Shown here one piece after another: positions 1 to 64,000 of a stretch of 64,000 bases of DNA. This DNA comes from an uncultured Schlesneria sp. (GTDB taxonomy: Bacteria; Planctomycetota; Planctomycetia; Planctomycetales; Planctomycetaceae). The notes under the pieces are model-generated. The model did no database searches, was not told the DNA's origin, and saw nothing but the letters and a program-made list of their open reading frames with translations. The position numbers were made by a program, and so were the translations under genes. Location of the stretch: assembly GCA_903840265.1 (NCBI GenBank), contig CAIMFH010000133.1:1-64000 (forward strand), given 5' to 3'. Numbering within the stretch: position 1 is the first letter of the stretch; each line of letters opens with the position of its first letter.

Positions 1-27
1 CGGCTCGGCAGGAGCCTCGCCCTCCCA
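1..27. repeat. Right arm of an approximately 85-bp palindromic repeat, cut by the window edge
   Basis: The first 27 bases match the right arm of the palindromic repeats at 12777-12862 and 52375-52459, whose core is GGCTCGGCAGGAGCCTCGCC. The left arm and loop would lie outside the window. Confidence 0.7.
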
Positions 28-590
28 AAAGCAAACTCGCCGCCTTGTCGCTCGATCCGCTTCCAACGGCGATGATCGTGCCGTTCGTCATTGCTGATGC
101 TGAGATTTGGACGTTGTTACAAAATGATTCCAACTTGGGAAATACGTGTTGACCGACTTTTGAAGACCATCTATGTTCCCGCCGCACGCTGCAAGTGACA
201 CTCGCCAAGTGCAGCGGACAACAGTTCCCCTCAATGTTAATTCAACAGAATTTTCCGTACACCATCAACGACTCGATGTCTCGATTCACTTCGTGACATC
301 ACGTGATTGCTGCCTAATTGCATGGATGCTGATTGGCACAATGACTGGTCGTTGATGACAAGGGCTTGTTTCCGCAAGGATGCGGAACAGCCCGTTTCAT
401 ATCCAGTCGACCGATCGCCCCGGAAGCAACGGAATCCTTCGCCCCCCTGGGATCTGTTGCTTCCGGGCATTTTCGTTTTTTGAGATCGAACATCACGGAA
501 TGTGTTTGTTTCGACTTTTCTTTTGCATAGCATGTCAGCCTAGTACGCCGTCTTGATTGACAGGCGAGTCTTTCGCAAGGGCTGCCGACC
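28..590. other. Leading region without a supported gene
   Basis: No reading frame here has convincing composition or a ribosome-binding site. The only structured element is the hairpin at 419-475. A minus-strand frame starting near 98 runs off the left edge, but it reads straight through the palindromic repeat and is not believed. Confidence 0.6.
419..482 (+). terminator. Terminator-like hairpin
   Basis: Arms of 12 bases at 419-430 and 456-467 (CCCGGAAGCAAC and its complement) enclose a 25-base loop. A T-rich stretch with six consecutive T follows near 476-481. No gene ending just upstream was found in the window, so the transcript it would stop is unknown. Confidence 0.5.
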
Positions 591-1277
591 ATGCAATCAC
601 AACGAATGTCTTGCGCGATTGCCGTTGTTGTCGCTTGCCTGTTTGGCAATGCGATTTCATTCGCTGCTGGACGTCACTGTCATCGTCAAATGCGATGTTT
701 TCAAGTGGTCGGCTGCCAAAGCACCACAACCGCGGCAAATTCCGTCTCAATAACAATTGTCCCGCTTGAACATCAGAAAGAGCGCCTGGTTGTTCGCATT
801 GATGTGACGAACTGCAGCGGTGCTCCCATCATTTGGGATTCCGAGTTTGCATCTTTCGTTAATTGGGATCTCCGTTCAGACGACGGCTCGCGTATCGAGC
901 CGATCAGCGTCAAAATCCTTGAACGGACTGAGTCACCCAGGAAAAAATCGCGATTTGTTGCAATCAAGCCTGGCCAGTTGCTGTCAAAAACATTCGACCT
1001 CACGAGTCCATTTCGCCACTTTACGCATGGGCATGGATCAGTGATCGCTTCAAATGGCACATATTTTCATGTTCCAACCGGCGTCGAAGAGCAAGTTAAG
1101 TTCGTTCTTCCCGGAACAGTGCAAAATGTGTTGATGTCCGTGCAGTACACAGGCGATGAAGACTTCGGAGGGTTCAACGCGTGGTTTGGCTACTCTCCTG
1201 CTGAGATTAAACTGTGGACCGGACGAGCGAAGTCCAACGAGATTCGCATCCCAATAACCCCGGTCAGGAATGAGTGA
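591..1277 (+). CDS. Exported hypothetical protein
   Basis: The 228-residue product starts at an ATG preceded by a purine-rich AAGGG about nine bases upstream. Residues 1 to about 26 form a signal peptide (hydrophobic run AVVVACLFG, then small residues), so it is probably exported. The mature part alternates short beta-rich stretches with polar turns, such as IIWDSEFASFVNWDL, which suggests an immunoglobulin-like beta sandwich; that fold is inferred only. There is no lipobox, catalytic motif or membrane segment after the signal. It stands alone, with a gene-poor region on its left and an opposite-strand gene on its right. Family not recognised. Confidence 0.7.
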   Translation: MQSQRMSCAIAVVVACLFGNAISFAAGRHCHRQMRCFQVVGCQSTTTAANSVSITIVPLEHQKERLVVRIDVTNCSGAPIIWDSEFASFVNWDLRSDDGSRIEPISVKILERTESPRKKSRFVAIKPGQLLSKTFDLTSPFRHFTHGHGSVIASNGTYFHVPTGVEEQVKFVLPGTVQNVLMSVQYTGDEDFGGFNAWFGYSPAEIKLWTGRAKSNEIRIPITPVRNE

Positions 1278-1300
1278 TTTATCGTTTGTGGTTTACTCGA

Positions 1301-1341
1301 CCGCTCACTACGCCAAATCGACCGCTTCCGCACACAACGAT
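1301..1341. repeat. 41-bp partial copy of the 3' end of the glmM-like gene
   Basis: Bases 1311-1341 match 2747-2777 at 30 of 31 positions, and the match extends left to 1301 with three more mismatches. The source segment encodes the C-terminal residues of the phosphohexomutase at 2729-4075. The copy is not in an open frame of any length and looks like a relic of a duplication or of recombination. Confidence 0.6.
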
Positions 1342-1531
1342 CCCCCTGTGTGAGTGCTCCGTACTCGGATATCACGGTTCTGGCGTATTGCTATCTACAA
1401 ATTGTCCCCTAATGCAATCTGAATGATTGTGGGTCGGCCCGTTGTTCTCAGGCCCAAGGGCTGGCAGTTTGTATAGCCAAGAGCCTTCGCACGAGCCCAC
1501 TTGAGAATGAAGTCGGCGTTTCTTGGGAAGT

Positions 1532-2200
1532 CTACTTCCTCAATCGCATGCGGGCGAACTGATCACGATGCTTATTCACTTCGTCGGCTTCCACCATCTC
1601 CAGCAACATCAGATGACGGACAGGGGGAGCGGACTTTTTACCGACGACTGCTTGTGTGGCTCGGGGAAGCTTGGCGAGCGCTGATTCTGCGAGTTCCGTA
1701 TCACGTTCCACTTGCACAGCCCGATAGAAATTGTCCTTCGGCAGAGTCAACTTGGCGTCCGTTGCCTCCACGCCAGCCACGAGCACATAGCTCAACACAT
1801 CCTCTTCCAGCGGGTTTTTCCCTCCTGGTTTCGCCTTGTTGTGCTTCACCTGCACCACGGCGACCGCCTTGTCATCGCCGGGGATTGTCGCCAAGACCGT
1901 CGTGTCATCCAGGCAACCGATCGCGCCGATTGGAGGAGGCCCAGGAAAGCGATATAGAAAAGGAGACAGCGCCTCGATTCGCTTAATTTCATCCAGTACC
2001 AATTTGGTGACTTCTGCGGCGTGCATCCGCTGTCGCGAACTGCCTTTCGCGAAGATCACCTTCAGCTTGGCAATCTCCTTCTGATGAACGTCGATCAATG
2101 CGTCGCGGGCCGTCTCTTCCGCTTTGAGATACGTCAACACGTCATCCGGAATCTTCTCGGCATCGGCACAAATCGCTGCAACAACGAATAGCAGAAACAT
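1532..2200 (-). CDS. Exported hypothetical protein
   Basis: The start at 2200 was chosen over one 23 codons upstream because AGGAAG sits eight bases before it and the product then begins with a clean signal peptide (MFLLFVVAAICADA). The mature protein of about 205 residues has a charged helical N-terminal half with many Lys, Glu and Arg, then a Pro/Gly-rich turn (RFPGPPPIGAIG) and a beta-rich segment (VLATIPGDDKAVAVVQVKH). No catalytic motif, cysteine pair or further membrane segment is visible. It has no operon partner. Family not recognised. Confidence 0.65.
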   Translation of the reverse strand: MFLLFVVAAICADAEKIPDDVLTYLKAEETARDALIDVHQKEIAKLKVIFAKGSSRQRMHAAEVTKLVLDEIKRIEALSPFLYRFPGPPPIGAIGCLDDTTVLATIPGDDKAVAVVQVKHNKAKPGGKNPLEEDVLSYVLVAGVEATDAKLTLPKDNFYRAVQVERDTELAESALAKLPRATQAVVGKKSAPPVRHLMLLEMVEADEVNKHRDQFARMRLRK

Positions 2201-2728
2201 CGGTCTTCCTAGTTGATGGCCACAGGCAAGTAGGATCAGATGTAAATCATGATGCTGGTGTCTAGCCAAGTCAATATTGGCTGCATCTACTCATCGCCCA
2301 TCGTGACGATTGCAAGCATACCAGACCGTGTTTTCCCCGCGAAAATGCCGGAATCGGATGACAACTGATAATATCAGACGTCGCGATACACGACGTTATC
2401 AACATCGCGGTCCCTGAGGCCAATAGCACTTAAGAGCGCACACAGGACGATTGAAGGGCCAGACTATTCAGAGGAGTCGCCAATGCCGCAATTGATGACA
2501 AGAACTCCGTGAACTCTGCCTCCGGCACGAACTCGAACTTGATGAGAGATACGTGTGGGATGAAAAGGCCGGCCCTTCAGGCCTCAAGAGACTTTATTGG
2601 AGTCCCGTTCCGGGGCCGAAGGGCCCCGGCCGGGAAAAGTTTCGGCCCCTTCGGCCTGATGACAAGAGGTGAATGCGTCGTACATAGAACCATTATCGCG
2701 TGCGGTGATAGCGTCGGATTCAGTCTGA
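2201..2728. other. Intergenic region with a strong GC hairpin
   Basis: No gene is supported in these 528 bases. At 2610-2629 an 8-bp perfect GC stem (CCGGGGCC) closes a GAAG tetraloop, and related GGCC/CTTCGG motifs follow at 2641-2661. It lies downstream of the glmM-like gene and could act as a transcript 3' end, but there is no T-run. Confidence 0.5.
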
Positions 2729-4075
2729 TTATTGAACCGCTTTCTTCGCCAACTCGACCGCTTCCGCACACAACGATTTCGCGGTATCCGAATTCGGGGC
2801 TTCTGCGATCACTCGGATGATCGGTTCGGTGTTACTGGCTCGAACCTGGACCCAGCGGTCTGGCCAGTCGAGTCGCAAACCATCGCCTTCGGTAGCCTTG
2901 GCCGTTCCGTAGGCTTTCATAAGCGCGGCGCAGGCTTGGTCGACTCGTTCGCGTGGGCAGTGCAGCTTGTCCTTGATGATCGTGTACTGTGGCAGGGTGT
3001 CGACCCAGGTGTCGAGTGTGATCTTGCGTGAGACGAGGCCATCGAGAACGTAGGCCATGCTCACGAAGCTGTCTCGTACGTAGCCGACCTGGGGTTCGAT
3101 GACGCCGCCGTTGCCTTCGCCGCCGAGCAGAGCCTTTACTTCGAGCATCTTTGATACGACGTTCGCTTCGCCCACATGCGAGCGATGGAACTGGCAGCCG
3201 TGCTTCTGAGCCAGGTCGGCAGTGACTCGGCTGGTTGATCCGTTGACGACGACGGGGCCCTTTTTGCGCGAGAGGACGTGGTCCGCGCACAGCCCGAGCG
3301 TCAGTTCTTCGCCGATATAGCGACCGGTGTTGTCGACAATGGCCAGGCGGTCGGCGTCGGGATCCTGGGCAAAGCCGACATCCGCTCCGCTCGACGTGAC
3401 CGCGGCCATGAGCGATGTCAGGTTTTCCTTGAGGGGTTCGGCAGGGTGTTCGAACTGTCCATCGGGAGTGTCCCCCATCACGGTAACTTCGCAGCCCAGA
3501 TCCCGCAGCATCTTCGGTCCGAGGACGGAGCCGGAGCCATGATTGCAGTCGAGAACCACTTTAAATCGACGAGCTTTGATCGCGGCGACATCGACGAGCT
3601 TGAAGACTCGGGCCAGGTGCTCGCTGTTTTCGGCTGAAGCGACCTCCACCGAACCAAGGCCGTTCCAGCCGCGGTAGGTTGGCCCGGACTGAAGGACTGA
3701 CAAGAGCCGCTCGCCGAGCGCTTTGTCGAACACCGATCCGCGAGACGAGAATGGCTTCAAACCATTCCACTCAATGGGGTTGTGGCTGGCGGTAAGCTGC
3801 AAACCACCGGCGGCCCCCAAGGCGGTGACCATGACTCCACACGTGGGAGTGGACGCAATTCCCAAATCGATGACGCGACAACCCGTTCCCAATAGGCCAG
3901 CCAAAACAGCGTGGATCAGCATGTCTCCGGTCGAGCGACCGTCTCTTGAGAGCACGACAGTCCCGCCGTCGAGCATCGTCCCTAATGCTGCGGAGAACCG
4001 GGTGACGTATTCGGGGTCGAGCCCATCTCCGACGATCCCTCGTAGCCCCGAAATGCTCAATATCCGTTCGGCCAT
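2729..4075 (-). CDS. glmM: Phosphohexomutase, probably phosphoglucosamine mutase
   Basis: This 448-residue protein is a complete alpha-D-phosphohexomutase. The family moves phosphate between C1 and C6 of a sugar; if it is GlmM, it turns glucosamine-6-phosphate into glucosamine-1-phosphate for cell-envelope precursors. Visible motifs are the catalytic phosphoserine loop TASHNP (Ser98), the metal loop DPDADR (Asp238, Asp240, Asp242), the sugar loop GEGNGG (about 319-324) and the phosphate loop RASNTEPIIR (412-421). The sugar loop is NGG rather than the SGH common in bacterial GlmM, which resembles archaeal or phosphomannomutase types, so the substrate is not settled. GGAGGA lies just upstream of the ATG. 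A short copy of its 3' end is found at 1301-1341. Confidence 0.9.
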   Translation of the reverse strand: MAERILSISGLRGIVGDGLDPEYVTRFSAALGTMLDGGTVVLSRDGRSTGDMLIHAVLAGLLGTGCRVIDLGIASTPTCGVMVTALGAAGGLQLTASHNPIEWNGLKPFSSRGSVFDKALGERLLSVLQSGPTYRGWNGLGSVEVASAENSEHLARVFKLVDVAAIKARRFKVVLDCNHGSGSVLGPKMLRDLGCEVTVMGDTPDGQFEHPAEPLKENLTSLMAAVTSSGADVGFAQDPDADRLAIVDNTGRYIGEELTLGLCADHVLSRKKGPVVVNGSTSRVTADLAQKHGCQFHRSHVGEANVVSKMLEVKALLGGEGNGGVIEPQVGYVRDSFVSMAYVLDGLVSRKITLDTWVDTLPQYTIIKDKLHCPRERVDQACAALMKAYGTAKATEGDGLRLDWPDRWVQVRASNTEPIIRVIAEAPNSDTAKSLCAEAVELAKKAVQ

Positions 4076-4359
4076 TGTGTGAATCCTCCGTAATCCTCAC
4101 GAACAACTTCTTGGCTGGGCTTGTCCAGGTGGTATAGAATAGCGCAGCTTTCCGCTACAGAGCCCAGACAGGGTTCTAGCTGATTTATCCCGCCAAGAAC
4201 ACTCTCCAACCGCTTTCCGAACCTGTGAGATTTGCCATAAACCCTGAGATTTCCGAAGATTGGGTGGTGAGAATGTCACATCGGACTTGCCATAAACCTT
4301 AACTGAGTCTAAATTCTTTTAGTTCCCTGTTTGTTGGCTTGACAGAAGGCAGACAGACA

Positions 4360-4680
4360 ATGCAGCACGCGTATCGGGTCGGCGAGCCGGTCATTTTCGT
4401 TGTCAGCAAGAATAGCCCTGAGCCTGGGCGGCGTGCAAAGCACGTTCACCCCTCGCCAGCAGGCGAGACTTACTCGTATCAAATCGAGAAGTTCTGGACG
4501 GTGGCTGAAGTTCGATCCGACGGGCATATCGTGCTGGTCACGCGTCGCGGAAAGCAGCACGACGTCGAGATTTCCGACCCCCGTCTGAGGCACGCCCGCT
4601 GGTGGGAACGCTGGGTGTATCGGGAGCGATTTCCCAGCCTGCGTGTGGCCCCAGAGTTTGCCGGAACGACTTCCGAGTAA
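4360..4680 (+). CDS. Conserved-looking hypothetical protein
   Basis: The 106-residue product starts at the ATG at 4360, which follows GAAGG by ten bases; an in-frame TTG at 4339 is less likely. The sequence is soluble and basic. It opens with a stretch resembling a small beta-barrel (YRVGEPVIFVVSK), contains TVAEVRSDGHIVLVTRRGK, and ends in an Arg/Trp-rich helix (RHARWWERWVYRERFP). The barrel-like pattern could suit RNA or protein binding, but this is inference. It lies 148 bases before rpmA on the same strand and may share its transcript. No family assigned. Confidence 0.65.
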   Translation: MQHAYRVGEPVIFVVSKNSPEPGRRAKHVHPSPAGETYSYQIEKFWTVAEVRSDGHIVLVTRRGKQHDVEISDPRLRHARWWERWVYRERFPSLRVAPEFAGTTSE

Positions 4681-4828
4681 CTCGATTCGCTGGTCGTAGT
4701 TTCTGTCAAAGGAAGTCGGCGAGCGACTTGCGTTTGGCGGCCATTTCGGCGAAACTGCCACGTCTCCGCTCCAGAGGTCTGGCTGGCGGTCTGAACACAT
4801 TTGACTTTGCAGTGATGGGATTTGCGTC

Positions 4829-5116
4829 ATGGCTCATAAGAAGGGGCAGGGGTCCAGCCGAAACGGTCGTGACTCCAATGCGAAACGCTTGGGTGTCAAG
4901 AAGTTCGGTGGCGAACTTGTCATCGCTGGCAACATTATCATTCGTCAGCGCGGGACCAAATGGCACCCGGGCAAGAATGTCGGAATGGGTCGCGATTACA
5001 CGTTGTTCTCGCTCGTCGAAGGCCATGTCTTCTTCGATCGCGAAGGCCGCCGTGTGAACGTCGCTCCGATGGAATTGGTGGAAGCGACTGACGCTGCTCT
5101 TGCTCAGAATAACTGA
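4829..5116 (+). CDS. rpmA: 50S ribosomal protein L27
   Basis: The 95-residue protein begins [20 protein letters not shown] and continues LGVKKFGG, the hallmark N-terminus of bL27, whose tail reaches toward the peptidyl-transferase centre. The central beta domain ([19 protein letters not shown]) is also typical, as is the length. L27 usually sits directly behind the L21 gene (rplU), but no L21 frame is present here and the preceding gene is an unrelated hypothetical. A strong hairpin terminator follows. Confidence 0.97.
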
Positions 5117-5149
5117 GCTGCGGGCTTCGGTTCGTTTATTGAATACAAA

Positions 5150-5187
5150 CGTCGCGCGGTGTTTACGCCGCGCGATGATTTTTTCTT
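5150..5187 (+). terminator. Terminator of rpmA
   Basis: An 8-bp stem (TCGCGCGG at 5152-5159 with CCGCGCGA at 5168-5175) encloses an 8-base loop and is followed by a T-rich tract with six consecutive T, about 35 bases after the rpmA stop codon. Confidence 0.8.
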
Positions 5188-5294
5188 TGGTAACACCCAG
5201 GCAATCTGGGGACTCGAAGACTCGACCCCAGCCACCCGGTCGAAGTGACGCGCGGCGCGATGCCCGCGCGGTTAAACGAAGCAAATCGCTTCAA

Positions 5295-6572
5295 TCAGTG
5301 AGCTTCGGGCTCGGCTGGTTTGGTGGCGTCTGCGGGTTCGGGTTCTTCGGCGAAGCCTACTCCCGGGTGGTCGGCTTGCCACTTCATCCAGAAGTCGGCC
5401 GGGTGAGTTCGCCGCCAGAGTGCCAGTGCGTTGCCGACGTGACTGAAGAAGGTGTACCGGCCGCCGATGTCGCTGGCCGACTGTTCGCAGGTTGTCTTGA
5501 TAACCCAATCCGCGGCCTTCAGGATCTGTTCCCGTGGCACGTGTAGTTCCTGAGGGGCGATCGCCATCCATTCCAGGTGATGGCCTGTCGCGATCACTTT
5601 TTTGTAGAGTTCATCGTCGATCGGCTTTTTCAGGGATTCGGCCCCTTCGGACCAGTTGGAAGGCCAATGGCCATCTTCGAACTGGCAGACCGTAATCAGG
5701 TCGCGGACCGATCGCATATGGTCCATGATGCGGTTGCGCGATTCGTCGGAAATGATGTCGTGGTCGTTGTCCAACTGGAGCAGCACCATCAAGGAGTAGA
5801 GGCGGTGGGTCCCGCTGCAGACGCCGAAACGTTTGTGGCCTCGCATCAGGCGGTCGGCGAGCAGATCGAAGGAGAGGACTCGTCCATCGCGGGCTGTCCA
5901 GCTTTTTTGAGGTGCGATCCACAGGCCGAAAGCCATTGCGGACCATTCCACTTCGGACTCGTCGAGTCGAAAATCTCGGAGTGCTTCTTGCAGAACATCG
6001 GCGACTTCGCGGTGGCGATTGGGTGTCGTGACGACTTCATGCAGACCAACTCCGGCTTCGGTCAAACAGGCGAGCCAGTGGTCGTGATGGACCGAGGCCC
6101 CCTCTTCTTTACCCCAGCGGATCGCGACGCCGGTGTCTTCGTCCTGCAGTAGCGGCGGGATCTTGGGGCCCCACGAGGCGAGGTAGTCGCCGTGATTGGT
6201 CAGGAACTCTTTCATGGCCTCTCCCGACATGACTTTGGGATCGGCGAATTTTGACTTGATCCACCACGTGCGGAGAGCGTGTTCGACGTAGTTTGGTTTC
6301 AGCCGTTCATGCTGAAAGCGCGGTTGCACTTTCGCCAGGACTGCTGCCAGCTCTTCATCGCTGACCACTTCAGGGTCGTCATAGAGCGGCTCGATGATGA
6401 GCGGTGTCTCGCGAGGAATAGTGAAGGCCGGGGCCAGGCGGGCTCCGGTCACTTCGTTCACCAGATTTCGTCGGGTACTGGCCGAGCCGGAAGCGTACGA
6501 CGCCACCAGTGCCATCACGACGATCAACTGGACTACCAGAAACTGCTCTTTGCCGACTCGCGGAGTCTTCAT
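5295..6572 (-). CDS. Membrane-anchored protein with toroid-like helical domain
   Basis: The 425-residue product has one N-terminal membrane segment (about residues 11-30, FLVVQLIVVMALVASYASG) and a large outer domain. The outer part is helical and carries EDGHWPSNWSEG, a Gly/Trp motif like the QW-type repeats of terpene-cyclase-like alpha/alpha toroids, but no cyclase DxDD motif is seen. The C-terminal tail is rich in Glu, Pro and Ala and probably unstructured. It lies 57 bases downstream of a polytopic membrane protein gene on the same strand, so the two are probably co-transcribed. The function is not known; a toroid scaffold or carbohydrate-related role is a guess. Confidence 0.75.
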   Translation of the reverse strand: MKTPRVGKEQFLVVQLIVVMALVASYASGSASTRRNLVNEVTGARLAPAFTIPRETPLIIEPLYDDPEVVSDEELAAVLAKVQPRFQHERLKPNYVEHALRTWWIKSKFADPKVMSGEAMKEFLTNHGDYLASWGPKIPPLLQDEDTGVAIRWGKEEGASVHHDHWLACLTEAGVGLHEVVTTPNRHREVADVLQEALRDFRLDESEVEWSAMAFGLWIAPQKSWTARDGRVLSFDLLADRLMRGHKRFGVCSGTHRLYSLMVLLQLDNDHDIISDESRNRIMDHMRSVRDLITVCQFEDGHWPSNWSEGAESLKKPIDDELYKKVIATGHHLEWMAIAPQELHVPREQILKAADWVIKTTCEQSASDIGGRYTFFSHVGNALALWRRTHPADFWMKWQADHPGVGFAEEPEPADATKPAEPEAH

Positions 6573-6629
6573 CAGTCGCTCACTTGCGATTTAAGATTTG
6601 AGATCGAAATGCGGGTTCAACGCGTCGAG

Positions 6630-8243
6630 TTAGATGGGCGATTTTCGCACGAAGACTAACTGTCCATCGCGTTCGAAGTCGACATTCGCTTTTTCAAAGT
6701 CGAGCTTCCACTTGTCGCTCTCTTTCAGCTTCTTGATGAGCGCCTGCCGATGCTGTTGATCGACGACGATCGTGTTGACACCGTAGCGATCAAGAGCCTC
6801 TTCCCAACCGGCCTGGACTTCGCTGATCTGCATGTAAGCCTGCCAGACTTCGCGCGGGACCAGATGAGCGTGGGAGTTCACGAAGATTTTCATTCCCGGC
6901 GGGCCTGCCCACTGCAGGAAATCACCCCATTCATAAGTGTTGAAGATCTGGCCTTGCGGCTTCTTCTCATTCAGATATTTGGCGACGGCTCGAGGCGTGT
7001 CGCTCGTGACAGCCTTTTCGAACTTGGGTATTTTTCCATGAATGATGCGAACACCCAGCGGGCTGTAGGCGAAGCAGATCCAGATCAAACCGACCGTAAC
7101 AACGGTCCACTTGCCCGCTTTGACGGGAGGATTGGAAACAGCAGGCAATCTTCGCCAACTTCGCCACGCGGCATGCCCATGGACTGCCAACAGCAAGGCG
7201 GCAACCGGTGCCCACCAGACGACCATGCGGCTGCTGCAGAGTGTCGACCAGCCCAGGACGACCAGTGACAGCACTTCCCACGAGCGAACACGGCGCGGTG
7301 AACTGCGGTAGACGATGGCCAAGGCAACGGCGACGGCTCCGAAGATCATCCCGGACATTTCTTCGAGGCCGAGAGCGTGCCATTCCACGAGATCCTGCAG
7401 ATTCGGGTTGGAGGCAATCTGCAGCGTCGTCGTGTAGATCCCTATGCCGTAGGGATTCAGGAGTATCGCCACCGCGGCGAGTTCCAACAGCAGGATGTTG
7501 CGTCGCAGGCGTCGATCGTGCAGCAGGGCCTTCCACGATCCGGTCCGGCGCAAGACATCGGCGGCGCGGCCGGTCGCGAAGGCACCCATCAGGAACAATC
7601 CCAGCAGGAACGAACCATGTAGATTCGCCCAGGCGGCGAACAGCATGGGGACCAGCAACCAATCGGTACGATGGAGCTTTCGGCTGGTCATCCGACACAA
7701 CAGCAGCACGAAACAGGCGAGGCCCGCCATTTGAGGCCGAATGATAGAGAGTGGAGACCAGGCGATCGCCAGAAAGCTGACAACGGCGAGCAAGCTGAAC
7801 CAGCCGCTGCGCGTGATCTTCTGACAGCGTACGGCCAACAAGCCGACACAAAGCGAAACGGAGATCGCGTACAGACCCTGCAGCCCGGCGATTCCCAGGT
7901 AGCGCATGGTGACAAAGCCAATCAACTGACTGAGCCACGCCGTATCGACGAAGGGCATCCCTGCGGAGAGCGGCATCAAAGGCTCGGTGGCAGGCAGCGC
8001 CCCGGTGTGCCAGATCTGCCGACCATAGGAGAGGTGTCCCCAGACATCAGTATGCCAGACCGGTCGCAGGCAGAAGAACAAATAGACGAGGCCCACTGTC
8101 AAGACGAGCCCGGCGACGACTCGGGGGGTGCGGGCCCAGACCGGCGTGTGATCTTCCAGTTTCGACAAGTCGGGGCCGGAGCGCTTCGGCTCTTCGGGAG
8201 CTTCGTTCACGGTCATGGGTTCATCAATCACAGCACCGCTCAT
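6630..8243 (-). CDS. Polytopic membrane protein
   Basis: The 537-residue product starts at an ATG preceded by AGGTGA. After a soluble 45-residue N-terminus it shows about nine or ten hydrophobic segments up to residue 400, including VVAGLVLTVGLVYLFFCLRP. A soluble C-terminal domain of about 130 residues follows, with YEWGDFLQWAGPPGMKIFVN and NTIVVDQQHR. An acidic-aromatic first loop (WHTDVWGHLSYG) recalls lipid-linked-sugar glycosyltransferases of the PMT/GT-C type, in which an Asp in the first loop is catalytic. This likeness is by eye only. It is first in a probable operon with the gene at 5295-6572. Confidence 0.75.
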   Translation of the reverse strand: MSGAVIDEPMTVNEAPEEPKRSGPDLSKLEDHTPVWARTPRVVAGLVLTVGLVYLFFCLRPVWHTDVWGHLSYGRQIWHTGALPATEPLMPLSAGMPFVDTAWLSQLIGFVTMRYLGIAGLQGLYAISVSLCVGLLAVRCQKITRSGWFSLLAVVSFLAIAWSPLSIIRPQMAGLACFVLLLCRMTSRKLHRTDWLLVPMLFAAWANLHGSFLLGLFLMGAFATGRAADVLRRTGSWKALLHDRRLRRNILLLELAAVAILLNPYGIGIYTTTLQIASNPNLQDLVEWHALGLEEMSGMIFGAVAVALAIVYRSSPRRVRSWEVLSLVVLGWSTLCSSRMVVWWAPVAALLLAVHGHAAWRSWRRLPAVSNPPVKAGKWTVVTVGLIWICFAYSPLGVRIIHGKIPKFEKAVTSDTPRAVAKYLNEKKPQGQIFNTYEWGDFLQWAGPPGMKIFVNSHAHLVPREVWQAYMQISEVQAGWEEALDRYGVNTIVVDQQHRQALIKKLKESDKWKLDFEKANVDFERDGQLVFVRKSPI

Positions 8244-8823
8244 GGTTCACCTGCTAGTCGGATTCAGGCCAGTGGACAGGAGCAGACATGCTGGGCGAGC
8301 CAAGCGCACCGCCGCCATGTTGCATTCCTTCAACTTTAGATTAGGACCGAGGGTTACCCCTCGTCATCACGAAATCCAAAAACAAGGCGTTGAACCACTG
8401 GCCGGTGAGATTTGTAACGAAATTAACGTTTGAACCGCTTTTTTGGGGCTAAATGAACGCGTGCCAATGTGCTGATGGGAATGGTGATTGGGGTGCCACG
8501 GACTTGGAGTCCCCGACATCGCCGTGTCTTTTAATCGAAGACACGGCCACCCCGAAGACGGTGAGACCGTGGCACCTGATACCAAATCCAAAACAACTAT
8601 CATCGCGCAGGGGCATGTCGAAGATTCTATCGCGCGCGCATCAAGGCGGTTCTCGCGGTTCAGCAAGGAAGTTACGTTTTCAAGACTTACGCGTCCGGTC
8701 TCGAATTCTTCGGAGCCAATAACCAACATTAGGCCACTGCCGACGCGTCGAGTGATTCTGCGACTGTGAACGTGTAGAATCGGCGGGGTCTGTCACACCG
8801 TTCGCTACAAGCTATTGGTTCTC
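8244..8823. other. Intergenic region between divergent genes
   Basis: This 580-base stretch separates the polytopic membrane protein gene (minus) from oleA (plus) and should hold both promoters. No reading frame is convincing. It contains the inverted-repeat element at 8492-8576. No promoter pair could be assigned with confidence. Confidence 0.6.
8492..8576. repeat. GTGCCAC-bounded inverted-repeat element
   Basis: Outer arms GGTGCCACGG (8492-8501) and CCGTGGCACC (8567-8576) enclose a second hairpin, GCCGTGTCTT/AAGACACGGC (8521-8530 and 8538-8547). Parts recur at 21007-21049 and the GTGCCAC/GTGGCAC ends recur at 16782-16942, so it appears to be a dispersed non-coding repeat. Confidence 0.65.
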
Positions 8824-9987
8824 ATGAAGTATTCCCGAGTTTACGTTGATGCCATCGGCTATGAATTAGCCCCCGAGGTGATCAGTTCCGCTGAACTGGA
8901 ACATCGGCTGGCACCCTTGTATGAGAAGCTGAAAATCCCGGCTGGACAGTTAGAGGCCTGGACCGGGATCACGGAGCGCCGCTGGTGGCCGGCGGGCTAT
9001 CCACTGACATCAGGGGCGACGGAAGCAGCGCGGCGAGCTTTGGAGCATTCCAACGTCGCTTCGAGTGACATCGGCGTCATGATTTATGCCGGTGTTTGTC
9101 GCGAGCAATTTGAACCGGCGACAGCCTGTGGCGTCGCTGCAAATCTGGGGATCAGCCGCGATGCCGCTGTCTTCGATGTCAGCAATGCGTGCCTCGGTGT
9201 CCTGAATGGTATGGTTGATATTGCGAATCGAATCGAACTGGGCCAGATCAAAGCCGGCATGGTGGTCTCGTGCGAATCGGCTCGTGAAATTATCGAGTAC
9301 ACGATCCAGCGGTTGCTGGAGGATATGACCATGGACGCCTTCACCAAGTCGCTTGCCACGTTGACGGGGGGCTCGGGTGCGGTGGCCGTGTTGTTGACCG
9401 ACGGCTCGTTCTCACGCGAAAAGAAACATCGCTTGCTGGGGGGCGTGACGAAGGCGGCTCCCGAACATCATCTGCTCTGCCGGTGGGGATTCGAATCGTT
9501 GCTGCCGGCCGCGGTGAACAAAGTCGACGCGATCCTGCCGCCGTCGGTCACACACACGAAGTTTGGCAATCTGTTGCCGCAGCTCGTTCAGCAAAAAGTG
9601 AGCGGTATCTTGCCGGCGCGAGTTTCGCATGCGTTCACTCAATTCATGCAGACCGATTCCATCGGCGTCCTGAAATACGGTGTCGACCTGGGGATGAACA
9701 CGTGGCGAGCATTCTTGACGAAGATCGGATTCTCGTCAGATCAGATCGATAAGGTCATCTGCCATCAGGTTGGCAAAGGGCACCGCGAACAGGTGTTGAA
9801 TGCTCTGGGGATTTCCCATCAAAAGGATTTCTGCACGTTTCCCTACTTGGGGAACATGGGGACAGTCTCGCTGCCATTGACGGCCGCCATCGCCGACGAA
9901 CGAGGTTTTCTGAACCGTGGTGATCGCGTCGGGTTCCTGGGCATCGGCAGTGGATTAAATTGCCTGATGCTTGCCTTAGATTGGTAG
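8824..9987 (+). CDS. oleA: OleA-type thiolase-fold acyl-CoA condensing enzyme
   Basis: The 387-residue product is a thiolase-fold protein of the OleA/FabH group. OleA joins two long-chain acyl-CoAs head to head to give a 2-alkyl-3-oxo acid, the first step of long-chain olefin synthesis. The active-site cysteine is Cys123 (SNACLGVLNG), with His314 (CHQVGKGH) and Asn344 (GNMGTVSLP) completing the triad. Glu97 in REQFEPATA matches the glutamate that OleA uses as general base and FabH lacks. Functional assignment is strengthened by oleB, oleC and oleD following on the same strand. The ATG at 8824 was preferred to a TTG at 8815; neither has a clear ribosome-binding site. Confidence 0.9.
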   Translation: MKYSRVYVDAIGYELAPEVISSAELEHRLAPLYEKLKIPAGQLEAWTGITERRWWPAGYPLTSGATEAARRALEHSNVASSDIGVMIYAGVCREQFEPATACGVAANLGISRDAAVFDVSNACLGVLNGMVDIANRIELGQIKAGMVVSCESAREIIEYTIQRLLEDMTMDAFTKSLATLTGGSGAVAVLLTDGSFSREKKHRLLGGVTKAAPEHHLLCRWGFESLLPAAVNKVDAILPPSVTHTKFGNLLPQLVQQKVSGILPARVSHAFTQFMQTDSIGVLKYGVDLGMNTWRAFLTKIGFSSDQIDKVICHQVGKGHREQVLNALGISHQKDFCTFPYLGNMGTVSLPLTAAIADERGFLNRGDRVGFLGIGSGLNCLMLALDW

Positions 9988-10059
9988 CAATTCGTCGGCC
10001 AATTCACACGGCTCAAGTGTCCTTGTACAAAGTTCCCTCCACACAAGATTGTATAGTCC

Positions 10060-10959
10060 GTGTCCGCACTGCTCCCACAACCAACTTATCCTGGCTATGA
10101 CTTCACTCATCACTCCACGGATGTGAATGGCTTTCGGCTGCATTACCTTGATGAAGGTCGCGGCCAGACGGTCGTGATGGTCCATGGCAATCCGAACTGG
10201 TCCTACTACTACCGCAATCTGGTGGTGGCCCTGCGCGACAAGTACCGATGCCTGGTCCCCGACCACATTGGTTGCGGCCTGTCAGACAAACCGGGCGACG
10301 ATCGCTACGAATATTCACTGGCCCGCCGCGTCGCCGATCTGGAAACGTGGCTCGACAAGTTACAGGCGACAAAAGACCTGACGCTGATCGTGCATGACTG
10401 GGGCGGCATGATCGGCATGGCCTACGCCACCAAATATCCCGAACGGATTCGGCGGTTGGTCGTGTTGAACACGGGGGCGTTCCATCTACCCGTAACGAAA
10501 CCAGTCCCGTGGCAGCTAAAACTAGCGCGAAGCTTCGTTGGCGCGGTGCTTGTGCGTGGGTTCAGTGCCTTCAGTCGCGGGGCCGTTCAATCGTGCGTGA
10601 CACGGCGACCAATGCCTTACGAAGTGGGCCGGGCCTATTGTGCACCTTACAACTCGTGGGCAAACCGCATTGCTGTTCACCGCTTTGTGCAGGACATTCC
10701 GCTGAAGCAGGGTGATCGCGGATACGATCTGGTTTCCAAAGTGGCGGACGACTTGGAAAAGTTGAAAGACGTGCCGATGATGATCGGCTGGGGCGATCGC
10801 GACTTTGTCTTTGACAAGCATTTCCTGCAAGAATGGCTCAAGCGGTTTCCGAAAGCGGTACTGCATGAATACCCCGATTGCGGACATTACATCCTGGAAG
10901 ATGCGGGGCCGGAGCTGATTCCGCTGATTCGAACGTTCCTGGATTCTCATCCGATCTAG
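10060..10959 (+). CDS. oleB: OleB-type alpha/beta hydrolase, beta-lactone decarboxylase
   Basis: The 299-residue protein is an alpha/beta hydrolase of the haloalkane-dehalogenase type. Visible are the oxyanion motif HGNPNWSYYYRN, the nucleophile elbow HDWGG with Asp113, the acid region GDRDFVFD and the catalytic His276 (GHYILED). In ole clusters this fold removes CO2 from a beta-lactone to release the olefin, whereas free-standing relatives are true dehalogenases; its position between oleA and oleC favours OleB. The likely start is the GTG at 10060, 72 bases after oleA. The gene ends 50 bases before oleC, consistent with one transcript. Confidence 0.87.
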   Translation: MSALLPQPTYPGYDFTHHSTDVNGFRLHYLDEGRGQTVVMVHGNPNWSYYYRNLVVALRDKYRCLVPDHIGCGLSDKPGDDRYEYSLARRVADLETWLDKLQATKDLTLIVHDWGGMIGMAYATKYPERIRRLVVLNTGAFHLPVTKPVPWQLKLARSFVGAVLVRGFSAFSRGAVQSCVTRRPMPYEVGRAYCAPYNSWANRIAVHRFVQDIPLKQGDRGYDLVSKVADDLEKLKDVPMMIGWGDRDFVFDKHFLQEWLKRFPKAVLHEYPDCGHYILEDAGPELIPLIRTFLDSHPI

Positions 10960-11009
10960 TCGCGATATTCGTCGTCACGGTTTCCTCGATCTGCGATCCC
11001 GGCCTCGCC

Positions 11010-12707
11010 ATGTCCACCGTTAACATCGCATCGCATCTGAAGGAAATGGCACGTCAGTGTCCGGAGCAGACCGCGGTCATGCTGCCAATAGGTCGCGCTA
11101 TCGCGGGGCGATCGACCTATACCAGTCTCACCTATCGACAACTGGATCAGCTCAGCGACACCCTGGCATCGAGGTTGACTCAATCAGGAATTGGTCGCGG
11201 GATCCGGACAGTCCTGATGGTGCCGCCGTCGCTGGAATTCTTTGCGCTCACATTCGCCCTGTTCAAAGCAGGAGCCGTGTCGGTGTTTATCGACCCCGGT
11301 ATGGGGGTCAAGAACATCGGAAAGTGTCTGTCCGAGGCCCAACCGGAGGCCTTCATTGGCATCGCCAAAGCCCATTTGGCTCGTCGATTGATTGGCTGGG
11401 GCAAGTCCTCAATCAAGCATCTGGTCGCAGTCGGAACGGGGGCCGCGTGGTGTCGGTGGCTGGGTGGCAATATTGAAGTGTGGGACGTTCCACAACTCCT
11501 TTCGACGTTACAGCTCGACGGCGGTCACAACACCATTGTGGACACGGCGGCTGACGACACAGCGGCGATCCTCTTCACCAGCGGCAGCACCGGCGTTCCC
11601 AAGGGAGCAGTCTACTCCCACGGCAACTTTGCGGCTCAGATCGAGATGCTGCGCACGGCCTTCTCGATCCAGCCTGGCGAAATCGATCTGTGTACATTTC
11701 CATTGTTCGCGCTATTTGCTCCGGCCTTAGGAATGACGGCGGTCGTGCCGCGTATGGATTTTACTCGACCAGCCACGGTCGATCCGACTGAGATCGCGAA
11801 TCCCATCCTTCAGCATGAGGTGGCGAACCTGTTCGGTTCGCCCGCCCTACTGAACCGCGTTGGCCGACATTTCGCCCGCGAGACTGGTCAATGGCCAACG
11901 GTGCGACGTGTGCTGTCGGCAGGTGCACCTGTTGCGCCGGCAATCATTGAGCGGTTCGCCAAACAGCTCGCACCTGGCGTCCAGATCTATACGCCTTATG
12001 GGGCGACCGAATCACTGCCGGTCGCCGTCATCGGCAGTGATGAGATCCTTAATGAAACAAGGCATCTGACAGCGACCGGAGCGGGGACCTGTGTCGGTCG
12101 CCCTGTCGAGGGAATGCGGCTCGCCATCATTAAAGTCACTGACGAACCGATTGCGCTTTGGAACGAGTCGTTACTCGCCGGACCGGGCGCAATTGGTGAG
12201 ATCGTCGTCGACGGGCCCAATGTGACACAGGAATACTTTCGCCGCCCCGATCTGACGGCACTCGCCAAAATCAAAGATCCCGTGAGCGGACGGATGCGTC
12301 ACCGCATGGGCGATGTCGGCTATTTTGATGAGCAAGGTCGTCTGTGGTTTTGCGGTCGCAAATCGCATCGAGTCGTGACCACCGAGGGAACGCTGTTCAC
12401 AGAGCCGATCGAGGGGATCTTCAACTCGCATCCGGCGGTGTTTCGCAGTGCGTTGGTGAGTATCACTCGCGCGGGCAAGGTCGAACCCGCCTTGTGCGTG
12501 GAACGGGAAGCGGCGTCACGGAAGACAGACGCTTCACAACTGACGCGTGAACTGCTTGAACTTGGTGCGCAGTTCGACAAGACTCGAATGATTCAAACGG
12601 TCCTGTACCATGATGCATTCCCCGTCGATATTCGTCACAATTCGAAGATCTTCCGAGAGAAGCTGGCCGTCTGGGCCACGACGGTTTTAAATCGCAGATC
12701 TAAATGA
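11010..12707 (+). CDS. oleC: OleC-type AMP-dependent beta-lactone synthetase
   Basis: The 565-residue product belongs to the adenylate-forming superfamily. The start at 11010 (MSTVNIASHL) avoids the improbable 44-residue extension that would overlap oleB. Motifs in order are the phosphate loop TSGSTGVPKG (about 190-199), YGATES (about 330), and the hinge region GDVGYFDEQGRLWFCGRKSHRV (about 434-455). OleC homologues use ATP to cyclise a beta-hydroxy acid to a beta-lactone, which OleB then decarboxylates. Stand-alone acyl-CoA ligases share these motifs, so the assignment leans on the cluster. The final catalytic lysine region (RHNSKIFREKL) is present, so the enzyme looks complete. Confidence 0.88.
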   Translation: MSTVNIASHLKEMARQCPEQTAVMLPIGRAIAGRSTYTSLTYRQLDQLSDTLASRLTQSGIGRGIRTVLMVPPSLEFFALTFALFKAGAVSVFIDPGMGVKNIGKCLSEAQPEAFIGIAKAHLARRLIGWGKSSIKHLVAVGTGAAWCRWLGGNIEVWDVPQLLSTLQLDGGHNTIVDTAADDTAAILFTSGSTGVPKGAVYSHGNFAAQIEMLRTAFSIQPGEIDLCTFPLFALFAPALGMTAVVPRMDFTRPATVDPTEIANPILQHEVANLFGSPALLNRVGRHFARETGQWPTVRRVLSAGAPVAPAIIERFAKQLAPGVQIYTPYGATESLPVAVIGSDEILNETRHLTATGAGTCVGRPVEGMRLAIIKVTDEPIALWNESLLAGPGAIGEIVVDGPNVTQEYFRRPDLTALAKIKDPVSGRMRHRMGDVGYFDEQGRLWFCGRKSHRVVTTEGTLFTEPIEGIFNSHPAVFRSALVSITRAGKVEPALCVEREAASRKTDASQLTRELLELGAQFDKTRMIQTVLYHDAFPVDIRHNSKIFREKLAVWATTVLNRRSK

Positions 12708-12776
12708 TCGCGGGCAATTCTGTTCACAGAGCAGGTGGTGATGGTTCAATGCCCGCAGCAGGCGTGACTGTGTATT

Positions 12777-12862
12777 TTGGGAGAGCGAGGCTCCTGCCGA
12801 GCCGCGCGTGTTTTTGTGAGTCCATCGACATGCGCGGCTCGGCAGGAGCCTCGCCCTCCCAA
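12777..12862. repeat. Palindromic repeat (about 86 bp) inside the ole cluster
   Basis: Arms of 31 bases at 12777-12807 and 12832-12862 pair with one mismatch around a 24-base loop. The loop is the reverse complement of the loop of the copy at 52375-52459, so the two copies are inserted in opposite orientation. It begins 70 bases after oleC and ends 13 bases before the next start codon, so transcripts reading on to oleD would carry a very stable hairpin. Confidence 0.8.
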
Positions 12863-12875
12863 TTAGGTCATAACG

Positions 12876-13097
12876 ATGGATGACGATGACGTATGGGAAG
12901 AGGATGAAGATGACGATGGCTATGTCTCTTGCCAGTATTGTGGCGAGCCGATGTACGAAGAGTCTGGCTATTGTTCGTCTTGCGAACGATGGCAGACTCG
13001 GGAAGACCGGCCTCAGAAGACTTTGCCAGTTTGGGTCATGCTGACCGCGTTGTGTTTGCTGGCCATCTTTGTCTACGGCGCGTTGCGCAGTTTCTGA
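12876..13097 (+). CDS. Small zinc-ribbon membrane protein
   Basis: This 73-residue protein has three visible parts. The N-terminus is extremely acidic (Asp/Glu-rich, residues 2-14). A CxxC-x10-CxxC zinc ribbon follows (Cys19, Cys22, Cys33, Cys36). A single C-terminal membrane segment runs from about 51 to 69 (LPVWVMLTALCLLAIFVYG). It would sit in the membrane with the ribbon probably in the cytoplasm. An AGG lies about ten bases before the ATG. It is placed between oleC and oleD and ends 30 bases before oleD, so it is probably co-transcribed. A role in anchoring Ole enzymes is possible but unproven. Confidence 0.75.
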   Translation: MDDDDVWEEDEDDDGYVSCQYCGEPMYEESGYCSSCERWQTREDRPQKTLPVWVMLTALCLLAIFVYGALRSF

Positions 13098-13127
13098 TGA
13101 TCAGGTCTCAGTGGAGTGTCGGCAAAG

Positions 13128-14156
13128 ATGCGAGCATTGGTGACCGGCGGAGGCGGTTTTTTGGGAAAGGCGATTGCCACCCGACTCCGCTCGTCTGGAT
13201 ATGACGTTCGCAGCCTGGCCAGAGGTGACTATCCGGAGCTTGCCACGTTAGGGATTGAATGCGTTCGCGGTGATGTTGCCGATTCCGCCGCGGTTCTGAC
13301 AGCAGCACGTGATTGCGATTTGGTCTTTCACGTGGCAGCGAAGGCGGGTGTCTGGGGGGGCTATGAAAGCTATCACCTGGCCAACGTAGTGGGGACCGAG
13401 AATGTGCTGGCGGCGTGTCGCGAGCAGCAGATTCCGAAGCTGATTTACACCAGTTCCCCGAGTGTCGTCTTCAATGGGAAAGACGAAGCGGGGATTGATG
13501 AGTCCGCCCCTTATCCACATGACTATTTGACGCACTATCCCAAGACAAAAGCGATCGCAGAACGAGCAGTATTGACTGCCAATGGGGAACGACTTGCGAA
13601 TGGCAGAGTGCTATCCACGGTGGCGCTCAGGCCTCATCTCATCTGGGGGCCGGGCGACAATCATCTGGTGCCGCGACTGATTGAACGAGCGAGGACAGGG
13701 AAGCTTCGTCGCGTTGGCAGCGGGAAGAATCTCGTCGATACGGTCTACATCGACAACGCCGCGGAGGCTCACATTCAGGCCGCACAAAAGCTGGAACCGG
13801 GGTCACCGCTGGCCGGCAAAGCGTATTTCATTACGAACGGGGAACCAGTCCCATTGTGGGATCTCATCGACCGCATGCTGGCCTGCGCGAATCTTTCCCC
13901 GGTCACGAAAAGCATTTCGGCCAATACGGCCTATGTGGTCGGATCCATCCTCGAAGTGATCTATAAGATCACTGGGCGTCGCGACGAACCACCGATGACG
14001 CGATTCGTCGCCCGGCAATTGGCGACGGCCCACTGGTTTGATATCTCGGCTGCTCGAAACGATTTTGGGTACGCACCACTTGTCACGATTGAGGAAGGAT
14101 TGAAGCGACTGGCGATTTGGCTGCGCGATCAACCGGGGCTGGCTGACAAGCAATAA
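13128..14156 (+). CDS. oleD: OleD-type NADPH-dependent 2-alkyl-3-ketoacid reductase
   Basis: The 342-residue protein is an extended short-chain dehydrogenase close to the 3-beta-hydroxysteroid dehydrogenase family. The nucleotide-binding glycine motif TGGGGFLG is at residues 6-13, the catalytic serine region is YTSSPSVVF, and Tyr137-Lys141 (YPKTK) form the YxxxK pair. OleD reduces the OleA product to a 2-alkyl-3-hydroxy acid. The ATG at 13128 is chosen over a GTG at 13116 because GTGGAG then serves as ribosome-binding site. It closes the ole cluster, although a zinc-ribbon gene and a palindromic repeat part it from oleC. Confidence 0.87.
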   Translation: MRALVTGGGGFLGKAIATRLRSSGYDVRSLARGDYPELATLGIECVRGDVADSAAVLTAARDCDLVFHVAAKAGVWGGYESYHLANVVGTENVLAACREQQIPKLIYTSSPSVVFNGKDEAGIDESAPYPHDYLTHYPKTKAIAERAVLTANGERLANGRVLSTVALRPHLIWGPGDNHLVPRLIERARTGKLRRVGSGKNLVDTVYIDNAAEAHIQAAQKLEPGSPLAGKAYFITNGEPVPLWDLIDRMLACANLSPVTKSISANTAYVVGSILEVIYKITGRRDEPPMTRFVARQLATAHWFDISAARNDFGYAPLVTIEEGLKRLAIWLRDQPGLADKQ

Positions 14157-14244
14157 TTGATCGAGTGTGGTGGCGTTCACCTAAAACTGGAGGCGCGGAC
14201 GCCGCGGACTTGGATTCTCGTCTGCATTGTGCAAAGGCCCGCTT

Positions 14245-14270
14245 CCACCGAGATGAACTCGGTGGGGCTT
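14245..14270 (+). terminator. Hairpin after oleD
   Basis: CCACCGAG (14245-14252) pairs perfectly with CTCGGTGG (14258-14265) around ATGAA. Only a weak T-containing tract follows, so this may be an RNA 3' end or simply a stable hairpin between convergent genes. Confidence 0.35.
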
Positions 14271-14383
14271 GTCAAATTTGCCGGATCCGATTTCGTCCCC
14301 TTCGAGCTTGTCTCGATGGATACGGGCTTATGCACTACGCCAGACGCTTCGACATGGCCGCGTGTCTGATCACAAGCGGTGAT

Positions 14384-15304
14384 TTAGTCGTGGAGGCTTC
14401 GTATAAGCTGCTTCGCCAGTTGGTAACCCGTTTCAGATCGGTACAGCAGGCCGTCATGAAAGCCGAATTGCTGCATCTCTGCGGGTGAATAGGCTTCCGA
14501 GTAGAGATCGATGATCTGCCGATGCAGGCCGAGGTTGAACTTCAGCTTCTCGTGTCGGTTCGCGGCGGTGTTTTCTTCGCGCTCACGTTCCAGGTCCACC
14601 AGGATCCCGGCGGGGGTCAGCATCCACAGGGCGTCGGCTTCCCAATGGCACTGCTTTAACCAGTCTCTAGGTCCGGAACCAAGCAGCCACTTCCGGTCCA
14701 CATGATCTTCCATCAGCGGGATCTTCGAGTAATCATGGCTGCCGACGATTTCGAGGATCACGCTGATGTCTTCGTCCGCTAGCGCTGCTGGTGATTGCTG
14801 CTGGTAGTCCCGCAATAGGCCGCGCGAGATCTCGGCTCCCAGTTTCATATGCTCCAAGCGTGAGGCGATTCCATCTCGACGCAGACGACTTTTCTCAGCC
14901 GGCTCGGCTCGCTTGATGCTTGCTTCCGAGATCTTCGGAAGTGAGCAATCTCCGATACCGATGTCATGGAGCACGGCCGCCAAGACACCTCGCTTCAAAT
15001 CGACAGGCGAAACTTCCAGCAGGCCGATCTGTGCCATGAAGCAGACGACATAGGGGATGTGATGGACAGGGCTGACTTCGTTCCCTTTGATCAAGTAGGG
15101 AAGTATCTGCGGCCAGAGCGCATCCAGCGCGGCGACAATGTCGCGATGTGCTTCCAGGAGTTGTCGTGCTTGCGCCCAGGGTTCGGCAGCGAGTTCCAAC
15201 TGTGTGGCAATCCGAGTTCGATCGTGCGGGGTGACGCCGCACGGTTGGCCAAGTATTCGCCGCCGATCCTGCAGCATTTGCAGGCCCAGTTCCACGGGGT
15301 CCAT
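14384..15304 (-). CDS. HD-domain protein
   Basis: The 306-residue protein has histidines at 81-82 (SPVHHIP) and the doublet His113-Asp114 (AAVLHDIGIGD), with a later histidine in EIVGSHDYSK. These are the expected metal ligands of an HD-superfamily phosphohydrolase, which often acts on nucleotides or cyclic dinucleotides. No GYP extension or sensor domain is present, so cyclic-di-GMP hydrolysis is not implied. The start follows GAAGGAG by seven bases. It is convergent with oleD and divergent from the PQQ-propeller gene. The substrate cannot be told from sequence alone. Confidence 0.75.
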   Translation of the reverse strand: MDPVELGLQMLQDRRRILGQPCGVTPHDRTRIATQLELAAEPWAQARQLLEAHRDIVAALDALWPQILPYLIKGNEVSPVHHIPYVVCFMAQIGLLEVSPVDLKRGVLAAVLHDIGIGDCSLPKISEASIKRAEPAEKSRLRRDGIASRLEHMKLGAEISRGLLRDYQQQSPAALADEDISVILEIVGSHDYSKIPLMEDHVDRKWLLGSGPRDWLKQCHWEADALWMLTPAGILVDLEREREENTAANRHEKLKFNLGLHRQIIDLYSEAYSPAEMQQFGFHDGLLYRSETGYQLAKQLIRSLHD

Positions 15305-15456
15305 CGAGTCGCTCCTTCTCTTTCCGTTTGGTCAGGTGCTGACTGTGGCCAACTCCGTGAAGTTTGTCTACAGTCATTTGAGATCAAATTCGGATCTGCC
15401 GCTCACTGAACGTTGAAAGCGGCACGATCGCGTCAGCGGAGAATAGGGAGCCGGTG

Positions 15457-16728
15457 ATGATTGGAAAACAATTCGTCGCGTTTCTGTTTGGCGTTCTGGC
15501 AACAATCCTGTGTCTGGAGCCTGCCGCCGCTCAGGAATGGACGCGATTCCGAGGTCCCAATGGAACGGGGGAGAGCGAAGCGAAGAGCATTCCGGCCCAA
15601 TGGACCAATGCCGACTACAACTGGAAGGTGAGCGTTCCTGGAATCGGCCATTCGTCTCCCGTGCTGTGGGGCGATCACTTGTTCATTCTGAGTGCTGATC
15701 CCGAAACGGCGAAGCGCCATACGCTGTGTTACGACGCGTTCACCGGCGAAAAGATCTGGGAAAAGTCGTACGCCTCGCAAGCTCACGGCTTGCATAAGCA
15801 GAGCAGCTATGCCTCGGGAACTCCGGCCGTCGACGAAAAGCACGTGTACTTTGCCTGGGCGTCGCCAGCCTCCATTATGCTAGTTGCGATGACTCATGAT
15901 GGTCACGAAGTCTGGAAGCGTGACCTCGGCCCTTGGTCCAGCCAGCATGGATTCGGGACATCGCCAATTCTGTACGACGACATGGTGATTCTGTCCAATT
16001 CACAAGAAGACAAAGACAACCCTCAGTCGGTCTGCGTGATGATGGCATTCGATAGCGGCAGCGGAAAAGATCGCTGGAAGTCGAAGTGCAACAGCGCCAA
16101 TACAAGCTATTCCGTGCCGGCCATTTTTGAGCCGAAGAATGGATCGCCACAATTGGTCTGCACGAACACGGGCGACGGGACTTTTGCCCTGGATCCCGCC
16201 GATGGGCATCTGTTGTGGTCCAATCCGTGTTTCGACAAGCGGACCGTCAGTTCTCCGCTGGTGAAGGGAGACATGATCTTCGGTAGCACCGGTTCGGGTG
16301 GTGGCGGGAACTATCTGGTCGCCACTCAATTCGATGGCAAAGAACCAAAGCAAGCGTTCCGCATGTCGACTCAGGCACCCTATGTGCCGACATCCGTGGC
16401 CCGTGACGACATGCTGTTTCTGATGTCAGACGGTGGCATCGCGACGTGCCTCGATTTGAAGTCTGGCACGACTCACTGGCAGAAACGCGTGGGTGGCAAC
16501 TACTCCAGCTCGCTTGTTCGAGCCCATGACAAGATCTACTGTCCCAGCATGGACGGGGAAATTGTTGTCTTAGCGGCCGAAAAGGAATTTAAGGAACTGG
16601 GACGGACCAGCCTGGGTGATGGAATTCGTTCTACCCCGGCGATTGCGAATGGTCAGATGTATCTGCACTCGTACTCGCACTTGATGTCCATCGGCGGTCC
16701 TCGCAAGACGGCAAGTGCGTCGAAATAG
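15457..16728 (+). CDS. Exported PQQ-like beta-propeller protein
   Basis: The 423-residue protein has an N-terminal signal peptide ending near AAAQ (residues 22-26). Repeated propeller blades follow, with motifs such as WGDHLFILSADPET, AFTGEKIWEKSY, GDGTFALDPADGHLLWSN and DGEIVVLAAEKEF, the PQQ_2/BamB-like pattern. Planctomycetes carry many such exported propellers, mostly without known function. Cofactor-binding residues of true PQQ dehydrogenases are not evident. GGGAG lies six bases before the ATG at 15457; an adjacent GTG at 15454 is too close. A 161-bp inverted-repeat element follows the stop codon. Confidence 0.82.
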   Translation: MIGKQFVAFLFGVLATILCLEPAAAQEWTRFRGPNGTGESEAKSIPAQWTNADYNWKVSVPGIGHSSPVLWGDHLFILSADPETAKRHTLCYDAFTGEKIWEKSYASQAHGLHKQSSYASGTPAVDEKHVYFAWASPASIMLVAMTHDGHEVWKRDLGPWSSQHGFGTSPILYDDMVILSNSQEDKDNPQSVCVMMAFDSGSGKDRWKSKCNSANTSYSVPAIFEPKNGSPQLVCTNTGDGTFALDPADGHLLWSNPCFDKRTVSSPLVKGDMIFGSTGSGGGGNYLVATQFDGKEPKQAFRMSTQAPYVPTSVARDDMLFLMSDGGIATCLDLKSGTTHWQKRVGGNYSSSLVRAHDKIYCPSMDGEIVVLAAEKEFKELGRTSLGDGIRSTPAIANGQMYLHSYSHLMSIGGPRKTASASK

Positions 16729-16781
16729 TCCTCGGGAGGGCATCGTTGCGAACGATTCTCCCGCTTCGAATTACGAGAGAC

Positions 16782-16942
16782 GTGCCACTGGTTGGCCGCT
16801 TCGGACGCCCCCTGCTGATTCCGTTTGACACGGGCGGTGATCTCTTCGACCTGCGTGTCAGATCAAGACATCAAAGGCGCCTTTTCTAGACGGTTTGCGA
16901 CCTCGATTGCACTGGTTGTCCGAAGCGGTCAACCAGTGGCAC
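16782..16942. repeat. Inverted repeat with GTGCCAC ends
   Basis: Arms of 25 bases at 16782-16806 and 16918-16942 are reverse complements with one mismatch (core GTGCCACTGGTTG). The interior of about 110 bases has no open frame. It resembles a small non-autonomous element and shares its terminal heptamer with the repeat at 8492-8576. Confidence 0.65.
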
Positions 16943-16994
16943 ATCCCGCGTTTATCCACGTCTTAGAAATCGTTCACTACGTTGCCTTGCGGGA

Positions 16995-18146
16995 TTAGTA
17001 GCGTTGCACAAAATTGCCGGGTAGACGGCGAACGAGTCGTTTCATTTCCAGAATGGTCAGCGTGGAGAGCACGCGCGACGTTTCGATGCCGGCGGCCCGC
17101 ATCACTTCGTCCACGGCGACGGGCTCGGCAGTCACCAGGTTCAAGATCGTCCGCTGCTGATCGGACAACTGCAGTTCGGCCGGTTTGTGAACCGTCTCGG
17201 TCGTCGTTCTCTGGACCGGTGTTGTCAGCGGCCCGAGTGCATTGAGGACATCGTCTACATCCCGAATCAAAATCGCCCCATCGCGGATCAGATCGAGGCA
17301 GCCGAAACTGGCTTCGCTGTCGATCCGTCCGGGGACAGCGAACACGTCGCGATTCTGTTCCATGGCATGTCGTGCGGTATGCAAAGCACCGCTGTTTCGA
17401 CCTGCTTCGATCAGGATCACGCCGCGCGAAATCCCTGAGATGATGCGATTGCGCTGCGGGAACAGTCCCGCTTTCGGTTGCTGATCGATCGGAGCTTCGG
17501 TCAGCAAGCACCCTTGCTGTCGAATCGAGTTCGCCAACTCGACATGCTCGGGCGGATAGACCGTCCCCAGTCCCGTCGCACAGACGGCAATGGTCCGTCC
17601 ACCCGCTTCGAGCGCCCCTTTATGGGCTTCGGCATCGATGCCTCGCGCGAGCCCACTGACGATGGTCATGCCGGCCCGAGCGAGGCCCTGAGCGATTCGA
17701 AAGGCCTGTTGTCGACCGTAGGCCGTGCAATGCCGCGAACCGACGATGCCAACGGCCAATTGATCCGCAGGAAGCAGTGTCCCCATGCAGTATAAGACTG
17801 TCGGTGGATCGGGAATGCGATCCAGATCAGGCGGATACCCTTCCGACCCTCGAACCAGCAGCGTGGCCCCCGCGGCACGGGTGCGAGCCAATTCTTCGCG
17901 CGCTGCCTGCATAGTGCCATGCGTCACCAGCGACATCGCCACCTTGGGACCGACGTTCTGAACCTCTTGAAGCTGCGAAACGCTGGCTCGAAGGATTCCG
18001 GACGGCGTCTGGAAGCGATCCAGCAAAAGCTGATAAGTGCGAGGCCCAATTCCCGGCACCAGATTCAGCCGCAGCACGTCGAGCAATTGCTGCTCGGCAT
18101 CCTCGACCTGTGGTTCCACGTCGGCGGGAAATAAGTCCTTCGCCAT
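16995..18146 (-). CDS. dprA: DNA-processing protein DprA
   Basis: The 383-residue protein has the DprA layout. An N-terminal helix-hairpin-helix part (about 26-75) precedes the Rossmann-like core with VGIVGSRHCTAYGR (Gly136-Arg138), SGLARGIDAEAHKGAL and FPQRNRIISGIS. A C-terminal winged-helix domain (about 310-383) completes it. DprA binds incoming single-stranded DNA and loads RecA during natural transformation. Length and motifs are normal, so the gene looks intact. No other competence gene is nearby; the left neighbour is an inverted-repeat element. Confidence 0.95.
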   Translation of the reverse strand: MAKDLFPADVEPQVEDAEQQLLDVLRLNLVPGIGPRTYQLLLDRFQTPSGILRASVSQLQEVQNVGPKVAMSLVTHGTMQAAREELARTRAAGATLLVRGSEGYPPDLDRIPDPPTVLYCMGTLLPADQLAVGIVGSRHCTAYGRQQAFRIAQGLARAGMTIVSGLARGIDAEAHKGALEAGGRTIAVCATGLGTVYPPEHVELANSIRQQGCLLTEAPIDQQPKAGLFPQRNRIISGISRGVILIEAGRNSGALHTARHAMEQNRDVFAVPGRIDSEASFGCLDLIRDGAILIRDVDDVLNALGPLTTPVQRTTTETVHKPAELQLSDQQRTILNLVTAEPVAVDEVMRAAGIETSRVLSTLTILEMKRLVRRLPGNFVQRY

Positions 18147-18320
18147 GTCAGTTCATCGCGTCCAGATTAAGTAGGTACCCTGAATTAGTCACTATGACGA
18201 TGGTTGCTGACAATCATTACTTAACATCGAGCTTGTGTAAACCAAAAGGGACGCAAGCTCGGCCGTGTGCGAAGGTAGTTGCTTTGGATTTGGCCTGGGC
18301 ATCACGCCCTCAACTGCAAG

Positions 18321-19628
18321 TTATTCACGGCGTAGCTGCGTTGACAGTGAATAAACAATGTCGCCCGATTGGAAGTTCAACTCGCCAAAGAGCGCGACGT
18401 GCTTGCCGTCGGGCGGCTGAACTTCGGCTGTATATCGTCCCTCTTTGGCGGCGATCGGCTTTGATTTCCATTCGGATGATCGGAAATCTTTGGTGTCAGA
18501 TTCTGCCGACCACAGGTTGACTCCTTTTGGTGTGGGGCTCGACTGAATCGTCAGTCGCAGGCGACCCTGATCCGTTTCGTGCTTCCACTGGATGGTGGGC
18601 ATCGGCTTGTCGGACGCGATGTGCTGTGTGAATGCCGCCAATGTCGCAATGGCCCCTTCGCGGCCCCCCTTCAGATTGTGTGCTGCGTTGGGGACGTAGC
18701 GGATGTATTTGGCTCCCGAGAGATCATCCCAATAGTTATTCAGGGCATCGACTGTCCAGTAAGGATCGTTGGTCCCATTGATGATCAGTTTCGGCAGTTC
18801 CAGTTGCTTGCGATAGGTGTACGGATCGACCCAACGCCAGAGCGGCTCGATGGCCAAGTCCTCTTTTAACCGCTTGATCAATCCTTTGCGTTCGTAGTCC
18901 ACAATCTGCTCGCTGTACTTACCCCAGGTTTCGATCTGATAGTCCATCTGCTTGGGCATGTTGAGCGTATCGATCACAATCGGGGCGATCCCCCGCACTC
19001 GCGGTTCGATCGCCCCGGTCAGCCAGGTCGTCCAGCCTCGCTTGGAAGCTCCCGTGACTACGAAGCCCTTGATGGGAGTCTTCCACTCTTCCGCCGCCAG
19101 TTGTTCGAGCGAGTCCATGGCTCGCACGGCACTCTTCACCATGGGGAACAGCAATGGCCAGCGGTCATCTTTGGTGGCCAGATGAAAAAGGAACGTGTCG
19201 GTGATCAGGTCGTCTTCAAAATGGCCCCCGAGAAGTGGCTGATTGGGAACTTGAAACAGCAACGCAACTCGGCATCCGGTGAGCGTCGCCAGTGACGACC
19301 CCAGTAGTCGGTCCTCGGGCTTTGGCTTGTTCTTATTGCTGCCGCCGGTGATATACAGCAGGACGTGATCGGGATATTTCAGGTTGGCAGGCTGGAAGAC
19401 CAGCAGGTCATGCTTCCAGACGATGTCCTGCCACGTCTGCGAAGTCAGCTCGACATCATACGATCGCGCGCCGTCATTCTCTTGTTTGTCCACCAGTTTC
19501 CAGGCGAAGCTGTCATCCGGCCGTGCGACGAAGTCTCGTAATGTCGTCGGAACTTCAGCCGTCTGAGCCTGCACCAGACCGGTCAGCAGACTGAAGATCA
19601 GGGCGAGAGTTGTCACTGTTGCTTTCAT
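18321..19628 (-). CDS. Exported PhoPQ-activated pathogenicity-related (PqaA-like) hydrolase
   Basis: The 435-residue protein starts with a signal peptide (MKATVTTLALIFSLLTGLVQ, cut near AQA). The rest is an alpha/beta hydrolase of the PhoPQ-regulated/PqaA family. The nucleophile motif is GASKRGW with Ser195, and the family signature WRWVDPYTYR is present, as are GTNDPYW and NAAHNLKGG, the probable acid and histidine regions. The reaction is unknown; the family name comes from a Salmonella gene under PhoP control, which does not imply virulence here. An in-frame TTG two codons upstream is a less likely start. It is divergent from the phosphatase-like gene at 19866. Confidence 0.85.
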   Translation of the reverse strand: MKATVTTLALIFSLLTGLVQAQTAEVPTTLRDFVARPDDSFAWKLVDKQENDGARSYDVELTSQTWQDIVWKHDLLVFQPANLKYPDHVLLYITGGSNKNKPKPEDRLLGSSLATLTGCRVALLFQVPNQPLLGGHFEDDLITDTFLFHLATKDDRWPLLFPMVKSAVRAMDSLEQLAAEEWKTPIKGFVVTGASKRGWTTWLTGAIEPRVRGIAPIVIDTLNMPKQMDYQIETWGKYSEQIVDYERKGLIKRLKEDLAIEPLWRWVDPYTYRKQLELPKLIINGTNDPYWTVDALNNYWDDLSGAKYIRYVPNAAHNLKGGREGAIATLAAFTQHIASDKPMPTIQWKHETDQGRLRLTIQSSPTPKGVNLWSAESDTKDFRSSEWKSKPIAAKEGRYTAEVQPPDGKHVALFGELNFQSGDIVYSLSTQLRRE

Positions 19629-19865
19629 CACCAATTGTCAGCCTCACAGGTTGAAGTGGTCACCGTTGTGCTGGTGTTCTATCGAGTCGGCGATGGCGAT
19701 GCCAGACACGCGACGGGTCTGGGTGAGAAGAGAGTCAAGCTGCGCATTCCTTAACGAAAAACTTTGACGCGATCTTGCCGGTTCAGATCGTACGCGGTTG
19801 CTGGTGCGCAGCCGACGCGTGTATGTTCAAGGCCGACTGTGATTGACCAAAAACGACATCGAAAA

Positions 19866-20855
19866 ATGGACTCTATGACGTCGACACCACCCAATACAAA
19901 ACCATCCTCCGGCGGCGGCACGCTGTTTTTTTGTGGCCTGCTTGTCGCCGCCGCGGCCGTCGGATTCTTCTTGATTCGACGCACTGAGAACACCACCAGC
20001 AAACCCGTGGTCGTTCGCGATGCCATGAAGATCCACGAGTCGAATGCGCAGGCTCTGCACAATGTCTACCGCCTGGGCCAGACCCTTTACACGGGAAGCG
20101 CCCCCGACGAGGAGGGAGCGTTTGATTCGCTGGCTCGACTGGGGATCAAGACCGTCATCAGCGTTGATGGTGCTCCACCTGATGTGGAAGCGGCTCGGTC
20201 TCATGGAATGCGTTACGTGCATTTACCAATCACGTATAGCAACGTCCCGCACGAGAGGCTGATCGAACTGGTGCGGGCATCGCGAGAACTGCCGGGACCG
20301 ATCTATCTGCATTGCCATCATGGCAAACACCGCGGACCGGCGGCGGCTGTCTCGTTGTGGCGCTGCCTGGACAAATCTGTCACCGCGGATCAGGCCGTAG
20401 CCGCGATGAAGATGATCGGCACGGCGGATCGCTATCAGGGGTTGTATGACAGCGTTCAAGGTCTGACCTGCCCCACCGGACCAGAACTGAAGGAGTCGAA
20501 ATCCGAATTGCCCGAGACTTCGCCCGTCCCGCCGCTCGCCAAGACAATGTCCGAAATCGATCGCATCTGGGATCGAGTAAAGACACCCACAAGCGACAGA
20601 GATGCGACGACAATTGGGCTGCAACTGACAACCACCTACGACCTTGCCGAGCACCTTCGTGAGGCGGCTCGCCTGACGGACGTGACGGAGGAAATGCAAC
20701 CGGGGTTTCAGGCGATCGTGGATGACTTGGAAACGCTAGCAGACACGATCAAAACCGAACTGCGAGATCCTGCCGCGACGAATCCAAAACGCGCCGAAGC
20801 GGTGGCTCGGGTCACGCAGCGTTGCGATCAATGCCACGCGCGATTTCGGGACTAA
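19866..20855 (+). CDS. Membrane-anchored tyrosine-phosphatase-like protein with C-terminal CxxCH motif
   Basis: The product of 329 residues starts best at the ATG at 19866; an upstream in-frame extension lacks plausible composition. One membrane segment (about 18-35, TLFFCGLLVAAAAVGFFLI) precedes a dual-specificity-phosphatase-like domain. That domain holds TVISVDGAPPD and the phosphate loop HCHHGKHRG, with the CX5R pair Cys150 and Arg156. A helical region of about 100 residues follows and ends in CDQCHARF (Cys320, Cys323, His324), a c-type haem attachment motif in the position seen in class II cytochromes. The membrane anchor would put both domains outside the cytoplasm, where haem is attached. 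This combination is unusual. Gene reality is secure; the haem is inferred. Confidence 0.8.
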   Translation: MDSMTSTPPNTKPSSGGGTLFFCGLLVAAAAVGFFLIRRTENTTSKPVVVRDAMKIHESNAQALHNVYRLGQTLYTGSAPDEEGAFDSLARLGIKTVISVDGAPPDVEAARSHGMRYVHLPITYSNVPHERLIELVRASRELPGPIYLHCHHGKHRGPAAAVSLWRCLDKSVTADQAVAAMKMIGTADRYQGLYDSVQGLTCPTGPELKESKSELPETSPVPPLAKTMSEIDRIWDRVKTPTSDRDATTIGLQLTTTYDLAEHLREAARLTDVTEEMQPGFQAIVDDLETLADTIKTELRDPAATNPKRAEAVARVTQRCDQCHARFRD

Positions 20856-21006
20856 GTGACTGCCTGCAGAGATTAGGAAGATTTGCCACGGATGAACACA
20901 GATCAAACACGGATTAAGAACGCCGCGTGCTGACTTGGGATTGGACATCGTAGGATAGCGGCTTTTCTGAGAAGGATGATTGGCAAGAGATCTGGGACAA
21001 GAAAGA

Positions 21007-21049
21007 GAAGACACGGCATTGTCGAGGACTCCAAAACCGTGGCACCCCT
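21007..21049. repeat. Partial copy of the 8492-8576 repeat
   Basis: GAAGACACGGC and CCGTGGCACC, which lie in the right half of the element at 8492-8576, recur here in the same order and about the same distance apart, with a different middle. It lies between the phosphatase-like gene and the methyltransferase gene. Confidence 0.5.
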
Positions 21050-21123
21050 GCTCACGATGTCGGTGAGCAGCAAACGTTGCGATCAGGATGACAGGCATTC
21101 GTTATCAACAAGGAGTATTAAAC

Positions 21124-22134
21124 ATGCAGACGACCAGCCCCTCGCCCGGACTGTTTTTTGAAACGATCAATGCTTATCAACGGACTGAGGCATTGCGAGC
21201 CGCGATCGAAATCGACTTGTTTTCTGCACTGACGACCGGTTCAAAGACGGCTGAGGAGATCGGCCAGGCCTGCGAGGCGTCGAGCCGCGGTGTTCGAATT
21301 CTGGCGGACTACCTGACGATTGTCGGCTTCTTGAAAAAGTCCGACGAACGCTATGAGCTGACTGCCGATTCCGCCGTGTTTCTGGATCGCAAATCACCCG
21401 CTTACCTGGGAGGGACGCTGCAGTTCTTGCTGGCTCCTTCATTGGTGGACTGTTTCACTCAACTGACAACAGCCGTTCGGAAGGGTGGAACGGCCGTGTC
21501 GGACGATGGGACGGTTTCGCACGACAATCCGATCTGGGTCGATTTTGCACGAGGCATGGCACCCCTGATGCACCTGCCTGCTCAACTGCTGGTCGGGTTG
21601 ATCGGTGGTGATTGTGCTCAACCTTTGCGAGTGCTTGATGTCGCCGCCGGGCACGGGATGTTCGGAATCGCCGTCGCACAACAGTATCCCAACGCCCAGA
21701 TTACCGCCTTGGACTGGCAGAATGTCCTGGCGGTCGCCGCCGAGAACGCCGCCAACGCAGGTGTGAAGGACCGACATCATCTGCGACCGGGAAGCGCTTT
21801 CGACACGGATTGGGGCGGTCCCTACGATGTCGTGCTACTGACAAACTTCTTCCATCATTTTGACCTTCCGACTTGCGAGCAGATTGCTCAGCGTGCGTAC
21901 GCGTCGCTGGCACCGGGTGGTCGAGCCATCACTCTGGAATTCATTCCGGATCAGGATCGCATCTCTCCACCGGGAGCGGCGACTTTCGCATTGACGATGC
22001 TGGCGTCGACAGGCCACGGTGATGCTTACACATTTCCCGAGTATCAGGCCCTGTTTACGAAGGTCGGGTTCACTCGCAATGAATTCCATCCGCTGCCACC
22101 CACGATGCAGCAGGCCGTCGTTTCGTACCGCTGA
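21124..22134 (+). CDS. SAM-dependent methyltransferase of the O-methyltransferase type
   Basis: The start at 21124 follows AAGGAG at good spacing; a start 12 codons upstream is rejected. The 336-residue product has an N-terminal winged-helix dimerisation region (about 10-85, with ALRAAIEIDLFSAL and RGVRILADYLTIVGFL). A Rossmann methyltransferase domain follows, with motif I VLDVAAGHGMFG (about 170-181), the acidic residue region ALDWQNVLA, and LTNFFHHFD. This is the layout of acetylserotonin-type O-methyltransferases and of the bacteriochlorophyll C-20 family. The acceptor substrate is unknown, and neither the protein nor its neighbours suggest a pathway. Confidence 0.85.
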   Translation: MQTTSPSPGLFFETINAYQRTEALRAAIEIDLFSALTTGSKTAEEIGQACEASSRGVRILADYLTIVGFLKKSDERYELTADSAVFLDRKSPAYLGGTLQFLLAPSLVDCFTQLTTAVRKGGTAVSDDGTVSHDNPIWVDFARGMAPLMHLPAQLLVGLIGGDCAQPLRVLDVAAGHGMFGIAVAQQYPNAQITALDWQNVLAVAAENAANAGVKDRHHLRPGSAFDTDWGGPYDVVLLTNFFHHFDLPTCEQIAQRAYASLAPGGRAITLEFIPDQDRISPPGAATFALTMLASTGHGDAYTFPEYQALFTKVGFTRNEFHPLPPTMQQAVVSYR

Positions 22135-22218
22135 AAACGTGATCTTGGCCTGGGCTCATGACTCGTACTATCGCTACTTGAGACACAGTCGCCATCAAAG
22201 GAGCAGAACGTTCTGTCG

Positions 22219-22347
22219 GTGAATATCGCAGAACCGCAAGTGAATGCATTGGTGTTTGGTGAAGTGTCGAAAACTGCCGATGTTGTAGCTCAATGGGATT
22301 ATCACTATCCGCTGATTGAGAGCATCACTGCCGACGAGCAGCGTTAA
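22219..22347 (+). CDS. Possible small protein of 42 residues
   Basis: A GTG-initiated frame gives a balanced sequence ending LIESITADEQR. AAGGAG occurs at 22198-22203 but is 15 bases from the GTG, which is long. It sits between the methyltransferase and the coiled-coil gene, 34 bases before the latter's start. It could be a real short gene, a gene fragment or chance; nothing similar was recognised. Confidence 0.3.
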   Translation: MNIAEPQVNALVFGEVSKTADVVAQWDYHYPLIESITADEQR

Positions 22348-22381
22348 AAAGCAACTTCAGGCACATAGCAGCGAGAAACCG

Positions 22382-23104
22382 ATGAAGACACGAACCATTG
22401 CCTTCGGGCTGACGGTATTGGCGGGTTTGGCACAACTGGCATCGGCCGGACAACGCGGACGCTGCTGCGATCCGGTCGCGGTCAACATTCAGGCCCGCTG
22501 CTGCCAGGGAACGCTGCTCCCTTACCACCAGGCCATTCAACGTGCCGACGACGCGACTCGTGCCGAAGGTGCGTTGGCGGTGACGACCGCGGAACGAAAT
22601 TCCCTGGTGGCCGAGCGAGCCGCATTGCAGGCTCAGGTGGCGGCTTTGCAGACGGAACTGAAAGAATCAGTCGTCCAGCGCGATCAAGCTCGTCAAGAAC
22701 GCGATGTTGCCGTCGCCGAGCGAGACAAAGCACGAACTGCCGAAGTCGCGTCCGCCAAGCAGGCGGCTGAAGCCCAGAAAGAAGCCGCTAAGGCGAAAGA
22801 AGAGACCGCTAAGGCTCAAGGTGAAGTGAAAGTGGCGATGGAACTCGCCGCTAAGGCGACCGAAGAACTTGCGACCACGAAAGCGGATAACGAGAAACTA
22901 GTTGCCGAGTTGAAAAACGGCCGCGACGAACTGAAACAAACGAATGACGAATTGGCGTCGCTGAAGGTCAAGCTGGCTGCCGTGACACAGTCAGAAAAGA
23001 AGGACGACGACAGCACAGAAGAGAAAAAAGACGACGACAAAAAGGATGACCTGACGGACGCGGTCAAGGCGGACGAGAGCGAGAACACGACCGAAGTGAA
23101 CTGA
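22382..23104 (+). CDS. Exported coiled-coil protein
   Basis: The ATG at 22382 gives a 240-residue protein with a signal peptide cut after LASAG (about residue 22). The N-terminus of the mature part has two Cys pairs (RCCDP and ARCCQG), possibly for disulfides. Residues 60 to about 200 form a long heptad coiled coil rich in Ala, Glu, Lys and Gln. The C-terminus is a strongly charged tail with repeated KKDDD blocks ending in VN. The composition suggests a periplasmic or surface structural role, which is inference. A clear terminator follows. No family recognised. Confidence 0.78.
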   Translation: MKTRTIAFGLTVLAGLAQLASAGQRGRCCDPVAVNIQARCCQGTLLPYHQAIQRADDATRAEGALAVTTAERNSLVAERAALQAQVAALQTELKESVVQRDQARQERDVAVAERDKARTAEVASAKQAAEAQKEAAKAKEETAKAQGEVKVAMELAAKATEELATTKADNEKLVAELKNGRDELKQTNDELASLKVKLAAVTQSEKKDDDSTEEKKDDDKKDDLTDAVKADESENTTEVN

Positions 23105-23127
23105 TACCGTGGATGGAAGATCTCCAA

Positions 23128-23156
23128 AGCCCCAGACAACCGTCTGGGGCTTTTTT
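23128..23156 (+). terminator. Rho-independent terminator
   Basis: AGCCCCAGAC (23128-23137) pairs with GTCTGGGGCT (23142-23151) around a 4-base loop, followed by a run of T. It ends the coiled-coil gene and lies 66 bases from the convergent nrdB stop codon. Confidence 0.92.
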
Positions 23157-23221
23157 GTTAATAGAGATGACGAGTTTCGTTGAGGAATACGTCGCGCATC
23201 CGATTGAGCACGATATCGAAA

Positions 23222-24295
23222 CTACTCCCAGTTCAACGTGGAGGCACTCTGGTACTCCGTCACGCGAGTTTCGAAGAAGTTCTTTTCCTTGCTGAGATCA
23301 ATCGTTTCGCTCATCCACGGAAACGGATTCGACGACCCGTATTGCGTTGGCAGGCCGATACGTTCCAATCGTCGATCCGCGATGAATTGCACATAGTCAC
23401 GGAACAGGCTGGCGTTCAAGCCCATGATTCCGCGAGGAAGGCAGTCTTGAGCGTAGTCAATTTCCAACTCGACAGCCTGTCGAACGCGATCGATCATCGA
23501 TTGCTGGAATTCGGGCGTCCAGATGTGCGGATTCTCGGTCTTGATGCCGTTGATCAGGTCGATCCCGAAATTCAGATGGACCGTTTCGTCTCGCAGAATG
23601 TATTGGAACTGCTCGCCAATCCCGGTCATCAGGTTGCGGCGATGGAACGACAGCACCATCACGAAACCGGTGTAAAAGAAGATCCCTTCCATGATCAGGT
23701 AGTAGCCGATCAGGTTCTTCAGAAAGGCTTGGGCCCCTTCAAAGGAATCTGTTTCGAAGTTGGGATCGAGGACTTCGGCGGTCAGTTCCATTTCCAGTTC
23801 GTCCTTGCGAGCGATCGCAGGGACTTCGTGGTACATGTTGAAAATCTCGCCCTCGTTCAGGCCCAGGCTTTCGACCACGTACAAGAAGGTGTGCGAATGC
23901 ACCGCTTCCTCGAAAGCCTGTCGCAACAGGTACTGCCGACATTCGGCATTCGTCACGTGCCGGAAGATCGCCAGGACCAGATTGTTGCCGACCAGACTCT
24001 CGGCCGTCGCGAAGAAGCCCAGGCTACGCATCAGGACTCGGCGCTCGTCATCGGTCAGACGGCTCGAACGCCATGTTTCGATATCCTTGTTCATCGGGAC
24101 TTCGGTCGGCATCCAATGGTTGGCACATCCATTGAGGTAGTGTTCCCAGGCCCACTGATACTTGAGCGGCATCAATTGATTCACGTCGACCTGGTGGCAA
24201 TTGATCAACCGCTTGTCGTGCGCATTGACGCGTTCACGCTCGGGAGGGGGGGACGTTGGAGACTGCTCTGCAGTCGTCGCAATTAGTTCGGTCAT
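23222..24295 (-). CDS. nrdB: Ribonucleotide reductase beta subunit, predicted class Ic
   Basis: The 357-residue protein is a class I radical-generating R2 subunit, which with NrdA makes deoxyribonucleotides. The six metal ligands are visible: Glu99, Glu130, His133, Glu203, Glu237 and His240. Their spacings equal those of E. coli R2 (84, 115, 118, 204, 238, 241). Two positions differ in a telling way: the first ligand is Glu rather than Asp, and the radical tyrosine (E. coli Tyr122) is Phe137 in EEAVHSHTF. Both changes match the Chlamydia class Ic enzyme, which uses a Mn/Fe centre instead of a tyrosyl radical. Cofactor type is therefore inferred as Mn/Fe. An AGAGA lies seven bases before the ATG. 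It follows nrdA by 68 bases, presumably in one operon. Confidence 0.95.
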
Positions 24296-24363
24296 GGAAT
24301 ATCTCTCGTGTGGTCTAAGTATTGTTGGTAGAGATCGTCGAAAATCGAGATGTCGAAACCGGG

Positions 24364-27189
24364 TTATTGGCAGGCTTCACACGTCGGATCATCAAGCCGA
24401 CAGGCCGAGGCCACTTCGATGACGGGCATGCCATCGCGGCGGACTTCCACGTCACTGGAGGCACTTCGGTTCTTCATCCACTTGGGTTGAATCCCGAAGC
24501 TGTTGAGATCCACCGTCGATTTTTCGACTTGTGTCGCAGCCAGCGTGCGCAGGTAGTAAGTGGTCTTCAGACCCTTCTGCCACGCCAGGGCGTACATATC
24601 CTGCATCTTGCGGCCACTTGGCTCGGCGAGATACAGGTTCAAGGATTGTCCCTGATCGATCCACTTCTGTCGTCGGGCCGCACATTCGATCAACCACTTC
24701 GGATCGATCTCGAAGGCGGTCAGGAATTGTTGACGCAGTTCGAGCGGGATTCGGCCAATATTCTGGAGCGAGCCGTCGAAGTACTTCAGTTCGCCAAGCA
24801 TCTGCGCGTCCCACAGGCCCCGCGCCTTCAGCTTGCTGACCAGCATGTCGCTGGCTTGAGTGAACTCGCCGGATAGATTGCTTTTAACATAGAGGAACTT
24901 GTACGCGGGCTCGATTGACTGCGACACACCGATGATGGTGGAGATCGTCGCGGTCGGGGCAATTGCCAGGACATTGCTGTTGCGCATGCCGTGCTGCTTG
25001 ACCGCTTCACGTACCGGCGTCCAGTCAAAGGTTTGCGAACGATCGACCGGAACGGGCTCTCCTCGCCCTTCTTCCAGAAGCTGCAGCGTGTCGATTGGCA
25101 GTAACCCACGATCCCATTTCGACCCTGTGTAGGTCGGATACGTGCCGCGGTCTTTCGCCAGTTCCGTCGAGGCGAGGATCGCATAGTATGAAATCGCTTC
25201 CATGCTGCGATCGGCAAATTCGACGGCGGCGTCACTCGCGTAACTGATGTCGAGCGCGTGCAAGGCGTCTTGAAAGCCCATCAGGCCAAGGCCGACCGGA
25301 CGATGTCGCAAGTTGGACGTTTCAGCTTCTGGGGTCGGATAGAAGTTAATGTCGATAACGTTGTCGAGCATCCGCATCGCTGTGCGTACGGTTTGCTCCA
25401 ACAATGCGAGATCGAGCTTTCCGTCGACGATATGCTCCTTGAGATTGATTGATCCCAGATTGCAGACCGCGGTCTCTTCCGGCGAGGTGTTGAGAAGGAT
25501 CTCGGTGCACAGGTTGCTGCTATGCACGACACCGACATGGTCTTGAGGAGACCGGATGTTTGATGGATCTTTGAACGTGATCCACGGATGGCCCGATTCA
25601 AACAGTCGCGTCAGCATCTTGCGCCACAACTCGGGCGCGGAGACTCGCCGGAAGAGCAACATGTCGCCGGCATCGGCCCTCTGTTCATATTCTTCGTACC
25701 GCTCATCGAATTCGCGACCGTAGAGATCGTGAAGATCAGAGACTTCGTCTGGACTAAACAGGGTCCAGGTGCCGTTCTGTCGGACTCGCTTCATGAACAG
25801 GTCGGGGATCCAGTTGGCGGTATGCATATCATGCGTCCGCCGCCGCTCGTCGCCCGTGTTCTTCCGCAGATCGAGGAACTCTTCGATATCGAGATGCCAG
25901 GTCTCCAGATAGGCGCAGACGGCCCCTTTGCGTTTGCCACCTTGATTAACGGCGACGGCGGTGTCGTTGACGACCTTCAGGAACGGGATCACGCCCTGAC
26001 TGCGACCGTTCGTTCCATGAATATGCGCGTTCGTGGCGCGAATATTGGTCCAATCGTTGCCGAGGCCACCGGCCCACTTGGAGAGCCGAGCATTGTCCGA
26101 AATGACCTTGAAAATATGAGTCAAATCGTCGCTGGAGGTGCTCAGGTAGCACGAGCTCAACTGCGGGGTCGGGGTCGCCGAGTTGAACAGCGTGGGGGTC
26201 GCCGACGTGAATCGGAAGCTCGAGAGGACGTCGTAGAATTGGATCGCCCGATCTTCGCGAGCATCCCCTTCTCGCAGCGCCAATCCCATGGCGACGCGCA
26301 TCCAGAAGTACTGCGGAGTCTCGATCCGCTGACCGCCGATGTGCAGCAGATAGCGATCGTGGATGGCCTGCAGCCCCAAGTATTGGAAATGCAGATCGCG
26401 TTCCGGTTTCATCGCGGCGGCAAGACGGGTTAAATCGAACTCACGCAGATCGGGGGTCAATCGAGCCGCACGAATGCCGTCGATGACATAGTGCTCAAAC
26501 TGATCGCGATGCACGTTTTCCAGTGTTTTCGTGTTGGGTGTGTCCCCGAACACTTCTTGATAGATCACATTCAGCATCAGACGGGATGCGACCAGATCGA
26601 ACGCGGGATCACGCTCGATCCGCGATCGAGCCACCAGGATTTGAACGCGATAGATCTCGGCAATGGCGATGCCGTCAAAGACCGAGCGGATCACTTCGTC
26701 GACCATTTCATCGATGTCGACTGTGTTCTCGAGGCCGACGCAGGCTTCGGCCAGACGCTTGCGAACACGGCGCGCTTCGAAGGGGACGCGACTGCCGTCG
26801 GGCAGTGTGACGTAGATTTGCGGAACAGAAGAGGCGACGGTCGCTTCACCGCGAATCACGCGCATCTTGGCATGTTCAGCGCGATAGATGATGTAGCAAC
26901 GAGCGACACGATAGTGCCCACGTGACATCAACCCCAACTCGACCAGGTCTTGGATTCGCTCGACGTCCACTCCTTCGGATTGACTGGCGAGCGGCGCGAT
27001 GTCATCAACGACAGATTGAACGACGCTGGCTACGTCTTTCATGACATCCGATTCGAGCGGCTGACCATCCGCCAGATTCAGCTCGGCGCGAAAGGCGTTC
27101 AAGATTGCCGTGTGGATGCGGGTCAATTCAAAAGAGACACTGCGGCCGTCACGTTTGCGGACAACCCACTCGTGGGGAGCTCGTAGCAT
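24364..27189 (-). CDS. nrdA: Ribonucleoside-diphosphate reductase alpha subunit
   Basis: The start at 27189 ([10 protein letters not shown]) follows AGAGAGG and trims an unlikely 48-residue extension, leaving 941 residues. The N-terminus carries an ATP-cone (about 7-108, [11 protein letters not shown]) and what looks like a second one (about 123-215, [16 protein letters not shown]), which explains the extra length over E. coli NrdA. Catalytic cysteines are in SSCYLS, NLCTEI and VCNLGS. The radical-path tyrosine pair is in TYYLR, and C-terminal thiols are in [12 protein letters not shown]. It reduces ribonucleotides with the radical supplied by NrdB. Expression is probably B12-controlled through the upstream riboswitch. 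Confidence 0.95.
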
Positions 27190-27198
27190 AAGACTGGA

Positions 27199-27227
27199 CC
27201 TCTCTCCGTATCGCACCGATACGAGAA
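27199..27227 (-). promoter_or_regulatory. Hairpin at the nrdA ribosome-binding site
   Basis: CGTATCG (27207-27213) and CGATACG (27217-27223) form a 7-bp stem with a 3-base loop immediately 5' of the nrdA ribosome-binding site (complement of 27199-27205). Three more pairs past a bulge reach into that site. It could link the riboswitch to translation control, but it may also be constitutive. Confidence 0.45.
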
Positions 27228-27302
27228 TGCGGACGCACCGAATCTTGTTCGAGAACGACCGATCGAGGAGTGATCGCAGTCGCGGAAGAAAACGAATATC
27301 GC

Positions 27303-27328
27303 AGGCCCGCCAGCCAATGCTTGGCGGT
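27303..27328 (-). promoter_or_regulatory. Possible expression-platform hairpin
   Basis: Between the B12 riboswitch and nrdA the minus strand can form a stem CCGCCA/TGGCGG around an AGCATTGGC loop. It is followed by a T-containing but broken tract (TTCGTTTTCTT near 27289). It could be a weak intrinsic terminator used by the riboswitch; this is inference. Confidence 0.3.
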
Positions 27329-27461
27329 CCCAATCAGCGCACTCGTCCGCGCAGCAGAATACATCCATCCCCCGACCGCCCTTTCCCGAGAAGGTTCGGC
27401 AGACAAACAGCTCAGCCCGATGGCATCCGGCCATCGCAATCCTGTGAATCTGAACTGTTCA

Positions 27462-27661
27462 ATCGCTGGCAGGTCTTCGGACTCGCGAACACTCGGCCCA
27501 CCCGTAAAAGTGGACCAATTCCTACTAGCCATCGCTTCCCAATTCTTGCGAATCAGTGCTCTGTGATGGCGGTCGTTTTCGCTTACCGCTGCGGGGCAGT
27601 CCCGGATTTACACCGGATTCCCTCTTATCGTGACCACGACATCTTGTGGTCAACCAGCAAC
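27462..27661 (-). promoter_or_regulatory. Cobalamin (B12) riboswitch aptamer upstream of nrdAB
   Basis: Read on the minus strand this has the defining parts of an AdoCbl-type riboswitch. GGGAATCCGGTGTAAATCC is followed by GGGACTGCCCCGCAGCGGTA (27581-27626) and, at the 3' end, by the B12 box GAGTCCGAAGACCTGCC (27468-27484). An 8-bp closing stem pairs 27654-27661 with 27462-27469, and a hairpin at 27631-27652 (TGACCAC/GTGGTCA) lies inside it. It starts within ten bases of a good promoter and ends 272 bases before the nrdA start. B12 binding would be expected to lower expression of this B12-independent reductase. Confidence 0.93.
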
Positions 27662-27668
27662 GGGACGC

Positions 27669-27696
27669 ACTATATCTTGCTGGCGGCTGGTGTCAA
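27669..27696 (-). promoter_or_regulatory. Sigma-70-like promoter for nrdAB
   Basis: On the minus strand a perfect -35 box TTGACA (27691-27696) and a -10 box TATAGT (27669-27674) are 16 bases apart. The predicted transcript start, near 27660, coincides with the 5' closing stem of the cobalamin riboswitch, which supports both calls. Confidence 0.75.
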
Positions 27697-28015
27697 TTCA
27701 GGAAAATCGGAATCGTGGGGAGACGCTCAAGAGATCCGAAAAGCACCGATGGACCGCGCGTAACTGGAGCTGCATCAGGAAGTTGGAGCGTCCAATCCTG
27801 CTCGTTTGTCGATGTTGATGTGTCGCGCATTCGAGTGGGATTTCTGTAATACTCTGGCTTCGGATCGTGTTTCGAAAAGGCGTCGAACGTTGATCGCCAG
27901 CTACTTGAAGCCGAGACGAAAACACCTCTGTTCTTGCTGGTTGGTGAGCACCGCGCACGGCATTTGTGATGTGCCCTCAGTCTGTGTTCTCGCGTTTGTG
28001 TTGAAGGTTTTTGGT

Positions 28016-29341
28016 ATGCAAATCGATTCCAAACGCAAACCCTTGTATGCCCAGTTGTACGTGCAAGTGCTGGTAGCCATCTTCCTGGGGGCGGCGTTCG
28101 GGCATTTCAGTCCCAAGCTGGCGACGGCGATGAAGCCGCTCGGCGATGGCTTTATTAAGCTCGTCAAGATGATGATCACGCCGATTGTGTTCACGACGAT
28201 CGTCGTTGGCATCGCCAAAATGGGCGACATGAAAAAGGTCGGCCGAGTTGGCATGAAGGCCCTCATCTACTTTGAGGTCGTCTCGACATTGGCACTGGCG
28301 ATTGGCTTAATCGTCGTCAACGTGATTCGCCCAGGTGCCGGGATCAATGCAGATGTCAGCACTCTGGATACGAAGGCGATTGCCAATTACACGGCGAATG
28401 CCAAGTCTCAGTCCGCTGTCGATCTCATCATGCATGTCATTCCGGAATCGATCGTCGGTGCATTTGCCAGCGGCGAAATTCTTCAAGTGATTCTGTTCTC
28501 CATTCTCTTCGGCGTGGCTCTGGCCCAATTTGGCGATCAAGGGAAACCGCTGATCGACCTGATCGATCGACTCTCTCATGTGCTATTCAGCGTGATCGGC
28601 TTGATCATGCGACTGGCTCCGATCGGTGCCTTCGGTGCGATGGCCTTTACGATCGGTGCTTTTGGCCTGGATACGTTGTTTTCGCTGGGAAAGTTGCTCG
28701 CGTGCGTCTATCTGACGTGCTTCCTGTTCGTCGCTTTGGTGCTGGGCTCGATCGCGCGTCTGACGGGATTCAGCTTGTGGTTGTTCCTGCGGTACATCAA
28801 AGAAGAGCTGTTGATTGTGCTGGGAACTTCGTCGTCTGAAGCGGCATTGCCACGCATGATCTCGAAGCTGGAAAACATTGGCTGTGCCAAGCCGGTCGTG
28901 GGACTAGTCATCCCGACCGGATACTCCTTCAACTTGGACGGGACATCGATCTACTTGACGATGGCGGCCGTCTTCATTGCTCAGGCGACGAATGTGCCCC
29001 TCAGCCTGGGTCAGCAGTTGACACTGCTCGCGGTGCTGCTGCTCACGTCCAAGGGGGCGGCAGCCGTGACGGGCGGGGGATTCATCACACTCGCAGCGAC
29101 ACTCTCAGTGGTGGGAGATGTCCCCGTCGCGGGGCTATCGCTATTGCTGGGTATCGACCGCTTCATGTCGGAGTGCCGCGCCATCACCAATCTCATCGGC
29201 AACGGCGTCGCGACGATGGTCATTGCCAAATGGGAGGGGGCGCTCGATATGGAGCGAGTTCAACTGGTGTTGACGCGGGACTCGAGTGCAATCGCTGACG
29301 AACCTGTCACACCGCTGGCAATTAATACGGCCGACCCGTGA
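28016..29341 (+). CDS. dctA: Dicarboxylate/cation symporter, DctA/GltP family
   Basis: The ATG at 28016 follows AAGG and gives 441 residues; the 70-residue upstream extension is not plausible. The protein is a polytopic membrane transporter of the DAACS family, which imports C4-dicarboxylates or glutamate with Na+ or H+. Signatures include the re-entrant loop [39 protein letters not shown] and the C-terminal [20 protein letters not shown]. The Asp and Arg/Asn residues of the last motif bind substrate; the pattern favours dicarboxylates, though glutamate cannot be excluded. It is divergent from nrdAB and ends at a hairpin terminator. Confidence 0.9.
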
Positions 29342-29374
29342 ACTACAAGCTTAGTTCCCAGTTGAATGAAAAGA

Positions 29375-29412
29375 CCCTGAAGGCAGGCGGTTCCTGCAAT
29401 CAGGGCATTTTT
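29375..29412 (+). terminator. Terminator of dctA
   Basis: CCCTGA (29375-29380) pairs with TCAGGG (29400-29405), with an inner GCAGG/CCTGC pairing, and a CATTTTTG tract follows. It lies about 35 bases after the dctA stop. Confidence 0.7.
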
Positions 29413-29424
29413 GAACTTAATCAG

Positions 29425-29498
29425 TGTCCCCGGCTGGAGTCGAACCAGCAACCTTCGGCTTCGGAGGCCAACGCTCTATCCAATTGAGCTACGGAGAC
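29425..29498 (-). tRNA. tRNA-Arg (anticodon CCG)
   Basis: On the minus strand the sequence folds into a full cloverleaf. The acceptor stem is GTCTCCG/CGGGGAC, the D arm is GCTCAATTGGATAGAGC, and the anticodon stem-loop TTGGC-CTCCGAA-GCCGA has anticodon CCG. The T arm is GCTGG-TTCGACT-CCAGC. The discriminator base is A, and CCA is not encoded. The tRNA reads CGG arginine codons. Confidence 0.96.
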
Positions 29499-29636
29499 AG
29501 AATGCGAGTCTGCAGATGGGGAACGGACAGATCGCTAAGACTACGAGGCGATTTTGCGAATGTCAATTCCCTGAAGAGTGTTACTGGGGATCGATCGCAG
29601 GATGATGTTTTCATATCGTCAGCCCCAGCAATATCG

Positions 29637-30908
29637 CTAAAGAGCCGCTTGGATTGCTCGCAGGACATCACCGTCGCTCGGTAGGTTGGTATCGATTAAC
29701 GGGCGAAGGCGAATGGGGATTTCGTCCATGCGGTAGGCTGTTCCCGGAATGTGAATTCCATAGGTTGCCGTCGTGAAGAGAACCGTCGGCTGCAGGGGAA
29801 TCTTTGAATTGATTCCGTCCAGAACAATGGTCGGAATGCTCCGCAGATGGTCTTGAGCGGCCGGCGAGAACGAGTCGACTCGCGCCGTACCCACCAAGAC
29901 CAATGCGTCGGCTTCTTTATTCTCCAGAACATCGCCCGCTGAATACTCGTCAGGGTTATAGCGCGGATATCCACGGGCCAGGTTGACGCTGAACGGATAG
30001 CCGGTTTGCCAGCAGAGGACGCTGTCGGCTCCCGACACATCGCCCACATTGCGTAACCGACGAGCGTGGAATCGGGTGAACTGATTCAGATCGATCACCA
30101 ACCGCAACAGGGCTTCCACATTGCGATGTCCCATCGGATGCTGAGCCACTCCGTATCCGAAGAAGATGACGCCGCAACGACACTGCTTCATCATCTGCGC
30201 GAGTCGCTTCAATTCTTTAAGTGGCGCACCGACCGCCTGCCCGGGATTAGGCTCGACTCCCTTTAACAGAGCCCTCAACGTCCAGAGAACGTCAAAGTCG
30301 CTGCCAGGATCAATCTTTAGAAACCAATCGGCCCCTTCGGCCGTTTTGCTGGGGGCAGAGTCGACGACCACCAGTGTTCGGTCCGCGCGACCATTGGGCG
30401 TCAACATTCCCGGCGCATCCATCGAGTATCGCTCCATATGACGTGGATGCGACTTGACGGGGTCAGCTCCCCAATAGATGACAAGGTCGGCGCGATTCCT
30501 GATTTCACCGAGCGAGCAGGTTGATTCACCCACTTGTTGAAGTGCGAGAATCGACGGGGCGTGTCCTTCTGACGCGGTGGTGTCGATCGTGGCACCAAGC
30601 TTGTCCGCGAGTGCGACGGCGGCTCGTTGGCCTTCCGTGCTGCTCTTCGACAAACCAAAAATGAGCGGGGCTCGGGCATCACGCAAGATTGCAGCGGCTG
30701 CCTGGATCCCCTGCTGGAAAGTCGCTTCATGGCCTCGAAGTTGAACCGACGGGGCCGTCGATGTCCAAGGACTCAGATACCACGGTTCGGCGAGGCAACA
30801 GGCGTGTTCTGCGGCAGTGATCACGCCGTCCCGGACCGTCACTTTGAGATCGTCACAGATGCAGGCGCAAACTGTGCAGGCGACATTTTCGATCGTTCTT
30901 TCGGACAT
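29637..30908 (-). CDS. fhcB: Formylmethanofuran dehydrogenase subunit B homologue
   Basis: The 423-residue protein belongs to the molybdopterin-oxidoreductase-like B subunit of formylmethanofuran dehydrogenase. In methylotrophs and planctomycetes it is part of the formyltransferase/hydrolase complex of the H4MPT-linked formaldehyde oxidation route. The N-terminal cysteines Cys11, Cys14 and Cys18 (CTVCACICDD) match the iron-sulfur motif of the archaeal enzyme. Further family blocks are YWGADPVKSHPRHMERYS, FFGYGVAQHPMGHRNVEALL and YPRYNPDEYSAGD. In the methylotroph complex this subunit is reported to have lost redox function, so activity should not be assumed. The other fhc genes are not nearby. 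It starts six bases after the dus stop codon, so the two form an operon. Confidence 0.9.
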   Translation of the reverse strand: MSERTIENVACTVCACICDDLKVTVRDGVITAAEHACCLAEPWYLSPWTSTAPSVQLRGHEATFQQGIQAAAAILRDARAPLIFGLSKSSTEGQRAAVALADKLGATIDTTASEGHAPSILALQQVGESTCSLGEIRNRADLVIYWGADPVKSHPRHMERYSMDAPGMLTPNGRADRTLVVVDSAPSKTAEGADWFLKIDPGSDFDVLWTLRALLKGVEPNPGQAVGAPLKELKRLAQMMKQCRCGVIFFGYGVAQHPMGHRNVEALLRLVIDLNQFTRFHARRLRNVGDVSGADSVLCWQTGYPFSVNLARGYPRYNPDEYSAGDVLENKEADALVLVGTARVDSFSPAAQDHLRSIPTIVLDGINSKIPLQPTVLFTTATYGIHIPGTAYRMDEIPIRLRPLIDTNLPSDGDVLRAIQAAL

Positions 30909-30914
30909 ATCCGC

Positions 30915-32012
30915 CTACCAGTTTTCGTTGGGCCCCGCAGGAACCGGAATGTAAAGGTCGGGCAGGATGCCTGTTCGACTCCCTCGAGCAGGGCCATTCG
31001 CAGTGATGTCGACCAGCGTCGCCTCAAATTCCGCACAGGTCTTCGCCGATTGAAGTTGATTCCGCAACGCTGCTGGAACGAGCATCGCCTTCAGGTACCA
31101 GTGAGCCATCTTGCGAAACGAACTGATTCCCCGCTCGATTCCTCGTTGCTCAATCACGTAGCCAAACTGTCGTCGCAGCAATTCCAGGCGATCGTCGAAC
31201 GACCCCGACGACTCGATCTCGCCGGTTGTCTCCCATTCCACAAACTGGCGGAACAGCCAGGGATTGGCGAGGGCCCCGCGTCCGATTGAAATCGCATGAC
31301 AACCTGTTTCGGCAAACATTCGCTCGCCGTCGGCAATCGTGCGGATGTCGCCGTTACCAATGATGGGGATGCGTTCGACAGCTTCGACGACTTTGCGAAT
31401 CCCAGTTCGATCGACGGTACCACTAAATCCCTGCTCGCGCGTGCGGCCATGGATGGCGACGGCGGCCACGCCGACTTGCTCGAACTCGCGAGCGAACTTC
31501 GGTGCCGTCAGTTGTTGGCTGTCCCAGCCCAATCGCATTTTCACGGTGACTGGCAGCGTCACCGATTCGACGACCGTACGAACCAGTTCAATCGTGCTAT
31601 CGACCTGGCACATCAGGCTGGCGCCGGCCCCCACCTTCGTAATTCGATTGACCGGACATCCCATATTGATATCGATCGAATCGACGCCGCGTGCCTGCAG
31701 CAGTTGAGCCGCATCGCGCATCACGATGGGATCGTGACCGAAGATCTGCACCGCGAACGGTCGATCTTCCGGGCAGGTTTCGACCAATTGCAATGTCCTC
31801 GGCCCGCCATCCAGTAGTCCTCGGGCATTAACCAGGTCTGTCGTCCCTAGCCCGACGCCTCCCAGACCGCGGACGATCCGTCGGAACGGGAGATTCGTAT
31901 AGCCCGCCAGCGGCGACAATAAGTAACGCGAGGGGAGAGGAATATTTCCGAAGTGGAGCGGCGGCAGTCCCGCCAGCCAGGATCGGACAGAGGAAGTGGG
32001 AAGGTTGGGCAT
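30915..32012 (-). CDS. dus: tRNA-dihydrouridine synthase
   Basis: This flavoenzyme reduces uridines in tRNA D-loops. From the preferred start at 32012 it has 365 residues; an ATG at 32096 would add 28 residues without a ribosome-binding site. The FMN barrel begins LLSPLAGYTNLPFRR. The catalytic cysteine is Cys119 in NMGCPVNRITKVGAG, and VKMRLGW and IHGRTREQGFSG follow. IIGNGDI and ISIGRGALANPWLF form the phosphate-binding end, and a helical C-terminal domain closes it. The layout is DusB-like. It is tightly coupled to fhcB. Confidence 0.92.
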   Translation of the reverse strand: MPNLPTSSVRSWLAGLPPLHFGNIPLPSRYLLSPLAGYTNLPFRRIVRGLGGVGLGTTDLVNARGLLDGGPRTLQLVETCPEDRPFAVQIFGHDPIVMRDAAQLLQARGVDSIDINMGCPVNRITKVGAGASLMCQVDSTIELVRTVVESVTLPVTVKMRLGWDSQQLTAPKFAREFEQVGVAAVAIHGRTREQGFSGTVDRTGIRKVVEAVERIPIIGNGDIRTIADGERMFAETGCHAISIGRGALANPWLFRQFVEWETTGEIESSGSFDDRLELLRRQFGYVIEQRGIERGISSFRKMAHWYLKAMLVPAALRNQLQSAKTCAEFEATLVDITANGPARGSRTGILPDLYIPVPAGPNENW

Positions 32013-32278
32013 GAGCGAGAGGAGCTTTAAGATCCGGAAAACACTACCAGGTAACGTGTTATGCGATCGAGGTGGGCTGAGGATGGAATAATTCAAACGT
32101 AGTCAGACCTGCAGTTTACACGACGTCCTTCCCTGAAAGTATGCCAGAGTGTGGACAAAGCTGGCTGCCTGACTTTTCTCAAGGCGGATCGTCTGCTACC
32201 TTGTGTGGCTCGTTCCTCACGGCTTGCCCATCGGTCTGGCCAGCCTTCAACCTGAATATGGACAGAAACGGTATTGCC

Positions 32279-32368
32279 ATGAAAGTGAAGCTCACAACAA
32301 AGCAGAAGCGAGATCGTCGGTGGAAGATCAAGCGACGTAAAGCACGACGACTGAAGACGGGCCTCTGA
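32279..32368 (+). CDS. Very small, highly basic protein
   Basis: The frame ending at 32368 has a start at 32279 giving 29 residues (MKVKLTTKQKRDRRWKIKRR, then KARRLKTGL). An ATG at 32258 would add seven residues. Over half of the residues are Lys or Arg. The pattern resembles the AURKAIP1/COX24 (mS38/bS22-like) class of tiny ribosomal-subunit proteins, which are also annotated in planctomycetes; this resemblance is by eye. A strong terminator follows 25 bases later, which supports an expressed gene. The longer 75-codon frame upstream is not believed. Confidence 0.6.
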   Translation: MKVKLTTKQKRDRRWKIKRRKARRLKTGL

Positions 32369-32390
32369 AATCCGTTTCGTCTGATGATAA

Positions 32391-32421
32391 AAAAGCCCGG
32401 CAGTTTTGCCGGGCTTTTTTT
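32391..32421 (+). terminator. Rho-independent terminator
   Basis: AGCCCGGCA (32394-32402) pairs with TGCCGGGCT (32407-32415), flanked by A and T runs. It can serve the small basic protein gene and, in the other direction, the SNF2 gene. Confidence 0.93.
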
Positions 32422-32440
32422 GTAGGACGTCTGCCACTTC

Positions 32441-32468
32441 AGTCATTCCCGCCTGCGCGGGAATGACT
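32441..32468. repeat. REP-like palindrome
   Basis: Perfect 12-base arms AGTCATTCCCGC and GCGGGAATGACT enclose CTGC. This ATTCCCGC...GCGGGAAT palindrome is a very common short extragenic repeat in bacteria. It lies just after the terminator and 26 bases before the SNF2 stop codon. Confidence 0.85.
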
Positions 32469-32493
32469 ATCCCGAATCATCTGTGTTAACCAC

Positions 32494-35400
32494 TTACGAC
32501 AGCAGCAATCGCAAGTCGTCTGTGGTCAGGTTCTGCAGCAGCGAGTTGTTCTGCTCCAGGATGGCATCGGCCAATTCGCGTTTCTGTTGCTGCAATTCGG
32601 CGATCTTTTCTTCCACTGTGTTGCGGCAGATCAGGCGGTATGCAAACACCTGTCGCGTCTGGCCGACACGGTGGGCACGGTCGATGGCCTGAGTTTCGAC
32701 GGCCGGATTCCACCAAGGATCGAGAATGAAGACGTAATCGGCGGCGGTCAGGTTCAGACCCAAGCCCCCGGCCTTCAAACTGATCAGGAACACACCACAC
32801 TTGTCGTCGCTCTGGAAGTGTTCGACGCGTTCTTTACGATCCCGCGTCTGACCGTCGAGGTATTCGTAGGCAATACCCTTCTTGTCCAGATGCTGCCGCA
32901 CAATGGCGAGCATGCTGGTGAACTGTGAGAAGACGAGCGTCTTATGCCCTTCTTCGATCAGTTCTTCGATGTGCGGAATCAGCACGTCGAGTTTCGCACT
33001 GGCATCGTCGAAGGCAGACTTATTGAGCAACGCCGGATGGCACGCGACCTGACGCAACCGAAGCAACGCTTCCAGCACGTGCATTCGCGACTTCGCCAAG
33101 CCCTGGTCTTCGATGATGCCCAGCAGCGAATCGCGGTAGTGGTCCCGCAGTTCGTTGTACAGACGCTGCTGTTCGTCGCCCATTTCGCAGTAAATCGTCT
33201 GCTCGAGCTTTTCTGGCAGTTCGCTGGCCACACTTTGCTTGGTACGACGCAAAATCAACGGACGCAGACCATCGGCCAGAATTTGTCGCGTCTCTTTGTT
33301 CTCGGGATCGGCTGCATGCAGCTTAAAGGCCGAACTGCGACCGAGCATGCTGGGATTCAGGAACTCGAAGATCGAGCACAAGTCGCCCAGGTGATTTTCG
33401 ATTGGCGTACCGCTCAGGCCGATACGGTGCTTGGCCTGCAAGAGCCGTGATGCTTTCGCGACCTGCGAGCTGGAGTTCTTAATCGCTTGCGCTTCGTCAA
33501 GAATCACATAGTCGAACTGAATCTCTTTCAGTGCGAGAATGTCGCGACGCAACGTGCCGTAGGTGGTCAGGATCAGGTCATGCTTGGTGAAGTCGTCACG
33601 CATCTTGGCGCGTTCCAAGCCGGCGTATTCGAGCGACTTCATGTTCGGAGTGAACTTTTCGCACTCCTGCTTCCAGTTAAACAGCAGCGATTTTGGAACG
33701 ACTACCAGCGACGGGGTTCGCTTCTTGAGTCGCTGACGTCGGCCTTCCAGGAACGCCAACATTTGGATCGTCTTACCGAGACCCATGTCGTCCGCCAGGC
33801 AGCCACCGAACTGGAACTCTTCCAGAAAACGGAGCCAGCCCAAGCCTTCACGCTGATAGGGACGCAGTTCACCCTTGAAGCCCTCTGGCTCCTTGTCGGG
33901 TACCACGCCACTGAAGGCAGCGAGTCGCTCGCGCACTTCCAGGAAGCGAGCATCGAAATCCACCGACGGCTGTGAGACCAGCAATGCATCGAGGATCCCG
34001 GCTTGAACCATGCCGAACTTCAGATGTTCGCCTTCGATCTCACCCAGCCCAGCCAGCAGACCGTAGCGCTTCATCCATTCCTCGGGAAGAATCCCCAAGG
34101 AACCGTCGTCGAGCATGATGGTGCCGTCGCCGCGGGCCAGTGCGGCCAGCAACTCTGGGAACGTCACGCGTGCGCCACCGCCAAAATCGACATCGGCGTG
34201 CAGTTCGAACCAGTCGATGTTCGACTTGACCTGGAACTTCAATTCCAGTGGTTGGCGAACTTGCTTGCCATCGGCTCGGACTTGCCAGTTCTCAGCGATC
34301 AGCTTGCGGACTGCTGGAGCCAGATCGCGAGCAGCGATTTCAGCGTCGTGCTGGCCACGCTTTTGATCCAGCAATCGACGGAAGCCGCCATCTTGAAGCT
34401 GTGACCAGGCGTGCGCCTCGGCTTGCTTGTCACGCAACAGGCATCGGCTGGCGGCTCGCTGAACGATGGCCCATTGGCTGCTGGTTCCGCGGACCGAGGT
34501 GCCGTCATAGTCAAACAGGATCTCGGCCTTCAGTCGATCTTGATGCCATCGCGACTTGCCAGGGGCATGCACAACGAGGATCGGCTTCGGTGCAACAATG
34601 ACTTCTTCAAGCTGCAATTCGGGTGGAAGCTCGAGCTTGGGGAGCGCGGGCATGTCCAACAAGCGATCAACGAGTTCGTGTTCTTCGCCACCAGGAACCT
34701 GGAAATCGTCGGATCGTCGCAGCAGCGTCACCCAAGGATAGGCGTCGAAATCCTGGAACGGCCGGATGGTGTTGCCCGAGATTGCCAGTCCACCTGGCAC
34801 GACCAGAACCGGGTCTCGCAATGTGATGCGTTCTTCTTCGCGAATCAGGTAGCCGCGCAGCTTCCAGACGTTTGGTTCCTCATGGAACTCAATCGCCAGG
34901 CACAATTCCCACGGACCTTTTTCGTCCCAATCCAGGGTCTCGGTGACGCGTTCTTCTTCGCCCTGCAGACGGATGCGCCCGGTGGCACAGATGGCGGGGA
35001 GCAGCAGCTGGCACAGATCGTGTGGGACGCGGTAGCGGAAGGCCGCGAAATTATCGGCAGTCGCGCCGTTCATCTGGGAACGGTCGGGAGTTCCACCGAC
35101 TAAGTGCGCCAAGATTCGTCGATCTTCGTCATCGTCGATTTCGTCAAACCGGCCGGGTCGCAGCTTCAAGGGCTTCAGCTTGCCCCACTCGCCGTTCGCT
35201 CGACGTTGACGTTGCGACGTCTGAATAATGATCAGGCCGGCCTCTTCACTGGCCGCGGCGTCAATTTCGTAAAACACCTGGCGTTCACGGCCGGCAGCGG
35301 AAGTCGTCGATTCATCGACTTGCATCGCCTTGCGCAGATCGATCAGACGCGATTCCCATTCTTTAACGCGCGGTGGCGCGGCGTCAACCTGTCGCGATTC

Positions 35401-35832
35401 ACGATCTGCAGGACGGAGCTTGACGGAGCGTGACGATGAATTTGAGAAATACTCGTCCGCGTCCCCTTCCAAGTCATCCAGTTCAAAACCAAGCGGCTCG
35501 TCATCATCCACAGCGAAGGGGGGAATGAACCCTGGTTTGGCGGAACCCGAGACGTAGTGTCCGGAATCGGCAGCCAGAATTGTCGCCCACAAATGCTTGC
35601 AGTGCGGATTGCCGCTCGGATTTGCGGACGTGCCGACACAGTTGCACGTTGTCACCAGCGCGTTGTTATCGCGGCTGAGCTGTGTCTGGAATTCAACACC
35701 ATCCCGTACCACCGCAAAGAGGTGATCAGGTGTTACTCGGATTACGGATACTCGTTCGGCTTGAATGTAGGCCGCACCACGAAATCGAATATCACCACGA
35801 AACTTGCTCTCCAGCAGTTCCGACAACGTCAT
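32494..35832 (-). CDS. SNF2-family DNA-dependent ATPase with SWIM zinc finger
   Basis: The start at 35832 follows AGGAAC and removes a 36-residue extension, leaving 1112 residues. A SWIM zinc finger comes first: Cys63, Cys65, Cys78 and His80 (CxC-x12-CxH). A long bacterial SNF2-associated middle region follows. The ATPase domain has DDMGLGKTIQML (about 680-690), DEAQAIKNSSS (about 778) and LSGTPIENHLGDL. The second lobe has SLKAGGLGLNLTAADYVF and DPWWNPAVETQAIDRAHRVGQ (about 1034-1055). Such proteins translocate on duplex DNA and remodel protein-DNA complexes, but the bacterial role is not settled. All helicase motifs are intact. Divergent from the larA-like gene. Confidence 0.93.
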   Translation of the reverse strand: MTLSELLESKFRGDIRFRGAAYIQAERVSVIRVTPDHLFAVVRDGVEFQTQLSRDNNALVTTCNCVGTSANPSGNPHCKHLWATILAADSGHYVSGSAKPGFIPPFAVDDDEPLGFELDDLEGDADEYFSNSSSRSVKLRPADRESRQVDAAPPRVKEWESRLIDLRKAMQVDESTTSAAGRERQVFYEIDAAASEEAGLIIIQTSQRQRRANGEWGKLKPLKLRPGRFDEIDDDEDRRILAHLVGGTPDRSQMNGATADNFAAFRYRVPHDLCQLLLPAICATGRIRLQGEEERVTETLDWDEKGPWELCLAIEFHEEPNVWKLRGYLIREEERITLRDPVLVVPGGLAISGNTIRPFQDFDAYPWVTLLRRSDDFQVPGGEEHELVDRLLDMPALPKLELPPELQLEEVIVAPKPILVVHAPGKSRWHQDRLKAEILFDYDGTSVRGTSSQWAIVQRAASRCLLRDKQAEAHAWSQLQDGGFRRLLDQKRGQHDAEIAARDLAPAVRKLIAENWQVRADGKQVRQPLELKFQVKSNIDWFELHADVDFGGGARVTFPELLAALARGDGTIMLDDGSLGILPEEWMKRYGLLAGLGEIEGEHLKFGMVQAGILDALLVSQPSVDFDARFLEVRERLAAFSGVVPDKEPEGFKGELRPYQREGLGWLRFLEEFQFGGCLADDMGLGKTIQMLAFLEGRRQRLKKRTPSLVVVPKSLLFNWKQECEKFTPNMKSLEYAGLERAKMRDDFTKHDLILTTYGTLRRDILALKEIQFDYVILDEAQAIKNSSSQVAKASRLLQAKHRIGLSGTPIENHLGDLCSIFEFLNPSMLGRSSAFKLHAADPENKETRQILADGLRPLILRRTKQSVASELPEKLEQTIYCEMGDEQQRLYNELRDHYRDSLLGIIEDQGLAKSRMHVLEALLRLRQVACHPALLNKSAFDDASAKLDVLIPHIEELIEEGHKTLVFSQFTSMLAIVRQHLDKKGIAYEYLDGQTRDRKERVEHFQSDDKCGVFLISLKAGGLGLNLTAADYVFILDPWWNPAVETQAIDRAHRVGQTRQVFAYRLICRNTVEEKIAELQQQKRELADAILEQNNSLLQNLTTDDLRLLLS

Positions 35833-36125
35833 GGACAGTTCCTGTCGCGAGTCAAAGTTGGCGCGCGATTGTTCACGAAAGTTCGGAATCTTGCGCGCAG
35901 CATGGAAAGGTAGCTGATCCGAGCGAGTGAGGGTAGTCAAAGAGAGCAGAATGACAGGAAAAGGTTGAGTTTACTGCTAGCCCTTGCACTCTGCGGAAAG
36001 TCGCAGTTTGTCCGCGAACTGAACTTCTTCGAGTCTGGGTGGCCGATCTGCGCGCTTCGCAGATACAATTTCGTGGTCAATGCTCGGCCTTAATCCTGTT
36101 TCGACAATCGCCATCGGTGAGAGAG

Positions 36126-37361
36126 ATGCCCGAACTTCCCAAATTGTCCACCGCTCAAGTGCGCGAGTGGTTTTCGAAGCTGCCCCTCCAGGATTTTGCG
36201 GGCAAGCGAGTACTGGTCATCATCCCTGACGCGACTCGCACTGCCCCATTGCCGTTGCTATTTGACGCGCTGCACAGTCAGTTGCGACCCGCAGTGGCAC
36301 GGCTGGATATGATGGTCGCTCTGGGGACTCATCCGCCAATGTCGGATGCGCAGATGTGCAAATTGTTGGGGATCGATGAGCAAGAGCGAGGGCGATTGTT
36401 CTATCAGTTGGGCTTATTTAACCACGAATGGGATCGGCCAGAGCGACTACTGACGATTGGAACACTGACGAAGCAGGATACCGCGGAAATCTCGGGCGGA
36501 TTGCTGTCGCTGGACGTTCCCGTGCAGATCAACTCACGGATCTCTGACTACGACATATTGCTGGTCATGGGGCCTGTTTTCCCGCACGAAGTGGTCGGAT
36601 TTTCGGGAGGCAACAAGTACTTCTTCCCCGGTATCGGCGGGCCTGAGATTCTGAATTTCTTCCACTGGCTAGGAGCATTAATCACCAACGCCGGGATCAT
36701 TGGAGTGAAAGACACTCCTGTTCGCCGCGTCGTCGATCGCGCAGCAGCCATGATTCCCCAAGCACGACGCGCGATCACGTTTGTCGTCGCTGCCGATGGC
36801 AATTTGCATGGGCTGTATTACGGAACACCTGAATCCGCCTGGAACGAAGCGGCCGACCTGTCGAACCAGATTCATATCAAACGCTGTGAGAAGCCATATC
36901 AACAGGTGCTTTCGTGTGCACCACCCATGTACGACGAGTTATGGGTCGCCGGGAAATGCATGTACAAGCTGGAACCTGTCGTGGCCGATGGGGGGGAACT
37001 CATCATTTATGCGCCCCACATGCACGACATCTCGGTGACTCATGGGAAGTTGATTGAACAGGTCGGATATCACGTTCGCGACTACTTCACATCACAATGG
37101 GAGAAGTTCAAGGACTTCCCCTGGGGCGTGTTAGCTCACTCGACCCATGTCCGCGGGAGCGGCACTTACGTCGACGGAGTGGAGACGCCGCGCGTTCGCG
37201 TCACTCTGGCGAGCGGAATCCCCCGCGAAGTTTGCGAGCGAATCAATCTTGGCTATCGTGATCCCGCGACAATCGATGTCGAATCCTTTGCCAATCGCGA
37301 GCACGAAGGGGTGCTGCTTGTCCGCAAAGCGGGTGAATACCTGCATCGCCTGGCGGAGTAG
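36126..37361 (+). CDS. larA: LarA-family nickel-pincer enzyme (lactate racemase-like)
   Basis: The 411-residue product (start at 36126, after GAGAG) is a DUF2088/LarA protein. LarA racemises lactate with a nickel-pincer nucleotide bound to a lysine. DATRTAP (Asp35, Arg38) and GTHPPMS (His69) are present. His154, Lys164 and His180 have exactly the spacing of LarA His174, Lys184 and His200, which are the nickel ligand, cofactor attachment and nickel ligand. The active site therefore looks intact. Many LarA homologues act on other 2-hydroxy acids or sugar acids, so the substrate is open. The cofactor genes larB, larC and larE are not in the window. The inositol-monophosphatase-type gene follows by 63 bases. 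Confidence 0.85.
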   Translation: MPELPKLSTAQVREWFSKLPLQDFAGKRVLVIIPDATRTAPLPLLFDALHSQLRPAVARLDMMVALGTHPPMSDAQMCKLLGIDEQERGRLFYQLGLFNHEWDRPERLLTIGTLTKQDTAEISGGLLSLDVPVQINSRISDYDILLVMGPVFPHEVVGFSGGNKYFFPGIGGPEILNFFHWLGALITNAGIIGVKDTPVRRVVDRAAAMIPQARRAITFVVAADGNLHGLYYGTPESAWNEAADLSNQIHIKRCEKPYQQVLSCAPPMYDELWVAGKCMYKLEPVVADGGELIIYAPHMHDISVTHGKLIEQVGYHVRDYFTSQWEKFKDFPWGVLAHSTHVRGSGTYVDGVETPRVRVTLASGIPREVCERINLGYRDPATIDVESFANREHEGVLLVRKAGEYLHRLAE

Positions 37362-37424
37362 CTTCAGCCAACAACCCTACCTGTTCATCTGAATCACTTT
37401 GCCATCAAACCGGAAATCAACGAT

Positions 37425-38219
37425 ATGCCCGCTTCACAGACCCAACTACAGTCTCGATTGGAATTTGCACTCCTGGTGGCGAAGGAAGCCAGCGGGGTCA
37501 TCCTCCCTTACTATCAAAATCCTGACCTAGAAGTTGAGCGAAAGCGCGATACCAGCCCAGTCACCGAGGCGGACAAAAAGGCGGAGTTGCTGATTCGGGA
37601 TCGATTGGCGACCGCGTTTCCCGACGATGCCATCCTGGGGGAAGAGTTTCCCGACAAGGCTGGAACAACGGGCTTTCGCTGGATCCTCGATCCGATCGAC
37701 GGAACCAAGTCGTTTATTCACGGCGTGCCGCTGTTTGGGACTTTGATCGGCGTCGAATTTGAAGAGCAGTGCGTCGTCGGTGTGGCTCGCTTCCCGGCAC
37801 TGGATGAAGTTGCCTACGCGGCTCAAGGGGGTGGTGCCTGGTGGCAAATCGGATCCAGCGAACCGCGCCGCGTTCACGTTTCTACTGTCACGCAGTTGAG
37901 CGAAGCGACATTCTGCATGACGAACCCCTCGCGCTGGCTGGCGATGGGCAAACAGCCTGTTCTCGAAGGATTGATGTCATCCGTGCAGCTCGCACGTGGT
38001 TGGGGCGATTGCTACGGCCATATTCTGGTGGCCACGGGGCGAGCCGAAGTGATGATCGATCCCGCCATGAACGCCTGGGATGCGGCCGCGCTGGTGCCGA
38101 TCATTCAAGAGGCCGGCGGCCACTACGTCGACTGGAATGGAAAGCCGACGATCTACAGTGGCAATGGTTTGTCGGTGGTTCCTGGCCTGAAGGACGAAAT
38201 CCTGCGGCGTCTGAAATAA
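37425..38219 (+). CDS. hisN: Inositol monophosphatase family, probably histidinol-phosphatase HisN
   Basis: The 264-residue protein has the full Mg-dependent phosphatase signature. TSPVTEADKKAE is followed by the metal motif GEEFPD, then WILDPIDGTKSFIHGVPLFGT and the C-terminal metal motif AWDAAALVPIIQEAGG. The phrase DGTKSFIHGVPLFGTLI is typical of the HisN subgroup, which dephosphorylates histidinol phosphate in histidine synthesis. Inositol-1-phosphatase or 3'-phosphoadenosine phosphatase activity cannot be excluded. It lies 63 bases after larA and may share its transcript. The length is normal. Confidence 0.88.
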   Translation: MPASQTQLQSRLEFALLVAKEASGVILPYYQNPDLEVERKRDTSPVTEADKKAELLIRDRLATAFPDDAILGEEFPDKAGTTGFRWILDPIDGTKSFIHGVPLFGTLIGVEFEEQCVVGVARFPALDEVAYAAQGGGAWWQIGSSEPRRVHVSTVTQLSEATFCMTNPSRWLAMGKQPVLEGLMSSVQLARGWGDCYGHILVATGRAEVMIDPAMNAWDAAALVPIIQEAGGHYVDWNGKPTIYSGNGLSVVPGLKDEILRRLK

Positions 38220-38374
38220 AGGCGGGCGTTTACCAGGATACGAACATGGATCGAAGGTTCCGAAGACGCTGGTTAGCGAAACACTAGCAACGGACAGCAC
38301 CCAAGCAGTCGAACTCTTGCCGATTCTGCCGATCTGATATGATGTCATGTCGTTTGCGAGTCAATTAGCGGATC

Positions 38375-38400
38375 GGCAGTCTATTGACTGCCTTTCTCTT
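38375..38400 (+). terminator. Terminator-like hairpin
   Basis: GGCAGTC (38375-38381) pairs with GACTGCC (38386-38392) around TATT and is followed by TTTCTCTT. It is 155 bases after the hisN stop and 182 bases before the next start, in a gap (38220-38556) that otherwise holds nothing recognisable. Confidence 0.6.
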
Positions 38401-38556
38401 CGGTAAGCCGAAGATACCGGGAATCCATCGGGAATCCCTTTCCCAAACCGAACTCGATTTGACACAACTTGCCGCAACGTATAATTCGCACGGACCTTGC
38501 ACCGAGCGCGGCGTTGAATTTGACAAGTGACTGAGACTGACCGAGGGAGCGGTAGG

Positions 38557-38718
38557 ATGCCTCTGAAAACGGAATCACTTGAAGAACCCGGCGGTCGAGT
38601 GATCGTCAGTGGCTGGCATCAAACTTCTGCATCGCTAACGATTCTGCCGAAAGCCGCTCAAGCAACAGATCTTCGCAACATCTCCGTGCCCCATAATCCA
38701 AGATCGCAGGAATCGTAA
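38557..38718 (+). CDS. Possible 53-residue protein coupled to the next gene
   Basis: The ATG at 38557 follows a near-ideal GGGAG at seven bases. The stop codon TAA overlaps the ATG of the toroid protein gene by one base (TAATG at 38716-38720), an arrangement that allows coupled translation. The product (starting MPLKTESLEEPGGRVIVSGW) is polar, with no signal or motif. It may be a real small protein, a translated leader, or chance; a family was not recognised. Confidence 0.45.
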   Translation: MPLKTESLEEPGGRVIVSGWHQTSASLTILPKAAQATDLRNISVPHNPRSQES

Positions 38719-40976
38719 TGCCCGAATCGGTGTCACGATTGTGGGAACTGACGACGCAGAGTGTGGCGCACCTGACGATGGGTGAACTGATTCTGCGTAT
38801 CGCGCTCATCTGCTGCACCCTGTTCGCGACTGTTCAACTGCTCTCCATGGTCGGCACGCATTATGGTGACCGAAACGCTGTCTCGAAGTCGTTTTTCCTG
38901 TCATTGCTGCTGCATTGCTGCCTCGGCTTGGGATGGGTGACCGTCGTCGATCCCACTCCTGAGATGCCAGGAACACCGGGCGAGCCGGAGGAGCAATCGG
39001 TTCGCGTGACATTGTCTAACGACAGTGCAGACGGTGATTCTTCCCCCACCGCAGGAACGTCATCACGGCCTGTCTGGGATTCGGGAGTGCAACCGCTTGA
39101 GCGGGGAATGACCCGCACGCAACGTCTTGATACACAACGCCCAGACCAGGAAATGGCGCCGATTGACGAACCAGTCGTCGAGAAGTCGCCGACGCCTGAT
39201 CCCATTGTTCTCGAGACACCGGAACTTCAGGCACGCCCGGAGACTGCCGCTCCGACTCCCACTCAGCAGTCAGTCGCCAGCACTGCGACAGTTGCTCCTG
39301 CACAGCCGTCTGACGATGTCGAGGAACCGGTGAATCAGGCGCGTCCAGAAGCTGGAAGCGTTAGCACGGGCAGGCGCCAGCAGGTGAGCCGTGAAAACTC
39401 AAACACGGACCTGGCCATGCGAGTTGAACCACAGCGGGGTGCCGCCGAGCGAATTGGTCCGCTCATCGAAGACGGCGCGGTCCTCACATTGCCCACCGAA
39501 TTGAGTCCCGAGGCAACAATCCCGAAACCGGTCGGGCCCGCGGAAAACTTCATTCGTCAGCGAGCCAACCCCAGCCCAATTATCGCGGACGTCGCCGACA
39601 ATGGCAGTTCACCGACCTCATCAGCATCAAAGACACTTGGCGATCGGCGGACCTCACAATTCACGCGATCGGGAAGCCGGAATGGGGCCGAAACCGAACT
39701 TGAGTCAACTCCCGCGCCAAGGTCGAACTCCGTAACCACCAGCATCACTTCGCAGCAGATCGCTGCAGCGCGGCCCACGCTGGGGAGTGATTTCGCCAAC
39801 TCTAGTTCAGGTTCCAATTTCAATTCCAGTCCCAAGCCGCAGCTATCTCGGCCGGCTTCGACGGTTGGGGTCTCGCGAACTCCAACGCGCGATCCAGAAA
39901 CGTATCGAGCTCGGCGAATCGAGCAGCGTCGGGCTGCTGCATTGAAGAATGGCGGTTCTGTGGAATCGGAACGCGCCGTAGAAGCCAGTTTGAAATGGAT
40001 GGCCAGCGTTCAAGAGCCAACCGGTTTCTGGTCGGCAGCACGTCACGGCGGTGGTGCCGCCAAGAATGATCCGCAGGGCCAGAACAGGCTGGATGGCGGC
40101 CTCTATGCCGATTCGGGAATTACCGGGTTGGTCGTGCTGTCCTATCTTGGTGCCGGCTACACGCATCAAGAAGGCAAGTACGCGGATGTCGTGAAACCAG
40201 CCTTGAAGTGGCTGATCGATCAGCAGAACGCGAATGGCTATCTGGGAGGCAAGGCGACTCGGTACGACATGATGTATTGTCACGCCATTGCCACGTTTGC
40301 CATCGCCGAAGCTTATGGGATGCAAAGTGATCCCAATTCATTTCCCGAACTGGGCGATGCCGTCCGGAATGCCATCCGGTTGATTTGCGCGATGCAGAAT
40401 GACGACGGGGGCTGGCGCTACGGCAAGGGTGGTGAAAGCGATATGAGCATGTTTGGCTGGCAGTTGATGGCACTCAAAAGTGCGGTCAATGCCGGCATCC
40501 CGGTGCCCGACGAAACACGACGTGGTATGACGAAGTTTTTGCAGGCACGAGCCTTGGGCACGCGAGGTGGCCTGGCTGGATACAAGTTAAATGAATCCCC
40601 CTCACCAGCCATGACCGCGGAAGCTCTCTTCTGTCGGCAGATGTTTAATGTCCGGCCCCGAGATGGGGCATCGCAAGAAGCTGTTTCCTATCTGCGAAAC
40701 AACTTGCCTCGACTAAGCGTCTACGACGAGTACTACTGGTACTACGGCACGCTCGCAATGTTCCAGCAGGACGGTCAGGGCTGGGAAGAATGGAACAGAG
40801 CGTTGCGAGACACGTTGGTCGGCCTTCAAAGAACGCAGGGGCCCCTGGCCGGCAGTTGGGATCCGAACGGCAAATGGGCGGGGATCGGTGGACGACTCTA
40901 CTCGACAGCCGTCAGTACGATGAGCCTGGAAGTCTACTACCGCTTCCTGCGAATCTACCAATCCAACGAAGAATGA
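38718..40976 (+). CDS. Membrane protein with C-terminal alpha/alpha-toroid (prenyltransferase/squalene-oxidase-like) domain
   Basis: The 752-residue product has two N-terminal hydrophobic segments (about 22-44 and 58-77) followed by a low-complexity linker of about 320 residues rich in Pro, Ser, Thr and Glu. The C-terminal 340 residues form repeated helical units with KWMASVQEPTGFWSA, KWLIDQQNANGYLGG, AMQNDDGGWRYG and GSWDPNGKWAGIGGR. These Gly/Trp repeats mark alpha/alpha toroids related to squalene cyclases and prenyltransferases. No DxDD cyclase motif is visible, so a catalytic role is not supported. AGGAATCGTA precedes the ATG. The long exported linker suggests reach across the periplasm, which is inferred. 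Confidence 0.8.
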   Translation: MPESVSRLWELTTQSVAHLTMGELILRIALICCTLFATVQLLSMVGTHYGDRNAVSKSFFLSLLLHCCLGLGWVTVVDPTPEMPGTPGEPEEQSVRVTLSNDSADGDSSPTAGTSSRPVWDSGVQPLERGMTRTQRLDTQRPDQEMAPIDEPVVEKSPTPDPIVLETPELQARPETAAPTPTQQSVASTATVAPAQPSDDVEEPVNQARPEAGSVSTGRRQQVSRENSNTDLAMRVEPQRGAAERIGPLIEDGAVLTLPTELSPEATIPKPVGPAENFIRQRANPSPIIADVADNGSSPTSSASKTLGDRRTSQFTRSGSRNGAETELESTPAPRSNSVTTSITSQQIAAARPTLGSDFANSSSGSNFNSSPKPQLSRPASTVGVSRTPTRDPETYRARRIEQRRAAALKNGGSVESERAVEASLKWMASVQEPTGFWSAARHGGGAAKNDPQGQNRLDGGLYADSGITGLVVLSYLGAGYTHQEGKYADVVKPALKWLIDQQNANGYLGGKATRYDMMYCHAIATFAIAEAYGMQSDPNSFPELGDAVRNAIRLICAMQNDDGGWRYGKGGESDMSMFGWQLMALKSAVNAGIPVPDETRRGMTKFLQARALGTRGGLAGYKLNESPSPAMTAEALFCRQMFNVRPRDGASQEAVSYLRNNLPRLSVYDEYYWYYGTLAMFQQDGQGWEEWNRALRDTLVGLQRTQGPLAGSWDPNGKWAGIGGRLYSTAVSTMSLEVYYRFLRIYQSNEE

Positions 40977-41000
40977 GCGGCTTGGCGGGTTCGGTCCGCC

Positions 41001-42017
41001 CTATTGAGTCGAGGAATGCGGATCAAGCTGCGCACTCCGCTGGAAGTCGGCGCGAATCACGCTGTCCTGCGGCAGTGTGCCTGACCCTGCGAGAATTTGT
41101 CCGCGGACCAGCATCCGATCGCGAAGAATACTCCAGGCCGACGACGGTGTGGGGTCCGACAGATTCGCGGCGACCGTCAGTGGTTTCGCAGGCAACTCGG
41201 ATAGATCGCCTCCCGACAGTCGCTTCGCGGTGACTAACATCTGCCAGTCCATGCTGGACATGGGTCGGACTTCGATAGAATTGGCCAGATGTTGCGAGGC
41301 CTCTTTCCAACGGTCTTCTGAAGCGTACGCCAGTCCCAGTTTCCATTCTACGTCAGCGCGATGCTCACAGGTCAGCAGGGGCTCGGCCAGAACTTCTCGC
41401 AGAACCGTGCAGGCCTGGTTGGAATAGCCACGTTCGACGTGGACTTCAGCCAATTCAATCCGGGCTTCAATACGATCTGGTGCCGCCCGAGAGAGGCGAA
41501 TGTACGTCGATGTGGCCGCTTCAAATTCGCGTCGCGAAGCTTCGAATCTCGCTTTGACCAACAAAGCGTCGGCACAGGCGGGGTCTAACCGCAAGGCGCT
41601 CTCCGCACTTCGAAATGCGTCGGCATGTTGACCAGCGGTCCACGACATGGTGGCCAGTCGCTGATGCAGCCTCAAATCTTTAGCATGCAGTTTGGCCAGC
41701 TCTTCATAAATCGTAATCGCATCTTGAGACCGCCCGCAGTCCCAAAGCGATTCCGCTAAGAGGCGACGAGTCTCCAGGTCATCAGGTCGTTGTCGAACCG
41801 CCTCATTCAGCAGCAGATCGGCCTGGTCAGGATAGCCATCCTTTTTCGCATTCCGTGCCTGCTGGCATAGGGAATCGCAGGTGGCGCGTCGCTCAGCACA
41901 TTGACGACGGATCGTGGAGCAACCGAACAACGTCAGCCCCACGAGCAATACCAGTCCCCATCGCACGCATCTTGCGGCACATCGGCATCGCGCAACGATG
42001 AAGTGTGATGCACGCAT
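41001..42017 (-). CDS. TPR-repeat lipoprotein
   Basis: The ATG at 42017 gives 338 residues with a positively charged N-region, a hydrophobic core (GLVLLVGLTL) and a lipobox LFGC placing the lipidated cysteine at Cys33. A start 30 codons upstream would bury this signal. The mature part is a series of tetratricopeptide-like helix pairs, for example AGQHADAFRSAESALRLDPACADALLV and GYPDQADLLLNEAVRQRPDD. TPR lipoproteins act as protein-binding scaffolds at a membrane; the partner is unknown. Its stop codon is 24 bases from that of the convergent toroid protein gene. Confidence 0.8.
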   Translation of the reverse strand: MRASHFIVARCRCAARCVRWGLVLLVGLTLFGCSTIRRQCAERRATCDSLCQQARNAKKDGYPDQADLLLNEAVRQRPDDLETRRLLAESLWDCGRSQDAITIYEELAKLHAKDLRLHQRLATMSWTAGQHADAFRSAESALRLDPACADALLVKARFEASRREFEAATSTYIRLSRAAPDRIEARIELAEVHVERGYSNQACTVLREVLAEPLLTCEHRADVEWKLGLAYASEDRWKEASQHLANSIEVRPMSSMDWQMLVTAKRLSGGDLSELPAKPLTVAANLSDPTPSSAWSILRDRMLVRGQILAGSGTLPQDSVIRADFQRSAQLDPHSSTQ

Positions 42018-42331
42018 CCTGGAAGCCAAAACGGACGAATTGTGGTTGGGAATGGGTTCGGAAAGTATCAACTTGGGTCGATCTCGGCTAGACGAATCTG
42101 AAGGCAATCAACTGTTCTTTTCTTCAGTTCCAAGCTGGTTTTCCGGCGCACTTACGGATGATCGGCCTCAAATGGGTGGCCGCGTGAGCAGATTCGTCGC
42201 CACACCCACCATCCTGATGCTGGCTGTCTAAAGTGTAACCACGGACCGGCCGACAGCGGCGAGAAATGCCGGAATGGTGGTTAGTCGGCGAAAGACCAAG
42301 GCGACGGGCGAGAAGCCCATCCCACGAAGAA
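42018..42331. other. Intergenic region with no recognised feature
   Basis: These 314 bases lie between the DUF1501 gene and the TPR lipoprotein gene, both on the minus strand. Only a weak GGGC/GCCC hairpin near 42306-42320 is seen, which may end the DUF1501 transcript. Confidence 0.5.
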
Positions 42332-43753
42332 CTAGCTCAGGATGCTTCGAACCACGTTCCCGTGAACATCTGTCAACCGGAAGTCTCGTCCCTGGAAACG
42401 ATAGGTGAGTCTGGTGTGATCGACCCCCAACTGATGCAGAATCGTGGCCTGTAGATCATGGACGTGGACGGGATCGCGAACGATGTTGTACGAGTAATCG
42501 TCCGTCTCGCCATGGACTGTTCCAGGTTTGATCCCCCCTCCCGCCATCCACAGCGAGAAACAACGCGGATGATGGTCACGGCCGTAGCTCGTGTCGGTGA
42601 TCGCTCCCTGACAATAGACCGTGCGACCAAATTCACCACCCCAGACGACCAGCGTGTCGTCCAGAAGCCCACGCTGTTTCAAATCCATGACCAGCGCTGC
42701 CGAGGCTTGATCGGTCTCTTTGCATTGCTGGACCATGCGGTCTGGCAAACCACCGTGATGATCCCAGTCTCGATGATAGAGTTGAATGAACCGGACACCG
42801 CGTTCAACCAATCGCCGTGCCAACAGGCAATTGGCGGCATAAGTGCCCGGCTTCCTGGAATCGTCACCGTACATCTCAAATGTCTGCGCGGTTTCCTGGG
42901 ACAAGTCCATCAATTCCGGAACGGACGTTTGCATCCGGAAAGCCAGCTCATATTGGGCAATTCGAGCCTGGATCTCGGGATCGCCGACTTCGGCCAATTG
43001 CAAAGCATTGAGTTGAGCCAAACCGTCCAGCATTTCGCGTCGCCCCTCACGATCGATCCCTTGCGGATCAGAGAGGTACAGCACCGGGTCGCCAACCCCG
43101 CGCAATTTCACTCCTTGGTGTTGAGACGGCAGAAAACCGCTGCCCCATAACCGAGCGAGCAACCCCTGCCCCTTGGTGTTCGATTTGGAGATCATCACGA
43201 CAAACGCGGGCAAATCTTCGTTCGTCGTCCCCAAGCCATAATCCACCCAGGCTCCAAAGCTGGGTCGCCCCGGTTGCTGACTACCCGTTTGAATAAAAGT
43301 AATGGCCGGATCGTGATTGATGGCCTCGGTGTGCATCGATCGGATCAGACAAATGTCATCCGCGATCTTCGCGGTATGCGGCAGCATTTCGCTGAACCAC
43401 ATTCCCGACTGACCATGCTGAGCGAACTTGAACTTCGACGCCGCAATGGGGAAGTTTTTTTGACCAGAGGTCATCCCCGTCAATCGCTGGCCCATTCGAA
43501 TCGAATCCGGAAGTTCCTGTTTGTGAAACTCCTGCAGGCGGGGTTTGTAGTCGAACAGGTCCATCTGGGACGGGGCACCCGACTGAAACATCCAGATGAC
43601 TCGCTTCGCCTTCGCCACGGCTTGAGGCAATGGCACCTCTAGCCCGGCGGCAGCCTCGCGTCCCAGCAGCGATGCCAGCGCCACGGCACCCATTCCGGTT
43701 GCAGATCGTTCCAAGAATGTCCGGCGATGCAGTCGCTGTTGGATTGGGTTCAT
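42332..43753 (-). CDS. DUF1501 family exported protein, copy A
   Basis: The start at 43753 ([17 protein letters not shown]) is preferred because planctomycete DUF1501 proteins usually open this way. The 473-residue product has a twin-arginine-like signal ([23 protein letters not shown]). The body follows the sulfatase/alkaline-phosphatase-like DUF1501 pattern, with [56 protein letters not shown] and [17 protein letters not shown]. The reaction is unknown. It differs from copy B (44416-45861) in having no DUF1549/DUF1553 partner directly upstream; an opposite-strand gene intervenes. Confidence 0.9.
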
Positions 43754-43935
43754 TGCAATTTGTGACTCGGGCATTTTGAAGGTTTGTCAGGCACCTATCA
43801 TCGATCAAACATGGCCAACGTGTCTAGCTCCGACTCGACGAAACTGACAACTTGGTGTCACCCGGGACTTGGAATGAAGACCCCGGCACGTGACAATTCC
43901 CGAACTGAATCGTTGCCTGAATCAATTTACTGGAG

Positions 43936-44328
43936 GTGCCGCAAATCTTTTCCGCTTATTTAGAAGCGTTTGCCGAATGTGAAGCACTGCGGGATCGAGT
44001 CCTGGCTGTCCTGAATCGTCTTCCAGAACCGGTCCAGCGGGATTTTTTGGACGACCCTCGATTCCGGATCACTCTGGAAAACTACGTCCCCGGCGAAGGC
44101 TGGTCGATGTGGATGGCAAGTCCCGGTCCAGTTGGCAGCGGCAGTCGCTGCGTTGTCCTGCGGCCGAAACTGGCAACTTGCAGCGAAGCGTTCGCTTTCT
44201 ACGTGATCGCTCACGAGTTCGCCCACGCGTTTCTGCGGAACGGCGGTTGGGGCGACATCACAGACATCGAAGAAGCAGCCGATGCACTCGCCGCCAGTTG
44301 GGGCTTTCGCCGAACGCCGTACAACTAG
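43936..44328 (+). CDS. Small HExxH metallopeptidase-like protein
   Basis: The 130-residue product has HEFAH at residues 93-97 followed by DIEEAADALAASWGF, in the style of ImmA/IrrE-type zinc peptidases (HExxH plus a downstream acidic ligand). The start is uncertain: a GTG at 43936 overlaps a GGAGG that would normally act seven or more bases later, and no other start codon fits. The protein would be soluble and cytosolic. It is on the opposite strand between two DUF1501 genes. No DNA-binding domain or antitoxin-like partner is visible, so its target is unknown. Confidence 0.7.
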   Translation: MPQIFSAYLEAFAECEALRDRVLAVLNRLPEPVQRDFLDDPRFRITLENYVPGEGWSMWMASPGPVGSGSRCVVLRPKLATCSEAFAFYVIAHEFAHAFLRNGGWGDITDIEEAADALAASWGFRRTPYN

Positions 44329-44415
44329 AGGAGCGCAATGTAGCCAATTTCGCCAAGCGATTGGGTCTTCATGATCTCTGCCACCGACAATCGGTCGTTC
44401 GAATTCAAGGGCGAG

Positions 44416-45861
44416 CTACGCGATGATTCCCCGAACAACGTCGCCGTGGATATCTGTCAGTCGATACTGGCGTCCCTGATATCGGAACGTCAGTTTCGTG
44501 TGATCGATGCCACAGAGGTGTAGGATCGTCGCCTGCATGTCGTGGACATGCACCGGATCGGCCGTGATGTTCCAACCGAAATCATCGGTTGAACCATGCA
44601 CCGCGCCGCGTTTCGCTCCCCCACCTGCCAGCCACCAACTGAACGCTTTGCCAAAATGATCGCGGCCTTTCGGATTCGCTGGATCACCTTGTCCAAATGG
44701 CGTTCGTCCGAATTCGCCAGCCCAGACGACCAGGGTATCGTCCAGCATGCCGCGCTCTTTCAGATCCTTCACGAGGGCCGCCGACGGTCCTTCCGTGTCC
44801 TTGCACTGCTGTTCGAGTTGCGTGAACAAATTGCCATGCTGATCCCAGCCGGAATGCATGAGCTGAACGAACCGCACGCCCCGTTCAAGCAGTCGGCGAG
44901 CGATTAGGCAATTGTTCGCATACGTTCCTTTCACGAGGACATCTTCCCCGTAACGATCCAGAGTCGCCTTCGTCTCGCCCGAGAAATCGACGAGGTCCGG
45001 AACACTGGTCTGCATCCGAAATGCCATCTCATACTGAGCGATCCGCGTATCGATTTCCGGATCGCCGTACTCGGCAAGGTGCGCCGAATTCATGGCGGCG
45101 ATCTCGTCCAGCAGGCTGCGACGGGCTTCGCGACTGACTCCCGGCGGATTGGCCAGGTAAGGGACAAGATCCCCGGTATTGCGGAAGCGAACACCCTGGT
45201 ATCGACTGGGAAGAAAACCGCTGCCCCAATAATAATCGAAGAATAATTGCCCGCAGGTCTTGGCCTTGTCACTGGACGTCATCACCACAAACGCAGGCAG
45301 GTTTTCGCTGTCACTGCCAAGGCCATACGACAGCCACGATCCCATGCTGGGCCGGCCCGGCACTTGGGATCCTGTCATGAAAAATGTGACACCGGGGGCA
45401 TGATTGACCGCTTCCGTATGCATGCTACGAACCAGGCACAGATCGTCGGCGATGGAACCGACGTTCGGCAACATTTCACTGAGCGAGATTCCGGATTCGC
45501 CATATTTCTTGAACGGCTTGATCGCCGGTTGGCACGGCCATTTGCCGTATCCGCTGGACATGGTCGACAACCGCGTCGAACCGCGAACCGTGTCTGGAAT
45601 GTCCTTCCCTTTCATCTCCCGCATGACCGGTTTCTCGTCAAACAAGTCCACGTGCGACGGACCGCCCCCCTGCCAAAGCACAACAACTCGTTTGGCCTTG
45701 GACGGAAAATGCGGAACGCCAGGCAGGCCCTGTTCGGACCCCTTCGCGGCAGGCGTCCCCAGCAGCGACGACAGCGCGGCGACGCCCAGTCCCGTCGCGG
45801 TCGAACCAAATAGTTGGCGTCGAGTGACCCGAGCCATATTTTCCAGTTGCAGTTCGTGCAT
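44416..45861 (-). CDS. DUF1501 family exported protein, copy B
   Basis: From the ATG at 45861 (GAAGA six bases upstream) the product has 481 residues; an ATG two codons earlier is possible. It has a twin-arginine-like signal (TRRQLFGSTATGLGVAALSSLLG). Family blocks are [69 protein letters not shown], and a C-terminal DPVHVHDMQATILHLCGIDH. It lies 165 bases after the DUF1549/DUF1553 gene on the same strand, the usual planctomycete pairing, and is likely co-transcribed. It shares most motifs with copy A. The biochemical role of the pair is not known. Confidence 0.92.
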   Translation of the reverse strand: MHELQLENMARVTRRQLFGSTATGLGVAALSSLLGTPAAKGSEQGLPGVPHFPSKAKRVVVLWQGGGPSHVDLFDEKPVMREMKGKDIPDTVRGSTRLSTMSSGYGKWPCQPAIKPFKKYGESGISLSEMLPNVGSIADDLCLVRSMHTEAVNHAPGVTFFMTGSQVPGRPSMGSWLSYGLGSDSENLPAFVVMTSSDKAKTCGQLFFDYYWGSGFLPSRYQGVRFRNTGDLVPYLANPPGVSREARRSLLDEIAAMNSAHLAEYGDPEIDTRIAQYEMAFRMQTSVPDLVDFSGETKATLDRYGEDVLVKGTYANNCLIARRLLERGVRFVQLMHSGWDQHGNLFTQLEQQCKDTEGPSAALVKDLKERGMLDDTLVVWAGEFGRTPFGQGDPANPKGRDHFGKAFSWWLAGGGAKRGAVHGSTDDFGWNITADPVHVHDMQATILHLCGIDHTKLTFRYQGRQYRLTDIHGDVVRGIIA

Positions 45862-45929
45862 GGTCATTCTTCAGTTACGCAGACGGGTCTGGTTAGTCAT
45901 GGAAGAGACACAGAGAAAACTAAGAAAGG

Positions 45930-46009
45930 TTGAACCACGGAATACACGAAAGTCACGGAATGAAGACGAGTCAAATCCTGTTTTTCCTTTCGTGTATTCC
46001 GTGGTTCAA
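45930..46009. repeat. Perfect 23-bp inverted repeat between two operon genes
   Basis: 45930-45952 (core GAACCACGGAATACACGAAA) is the exact reverse complement of 45987-46009, with 34 bases between. It lies in the 165-base gap between the DUF1549/1553 and DUF1501 genes and would form a stable hairpin in their shared transcript. Confidence 0.8.
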
Positions 46010-46026
46010 TCCCATTCTTACTCGCA

Positions 46027-48621
46027 CTACTCGCGATTCATCGCTTCATCCAAATTCAAGATCGCCAGGCAAACGGCCGTCATCGCCGCATGGTCCGTCA
46101 GATCTAATGATTCGTCCCGTTTGGCCGCTCCCACTGACAATAGTGCCTTCGCGGCGTCGGCATCAGCGCGATAGATCGCAGCTTGGCGTTCAAAGGTGCG
46201 ACGCAACACGTGCAGATCCCGCTCCGACAGTGGACGCCCCACAACTTGTCGGAATGCATGGCTCAGACGAGCATCAAGGTCAGGCCGCCCCTTGACGCAG
46301 TGCTCAGCCAAGACTCGTGCTGCTTCGACCCACGTCGGATCATTCAAAGTCGTCAGGGCGTGAAGCGGGGTACTGGTCGCGGCCGAACGGACGCGGCAGG
46401 TTTGACGATTGGAGGCATCGAACATATTCGCGGGAATCACGGTTCGGCGCCAGAACGTGTACAGGCTGCGGCGATACAGGTCGCTGCCGGTCGATTGCGG
46501 ATAAGTGAAGTCGCGTTCCTTGGTAATGGCAAGTGCCTCCCAGACCGCATCGGGCTGGTAGGGATAAACGGGAGCACCGCTGACTCGCAGATCGAGCAGG
46601 CCAGATGCCGACAGTGCCCAGTCTCGCAACAGGATCGATGGCATACGGAAGCGACTGGCGCGAGCATACAATCGGTTCTCGCTGTCTCTAGCCAGCAGTT
46701 CGGGGCTGATGCGGCTGGTCTGACGATACGTTGCACTCATGACAATCGACTTGTGAAGAGCCTTCATGCTCCAGTTTCGTTCGCGAAATTCGACGGCCAG
46801 CCAATCCAATAGCGGACCATGAACGGGATATTCACTTTGAACCCCAAAGTCTTCGGCCGTTTTGACGATCCCGGTTCCGAAGTAGTGCTGCCAGATTCGA
46901 TTGACTTGGACTCGAGCGGTCAGCGGATGCTCAGACATGACCAGCCACTGTGCGAAACCCAGCCGATTCGCCGGAGCACCCGCGGGCAGGGCCGGTAAAA
47001 ACGCTGGTGTCGCAAAGGTCACCTTTTCTTTGGGAGTCAGATACTCGCCACGATCCAAGATCGATGTTTCGCGCGGCCGCTCGTCACTCATAATCATGAC
47101 CCGCGGCAACTTGTCAGCGCGGTACGCCGCCAACCGGTTACGGATCTCGGGTGCCTTCCCTAATACGGGTAGCTTCGCGACCAGTGTCGGCCGAACCTTC
47201 TCATCAAAGTGCTTGCGAAGATCAGACTCGACCTGCTTCTTCTCGGCATCAGTTCGCTCCGCGTCGGGTTTTCGCAAAATCGCGGCAACGGGCTCTGGCA
47301 AGCCTTTGCCTTCGGCAGGCTTTCCGTCAGCGAACAATCCTGTCCGCCAACCTTCGAAGGCCGACGTTGCGATCGGTGCCGCTTCGGCATCAGCCGCCTT
47401 AATCTCTGCTTCCCACTGATCAATCTGCTTCGTGTTTTCTTCGGTCGGAAGTTCCAGCAACGGAGGGGCGACGCGGATCCGGGACGAGAAGTATTGCGGC
47501 GTGCCATTCTCCGGAACGCGGTTGAACGCATCGAGCAGACTGTAGTAATCGCGCTGTGTGATTGGATCGTATTTGTGGTCGTGGCACTGAGCACACGCCA
47601 TCGTCAGTCCCAGCCAGGTCGTGGCCGTGGTGTCGATCCGATCGAACAGATTCACAAACCGTTGCTCTTCGGCGATCGCACCACCTTCGCCATTCAGCAG
47701 ATGGTTTCGATTAAACGCGCTCGCGATCTTCTGATCGGTGGTCGCGTTCGGCAGCAAGTCGCCAGCAATTTGCCAGATCGTGAATTGATCGAATGGCAAG
47801 TCCTGGTTCATCGCTTTCACAACCCAGTCTCGCCAGATCCACTGCCAGGTGTCTCCGTCCTGTTGGAAACCGTTGCTGTCGGCATAGCGAGCCGCATCGA
47901 GCCAAGGCAGCGCCATTCTCTCGCCATAGTGCTGGCTGGCCAGCAATCGGTCGACCAACTTCTCGTAGGCATGCTCGTCCTGATCAGCAACAAACGCATC
48001 CACTTCGGCGGGAGTCGGCGGCAATCCAATCAGGTCAATCGACAACCGCTTGATAAGGGTGGCGCGATCGGCCTCGGGAGATGGACTCAGTTTTTCGCTT
48101 TCGAGCTTGGCGAGTACGAACCGATCAATAGCATTGCGCACCCACTTTGTTTGCTGAACCATCGGCTCCGCGGGTCGCTTTGGTGCGACAAACGCCCAGT
48201 GCGGTTCGTACACGGCCCCGTCTTTGATCCACTGCTCCAGCAGTTTCTTTTGCTCGGCGCTCAGCCTGCGGTTCGATTTTGGAGGCGGCATCAATTGGTC
48301 GGGATCATCGGATAAGACCCGCTCAATCAAAGTGCTCTTCGCCAAGTCCCCAGGAGTAATCGCACCCGCTTTCAATGCAGCATCGCGATCGTCCAACCGC
48401 AATTCGCCCTGCCGCTTGTTCCCATCCTGGCCGTGACAGTAGAAGCAGTTTTCAGACAGGATCGGACGAATCTCTCGATTGAAGTCGATGGACTGAGCGT
48501 CCACGTGCGAACTGCCAATTGAGGCAACCAGCGCGACCGTGGCGCAATACCGAATCAACGGAGTGAAAGGCGTTGGTAAGATAGCAAAGGCGCGAAGTCG
48601 TGGAGGTACACCGGGACGCAT
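46027..48621 (-). CDS. DUF1549/DUF1553 protein with planctomycete cytochrome C domain
   Basis: The 864-residue exported protein has an N-terminal signal region (hydrophobic CATVALVASIG, about 26-36). A PSCyt1-type cytochrome domain follows with the haem motif CFYCH (Cys59, Cys62, His63). The DUF1549 domain (IDRFVLAKLESEKLSPSPEADR, then RLSIDLIGLPPTPAEVDAF) carries a second CxxCH, CAQCHDHKYDP at 343-350. The DUF1553 domain (QWLVMSEHPLTARVQVNRIWQHYFG) ends with HALTTLNDPTWVEAARVLAE. The partner DUF1501 gene follows. Two haem motifs suggest electron transfer coupled to an exported enzyme; the substrate is unknown. No good ribosome-binding site precedes the ATG. Confidence 0.93.
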   Translation of the reverse strand: MRPGVPPRLRAFAILPTPFTPLIRYCATVALVASIGSSHVDAQSIDFNREIRPILSENCFYCHGQDGNKRQGELRLDDRDAALKAGAITPGDLAKSTLIERVLSDDPDQLMPPPKSNRRLSAEQKKLLEQWIKDGAVYEPHWAFVAPKRPAEPMVQQTKWVRNAIDRFVLAKLESEKLSPSPEADRATLIKRLSIDLIGLPPTPAEVDAFVADQDEHAYEKLVDRLLASQHYGERMALPWLDAARYADSNGFQQDGDTWQWIWRDWVVKAMNQDLPFDQFTIWQIAGDLLPNATTDQKIASAFNRNHLLNGEGGAIAEEQRFVNLFDRIDTTATTWLGLTMACAQCHDHKYDPITQRDYYSLLDAFNRVPENGTPQYFSSRIRVAPPLLELPTEENTKQIDQWEAEIKAADAEAAPIATSAFEGWRTGLFADGKPAEGKGLPEPVAAILRKPDAERTDAEKKQVESDLRKHFDEKVRPTLVAKLPVLGKAPEIRNRLAAYRADKLPRVMIMSDERPRETSILDRGEYLTPKEKVTFATPAFLPALPAGAPANRLGFAQWLVMSEHPLTARVQVNRIWQHYFGTGIVKTAEDFGVQSEYPVHGPLLDWLAVEFRERNWSMKALHKSIVMSATYRQTSRISPELLARDSENRLYARASRFRMPSILLRDWALSASGLLDLRVSGAPVYPYQPDAVWEALAITKERDFTYPQSTGSDLYRRSLYTFWRRTVIPANMFDASNRQTCRVRSAATSTPLHALTTLNDPTWVEAARVLAEHCVKGRPDLDARLSHAFRQVVGRPLSERDLHVLRRTFERQAAIYRADADAAKALLSVGAAKRDESLDLTDHAAMTAVCLAILNLDEAMNRE

Positions 48622-48831
48622 CGATGGAGGATCTCACGAAGGCAGGCAGGTCGGCAGATTCATGATCGCAAAAGCGATTGTATCACAAATCAAGAATACC
48701 TGATGCTCGATGCGAGGCTAGTCCTCTGTGCGATTATTCTCGCGATTCCCGCCCGAAAACTAAACGGGGCCAAAATCACGCGGATGGCGTGTATTTTGCC
48801 CTGTTCGCTTCCGCCGAACGGTCGCGAAGGG

Positions 48832-49866
48832 CTACTCCCGCATAATCCCTTCCCACAGGGCGCGCAGCGGCAGGAAAAAGAGCAGTGCGTACATCAAAGC
48901 GAATCCGCCACCGATCACCAGCGTGAAAACGGCTGGCAACCAGACTCGCAGAACTTGCGATTGTCGCAGAGCCTGTCGGCGGAACGAATCGCGCAACAGC
49001 CCGAGCGATTTCACGAACGTCCCCTGTTTCGCGCCGGTCGACAGCATCCAACGCATCATCGGCGGCAAGGCCGCGGCATTGACGATGGTGTCCTCAAACG
49101 GAACACCCCGTTCGAGGTCGCGGCAGACATCGTCTGCCAATCGTTTTAGCTTTCGGTCACCAGTCGCATCGGCAGCGCGGCGAAAGGACGGGCCGGTCGG
49201 CAGCCCTTGGGCGATCTGGATCTGCAACAGGTCAGCAAACTGGGCTCGCGCAAGAATCTGACCCATCGTGAACGACCGAAAAAGTCCCCGACGACGCAAC
49301 CAGAGTCGCGAGACAAGTACAATTGCGAAGGCGACGAGCGGAACGATCCAGCACCAGACGGACGAAGTATCGCGGATGAGCTGCAATGTTCGAAACGTCA
49401 CGTCGTCACCGAAGCCGAAGTCCTCAGCGGTCCGAATATACCTGGGAACCACTGCCGAGATGAAAAAGCCAAACAACGCGTATCCCAACAGGCAAACTAC
49501 GATGGGATAGACCAAGGCCAACCGCAGTTGGCGACGGGTCTCGTCCAGAACCTCGGCCGATTTGGCGACCGCCTCCAGAACTTCGGGAACTCGACCCGAT
49601 TGCAGTCCCGCATCGATCACCGCACTGTAAACGGGTGACACCGGCAGACCTTCCAATTGGAAGGCCCTCGTCGCCGACTCGCCCTGGTTCAGTCGATCGG
49701 CGATGCGATCCGCCAGGCGACCCAGTCGCGACGGCATTCCACCTGCAAATGTGCGTAGCCCAAGCTCCAGCGGAACGCCGGCTCTCACCAGCGCCGCGAT
49801 CTCTCGATTGATCGCAATCAAGTCTTGCAGGCGGATCGTGACGGCGCGAATGGCAGGTGTGTCCAT
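48832..49866 (-). CDS. gspF: Type II secretion/type IV pilus inner-membrane protein GspF-like
   Basis: The 344-residue protein has the duplicated T2SSF fold. A first helical cytoplasmic domain (about 15-110, LVRAGVPLELGLRTFA and AGLQSGRVPEVLEAV) leads into a membrane hairpin region at about 117-190. A second copy (FADLLQIQIAQGLPTGPSFRRAA and STGAKQGTFVKSLGLL) ends in a final membrane segment (LPAVFTLVIGGGFALMYALLFF). GspF couples the ATPase to pilin movement. It follows the gspE-like gene by 29 bases. No pseudopilin or secretin genes are in the window. Confidence 0.87.
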   Translation of the reverse strand: MDTPAIRAVTIRLQDLIAINREIAALVRAGVPLELGLRTFAGGMPSRLGRLADRIADRLNQGESATRAFQLEGLPVSPVYSAVIDAGLQSGRVPEVLEAVAKSAEVLDETRRQLRLALVYPIVVCLLGYALFGFFISAVVPRYIRTAEDFGFGDDVTFRTLQLIRDTSSVWCWIVPLVAFAIVLVSRLWLRRRGLFRSFTMGQILARAQFADLLQIQIAQGLPTGPSFRRAADATGDRKLKRLADDVCRDLERGVPFEDTIVNAAALPPMMRWMLSTGAKQGTFVKSLGLLRDSFRRQALRQSQVLRVWLPAVFTLVIGGGFALMYALLFFLPLRALWEGIMRE

Positions 49867-49895
49867 GTCTCTTTCAATCTTCCTGTCAGTTGAAC

Positions 49896-51167
49896 CTAGA
49901 CTCCAACACCATGCCCCGAGCCGTCTCGGAAACCAAGCACACGTCGAGCTTCCGCCGGACTGGTACGCCCCGCCTCAATCGCCTGAATTGCTCTTTGGCT
50001 GATACTCAGCATCCCCGCGGCCGTTGCCAACGCAGTCAATTCCGTGGTGTCGGCGCGGGTCACAATCGCACGACCGACCGCCGCATCGTTGGGAACCAGC
50101 AACTCGGCGAGCAGTAGTCGTCCCCGATATCCTGTCGAATTGCAACCGGCACAGCCAATCGGAATGCGGACTCGCTGAACCGGATAGCCAAGACGATGCA
50201 CGTCGTCTTCGGTCCATTGAGCACAGTCACACAGTTCACGAAATAGACGCTGGCAGAGAATCCCCAACAAACCCGCTCGCAGTTGATACGGTTCGATCCC
50301 CATGTCTCCCAATCGGCAGATCGCTTCGGCAGCGCTACCCGCATGGAAGGTTGTCAACACGAGATGTCCTGTCAAACAGGCCTGAAACACCGTTTCGGCG
50401 GTCTCTCGGTCACGAATCTCACCGACCAGGATGGCATCGGGATCTTGCCGCAACAGCGAGCGAAGTCCCAACACATAGTCAAAGCCCGCCGCGCGATTCA
50501 CCTGCGATTGAGAAATGCCTCCCAGGACGGACTCGATCGGATCTTCCAGCGTCACCACGCTTTTACCGGATCCCACCTGTCGCTGGAGTTCGCGCAAGCA
50601 AGCATAAGCCGTGGTCGTTTTTCCGCTCCCCGCCGGTCCCGTAATGATCAACGTCCCGGCGGTCTCGAGCAGAAGTTCAAGCAACCGCTGCTGCAGATCG
50701 GCGGGAAGACCCAGATCGGATGGCCACTGAAACCGGCCACTTCCCGCAAACACTCTGACGACGGATTTTTCGCCATACAAAGTCGGAAACGTGCTGAGCC
50801 GCATTTCCATGTCATGTGTGTCGTCGCGTAATCGGCCTTCTTGCGGAACATCCGTCCGGTACGTCAGCAAGTCCGCCAGAACCTTCAACCGAGCCGCCAC
50901 GTTCGCCGACAACCGTTGAGGAACCGTCGCAATCGGCTGCAGCACGCCATCGACACGCCAGGCCACAATCAGGTCCGACTCGGTCGGCGTAAAGTGGACA
51001 TCGCTGGCGCGAGCGTCGCACGCGAGTTGCAGAATGGCAGCAATCACATCGCCGACATAAGTCGGCTGACCCAGGTCCAACAGCGACAGTCGCGCCGCGA
51101 CCAGGTCCACCAACCCTCGCGCGGGCGGCGGTGCGTTTGCCGATTCCAAAGTCCCCTTCGGCGCCAT
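49896..51167 (-). CDS. gspE: Type II secretion/pilus assembly ATPase GspE-like
   Basis: The start at 51167 (MAPKGTLES) gives 423 residues, short for GspE/PilB because the N-terminal N1 domain is missing. An upstream ATG at 51254 would add 29 residues; neither has a ribosome-binding site. The ATPase core is complete: N2-like SDVHFTPTESDLIVAWRVDG, Walker A TGPAGSGKTTTAYACL, an Asp-box-like TLEDPIESVLGGISQSQVN, Walker B DPDAILVGEIRDRETAE and the His-box TTFHAG. The zinc region is reduced to CDC and GCAGC, so metal binding is doubtful. It powers pilin-like assembly with the GspF-like partner. Confidence 0.88.
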   Translation of the reverse strand: MAPKGTLESANAPPPARGLVDLVAARLSLLDLGQPTYVGDVIAAILQLACDARASDVHFTPTESDLIVAWRVDGVLQPIATVPQRLSANVAARLKVLADLLTYRTDVPQEGRLRDDTHDMEMRLSTFPTLYGEKSVVRVFAGSGRFQWPSDLGLPADLQQRLLELLLETAGTLIITGPAGSGKTTTAYACLRELQRQVGSGKSVVTLEDPIESVLGGISQSQVNRAAGFDYVLGLRSLLRQDPDAILVGEIRDRETAETVFQACLTGHLVLTTFHAGSAAEAICRLGDMGIEPYQLRAGLLGILCQRLFRELCDCAQWTEDDVHRLGYPVQRVRIPIGCAGCNSTGYRGRLLLAELLVPNDAAVGRAIVTRADTTELTALATAAGMLSISQRAIQAIEAGRTSPAEARRVLGFRDGSGHGVGV

Positions 51168-51516
51168 TAGATTTTCGCGTTCTGTTGGGGCATAAACTGA
51201 CGGAAGTGCTAACCGACGAAGTGTAAAGCGAATGCCGAACGACCTCGCGATCATATCGATCCGAAGTCGAGCCCGAAATGCGCCGTTAACCGGAGCTAAC
51301 GCAGACGGTCACTTTTGGATCACGCCTTTGACATCAATTTCAAAGATTCTTCGGAGACCAATCGACGAAAGTCCATGACATTGGCACGTGTCAAGCCAGT
51401 TAACCGAAGCGGCACCCAGCCACACGGTTTTGACAGCTAGCGGACCTAGGCGTGACCCCGAAAACGCAATACACTTCCGCGTCCGTTTTTATCCGTCATA
51501 CCGAGGAGATGGTTTG
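51168..51516. other. Divergent intergenic region
   Basis: These 349 bases separate gspE (minus) from the cyanophycinase-like gene (plus) and must hold their promoters. No promoter pair, repeat or small gene could be assigned. Confidence 0.5.
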
Positions 51517-52344
51517 ATGTGGTCATTGCTGATTACTGCAGCTTTGTTGGGTGACCCGACGAGTTCTCAATCTGTTTCACCACCCGCCAAGGGACAGCTT
51601 GTCGCGGTGGGTGGTGGGACGAATTTGATTCGCGTTGTCGAACGTACGCTTCAAATGGCCGGTGGCAAATCGGCCAAAGTCGCCGTCATTGCCGAAGCCA
51701 ATCCCGAGAACGGTCCTGGTTCCGTCTCCGTCTGGAAAAAGGCGGGGGCTGCTCAGGTGTCGCTCGTGAATCCGCGCGATCCCGCCGCAGCCGTGAAGAT
51801 GATTCAAGAGGCCTCCTTGATCTGGATGCCCGGCGGCCTGCAAGGGGTCTTCATGAACTCCATTGAAGGGACCGGCATCGTCGAAGCAATTCGCAAGCGA
51901 TACCGCGAAGGAGCGATCGTCGGAGGAACCAGCGCCGGTGCGGCCGTGATGTCTCAAAAGATGATCGGCGGCCGTTCGGACCTCGATAGCCTGCGAGCCG
52001 GCTCGACACCCTTTCTGATGGACGGACTAGCCCTCTGGCCGGAAGTGATCGTCGATCAGCACTTCCTGCAAAAAGGTCGCTTCAACCGATTAGCCCTGGC
52101 CGTGATGGACTATCCGGAATTGATCGGGATCGGGATCGACGAAGAGACCGCGGTGTTCGTGCATGGTCGCGAATTCGAAGTCGTCGGCAATGGCAACGTC
52201 ACCGTGATCGATGCCAGGAAATCACGCATCGAAAAGATGGTGAAGGGAGAACCCGCCGGGGCACGCAATCTGAAGATTCATGTCCTGCGAGAAGGCATGA
52301 AGTACCAGTTTGACGACGGAACACTCGCTTCTGGCACGCCATAG
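51517..52344 (+). CDS. Exported cyanophycinase-like serine peptidase (family S51)
   Basis: The ATG at 51517 follows GGAG by nine bases and gives 275 residues with a short N-terminal hydrophobic stretch (MWSLLITAALLG) that may be a signal. An extension of 43 residues upstream is rejected. The core resembles cyanophycinase and peptidase E: LVAVGGGTN, IWMPGGLQGVF, the nucleophile motif GGTSAGAAVMS with Ser139, VIVDQHFLQKGRFNRL and GIGIDEETAVFVHG. Cyanophycinase cleaves the Asp-Arg storage polymer to dipeptides. No cyanophycin synthetase is nearby, so it may instead be a scavenging peptidase. Confidence 0.87.
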   Translation: MWSLLITAALLGDPTSSQSVSPPAKGQLVAVGGGTNLIRVVERTLQMAGGKSAKVAVIAEANPENGPGSVSVWKKAGAAQVSLVNPRDPAAAVKMIQEASLIWMPGGLQGVFMNSIEGTGIVEAIRKRYREGAIVGGTSAGAAVMSQKMIGGRSDLDSLRAGSTPFLMDGLALWPEVIVDQHFLQKGRFNRLALAVMDYPELIGIGIDEETAVFVHGREFEVVGNGNVTVIDARKSRIEKMVKGEPAGARNLKIHVLREGMKYQFDDGTLASGTP

Positions 52345-52374
52345 GTGACTGCGCAATAAGGCTGCGACTGGTAT

Positions 52375-52459
52375 TTGGGAGGGCGAGGCTCCCGCCGAGC
52401 CGCGCATGTCGATGGACTCACAATAACATTGCGGCTCGGCAGGAGTCTCTCCCTCCCAA
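52375..52459. repeat. Palindromic repeat, copy near the cfa gene
   Basis: Left arm 52375-52405 and right arm 52431-52459 pair with a few mismatches and share their sequence with the repeats at 1-27 and 12777-12862. The loop (ATGTCGATGGACTCACAATA) is the reverse complement of that of the 12.8-kb copy. Confidence 0.8.
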
Positions 52460-52466
52460 CGGACAT

Positions 52467-52509
52467 GAAAAAAAGCCGAGCGAGAATGTTCTCGCTCGGC
52501 TTTTTTTTT
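52467..52509. terminator. Bidirectional rho-independent terminator
   Basis: AGCCGAGCGAGA (52474-52485) pairs with TCTCGCTCGGCT around a short loop, flanked by seven A on the left and nine T on the right. It can end both the peptidase gene and the convergent cfa-like gene. Confidence 0.93.
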
Positions 52510-52518
52510 ACTGCGAGC

Positions 52519-53856
52519 TCAACCCGCTCGACGGTACAGATCCTCACGCGTCGGAGGCAATTCCGCTCGACCCTTCGCCGAGTGCTTGCTGGCGACGACC
52601 TGGAAGATGCGCAGCGCGCCGTCGTTGAACGTGAACGACACCCCGGCCAGATAAGCCAGCCACAGCCGATAGCGCTCCGGTCCCACCATCGCGATCGCTT
52701 CGTCTTTACGAGCTTCCAGACGCTGGCACCAGAATCGAGTCGTCTGGGCATAGTGTTCGCGCCAATTTTCCACGTCGTGAACTTCAAAGCGACAGGCTTC
52801 CAGCGATTCGCACGTATGACCGATATGGTCCAGTTCGCCACCCGGGAAAATGTACTTGGCGATCAGGCGATGCTCGGGGCGCATCTGAGCGAACCGTCGC
52901 TTGTTGTGCTTGGCTCGTCGAGTGATCCCGTGATTCAGCAGCACGCCGCGATCACGCAGCAGCGAATAAATCTTGCCGAAGTACGTCGGATAGTTCGCAA
53001 TCCCAACATGCTCGTACATTCCGATGCTGGAGATCTTGTCGTAGGTTCCATCGAGCGTCGCGTAGTCTCGCAGTTCGACCGTCACCTGGCCTTCCAGACC
53101 CAGTCGGCGAACCTTCTCGGTCGTGAAGTCGAATTGAGTCTGCGACAGCGTGACGCCGTGAGCTTTCACACCATAGTTCTTCGCAGCGTGACAGATCAGG
53201 CCGCCCCAACCGCAGCCAATATCCAGCATCTTTTCGCCGGGCTGCAATCGCAGCTTGCGACAGATCATCTCCAGCTTGTCACGCTGAGCTTGTTCCAGCG
53301 AGTTGCCCCAGTCGGTGAAGTAACCGCAGGAATACTGCATCTCGGGATCAAGGAACAGTTGATAAAACTCGTTCCCCAGATCGTAGTGGAATTGAATGTA
53401 GTCTTTGTTGTCTCGGGCGACGTGACCGCGGCCGATGGCGTCCCCGGCATAGGCATGTTTCGTCTCAGGCTTCTCAGCCGGAGCGACCAGAAACGGCAGC
53501 GCATTGCGGAACAGCAGGCTCTTGCGAATCTGCTTCAGGCGCGAGCGGGATTTATCGACACGGATCGCCGCGCCAAATTCCATCAGATCGCCACCATGAA
53601 ACTCGATGTTTCCCGTCGCGTACTGACGCAGCAGGTTATCGGGCGTGGGACGACGCAGCAGAGCCCCGATGACGCCCGGCCCCTTGATCGAGATCGCCAA
53701 TCCTGGGGTGACTTCGCTCCCCATCGGGATGACCGAGCCATCCCAGAGCTTAATCGAAAATTTGGCGTTCAACAGTTCGGCCACATGTTCCAGAACCGTT
53801 TTCGCCGCCTTGAGTTGCTTCGCGTCGGAGGTGAGGAAGGACAATCGAGTCAACAC
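52519..53856 (-). CDS. cfa: Cyclopropane-fatty-acyl-phospholipid synthase family methyltransferase
   Basis: The GTG at 53856 is chosen because GGAGG stands nine bases upstream; the longer frame opens with a TTG and an odd Arg run. The 445-residue product has the N-terminal CFA domain. The SAM-binding domain follows, with HYDLGNEFYQLFLDPEMQYSCGYF, motif I MLDIGCGWGGLICHAA, SSIGMYEHVGIANYPTYF and a C-terminal IFPGGELDHIG. Such enzymes methylenate double bonds of unsaturated phospholipid acyl chains using SAM; homologues make other methyl-branched lipids. A link with the ole genes about 40 kb away is not implied. Confidence 0.92.
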   Translation of the reverse strand: MLTRLSFLTSDAKQLKAAKTVLEHVAELLNAKFSIKLWDGSVIPMGSEVTPGLAISIKGPGVIGALLRRPTPDNLLRQYATGNIEFHGGDLMEFGAAIRVDKSRSRLKQIRKSLLFRNALPFLVAPAEKPETKHAYAGDAIGRGHVARDNKDYIQFHYDLGNEFYQLFLDPEMQYSCGYFTDWGNSLEQAQRDKLEMICRKLRLQPGEKMLDIGCGWGGLICHAAKNYGVKAHGVTLSQTQFDFTTEKVRRLGLEGQVTVELRDYATLDGTYDKISSIGMYEHVGIANYPTYFGKIYSLLRDRGVLLNHGITRRAKHNKRRFAQMRPEHRLIAKYIFPGGELDHIGHTCESLEACRFEVHDVENWREHYAQTTRFWCQRLEARKDEAIAMVGPERYRLWLAYLAGVSFTFNDGALRIFQVVASKHSAKGRAELPPTREDLYRRAG

Positions 53857-54112
53857 GGGTACTAACCTCCGTCGCCTGAAAAGTAGAGGCAGCGGATTCA
53901 ACTTCCCGCTGCAAACCGGCGGGAAGTTATCAGAAATTCAAAAAACCTCACAAGATGAATCCTCCGGCGCGAAATTTGTGGGACTCGCCAGCGTCCTCAT
54001 TAGGGTGCGTGCAGTCTTCGAAACGCACCACGTTCGTGACTCGACACCGACTATCGCGTCACGAACCTTCGTGGCTACGGAACTCCGGAAACAAGCCACG
54101 TCGCCTTGATTG
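53857..54112. other. Intergenic region upstream of cfa
   Basis: This stretch holds the cfa ribosome-binding site (53866-53870, minus strand). Apart from that, no gene or repeat was seen. Confidence 0.5.
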
Positions 54113-54412
54113 TTAGGTGCTAACGGCCGCATTACCAGGATTTCGGTAGATGAGGTCATCGACGCCAACCACAAACAGGCACTCTGCTCCGATCAACTCG
54201 TTTCTTGTCACCTTGCCGGTTACATCAACCATGGCGCAGCGAAGAGTAACCATTTGGCTGTCTGTCCTCGCACGGTCCAGACGCGCTCGGACTGTCGAGT
54301 CGCTGGTTCGAATCTCGGCCCAGATTGCCGAGAAACCGCCTTCACGTGGAGAGCAGGTCTCGCCGGTGGCGACATGGACAGAGATTGCATCGACAACTGT
54401 GATTTCGGGCAT
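54113..54412 (-). CDS. Hypothetical protein of 99 residues
   Basis: The frame begins MPEITVVDAISVHVATGET and has balanced, protein-like composition with several beta-strand-like stretches (MVTLRCAMVDVTGKVTRNEL, CLFVVGVDDLIY). GGA lies about ten bases before the ATG. An overlapping plus-strand frame (54150-54479) has the Ser/Thr/Arg-rich look of a shadow. No signal peptide, motif or family was recognised. It lies 85 bases from the stop of the ankyrin protein gene on the same strand, possibly in one transcript. Confidence 0.5.
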   Translation of the reverse strand: MPEITVVDAISVHVATGETCSPREGGFSAIWAEIRTSDSTVRARLDRARTDSQMVTLRCAMVDVTGKVTRNELIGAECLFVVGVDDLIYRNPGNAAVST

Positions 54413-54497
54413 TGATAGTTCCAGGACGCCGAATGCTTACGTGAATAGGCTGCGATCAACGACGGCTTCTGGATCGTGATTCAGCTGTCAGCAGCCC

Positions 54498-56432
54498 CTA
54501 TTGATCGCGATCTGCGAACGATTTACCGCCGTGCTTGGTAAGCAGATCTCGCATCGCAGGTGATTTGGCGAGATCCAGTGGCGTCTTTGAGGTGGCCTGC
54601 TTTTCCTTTCCCGTCGCGGCGTTGATGTCCGCACCCGCATCGATCAAGGCTTGGGCGGCATCGACATGCCCTTCTTTTGCCGCCAGATGTAACGGAGTCA
54701 TGCCTGCGTAGTAGTCACCCGCACCCTTCGCGTTGGGATCAGCCTTATGCTCCAGCAGCAGCTTGACCATTTCGACCTCACCGACCCACGCGGCTCCGTG
54801 CAGAGGCGTGTAATTCTCGAAGTATCCTTGAGTCGATTTTTCTTTGACTCTGGCACCGGCTTTGATCAGCATCTTGGCCATTTCCAGACGGCATTCCGGT
54901 GTGACGTGTTCGGGGCAACTCATGTCCGCAAGTGTGCCTGACGCGGCGACGACTAGAGCACTCGGGCCAAGCATCGAGAGCACCGCTCGACCTCGCGCGC
55001 CACGCTTCAGCAAGAGTTCCAAAACGTCCTTGCGACCGGCAAACGTCGCCCAAACCACGAGTGAATTCGGGATCTTGCGCGTATCCGCATCCAGCAGCAA
55101 TTCGACGACTTCGACTCGCCCTTCCATGACGGCAACGTAAAGCGGAGTTCCTGTCATCGCTGCTGGTGCGGGTTCCAGCTTGGCGCCGGCCTTCAACAGC
55201 GTCTGGGTCACTTGTTTTGACTTTGTCAGATGCAATGGGGTGATCTCGCCGAGAGCATGGGCATTCACATCAGCCTTGGCATCAATCAATAGCTTGGCAA
55301 TTTCTGCATGATCGTTCTCTGTGGCCACGTGCAATGCCGTTTTCTTTTCCGGCCCCGCTTCATCAACAGCAGCACCCAAGCCCAGCAATTTCTCCACGAG
55401 CTTCAAATCGCCCTTTGCAGCCGCACGTCCCAGCAAGGTCATGCCATCGTCCGCACCCGCCTCTTTCAACTGGGCGATGATCTCGTCAGATTTGGCCAAG
55501 AGAGCCAGACTAAGCGGAGTGTTTCCGTCTGCATCGCGAGCGTTCACGTTGGCACCCGATTTGAGGAGCAGTGGAACGACTTCGGGAACGCCATTCATGA
55601 TGGCCTGATGCAGCGGAGTGGCCTTGTTATTGTCGAGCGCGTTGACGTCGGCACCGGCAGCAATCATCAGCTTGAACTCTGCTTCGCGGGGCCCCCAGTG
55701 AGATCCACAAGTGAGGTGCAGCGGTGTTTGCCCCTCTTCATTGCGATGGTTCACGTCGGCCCCAGCAGCAATCAGCATTTTTGTGACGGCGGGCGTGCGT
55801 GCCCAATGCAACGGCGAATCACCGTCCGGATTCAATTCGGCTCCTGCATCAATCAACACCTTCACCGTCGCCGTCTTGTCCCCCATGGCGGCCCGGCAAG
55901 CAGTCGTCAGCGGAGTCATGTCGTCAGAATTGACGTTAGCGCCAGCGGCGATCAGGATCTTGGCGACCTCACTCTGGCTGGAGTCGGCAGCGCAATGCAG
56001 TGGAGTCGCACCACGTCGGCTACGATCAGCATTGACGTCGGCCCCGGCTTTCAAGAGCTCTTTCACGGCCTCGACGACGCCGTATGAGGCGGCCAGATGC
56101 AATGCGGTGCCTTCCAAGAAGTGCTTGGCATCCACATCCGCTCCCGAGCGGAGCAACAGGCGCAGGACTTCGACTTGCTTCGACGCTGCGGCAGCCTGCA
56201 ACGGCGTGGTCTTATTGCTGTCGCGCAGATTCACATCCATCCCTGCGTCGATCATCGACTGGACCTGCGTCAGATCTCCTGCCCTGACCGCCTTGAAGAG
56301 CTGCGCAGTGCGTGCTTTCTGAGTTGCCTCATTCTCTTCGCACAGCCCAAGCTGGTTTTCACAGAAAAACGCGGTGACGACAAACATCGCGCCAACTACC
56401 CGCGATACAGATCTGTAAAAGCGACGATCCAT
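54498..56432 (-). CDS. Exported ankyrin-repeat protein
   Basis: The start at 56432 follows GGAG by six bases and gives 644 residues. A signal peptide (VGAMFVVTAFFC, cut near GLCEE) precedes a helical cap. At least twelve ankyrin repeats follow with the usual TPLHxA...ADVN pattern, for example GTALHLAASYGVVEAVKEL and TPLHLAAKEGHVDAAQALI. Several repeats are irregular, such as AELNPDGDSPLHWARTPA with a short loop. The C-terminus is polar. Ankyrin repeats bind proteins; the bound partner is unknown. The domain is exported, whereas most ankyrin proteins are cytosolic. It has no clear operon partner. Confidence 0.88.
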   Translation of the reverse strand: MDRRFYRSVSRVVGAMFVVTAFFCENQLGLCEENEATQKARTAQLFKAVRAGDLTQVQSMIDAGMDVNLRDSNKTTPLQAAAASKQVEVLRLLLRSGADVDAKHFLEGTALHLAASYGVVEAVKELLKAGADVNADRSRRGATPLHCAADSSQSEVAKILIAAGANVNSDDMTPLTTACRAAMGDKTATVKVLIDAGAELNPDGDSPLHWARTPAVTKMLIAAGADVNHRNEEGQTPLHLTCGSHWGPREAEFKLMIAAGADVNALDNNKATPLHQAIMNGVPEVVPLLLKSGANVNARDADGNTPLSLALLAKSDEIIAQLKEAGADDGMTLLGRAAAKGDLKLVEKLLGLGAAVDEAGPEKKTALHVATENDHAEIAKLLIDAKADVNAHALGEITPLHLTKSKQVTQTLLKAGAKLEPAPAAMTGTPLYVAVMEGRVEVVELLLDADTRKIPNSLVVWATFAGRKDVLELLLKRGARGRAVLSMLGPSALVVAASGTLADMSCPEHVTPECRLEMAKMLIKAGARVKEKSTQGYFENYTPLHGAAWVGEVEMVKLLLEHKADPNAKGAGDYYAGMTPLHLAAKEGHVDAAQALIDAGADINAATGKEKQATSKTPLDLAKSPAMRDLLTKHGGKSFADRDQ

Positions 56433-56535
56433 CGTTTTCTCCAAGCGGGGACTGACTTCCGCATTAGTCGGATACTGCCATTTGAAATGATTGGACTTCT
56501 TCAATCGCAATCTGGCAAGTCAAATATGTCAGGCC

Positions 56536-57457
56536 GTGCCTGACCGAATAATGCTAGGGCATCGAAGACAAATTCGACGAACCGAATTTCGATGATGACA
56601 ACGCTACAGTTGAATTGCAGCATCTGACCTCGTCAGGCACAGCCTGACCTGCTCCACTTACTCAGGCTGATATTCTTCTGCGGCTAAATTTCTTTCCAAA
56701 CCGACGCGTACATTTGCCGGGCGAGCATCGCCCGGCGCAAAGTGCCCGGATAATTCAAACAAAGAATCATTGGCCCCCCGGAGCTTGGCCGGCTTCTTTT
56801 CCTGAATATAAATCTGCCAGATCCGAATGGAGCGCACCGCGCCCCCTGGAACCTGCGATACAGAATAACCAACAACCAAACCTTGGTTCGTGTAGATTGG
56901 TCGAAAGAGCTCGCTGCCTCCGTTCAAGAACCGTAACGCTTCAGACTCTGTCGAGAAGAATTGCCGCCCCTCTTCCGCAATAACCCGCCCAGATGGCGTC
57001 GAGCTTGGAGCGGGATCATAGAGCCCAGCGGAACCATTCCAGCGAGTCGTGCGAGGAATCAGGAGAAGGTCTGCTTTCCAGCCTTTGCCACTAAAGCTTC
57101 GCGAAGCCTGATCACCGGCCTTCACTGTTAGGGAGCCGTGCGGATGATTTACGACGATGGTGTCGCCGGATTGAAGCACCGTTTCCGTGTGGGGAAGCAG
57201 GCGACCGCGCGCTTGCGAGTCCATGCATCCTGCCTGACAAAGGCAGAGAATACCTAACATGAGAAGGCGCATAAACGGAGATCCGTTTTCATTACAATGT
57301 GCAAAGAGATCCGGCATCTTCGCACCCTCGCATCGGATAGTCGGAATGGTATACAGGAATTAGACCCTTGAATTCCCACCATGGAACATGCTTTAGCATC
57401 GTAAAGACACCTGAATAGTCAACTAGGTCCGGCGGTGCCTGACCGAATAATGTTAGG
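56536..57457. repeat. Direct repeats flanking the small lipoprotein gene
   Basis: A 23-base sequence with core GTGCCTGACCGAATAATG is at 56536-56558 and again, in the same orientation, at 57435-57457 with one mismatch. An inverted relative of its left half (TCAGGCACAGCCTGAC) is at 56632-56647. The repeats bracket 56658-57272 and may mark a duplicated or inserted segment. Confidence 0.65.
56658..57272 (-). CDS. Small lipoprotein
   Basis: The ATG at 57272 gives 204 residues beginning MRLLMLGILCLCQAGC, whose lipobox QAGC puts the lipidated cysteine at Cys16. A longer frame from 57317 would add 15 residues ahead of the signal. The mature protein contains NHPHGSLTVKAGDQ and a probable beta-rich segment, YTNQGLVVGYSVSQV and IRIWQIYIQEKKP. 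No conserved motif was recognised. It is flanked by the 23-base direct repeats and stands between two gene-free stretches, consistent with recent acquisition, though that is inference. Confidence 0.7.
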   Translation of the reverse strand: MRLLMLGILCLCQAGCMDSQARGRLLPHTETVLQSGDTIVVNHPHGSLTVKAGDQASRSFSGKGWKADLLLIPRTTRWNGSAGLYDPAPSSTPSGRVIAEEGRQFFSTESEALRFLNGGSELFRPIYTNQGLVVGYSVSQVPGGAVRSIRIWQIYIQEKKPAKLRGANDSLFELSGHFAPGDARPANVRVGLERNLAAEEYQPE

Positions 57458-57616
57458 ATTAGCAGAACCAATCAGTAGGAATCGGATCGACAGAAAGCGC
57501 TCAACCACGCTTGTCCCGACCTCCATTCAGTGACGGCATCATTCAAGATTGCGATCTGTCACAAAACATCCACTTTTTTGAGGAAAACGGCCAAAAACAG
57601 GGTCGTTTTGTCCCCC

Positions 57617-57655
57617 ATTGTCCAAAACTGTCCGTGGGTGTCAAAAACTGTCAGT
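57617..57655. repeat. Tandem near-repeat of 19 bases
   Basis: TGTCCAAAACTGTCC (57619-57633) and TGTCAAAAACTGTCA (57639-57653) repeat at 20-base spacing. They could be paired sites for a DNA-binding protein or residual coding sequence; nothing decides between these. Confidence 0.45.
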
Positions 57656-57839
57656 CAACCGACATCGATCTGCGCGTCTGAAGAGCCCACAGCACAACGG
57701 CTGCCGGCTTTTCCGCAACAAAGTGTCAAAATCTCGCAAACACCCTCTAGCGTCGCGCACGGAGGAATGGCATAACGCATCAGGCAGAGAAACCCGAGAA
57801 TTCGTGGACCGTAACCAACGGCCACACCTGTTGACCGCA

Positions 57840-57873
57840 AAAAAAACGGCCAACACGTGTGGCCGTTTTTTAT
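57840..57873. terminator. Orphan bidirectional terminator
   Basis: AAAAAACGGCC and GGCCGTTTTTTA form a strong A/T-flanked hairpin around AACACGTGT. No gene ends close to it on either strand, which hints that a decayed or very short gene lies alongside. Confidence 0.75.
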
Positions 57874-58279
57874 TGGAGACAGATCGATGTGTCAGTCGCG
57901 ACACCGCCAATCACAATATTCCGCTAGACATCTCGCTGACAAAATCGGGTACCCCCCCAAAAACCTGCCATGGACTGACAAATTCTGCCATTTCGTAAGG
58001 TTCGAGCGTCCGACACCGCACCGAAATCAAAGCCAACTGCGAATGAAAAACTGCCACTCCAAGATCGGAAGTCCGTACCCGATAAAGCGACATCGCTCCT
58101 TACCGCCGCTTTCTCACTCCGCAGGACCGCGGTTGTGTCATGCAGCCACGATGCTGCGCACTGAGTACTCTGTACTGAGCACGTACCTAATCACCCCGCA
58201 CGGTGGAACACAACGAAAGCATTCACTGCAAGTTCTGAAGACTTACAGATGCCCTTGGTTAGATGGACACCGAGGCTCC

Positions 58280-58541
58280 GTCAGTTGTGTCATACATCTG
58301 AATGGAGGTCTCCCCCTTCACTCTCGTTCCCAAGCTCCAGCTTGGGAACGCAAGTCTTCGAAGCTCTGCTTCGCGTCTATCCCGACTGATCTCGAACCAG
58401 AAATCCAACAGAAAGTGCCAACGGACGAGGAGCACGCCCTGAAGCTATGGGGGAGTCCTCAACAAGGTCGTGCGTTTTGGGCACCCGGAATGAGGAGATC
58501 GGAGATTTCGTCAGTTGTGTCATGCATCGGAGTGAAGGTCC
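58280..58541. repeat. Pair of imperfect direct repeats
   Basis: 58280-58311 and 58510-58541 match at 27 of 32 positions (starting GTCAGTTGTGTCAT). A shorter piece, TTGTGTCATGCA, occurs near 58132. The repeats flank the palindrome at 58325-58350. Confidence 0.6.
58325..58373. repeat. CGTTCCCAAGCT palindrome with companion hairpin
   Basis: CGTTCCCAAGCT (58325-58336) and its exact complement (58339-58350) form a 12-bp stem; CGAAGC/GCTTCG (58359-58373) forms a second. This type of CCAAGCTCCAGCTTGG palindrome is a known kind of dispersed extragenic repeat in bacteria. Confidence 0.75.
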
Positions 58542-58727
58542 TCCTCTCTCGTCTTCCAATTTAAAATTTGCATTTTCAATTCGCAATTTGCAATGCCCCC
58601 TCATCCAATTCCTTCTTGGCGACTTCGATCATATTGGATACCATTGATGGCTCATTCAGATTCACAACTTCAGAGCGACATCAAGCGGCAGGCGACTACA
58701 ATTGCGCCGGCCGCGAAGGAGTTCAGG

Positions 58728-61700
58728 ATGCAGCAGGTATCGCCTGGAACGCGATGGTTATTTCCATTCGTGCTCTCTCTTTTCTCTGCGATGTCAATCA
58801 GCGGTTCTTCCCTTCTCGCCGATGATGTCAGCAAACTCGGCGACTCTCTCGCCAAAGAGATTCAGCCACTGCTGAAGAAGTATTGTCACGAGTGTCACTC
58901 GAAGACCGTGATGGAAGCGGATGTCGACCTGACGACGTTCGCCAACATTGCCGATGTCCGCAGGCACCCCAAGGTCTGGCAAAAAGCGGGGGCGATGCTC
59001 GACAGCGGGCAGATGCCGCCGAAGGACTCACCCCAGCCGACGGATGCCGAGCGTAAAAAGCTGCAGCAATGGGTTCGCGAGTATCTGACGTTTGAAGCGA
59101 ATGCTCGTGCGGGCGATCCCGGCCGAGTCGTGTTGCGACGACTCAGCAACTCGGAATACACCTATACTCTGCGCGATCTGACGGGTGTCGATTCGCTATC
59201 GCCAGCGAAGGAATTCCCCGCTGACGGCGCTGCTGGTGAAGGATTTACCAACACTGGCAATGCGCTGGTCATGTCGCCGGCCCTGATCAGCAAATATCTG
59301 GACGCTGCGAAAGAGGTCGCCGCGCATGCCGTTTTGCTACCCGAAGGGATTCACTTCTCTCCCTCGGATACCCCCAGCGACTGGACGAACGAAACACTGG
59401 CCAAGATCCGCAGCCTCTATCGCAAGCACGGTGATTCCGCCGGGGGATCACAGGTCAATTTGCAGGGCATTGTGTTCGAGACGAATGGTGGCGGGCGTTT
59501 GCCGGTCGAAAAATATCTAGCCGCTACCTTGGCCGAACGTGACGCATTGACGAGTGGCAGCAAGTCCATCGAAGCCGTCGCTAAAGAGCGGCAGCTCAAT
59601 CCGAAGTATCTTGGGATCCTGTGGTCGGCTCTGCATGAAAAGCAGCCCTCTCTGCTGCTGGACACGATCAGGGCTCATTGGCGAACGGCAAAACCGGATC
59701 AAGCGGATGCCCTCGCGGCCGAAATCGGCCTGTGGCAAAAGAGCTTGTGGAAGTTTTCCAGCGTCGGCCACATCGGCAAAGTCGGCGGTCCCAAGGCCTG
59801 GCAGGAACCAGTCTCCCCAGTCGCCTCGCGCCAGGAAGTCCGGTTGAAGCTCCCTGCCACAGACCAGAAGACGGTCACGTTATATCTGGCGGTTGGTGAT
59901 GCTGGCGACGGCAACGAGCACGACGTCGTCGTCTGGGAACGGCCACGTCTGGTCGCGCCCGGTCGCCCTGATCTGCTGCTGCGTGATGTGCGACAGATCT
60001 ATCAGCAATTGGTCACACGCCGCGGGCAGATTTTTGCATCGGCCGCAAAGTGCCTCGCCGCGGCCTCAGAGGCGAGTGCCTCAGATCAAGCCACGGACGT
60101 GCCCGCCCTCGCCAAGAAGTTCGAGGTGGAGCCCGAGGTTCTCGCCGCGTGGCTCGATTACCTGGGCGTCGGCACCGGCAGCACGGTGCGGATCGATTCG
60201 CATTTCACTCAGAAGAACACCAGTTCCAGCGGATACGATTTCATCAAGGGCTGGGGACCGGGTGAAACGCCGATGATGGCGGCCAACTCGTCCGATCAGC
60301 ATGTGCGAATCCCCGGCAACATGAAGCCGCACAGCGTGGCGATGCATCCATCACCCACGCTGAATGTCGTGGCCGGATGGCGTAGCCCCGTGGCCGGAAA
60401 GTTAAAGATCCAGGGCAAAGTTCAGCACGCCCATCCCGAGTGTGGCAACGGCGTCACCTGGGCCGTGGAGGTGCGCCGCGGGAATACTCGCCAACGACTG
60501 GCAACAGGAGTTTCGCAGGGAGCCACAGTCATCGACATTGGCACCTTTGACAATGTCGCGGTCAAACCTGGCGACGTCGTCTCGATGGTGATCGGCCCGC
60601 GTGATGGGAATCACTCTTGCGATATGACCGCCGTCGATCTGACACTGACGACAGGTGACAAGAAATGGGACTTGGCTGGCGATGTCTCGCCGGACGTTCT
60701 CGCTGGTAACCCGCACGCCGATACTTATGGCAACCAAGGGGTCTGGCACTTCTACACCGAGCCTATCAGCGGGCAAGTTGGTCCGGTGATCCCGCCAGAA
60801 TCGCTCCTGGCGAAATGGCAAGCGGCGGCTGAGGGTAATGATAAGAAGCAGCTGGCCGAAGCCGTACAGAAGTTGCTGGCGACGAGCCCCGCTGCCGAGG
60901 GGCCAGACACCGTCCTGCATCGCCAACTGACTTCGCTAAGTGGCCCGTTGATGGGGCAATTTCTCAAGAATTGGCTGGCCCAAGCCGGATCGGCCACTGC
61001 CAGCGATACAGCAAAGTCAGCCGAACAGTTCGGGCTCGATCCTGCACAGTTCGGTAAGCAGATCGACGGATCGAAGATCGAGGCTGCCAGCCTCGGCGGA
61101 CGAGCCCCCTCCGTGATCGAGATCTCGCTACCAGCAGACTTGGTCGCAGATTGCGAACTCGTGACGACGGGGTTGCTCGATCCCAAGAGCGGTTCGGAAG
61201 GAAGCGTGCAATTCCTCGCTTCCACAATGAAACCTGCGGGAACGCTGGGCTTGATGCCAACCGCTGTATCTGAAACGAACGGATCGGGTCCGTGGACAGC
61301 GAACAACCGCGGCGTCGCGTATGCCATGCCGATCATTGTGACTGACGGCAGTCAGGCTCGTAAGCGCGTCGAAACGGCGATGCAGGACTTCCGTGAGATC
61401 TTCCCGTCAGCATTGAGCTATAACAAGATCGTTCCCGTCGACGAAGTCGTCACGTTGACCTTGTTCTATCGCGAAGATCACGAACTCGCTCGGTTGATGC
61501 TGACCGATGATGAGCAACGCGACTTGAACCAGCTGTGGGATCATCTGCACTACATCAGTCAAGACGATCTGACATTAGTCGACGCGTTGGCTCAATTGAT
61601 CGAGTATGCGACTCAGGATGCCGACCCCAAGGTCTTCGAACCGCTGCGAAAACCATTCAATGACCGGGCCGCCGCATTCCGCCAACGACTTGTCGATACC

Positions 61701-62969
61701 CAGCCTGCTCACCTGGCTGCCGTCCTGGAGTTTGCAGGGCAGGCCTATCGCCGCCCTTTGACCGATCAAGAGACGACCGAGTTGCGAGGTCTTTATGGTC
61801 GTCTTCGACAGGAAGAAGTTCCTCATGAGGATGCTATTCGATTGACGCTGGCACGTGTGCTCGTGGCACCCGCCTTCCTCTACCGCATCGAGAAACCGAG
61901 TGCCGGCTCGACGCAGCACCCGGTCTCAGACTACGAGTTGGCCAGCCGGTTGAGTTACTTCCTCTGGTCATCCGAACCTGATGAGGAACTGTTGAAATTG
62001 GCGGCAGCAGGCCGGTTGCACGAAACGGATGTGCTGGTCGCTCAAACGCGCAGAATGCTGCGTGATCCTCGAACCAGACGACTCGCCATCGAGTTCGGCT
62101 GCACATGGTTACACGTTCGCGACTTTGACCATTTGGACGAAAAGAGCGAGCGTCACTTCCCGACATTTGCTGGCCTGCGGGGAGCCATGTACGAAGAGTC
62201 AATTCAGTTCTTTTCCGACCTGTTCATGAATGATGGCTCGGTGCTGGGGATCCTCGATGCCGACTACACGTTCCTCAACGAAGATCTTGCCAAGCACTAC
62301 GGCATTCCCAATGTGACCGGACCGCAATGGCGACGAGTTGATGGCGTCAAGAAGTTCGCTCGCGGCGGAATCCTGGCGCAGTCTTCGACGCTGGCGACTC
62401 AATCGGGAGCTTCCCGTACCAGCCCCATCCTGCGAGGCAACTGGATCAGCGAAGTCCTGCTGGGGGAACGGCTACCCCGTCCTCCAAAGGACGTGCCGCA
62501 ACTGCCCGATGACGAGACCGCGACAGCGGGATTGACGGTGCGTCAAATGGTTGAAAAGCATAGCAGCGATCCGAAGTGCATGGTCTGTCACCAGCGTATC
62601 GACGCGTTCGGCTTCTCGCTGGAAAGCTTCGATGCCATCGGTCGCCACCGTGATAAAGACCTGGCTGGCCGAACGATCGAAACCCGCGTCCAAGCGATGG
62701 ATGGAGCCGAGTTCGATGGCATTGACGGCCTGCGCAACTACTTGCTGACAGCTCGCCGCGACGCCTTCGTCCGGCAGTTCTGCCGCAAGCTGTTGGGTTA
62801 TTCGCTGGCCCGCGAAGTACAATTGTCCGATGAACCACTGTTGGCCGAACTACAAGCCCGCCTGAAAGCGGGCGACTACCGTATGACAGAAGCGGTGGAG
62901 ACCATTGTCAAAAGTCGACAGTTCCGAGAAATCCGAGACAGCCAGTATAAAACGGACGATGACGAATAA
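58728..62969 (+). CDS. Large exported DUF1587/1592/1588/1585/1595 protein with cytochrome C domain
   Basis: The ATG at 58728 follows AAGGAG closely; the upstream 45-codon extension is rejected. The 1413-residue protein has a signal peptide (WLFPFVLSLFSAMSISGSSLLA) and a PSCyt1-like domain with CHECH (Cys53, Cys56, His57). The DUF1587 motif RRLSNSEYTYTLRDLTGVD comes next. A long middle region of about 700 residues follows, unusual for the family, with a stretch resembling a carbohydrate-binding beta sandwich (about 560-700). The usual C-terminal series is DUF1595 (AGQAYRRPLTDQET), DUF1592 (LASRLSYFLWSSEPDEELL), DUF1588 (LATQSGASRTSPILRGNW) with CMVCH (1284-1288), and DUF1585 (FCRKLLGYSLAREVQ). 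Its DUF1552 partner follows. Confidence 0.93.
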   Translation: MQQVSPGTRWLFPFVLSLFSAMSISGSSLLADDVSKLGDSLAKEIQPLLKKYCHECHSKTVMEADVDLTTFANIADVRRHPKVWQKAGAMLDSGQMPPKDSPQPTDAERKKLQQWVREYLTFEANARAGDPGRVVLRRLSNSEYTYTLRDLTGVDSLSPAKEFPADGAAGEGFTNTGNALVMSPALISKYLDAAKEVAAHAVLLPEGIHFSPSDTPSDWTNETLAKIRSLYRKHGDSAGGSQVNLQGIVFETNGGGRLPVEKYLAATLAERDALTSGSKSIEAVAKERQLNPKYLGILWSALHEKQPSLLLDTIRAHWRTAKPDQADALAAEIGLWQKSLWKFSSVGHIGKVGGPKAWQEPVSPVASRQEVRLKLPATDQKTVTLYLAVGDAGDGNEHDVVVWERPRLVAPGRPDLLLRDVRQIYQQLVTRRGQIFASAAKCLAAASEASASDQATDVPALAKKFEVEPEVLAAWLDYLGVGTGSTVRIDSHFTQKNTSSSGYDFIKGWGPGETPMMAANSSDQHVRIPGNMKPHSVAMHPSPTLNVVAGWRSPVAGKLKIQGKVQHAHPECGNGVTWAVEVRRGNTRQRLATGVSQGATVIDIGTFDNVAVKPGDVVSMVIGPRDGNHSCDMTAVDLTLTTGDKKWDLAGDVSPDVLAGNPHADTYGNQGVWHFYTEPISGQVGPVIPPESLLAKWQAAAEGNDKKQLAEAVQKLLATSPAAEGPDTVLHRQLTSLSGPLMGQFLKNWLAQAGSATASDTAKSAEQFGLDPAQFGKQIDGSKIEAASLGGRAPSVIEISLPADLVADCELVTTGLLDPKSGSEGSVQFLASTMKPAGTLGLMPTAVSETNGSGPWTANNRGVAYAMPIIVTDGSQARKRVETAMQDFREIFPSALSYNKIVPVDEVVTLTLFYREDHELARLMLTDDEQRDLNQLWDHLHYISQDDLTLVDALAQLIEYATQDADPKVFEPLRKPFNDRAAAFRQRLVDTQPAHLAAVLEFAGQAYRRPLTDQETTELRGLYGRLRQEEVPHEDAIRLTLARVLVAPAFLYRIEKPSAGSTQHPVSDYELASRLSYFLWSSEPDEELLKLAAAGRLHETDVLVAQTRRMLRDPRTRRLAIEFGCTWLHVRDFDHLDEKSERHFPTFAGLRGAMYEESIQFFSDLFMNDGSVLGILDADYTFLNEDLAKHYGIPNVTGPQWRRVDGVKKFARGGILAQSSTLATQSGASRTSPILRGNWISEVLLGERLPRPPKDVPQLPDDETATAGLTVRQMVEKHSSDPKCMVCHQRIDAFGFSLESFDAIGRHRDKDLAGRTIETRVQAMDGAEFDGIDGLRNYLLTARRDAFVRQFCRKLLGYSLAREVQLSDEPLLAELQARLKAGDYRMTEAVETIVKSRQFREIRDSQYKTDDDE

Positions 62970-63047
62970 ATCCCATCGCCAGAACAACTTGACGACCTGA
63001 TCCTGATCTGTGAACAGCACACTTTAAGCGCGAAGAGGACACTTCGA

Positions 63048-64000
63048 ATGAATCATCACTTTTCACGACGCACTTTTCTGCGTGGGCTGGGCGTGACGAT
63101 GGCTTTGCCATGGTTCGAGTCGTTGCCCGTTTGGGGCGATGAACCGACCGGAAGCCAGAAGTCCAGTGAAGCTCCTGTCCGGTTGGCCGTCTTGTTTTCC
63201 GGCAATGGATTCCACAGCCGCGAATGGTGGGCAAAAGGCGAAGGCGCCAACATGGAGTTGGGCAAGGTCCTGGAACCTTTGACCGACTTCCGCCAGAAGA
63301 TGCTCTTCGTGAAGGGCCTGTACAACGCCGAAGCATTGAAGGGCAACATCCACAGCTCACAGACCGGTAACATCCTCTCCGGAGCACCGCTGGCCTCAGG
63401 CGGAGATATTCGTTCTGGAACCAGTATCGATCAGTTGCTCGCTCAGAAGTATGGGCATTCGACACGTGTCCCCAGTCTGGTGCTGGGCTGCGAGAAGTCG
63501 AACCCGTCAGTCCACAAGAACTATTCGATGCTGTACAGCTCGCATATCTCGTGGACATCGCCAACCACACCCACGCCGCTGGAACTGTACCCTGCTCTCG
63601 CGTTCGATCGACTGTTCCGCGATGAAGTCCAGAAGGGCGATAAGAGTGTGTTGGACGCCGTGTTGGCAGATGCAACAGACATCCGCCGCCAGATCAGCTA
63701 TTCGGATCAACGGAAGTTGGACGAGTATCTTGATTCCGTGCGCGACGTGGAACAACGCATCGACAACGCTGGCAAGAAGGGTGAGTTGCAAGGCTGGCGA
63801 CCAACATTAGACAAACCAAACATTCCTCGTCCGGCCGACGGCATTCCGCAAAACATCGCCGATCACATGCGGCTGATGTGCGATATCCTGGTCCTCGGCT
63901 TCCAGACCGATAGCACTCGTATTACGACGCTGAAGCTGAACAACGATCACTCGTCGCTTCGCTTCCCGCACCTGGGCGTGGATTACATGATCCATCACCT
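63048..64000 (+). CDS. DUF1552 family exported protein (3' end outside the window)
   Basis: The frame opens MNHHFSRRTFLRGLGVTMAL, a twin-arginine-type signal, and stays open for 317 codons to the window edge. Blocks typical of DUF1552 are visible: RLAVLFSGNGFHSREWW, NILSGAPLASGGDIRSGTSIDQLLA, SLVLGCEKSN, YSSHISWTSPTTPTPLELYP, AFDRLFRD and TRITTLKLNNDHSSLRFP. It starts 78 bases after the DUF1592-type gene, the usual planctomycete order, so the two are probably co-transcribed. A GAGG lies about ten bases before the ATG. Function unknown; about 100 or more residues are probably missing. Confidence 0.92.
   Translation, partial: MNHHFSRRTFLRGLGVTMALPWFESLPVWGDEPTGSQKSSEAPVRLAVLFSGNGFHSREWWAKGEGANMELGKVLEPLTDFRQKMLFVKGLYNAEALKGNIHSSQTGNILSGAPLASGGDIRSGTSIDQLLAQKYGHSTRVPSLVLGCEKSNPSVHKNYSMLYSSHISWTSPTTPTPLELYPALAFDRLFRDEVQKGDKSVLDAVLADATDIRRQISYSDQRKLDEYLDSVRDVEQRIDNAGKKGELQGWRPTLDKPNIPRPADGIPQNIADHMRLMCDILVLGFQTDSTRITTLKLNNDHSSLRFPHLGVDYMIHH

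Follow-up and report, generated by a model that had tools for sequence, protein, structure and literature searches.

A B12-sensing RNA switch before nrdA, first suggested by inspection of the sequence, was confirmed in the 64,000-nucleotide stretch of DNA analysed here (the window). Very probably the operon nrdAB is controlled by this riboswitch, which is predicted to bind B12, to turn the operon off when B12 is bound and to act most likely at translation initiation, with NrdJ serving as the B12-dependent alternative reductase.

A scan of the window against all Rfam families located the cobalamin riboswitch RF00174 on the minus strand at 27673-27451 (111.1 bits, E 5.5e-27). The alignment was complete, extending over model positions 1-189 of 189 with a gathering score of 31.5, and this match and one tRNA were the sole Rfam matches in the entire 64 kb. 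The covariance check proposed in the first-pass annotation for the minus strand thus returned a significant match, and the aptamer that it had described, with core and B12 box, proved to be full-length. The associated features are as follows.

27669 to 27696, minus strand: sigma-70-type promoter TTGACA-N16-TATAGT (11 of 12 consensus matches; same offset in aligned relatives).
27451 to 27673, minus strand: cobalamin (AdoCbl-type) riboswitch aptamer, RF00174 (full-length covariance match).

The promoter, which had likewise been noted beforehand, consists of TTGACA at 27696-27691 and TATAGT at 27674-27669 with 16 nt between them, and no other promoter-like site was seen within the 1 kb around it (one found, 0.3 expected in shuffles). 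Alignment of ten leaders showed a TTGAC-N16/17-TATNTT pair at an unchanged offset to the aptamer, the exception being genome G096 with TAGAC and TATGTT. The -10 box reaches into the 5' flank of the RF00174 match, and transcription is therefore expected to start near P1.

The genes downstream were characterised from domain content and alignment.

24364 to 27189, minus strand: nrdA, ribonucleotide reductase (RNR) large subunit of 941 aa with ATP-cones, PF00317 and PF02867 (start codon conserved).
23222 to 24295, minus strand: nrdB, encoding a 357-aa class Ic RNR small subunit (Chlamydia R2 alignment).

Phe127 and Glu89 are class Ic marks in the Chlamydia R2 protein. NrdA combines ATP-cones with a class I barrel, while NrdB is nearest by far to the class Ic R2 chains of Chlamydia trachomatis (PDB 1syy and 4d8f, E ~3e-180), to which it aligns end to end: Phe137 of NrdB corresponds to Phe127, replacing the radical tyrosine, and all six metal ligands are matched, E99, E130, H133, E203, E237 and H240 corresponding to E89, E120, H123, E193, E227 and H230. 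The original assignment to class Ia does not survive this comparison, because a phenylalanine at the radical site in company with Chlamydia-type ligands denotes class Ic; judged by these residues, the product of nrdAB is an oxygen-dependent, B12-independent class Ic reductase with a predicted Mn/Fe centre.

A search with PF02867 recovered exactly two RNR large subunits from the 7.49 Mb assembly. The second, encoded at G000:C190:135648-138653 (minus strand), is a 1002 aa NrdJ that matched the NCBIfam model for vitamin B12-dependent RNR, PRK06556, with 1403 bits, far above the cut-off; it carries PF08471, the N-terminal domain of class II enzymes, together with a TSCPD domain, and its nearest PDB entry is a B12-dependent RNR. 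The class II nrdJ that had been predicted to lie elsewhere in the genome is therefore present. Class III NRDD was found in none of ten genomes (that of the window and its relatives). CbiC, a marker of de novo corrinoid synthesis, was missing from all 15 genus genomes (0/15) in a search that worked in seven control genomes; as one marker family standing in for a full pathway, this suggests uptake, and corrinoids are probably imported, B12 being scavenged rather than synthesised.

As a B12-requiring NrdJ is also encoded in the genome, the switch most likely shuts down the spare enzyme when B12 is available. Transcription from the sigma-70-type promoter would yield an mRNA with an adenosylcobalamin aptamer at its 5' end, followed by a structured platform of ~260 nt and by nrdA-nrdB. 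With B12 present, the aptamer would bind it and the platform would cut NrdA production, likeliest at translation initiation, such that the cell would come to depend on the class II, B12-dependent NrdJ; when scavenged B12 is scarce, NrdAB would be produced and DNA synthesis could go on. That a different corrinoid is sensed, or that nrdAB is instead switched on by B12, is scarcely credible: cobalamin riboswitches can answer to several corrinoids (PMC9600662), but activation by B12 is at odds with the independence of NrdAB from B12, the dependence of NrdJ on it, and published cases in which it is the B12-independent isozyme that is repressed.

The distribution of the switch was then compared with that of the two enzymes. 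In a FastTree phylogeny of 64 NrdA sequences, the riboswitch-bearing relatives of the window's NrdA grouped into a single ten-member clade with 99 percent local support; the riboswitch label changed about five times over the tree, with three independent pairs, too few for significance. RF00174, NrdA and NrdJ were searched separately in a family sample of 150 genomes, 53 of which encode a true NrdA. NrdA and NrdJ occur together in seven (G000, the genome of the window, and G048, G070, G068, G094, G096 and G130); a cobalamin riboswitch lies 5' of nrdA on the same strand in 7/7, ending 236-333 nt upstream, although, given so few independent events, these largely represent one lineage. By way of contrast, RF00174 was beside nrdA in 0/42 checkable NrdA-only genomes, four of the 46 having been left out with nrdA cut at a contig end. 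Beyond the family, where named genomes were scanned and the loci then subjected to covariance searches, NrdJ was present in 12 of 14 genomes with a riboswitch before nrdA versus 4 of 36 riboswitch-free ones, G068 being counted here as well as in the family sample. For the same phylogenetic reason, the Fisher values of 1.2e-8 (family, ignoring kinship) and 1.1e-6 (beyond it) overstate the evidence. In two of the 12 (L075 and L113) the NrdJ match is fragmentary or split, and was counted as NrdJ because it reaches the model end, unlike NrdA matches. Four genomes with NrdJ and a class I nrdA constitute counter-cases in which the riboswitch is absent.

Records of Rubripirellula, Aporhodopirellula aestuarii, a Rubrobacter-like organism, Chloroflexia, Verrucomicrobia and Parachlamydiales also contain nrdA-linked cobalamin riboswitches. 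Covariance searches were adopted for the loci because a regular-expression scan had missed the true positives L088 and L089. In two Parachlamydiales MAGs (L140 and L144), which account for both NrdJ-less genomes among the 14, a riboswitch lies 5' of nrdA, and there was no NrdJ_Z match above the cut-off except NrdA; either NrdJ is missing from incomplete bins or the riboswitch there follows another logic.

Within a genus sample of 12, NrdJ was encoded in 12/12 and NrdA only in G000, G096 and G130; the leader and nrdA are also present in G582, a near relative of G000. Such a pattern fits an accessory nrdAB operon having joined an NrdJ-dependent background, presumably by transfer. A search of sister genomes for an empty nrdAB site, guided by the adjoining genes for an SDF symporter and fmdB, yielded no clean one, these neighbours themselves being variable. 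The single clade and the patchy occurrence, in few of the 15 genus genomes, would also suit a riboswitch that merely came along with transferred nrdAB and now controls nothing important. This is, however, very unlikely: the aptamer core, promoter and platform have been kept although the NrdA proteins are only 71-79 percent identical, and the platform helices covary, which together argue for selection for function.

In the ten aligned leaders, the region between aptamer and start codon (~260 nt in the window) follows a common order: after promoter and aptamer come a long hairpin, CCTTCNNGGGAAAGG (invariant except at two positions), a variable stretch, a strand designated B, in most cases a Shine-Dalgarno hairpin, and the ATG. 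The features of this platform in the window are as follows.

27406 to 27460, minus strand: long hairpin directly 3' of the aptamer, where other cobalamin riboswitches have P13 (covariation, 10 relatives).
27395 to 27401, minus strand: strand A (TGCCGAA), one half of a long-range helix (permutation test).
27380 to 27394, minus strand: near-invariant element CCTTCTCGGGAAAGG, which contains a short hairpin CCUU/AAGG; GCGGTCGGGGGATG comes next (leader alignment and model R1).
27236 to 27242, minus strand: strand B (TTCGGTG), which pairs with strand A (permutation test).
27207 to 27223, minus strand: hairpin CGTATCG-GTG-CGATACG beside the ribosome-binding site (sequence, covariation).
27199 to 27206, minus strand: Shine-Dalgarno-like GAGAGAGG, 9 nt 5' of the ATG at 27189 (aligns with AGGAG in relatives).

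Neither the hairpin after the aptamer (27460-27406) nor the element at 27394-27380 figured in the first-pass annotation. The inner stem of the former, CGATGGC/GCCATCG, pairs 27436-27430 with 27424-27418, and RNAalifold identified many compensatory pairs in the hairpin among 10 relatives. While a covarying hairpin does therefore occupy the place of L13, no covarying pairing of an L5-L13 kissing loop was recognised by eye in the leader alignment.

The element containing CCUUCNNGGGAAAGG, downstream of the aptamer, is near-invariant among the relatives. Model R1, run on the family, showed it to be confined to these leaders, bar weak matches (29-31 bits) in three genomes of one genus (g56), of which the one inspected (L164) has the appearance of coding sequence and was disregarded; across a phylum-wide sample of 392 genomes the model gave two matches, both previously known. 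Apart from a second copy in G096, the element was found in this form in none of the scanned riboswitch-free nrdA leaders or DUF1559-linked riboswitches, and more divergent forms lie 3' of the aptamer in L115, L140 and L144.

Strand A, the 8 nt preceding CCTTC, has its partner, strand B, ~50 nt 5' of the ATG. Mean energies of the resultant helix were -10.2 kcal/mol for own pairings, -8.4 for swapped pairings and -7.4 for shuffled regions, and only 3 of 20000 permutations equalled the own pairs, a figure to which kinship among the sequences may contribute. A second candidate, pairing GGUCGAGG with downstream CCUCGA-like stretches, was attractive by eye and by RNAalifold, yet own pairs did no better than swapped ones (5523/20000) and it was set aside. 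An upstream ORF, starting at an ATG 3' of the conserved element and in some frames open into nrdA, was rejected as a leader peptide, because the differences between G000 and G582 are mostly amino-acid changing in both frames and no conserved peptide was seen by eye.

The hairpin said to lie against the ribosome-binding site of nrdA fared less uniformly. Its existence is supported by the same placement in most relatives and by covarying pairs, although on energy alone the region folded no more strongly than shuffles (z -0.53); GAGAGAGG abuts its 3' end. By way of contrast, a switching role drew no support from fold predictions on ten relatives, in which accessibility of the Shine-Dalgarno sequence did not differ consistently between closed and open aptamer. 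These flat accessibilities, together with the ~260 nt from aptamer to start codon, a distance greater than a compact translational platform would require, and the reportedly transcriptional action of the Streptomyces coelicolor nrdABS riboswitch (Borovok 2006, as cited by PMC4991794), lend some weight to a rather unlikely alternative, in which binding of B12 would terminate transcription prematurely within the long leader, by Rho or in an atypical way, and the hairpin would be only a spacer or stability element. Against it, no site resembling an intrinsic terminator was detected in 27000-28000, and the conserved elements reach as far as the Shine-Dalgarno sequence. Given a leader devoid of an intrinsic terminator, translation initiation is favoured, and control is likely to be exerted at the level of translation.

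The principle of such control is already known. Repression of the class Ia operon nrdABS of S. coelicolor by a B12 riboswitch has been reported (Borovok et al. 2006, as cited by PMC4991794); as here, a cobalamin riboswitch precedes class I nrdAB and NrdJ is encoded in the same genome, but that system comprises a class Ia enzyme plus nrdS in an actinobacterium, whereas in the window nrdAB is of class Ic and the host is planctomycete-like. In the delta-proteobacteria Desulfovibrio vulgaris and Desulfuromonas, B12 elements precede nrdDG, NrdJ lies elsewhere and repression has been proposed (PMC545781); the logic is equal, with a B12-independent RNR behind a B12 element, but the enzyme is class III NrdDG rather than class Ic. 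Similarly, metE with a cobalamin riboswitch and metH elsewhere (PMC9600662) places a B12-independent isozyme under a B12 riboswitch, the enzyme in this instance being methionine synthase rather than RNR. A literature search, conducted mostly outside subscription journals and on accessible parts of the sources, returned no report of a class Ic RNR with a riboswitch, nor of a planctomycete cobalamin riboswitch with an RNR; as far as could be checked, the enzyme subclass, host group and platform are new. The rule that genomes with a B12-dependent RNR keep their B12-independent one under a B12 riboswitch is thereby extended to class Ic and to planctomycetes.

Because most of the sampled genus genomes have NrdJ without NrdA, and all are without CbiC, these organisms are predicted to need imported B12 for DNA, a need from which the nrdAB operon would release the window's species in DNA synthesis. 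It may tentatively be proposed that the riboswitch, the conserved platform (covarying hairpin, CCUUCNNGGGAAAGG and A-B helix, previously undescribed) and class Ic nrdAB constitute a transferable cassette that would free B12-scavenging, NrdJ-dependent planctomycetes from the need for B12 in DNA synthesis.

A second cobalamin riboswitch, the only other one in the genome of the window (L001:1501-1698, minus strand; G000:C91:3392-3589), lies upstream of a pseudopilin-like DUF1559 (SBP_bac_10) gene. Most family cobalamin riboswitches precede DUF1559, at 19/19 loci in a first set and at 16/21 further places (L007-L032; L201-L220), which suggests that the DUF1559 protein may be involved in B12 uptake; the literature search found no paper joining DUF1559 and cobalamin. 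Farther 3' at some of these loci are a small lipoprotein-like ORF, a Diphthami_syn_2 protein and DUF6580. Pilin-free riboswitches precede DUF6580, with Peripla_BP_2 or CobS genes beyond, or genes for DUF4465, a published B12-binding domain (PMC13398666). The second riboswitch of G096 (L069:3715-4017, minus strand), directly 3' of nrdB and 5' of a DUF1559 gene, has the same nrd-type platform, in which the CCTTCTAGGGAAAGG element is present and a hairpin precedes the ribosome-binding site. In G048 (L068), cobalamin riboswitches stand back to back (7437-7625, minus; 8059-8296, plus), one before nrdA and the divergent one before DUF1559 followed by putative HlyD-like and CzcA-like efflux genes, as read from sequence; a divergent riboswitch pair also occurs in G060 (L216).

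Elsewhere in the window, a C1-pathway gene for formylmethanofuran dehydrogenase subunit B (29637-30908, minus strand; TIGR03129, 433 bits) adjoins the tRNA at 29425-29498, and relatives were found in 15/15 genus genomes.
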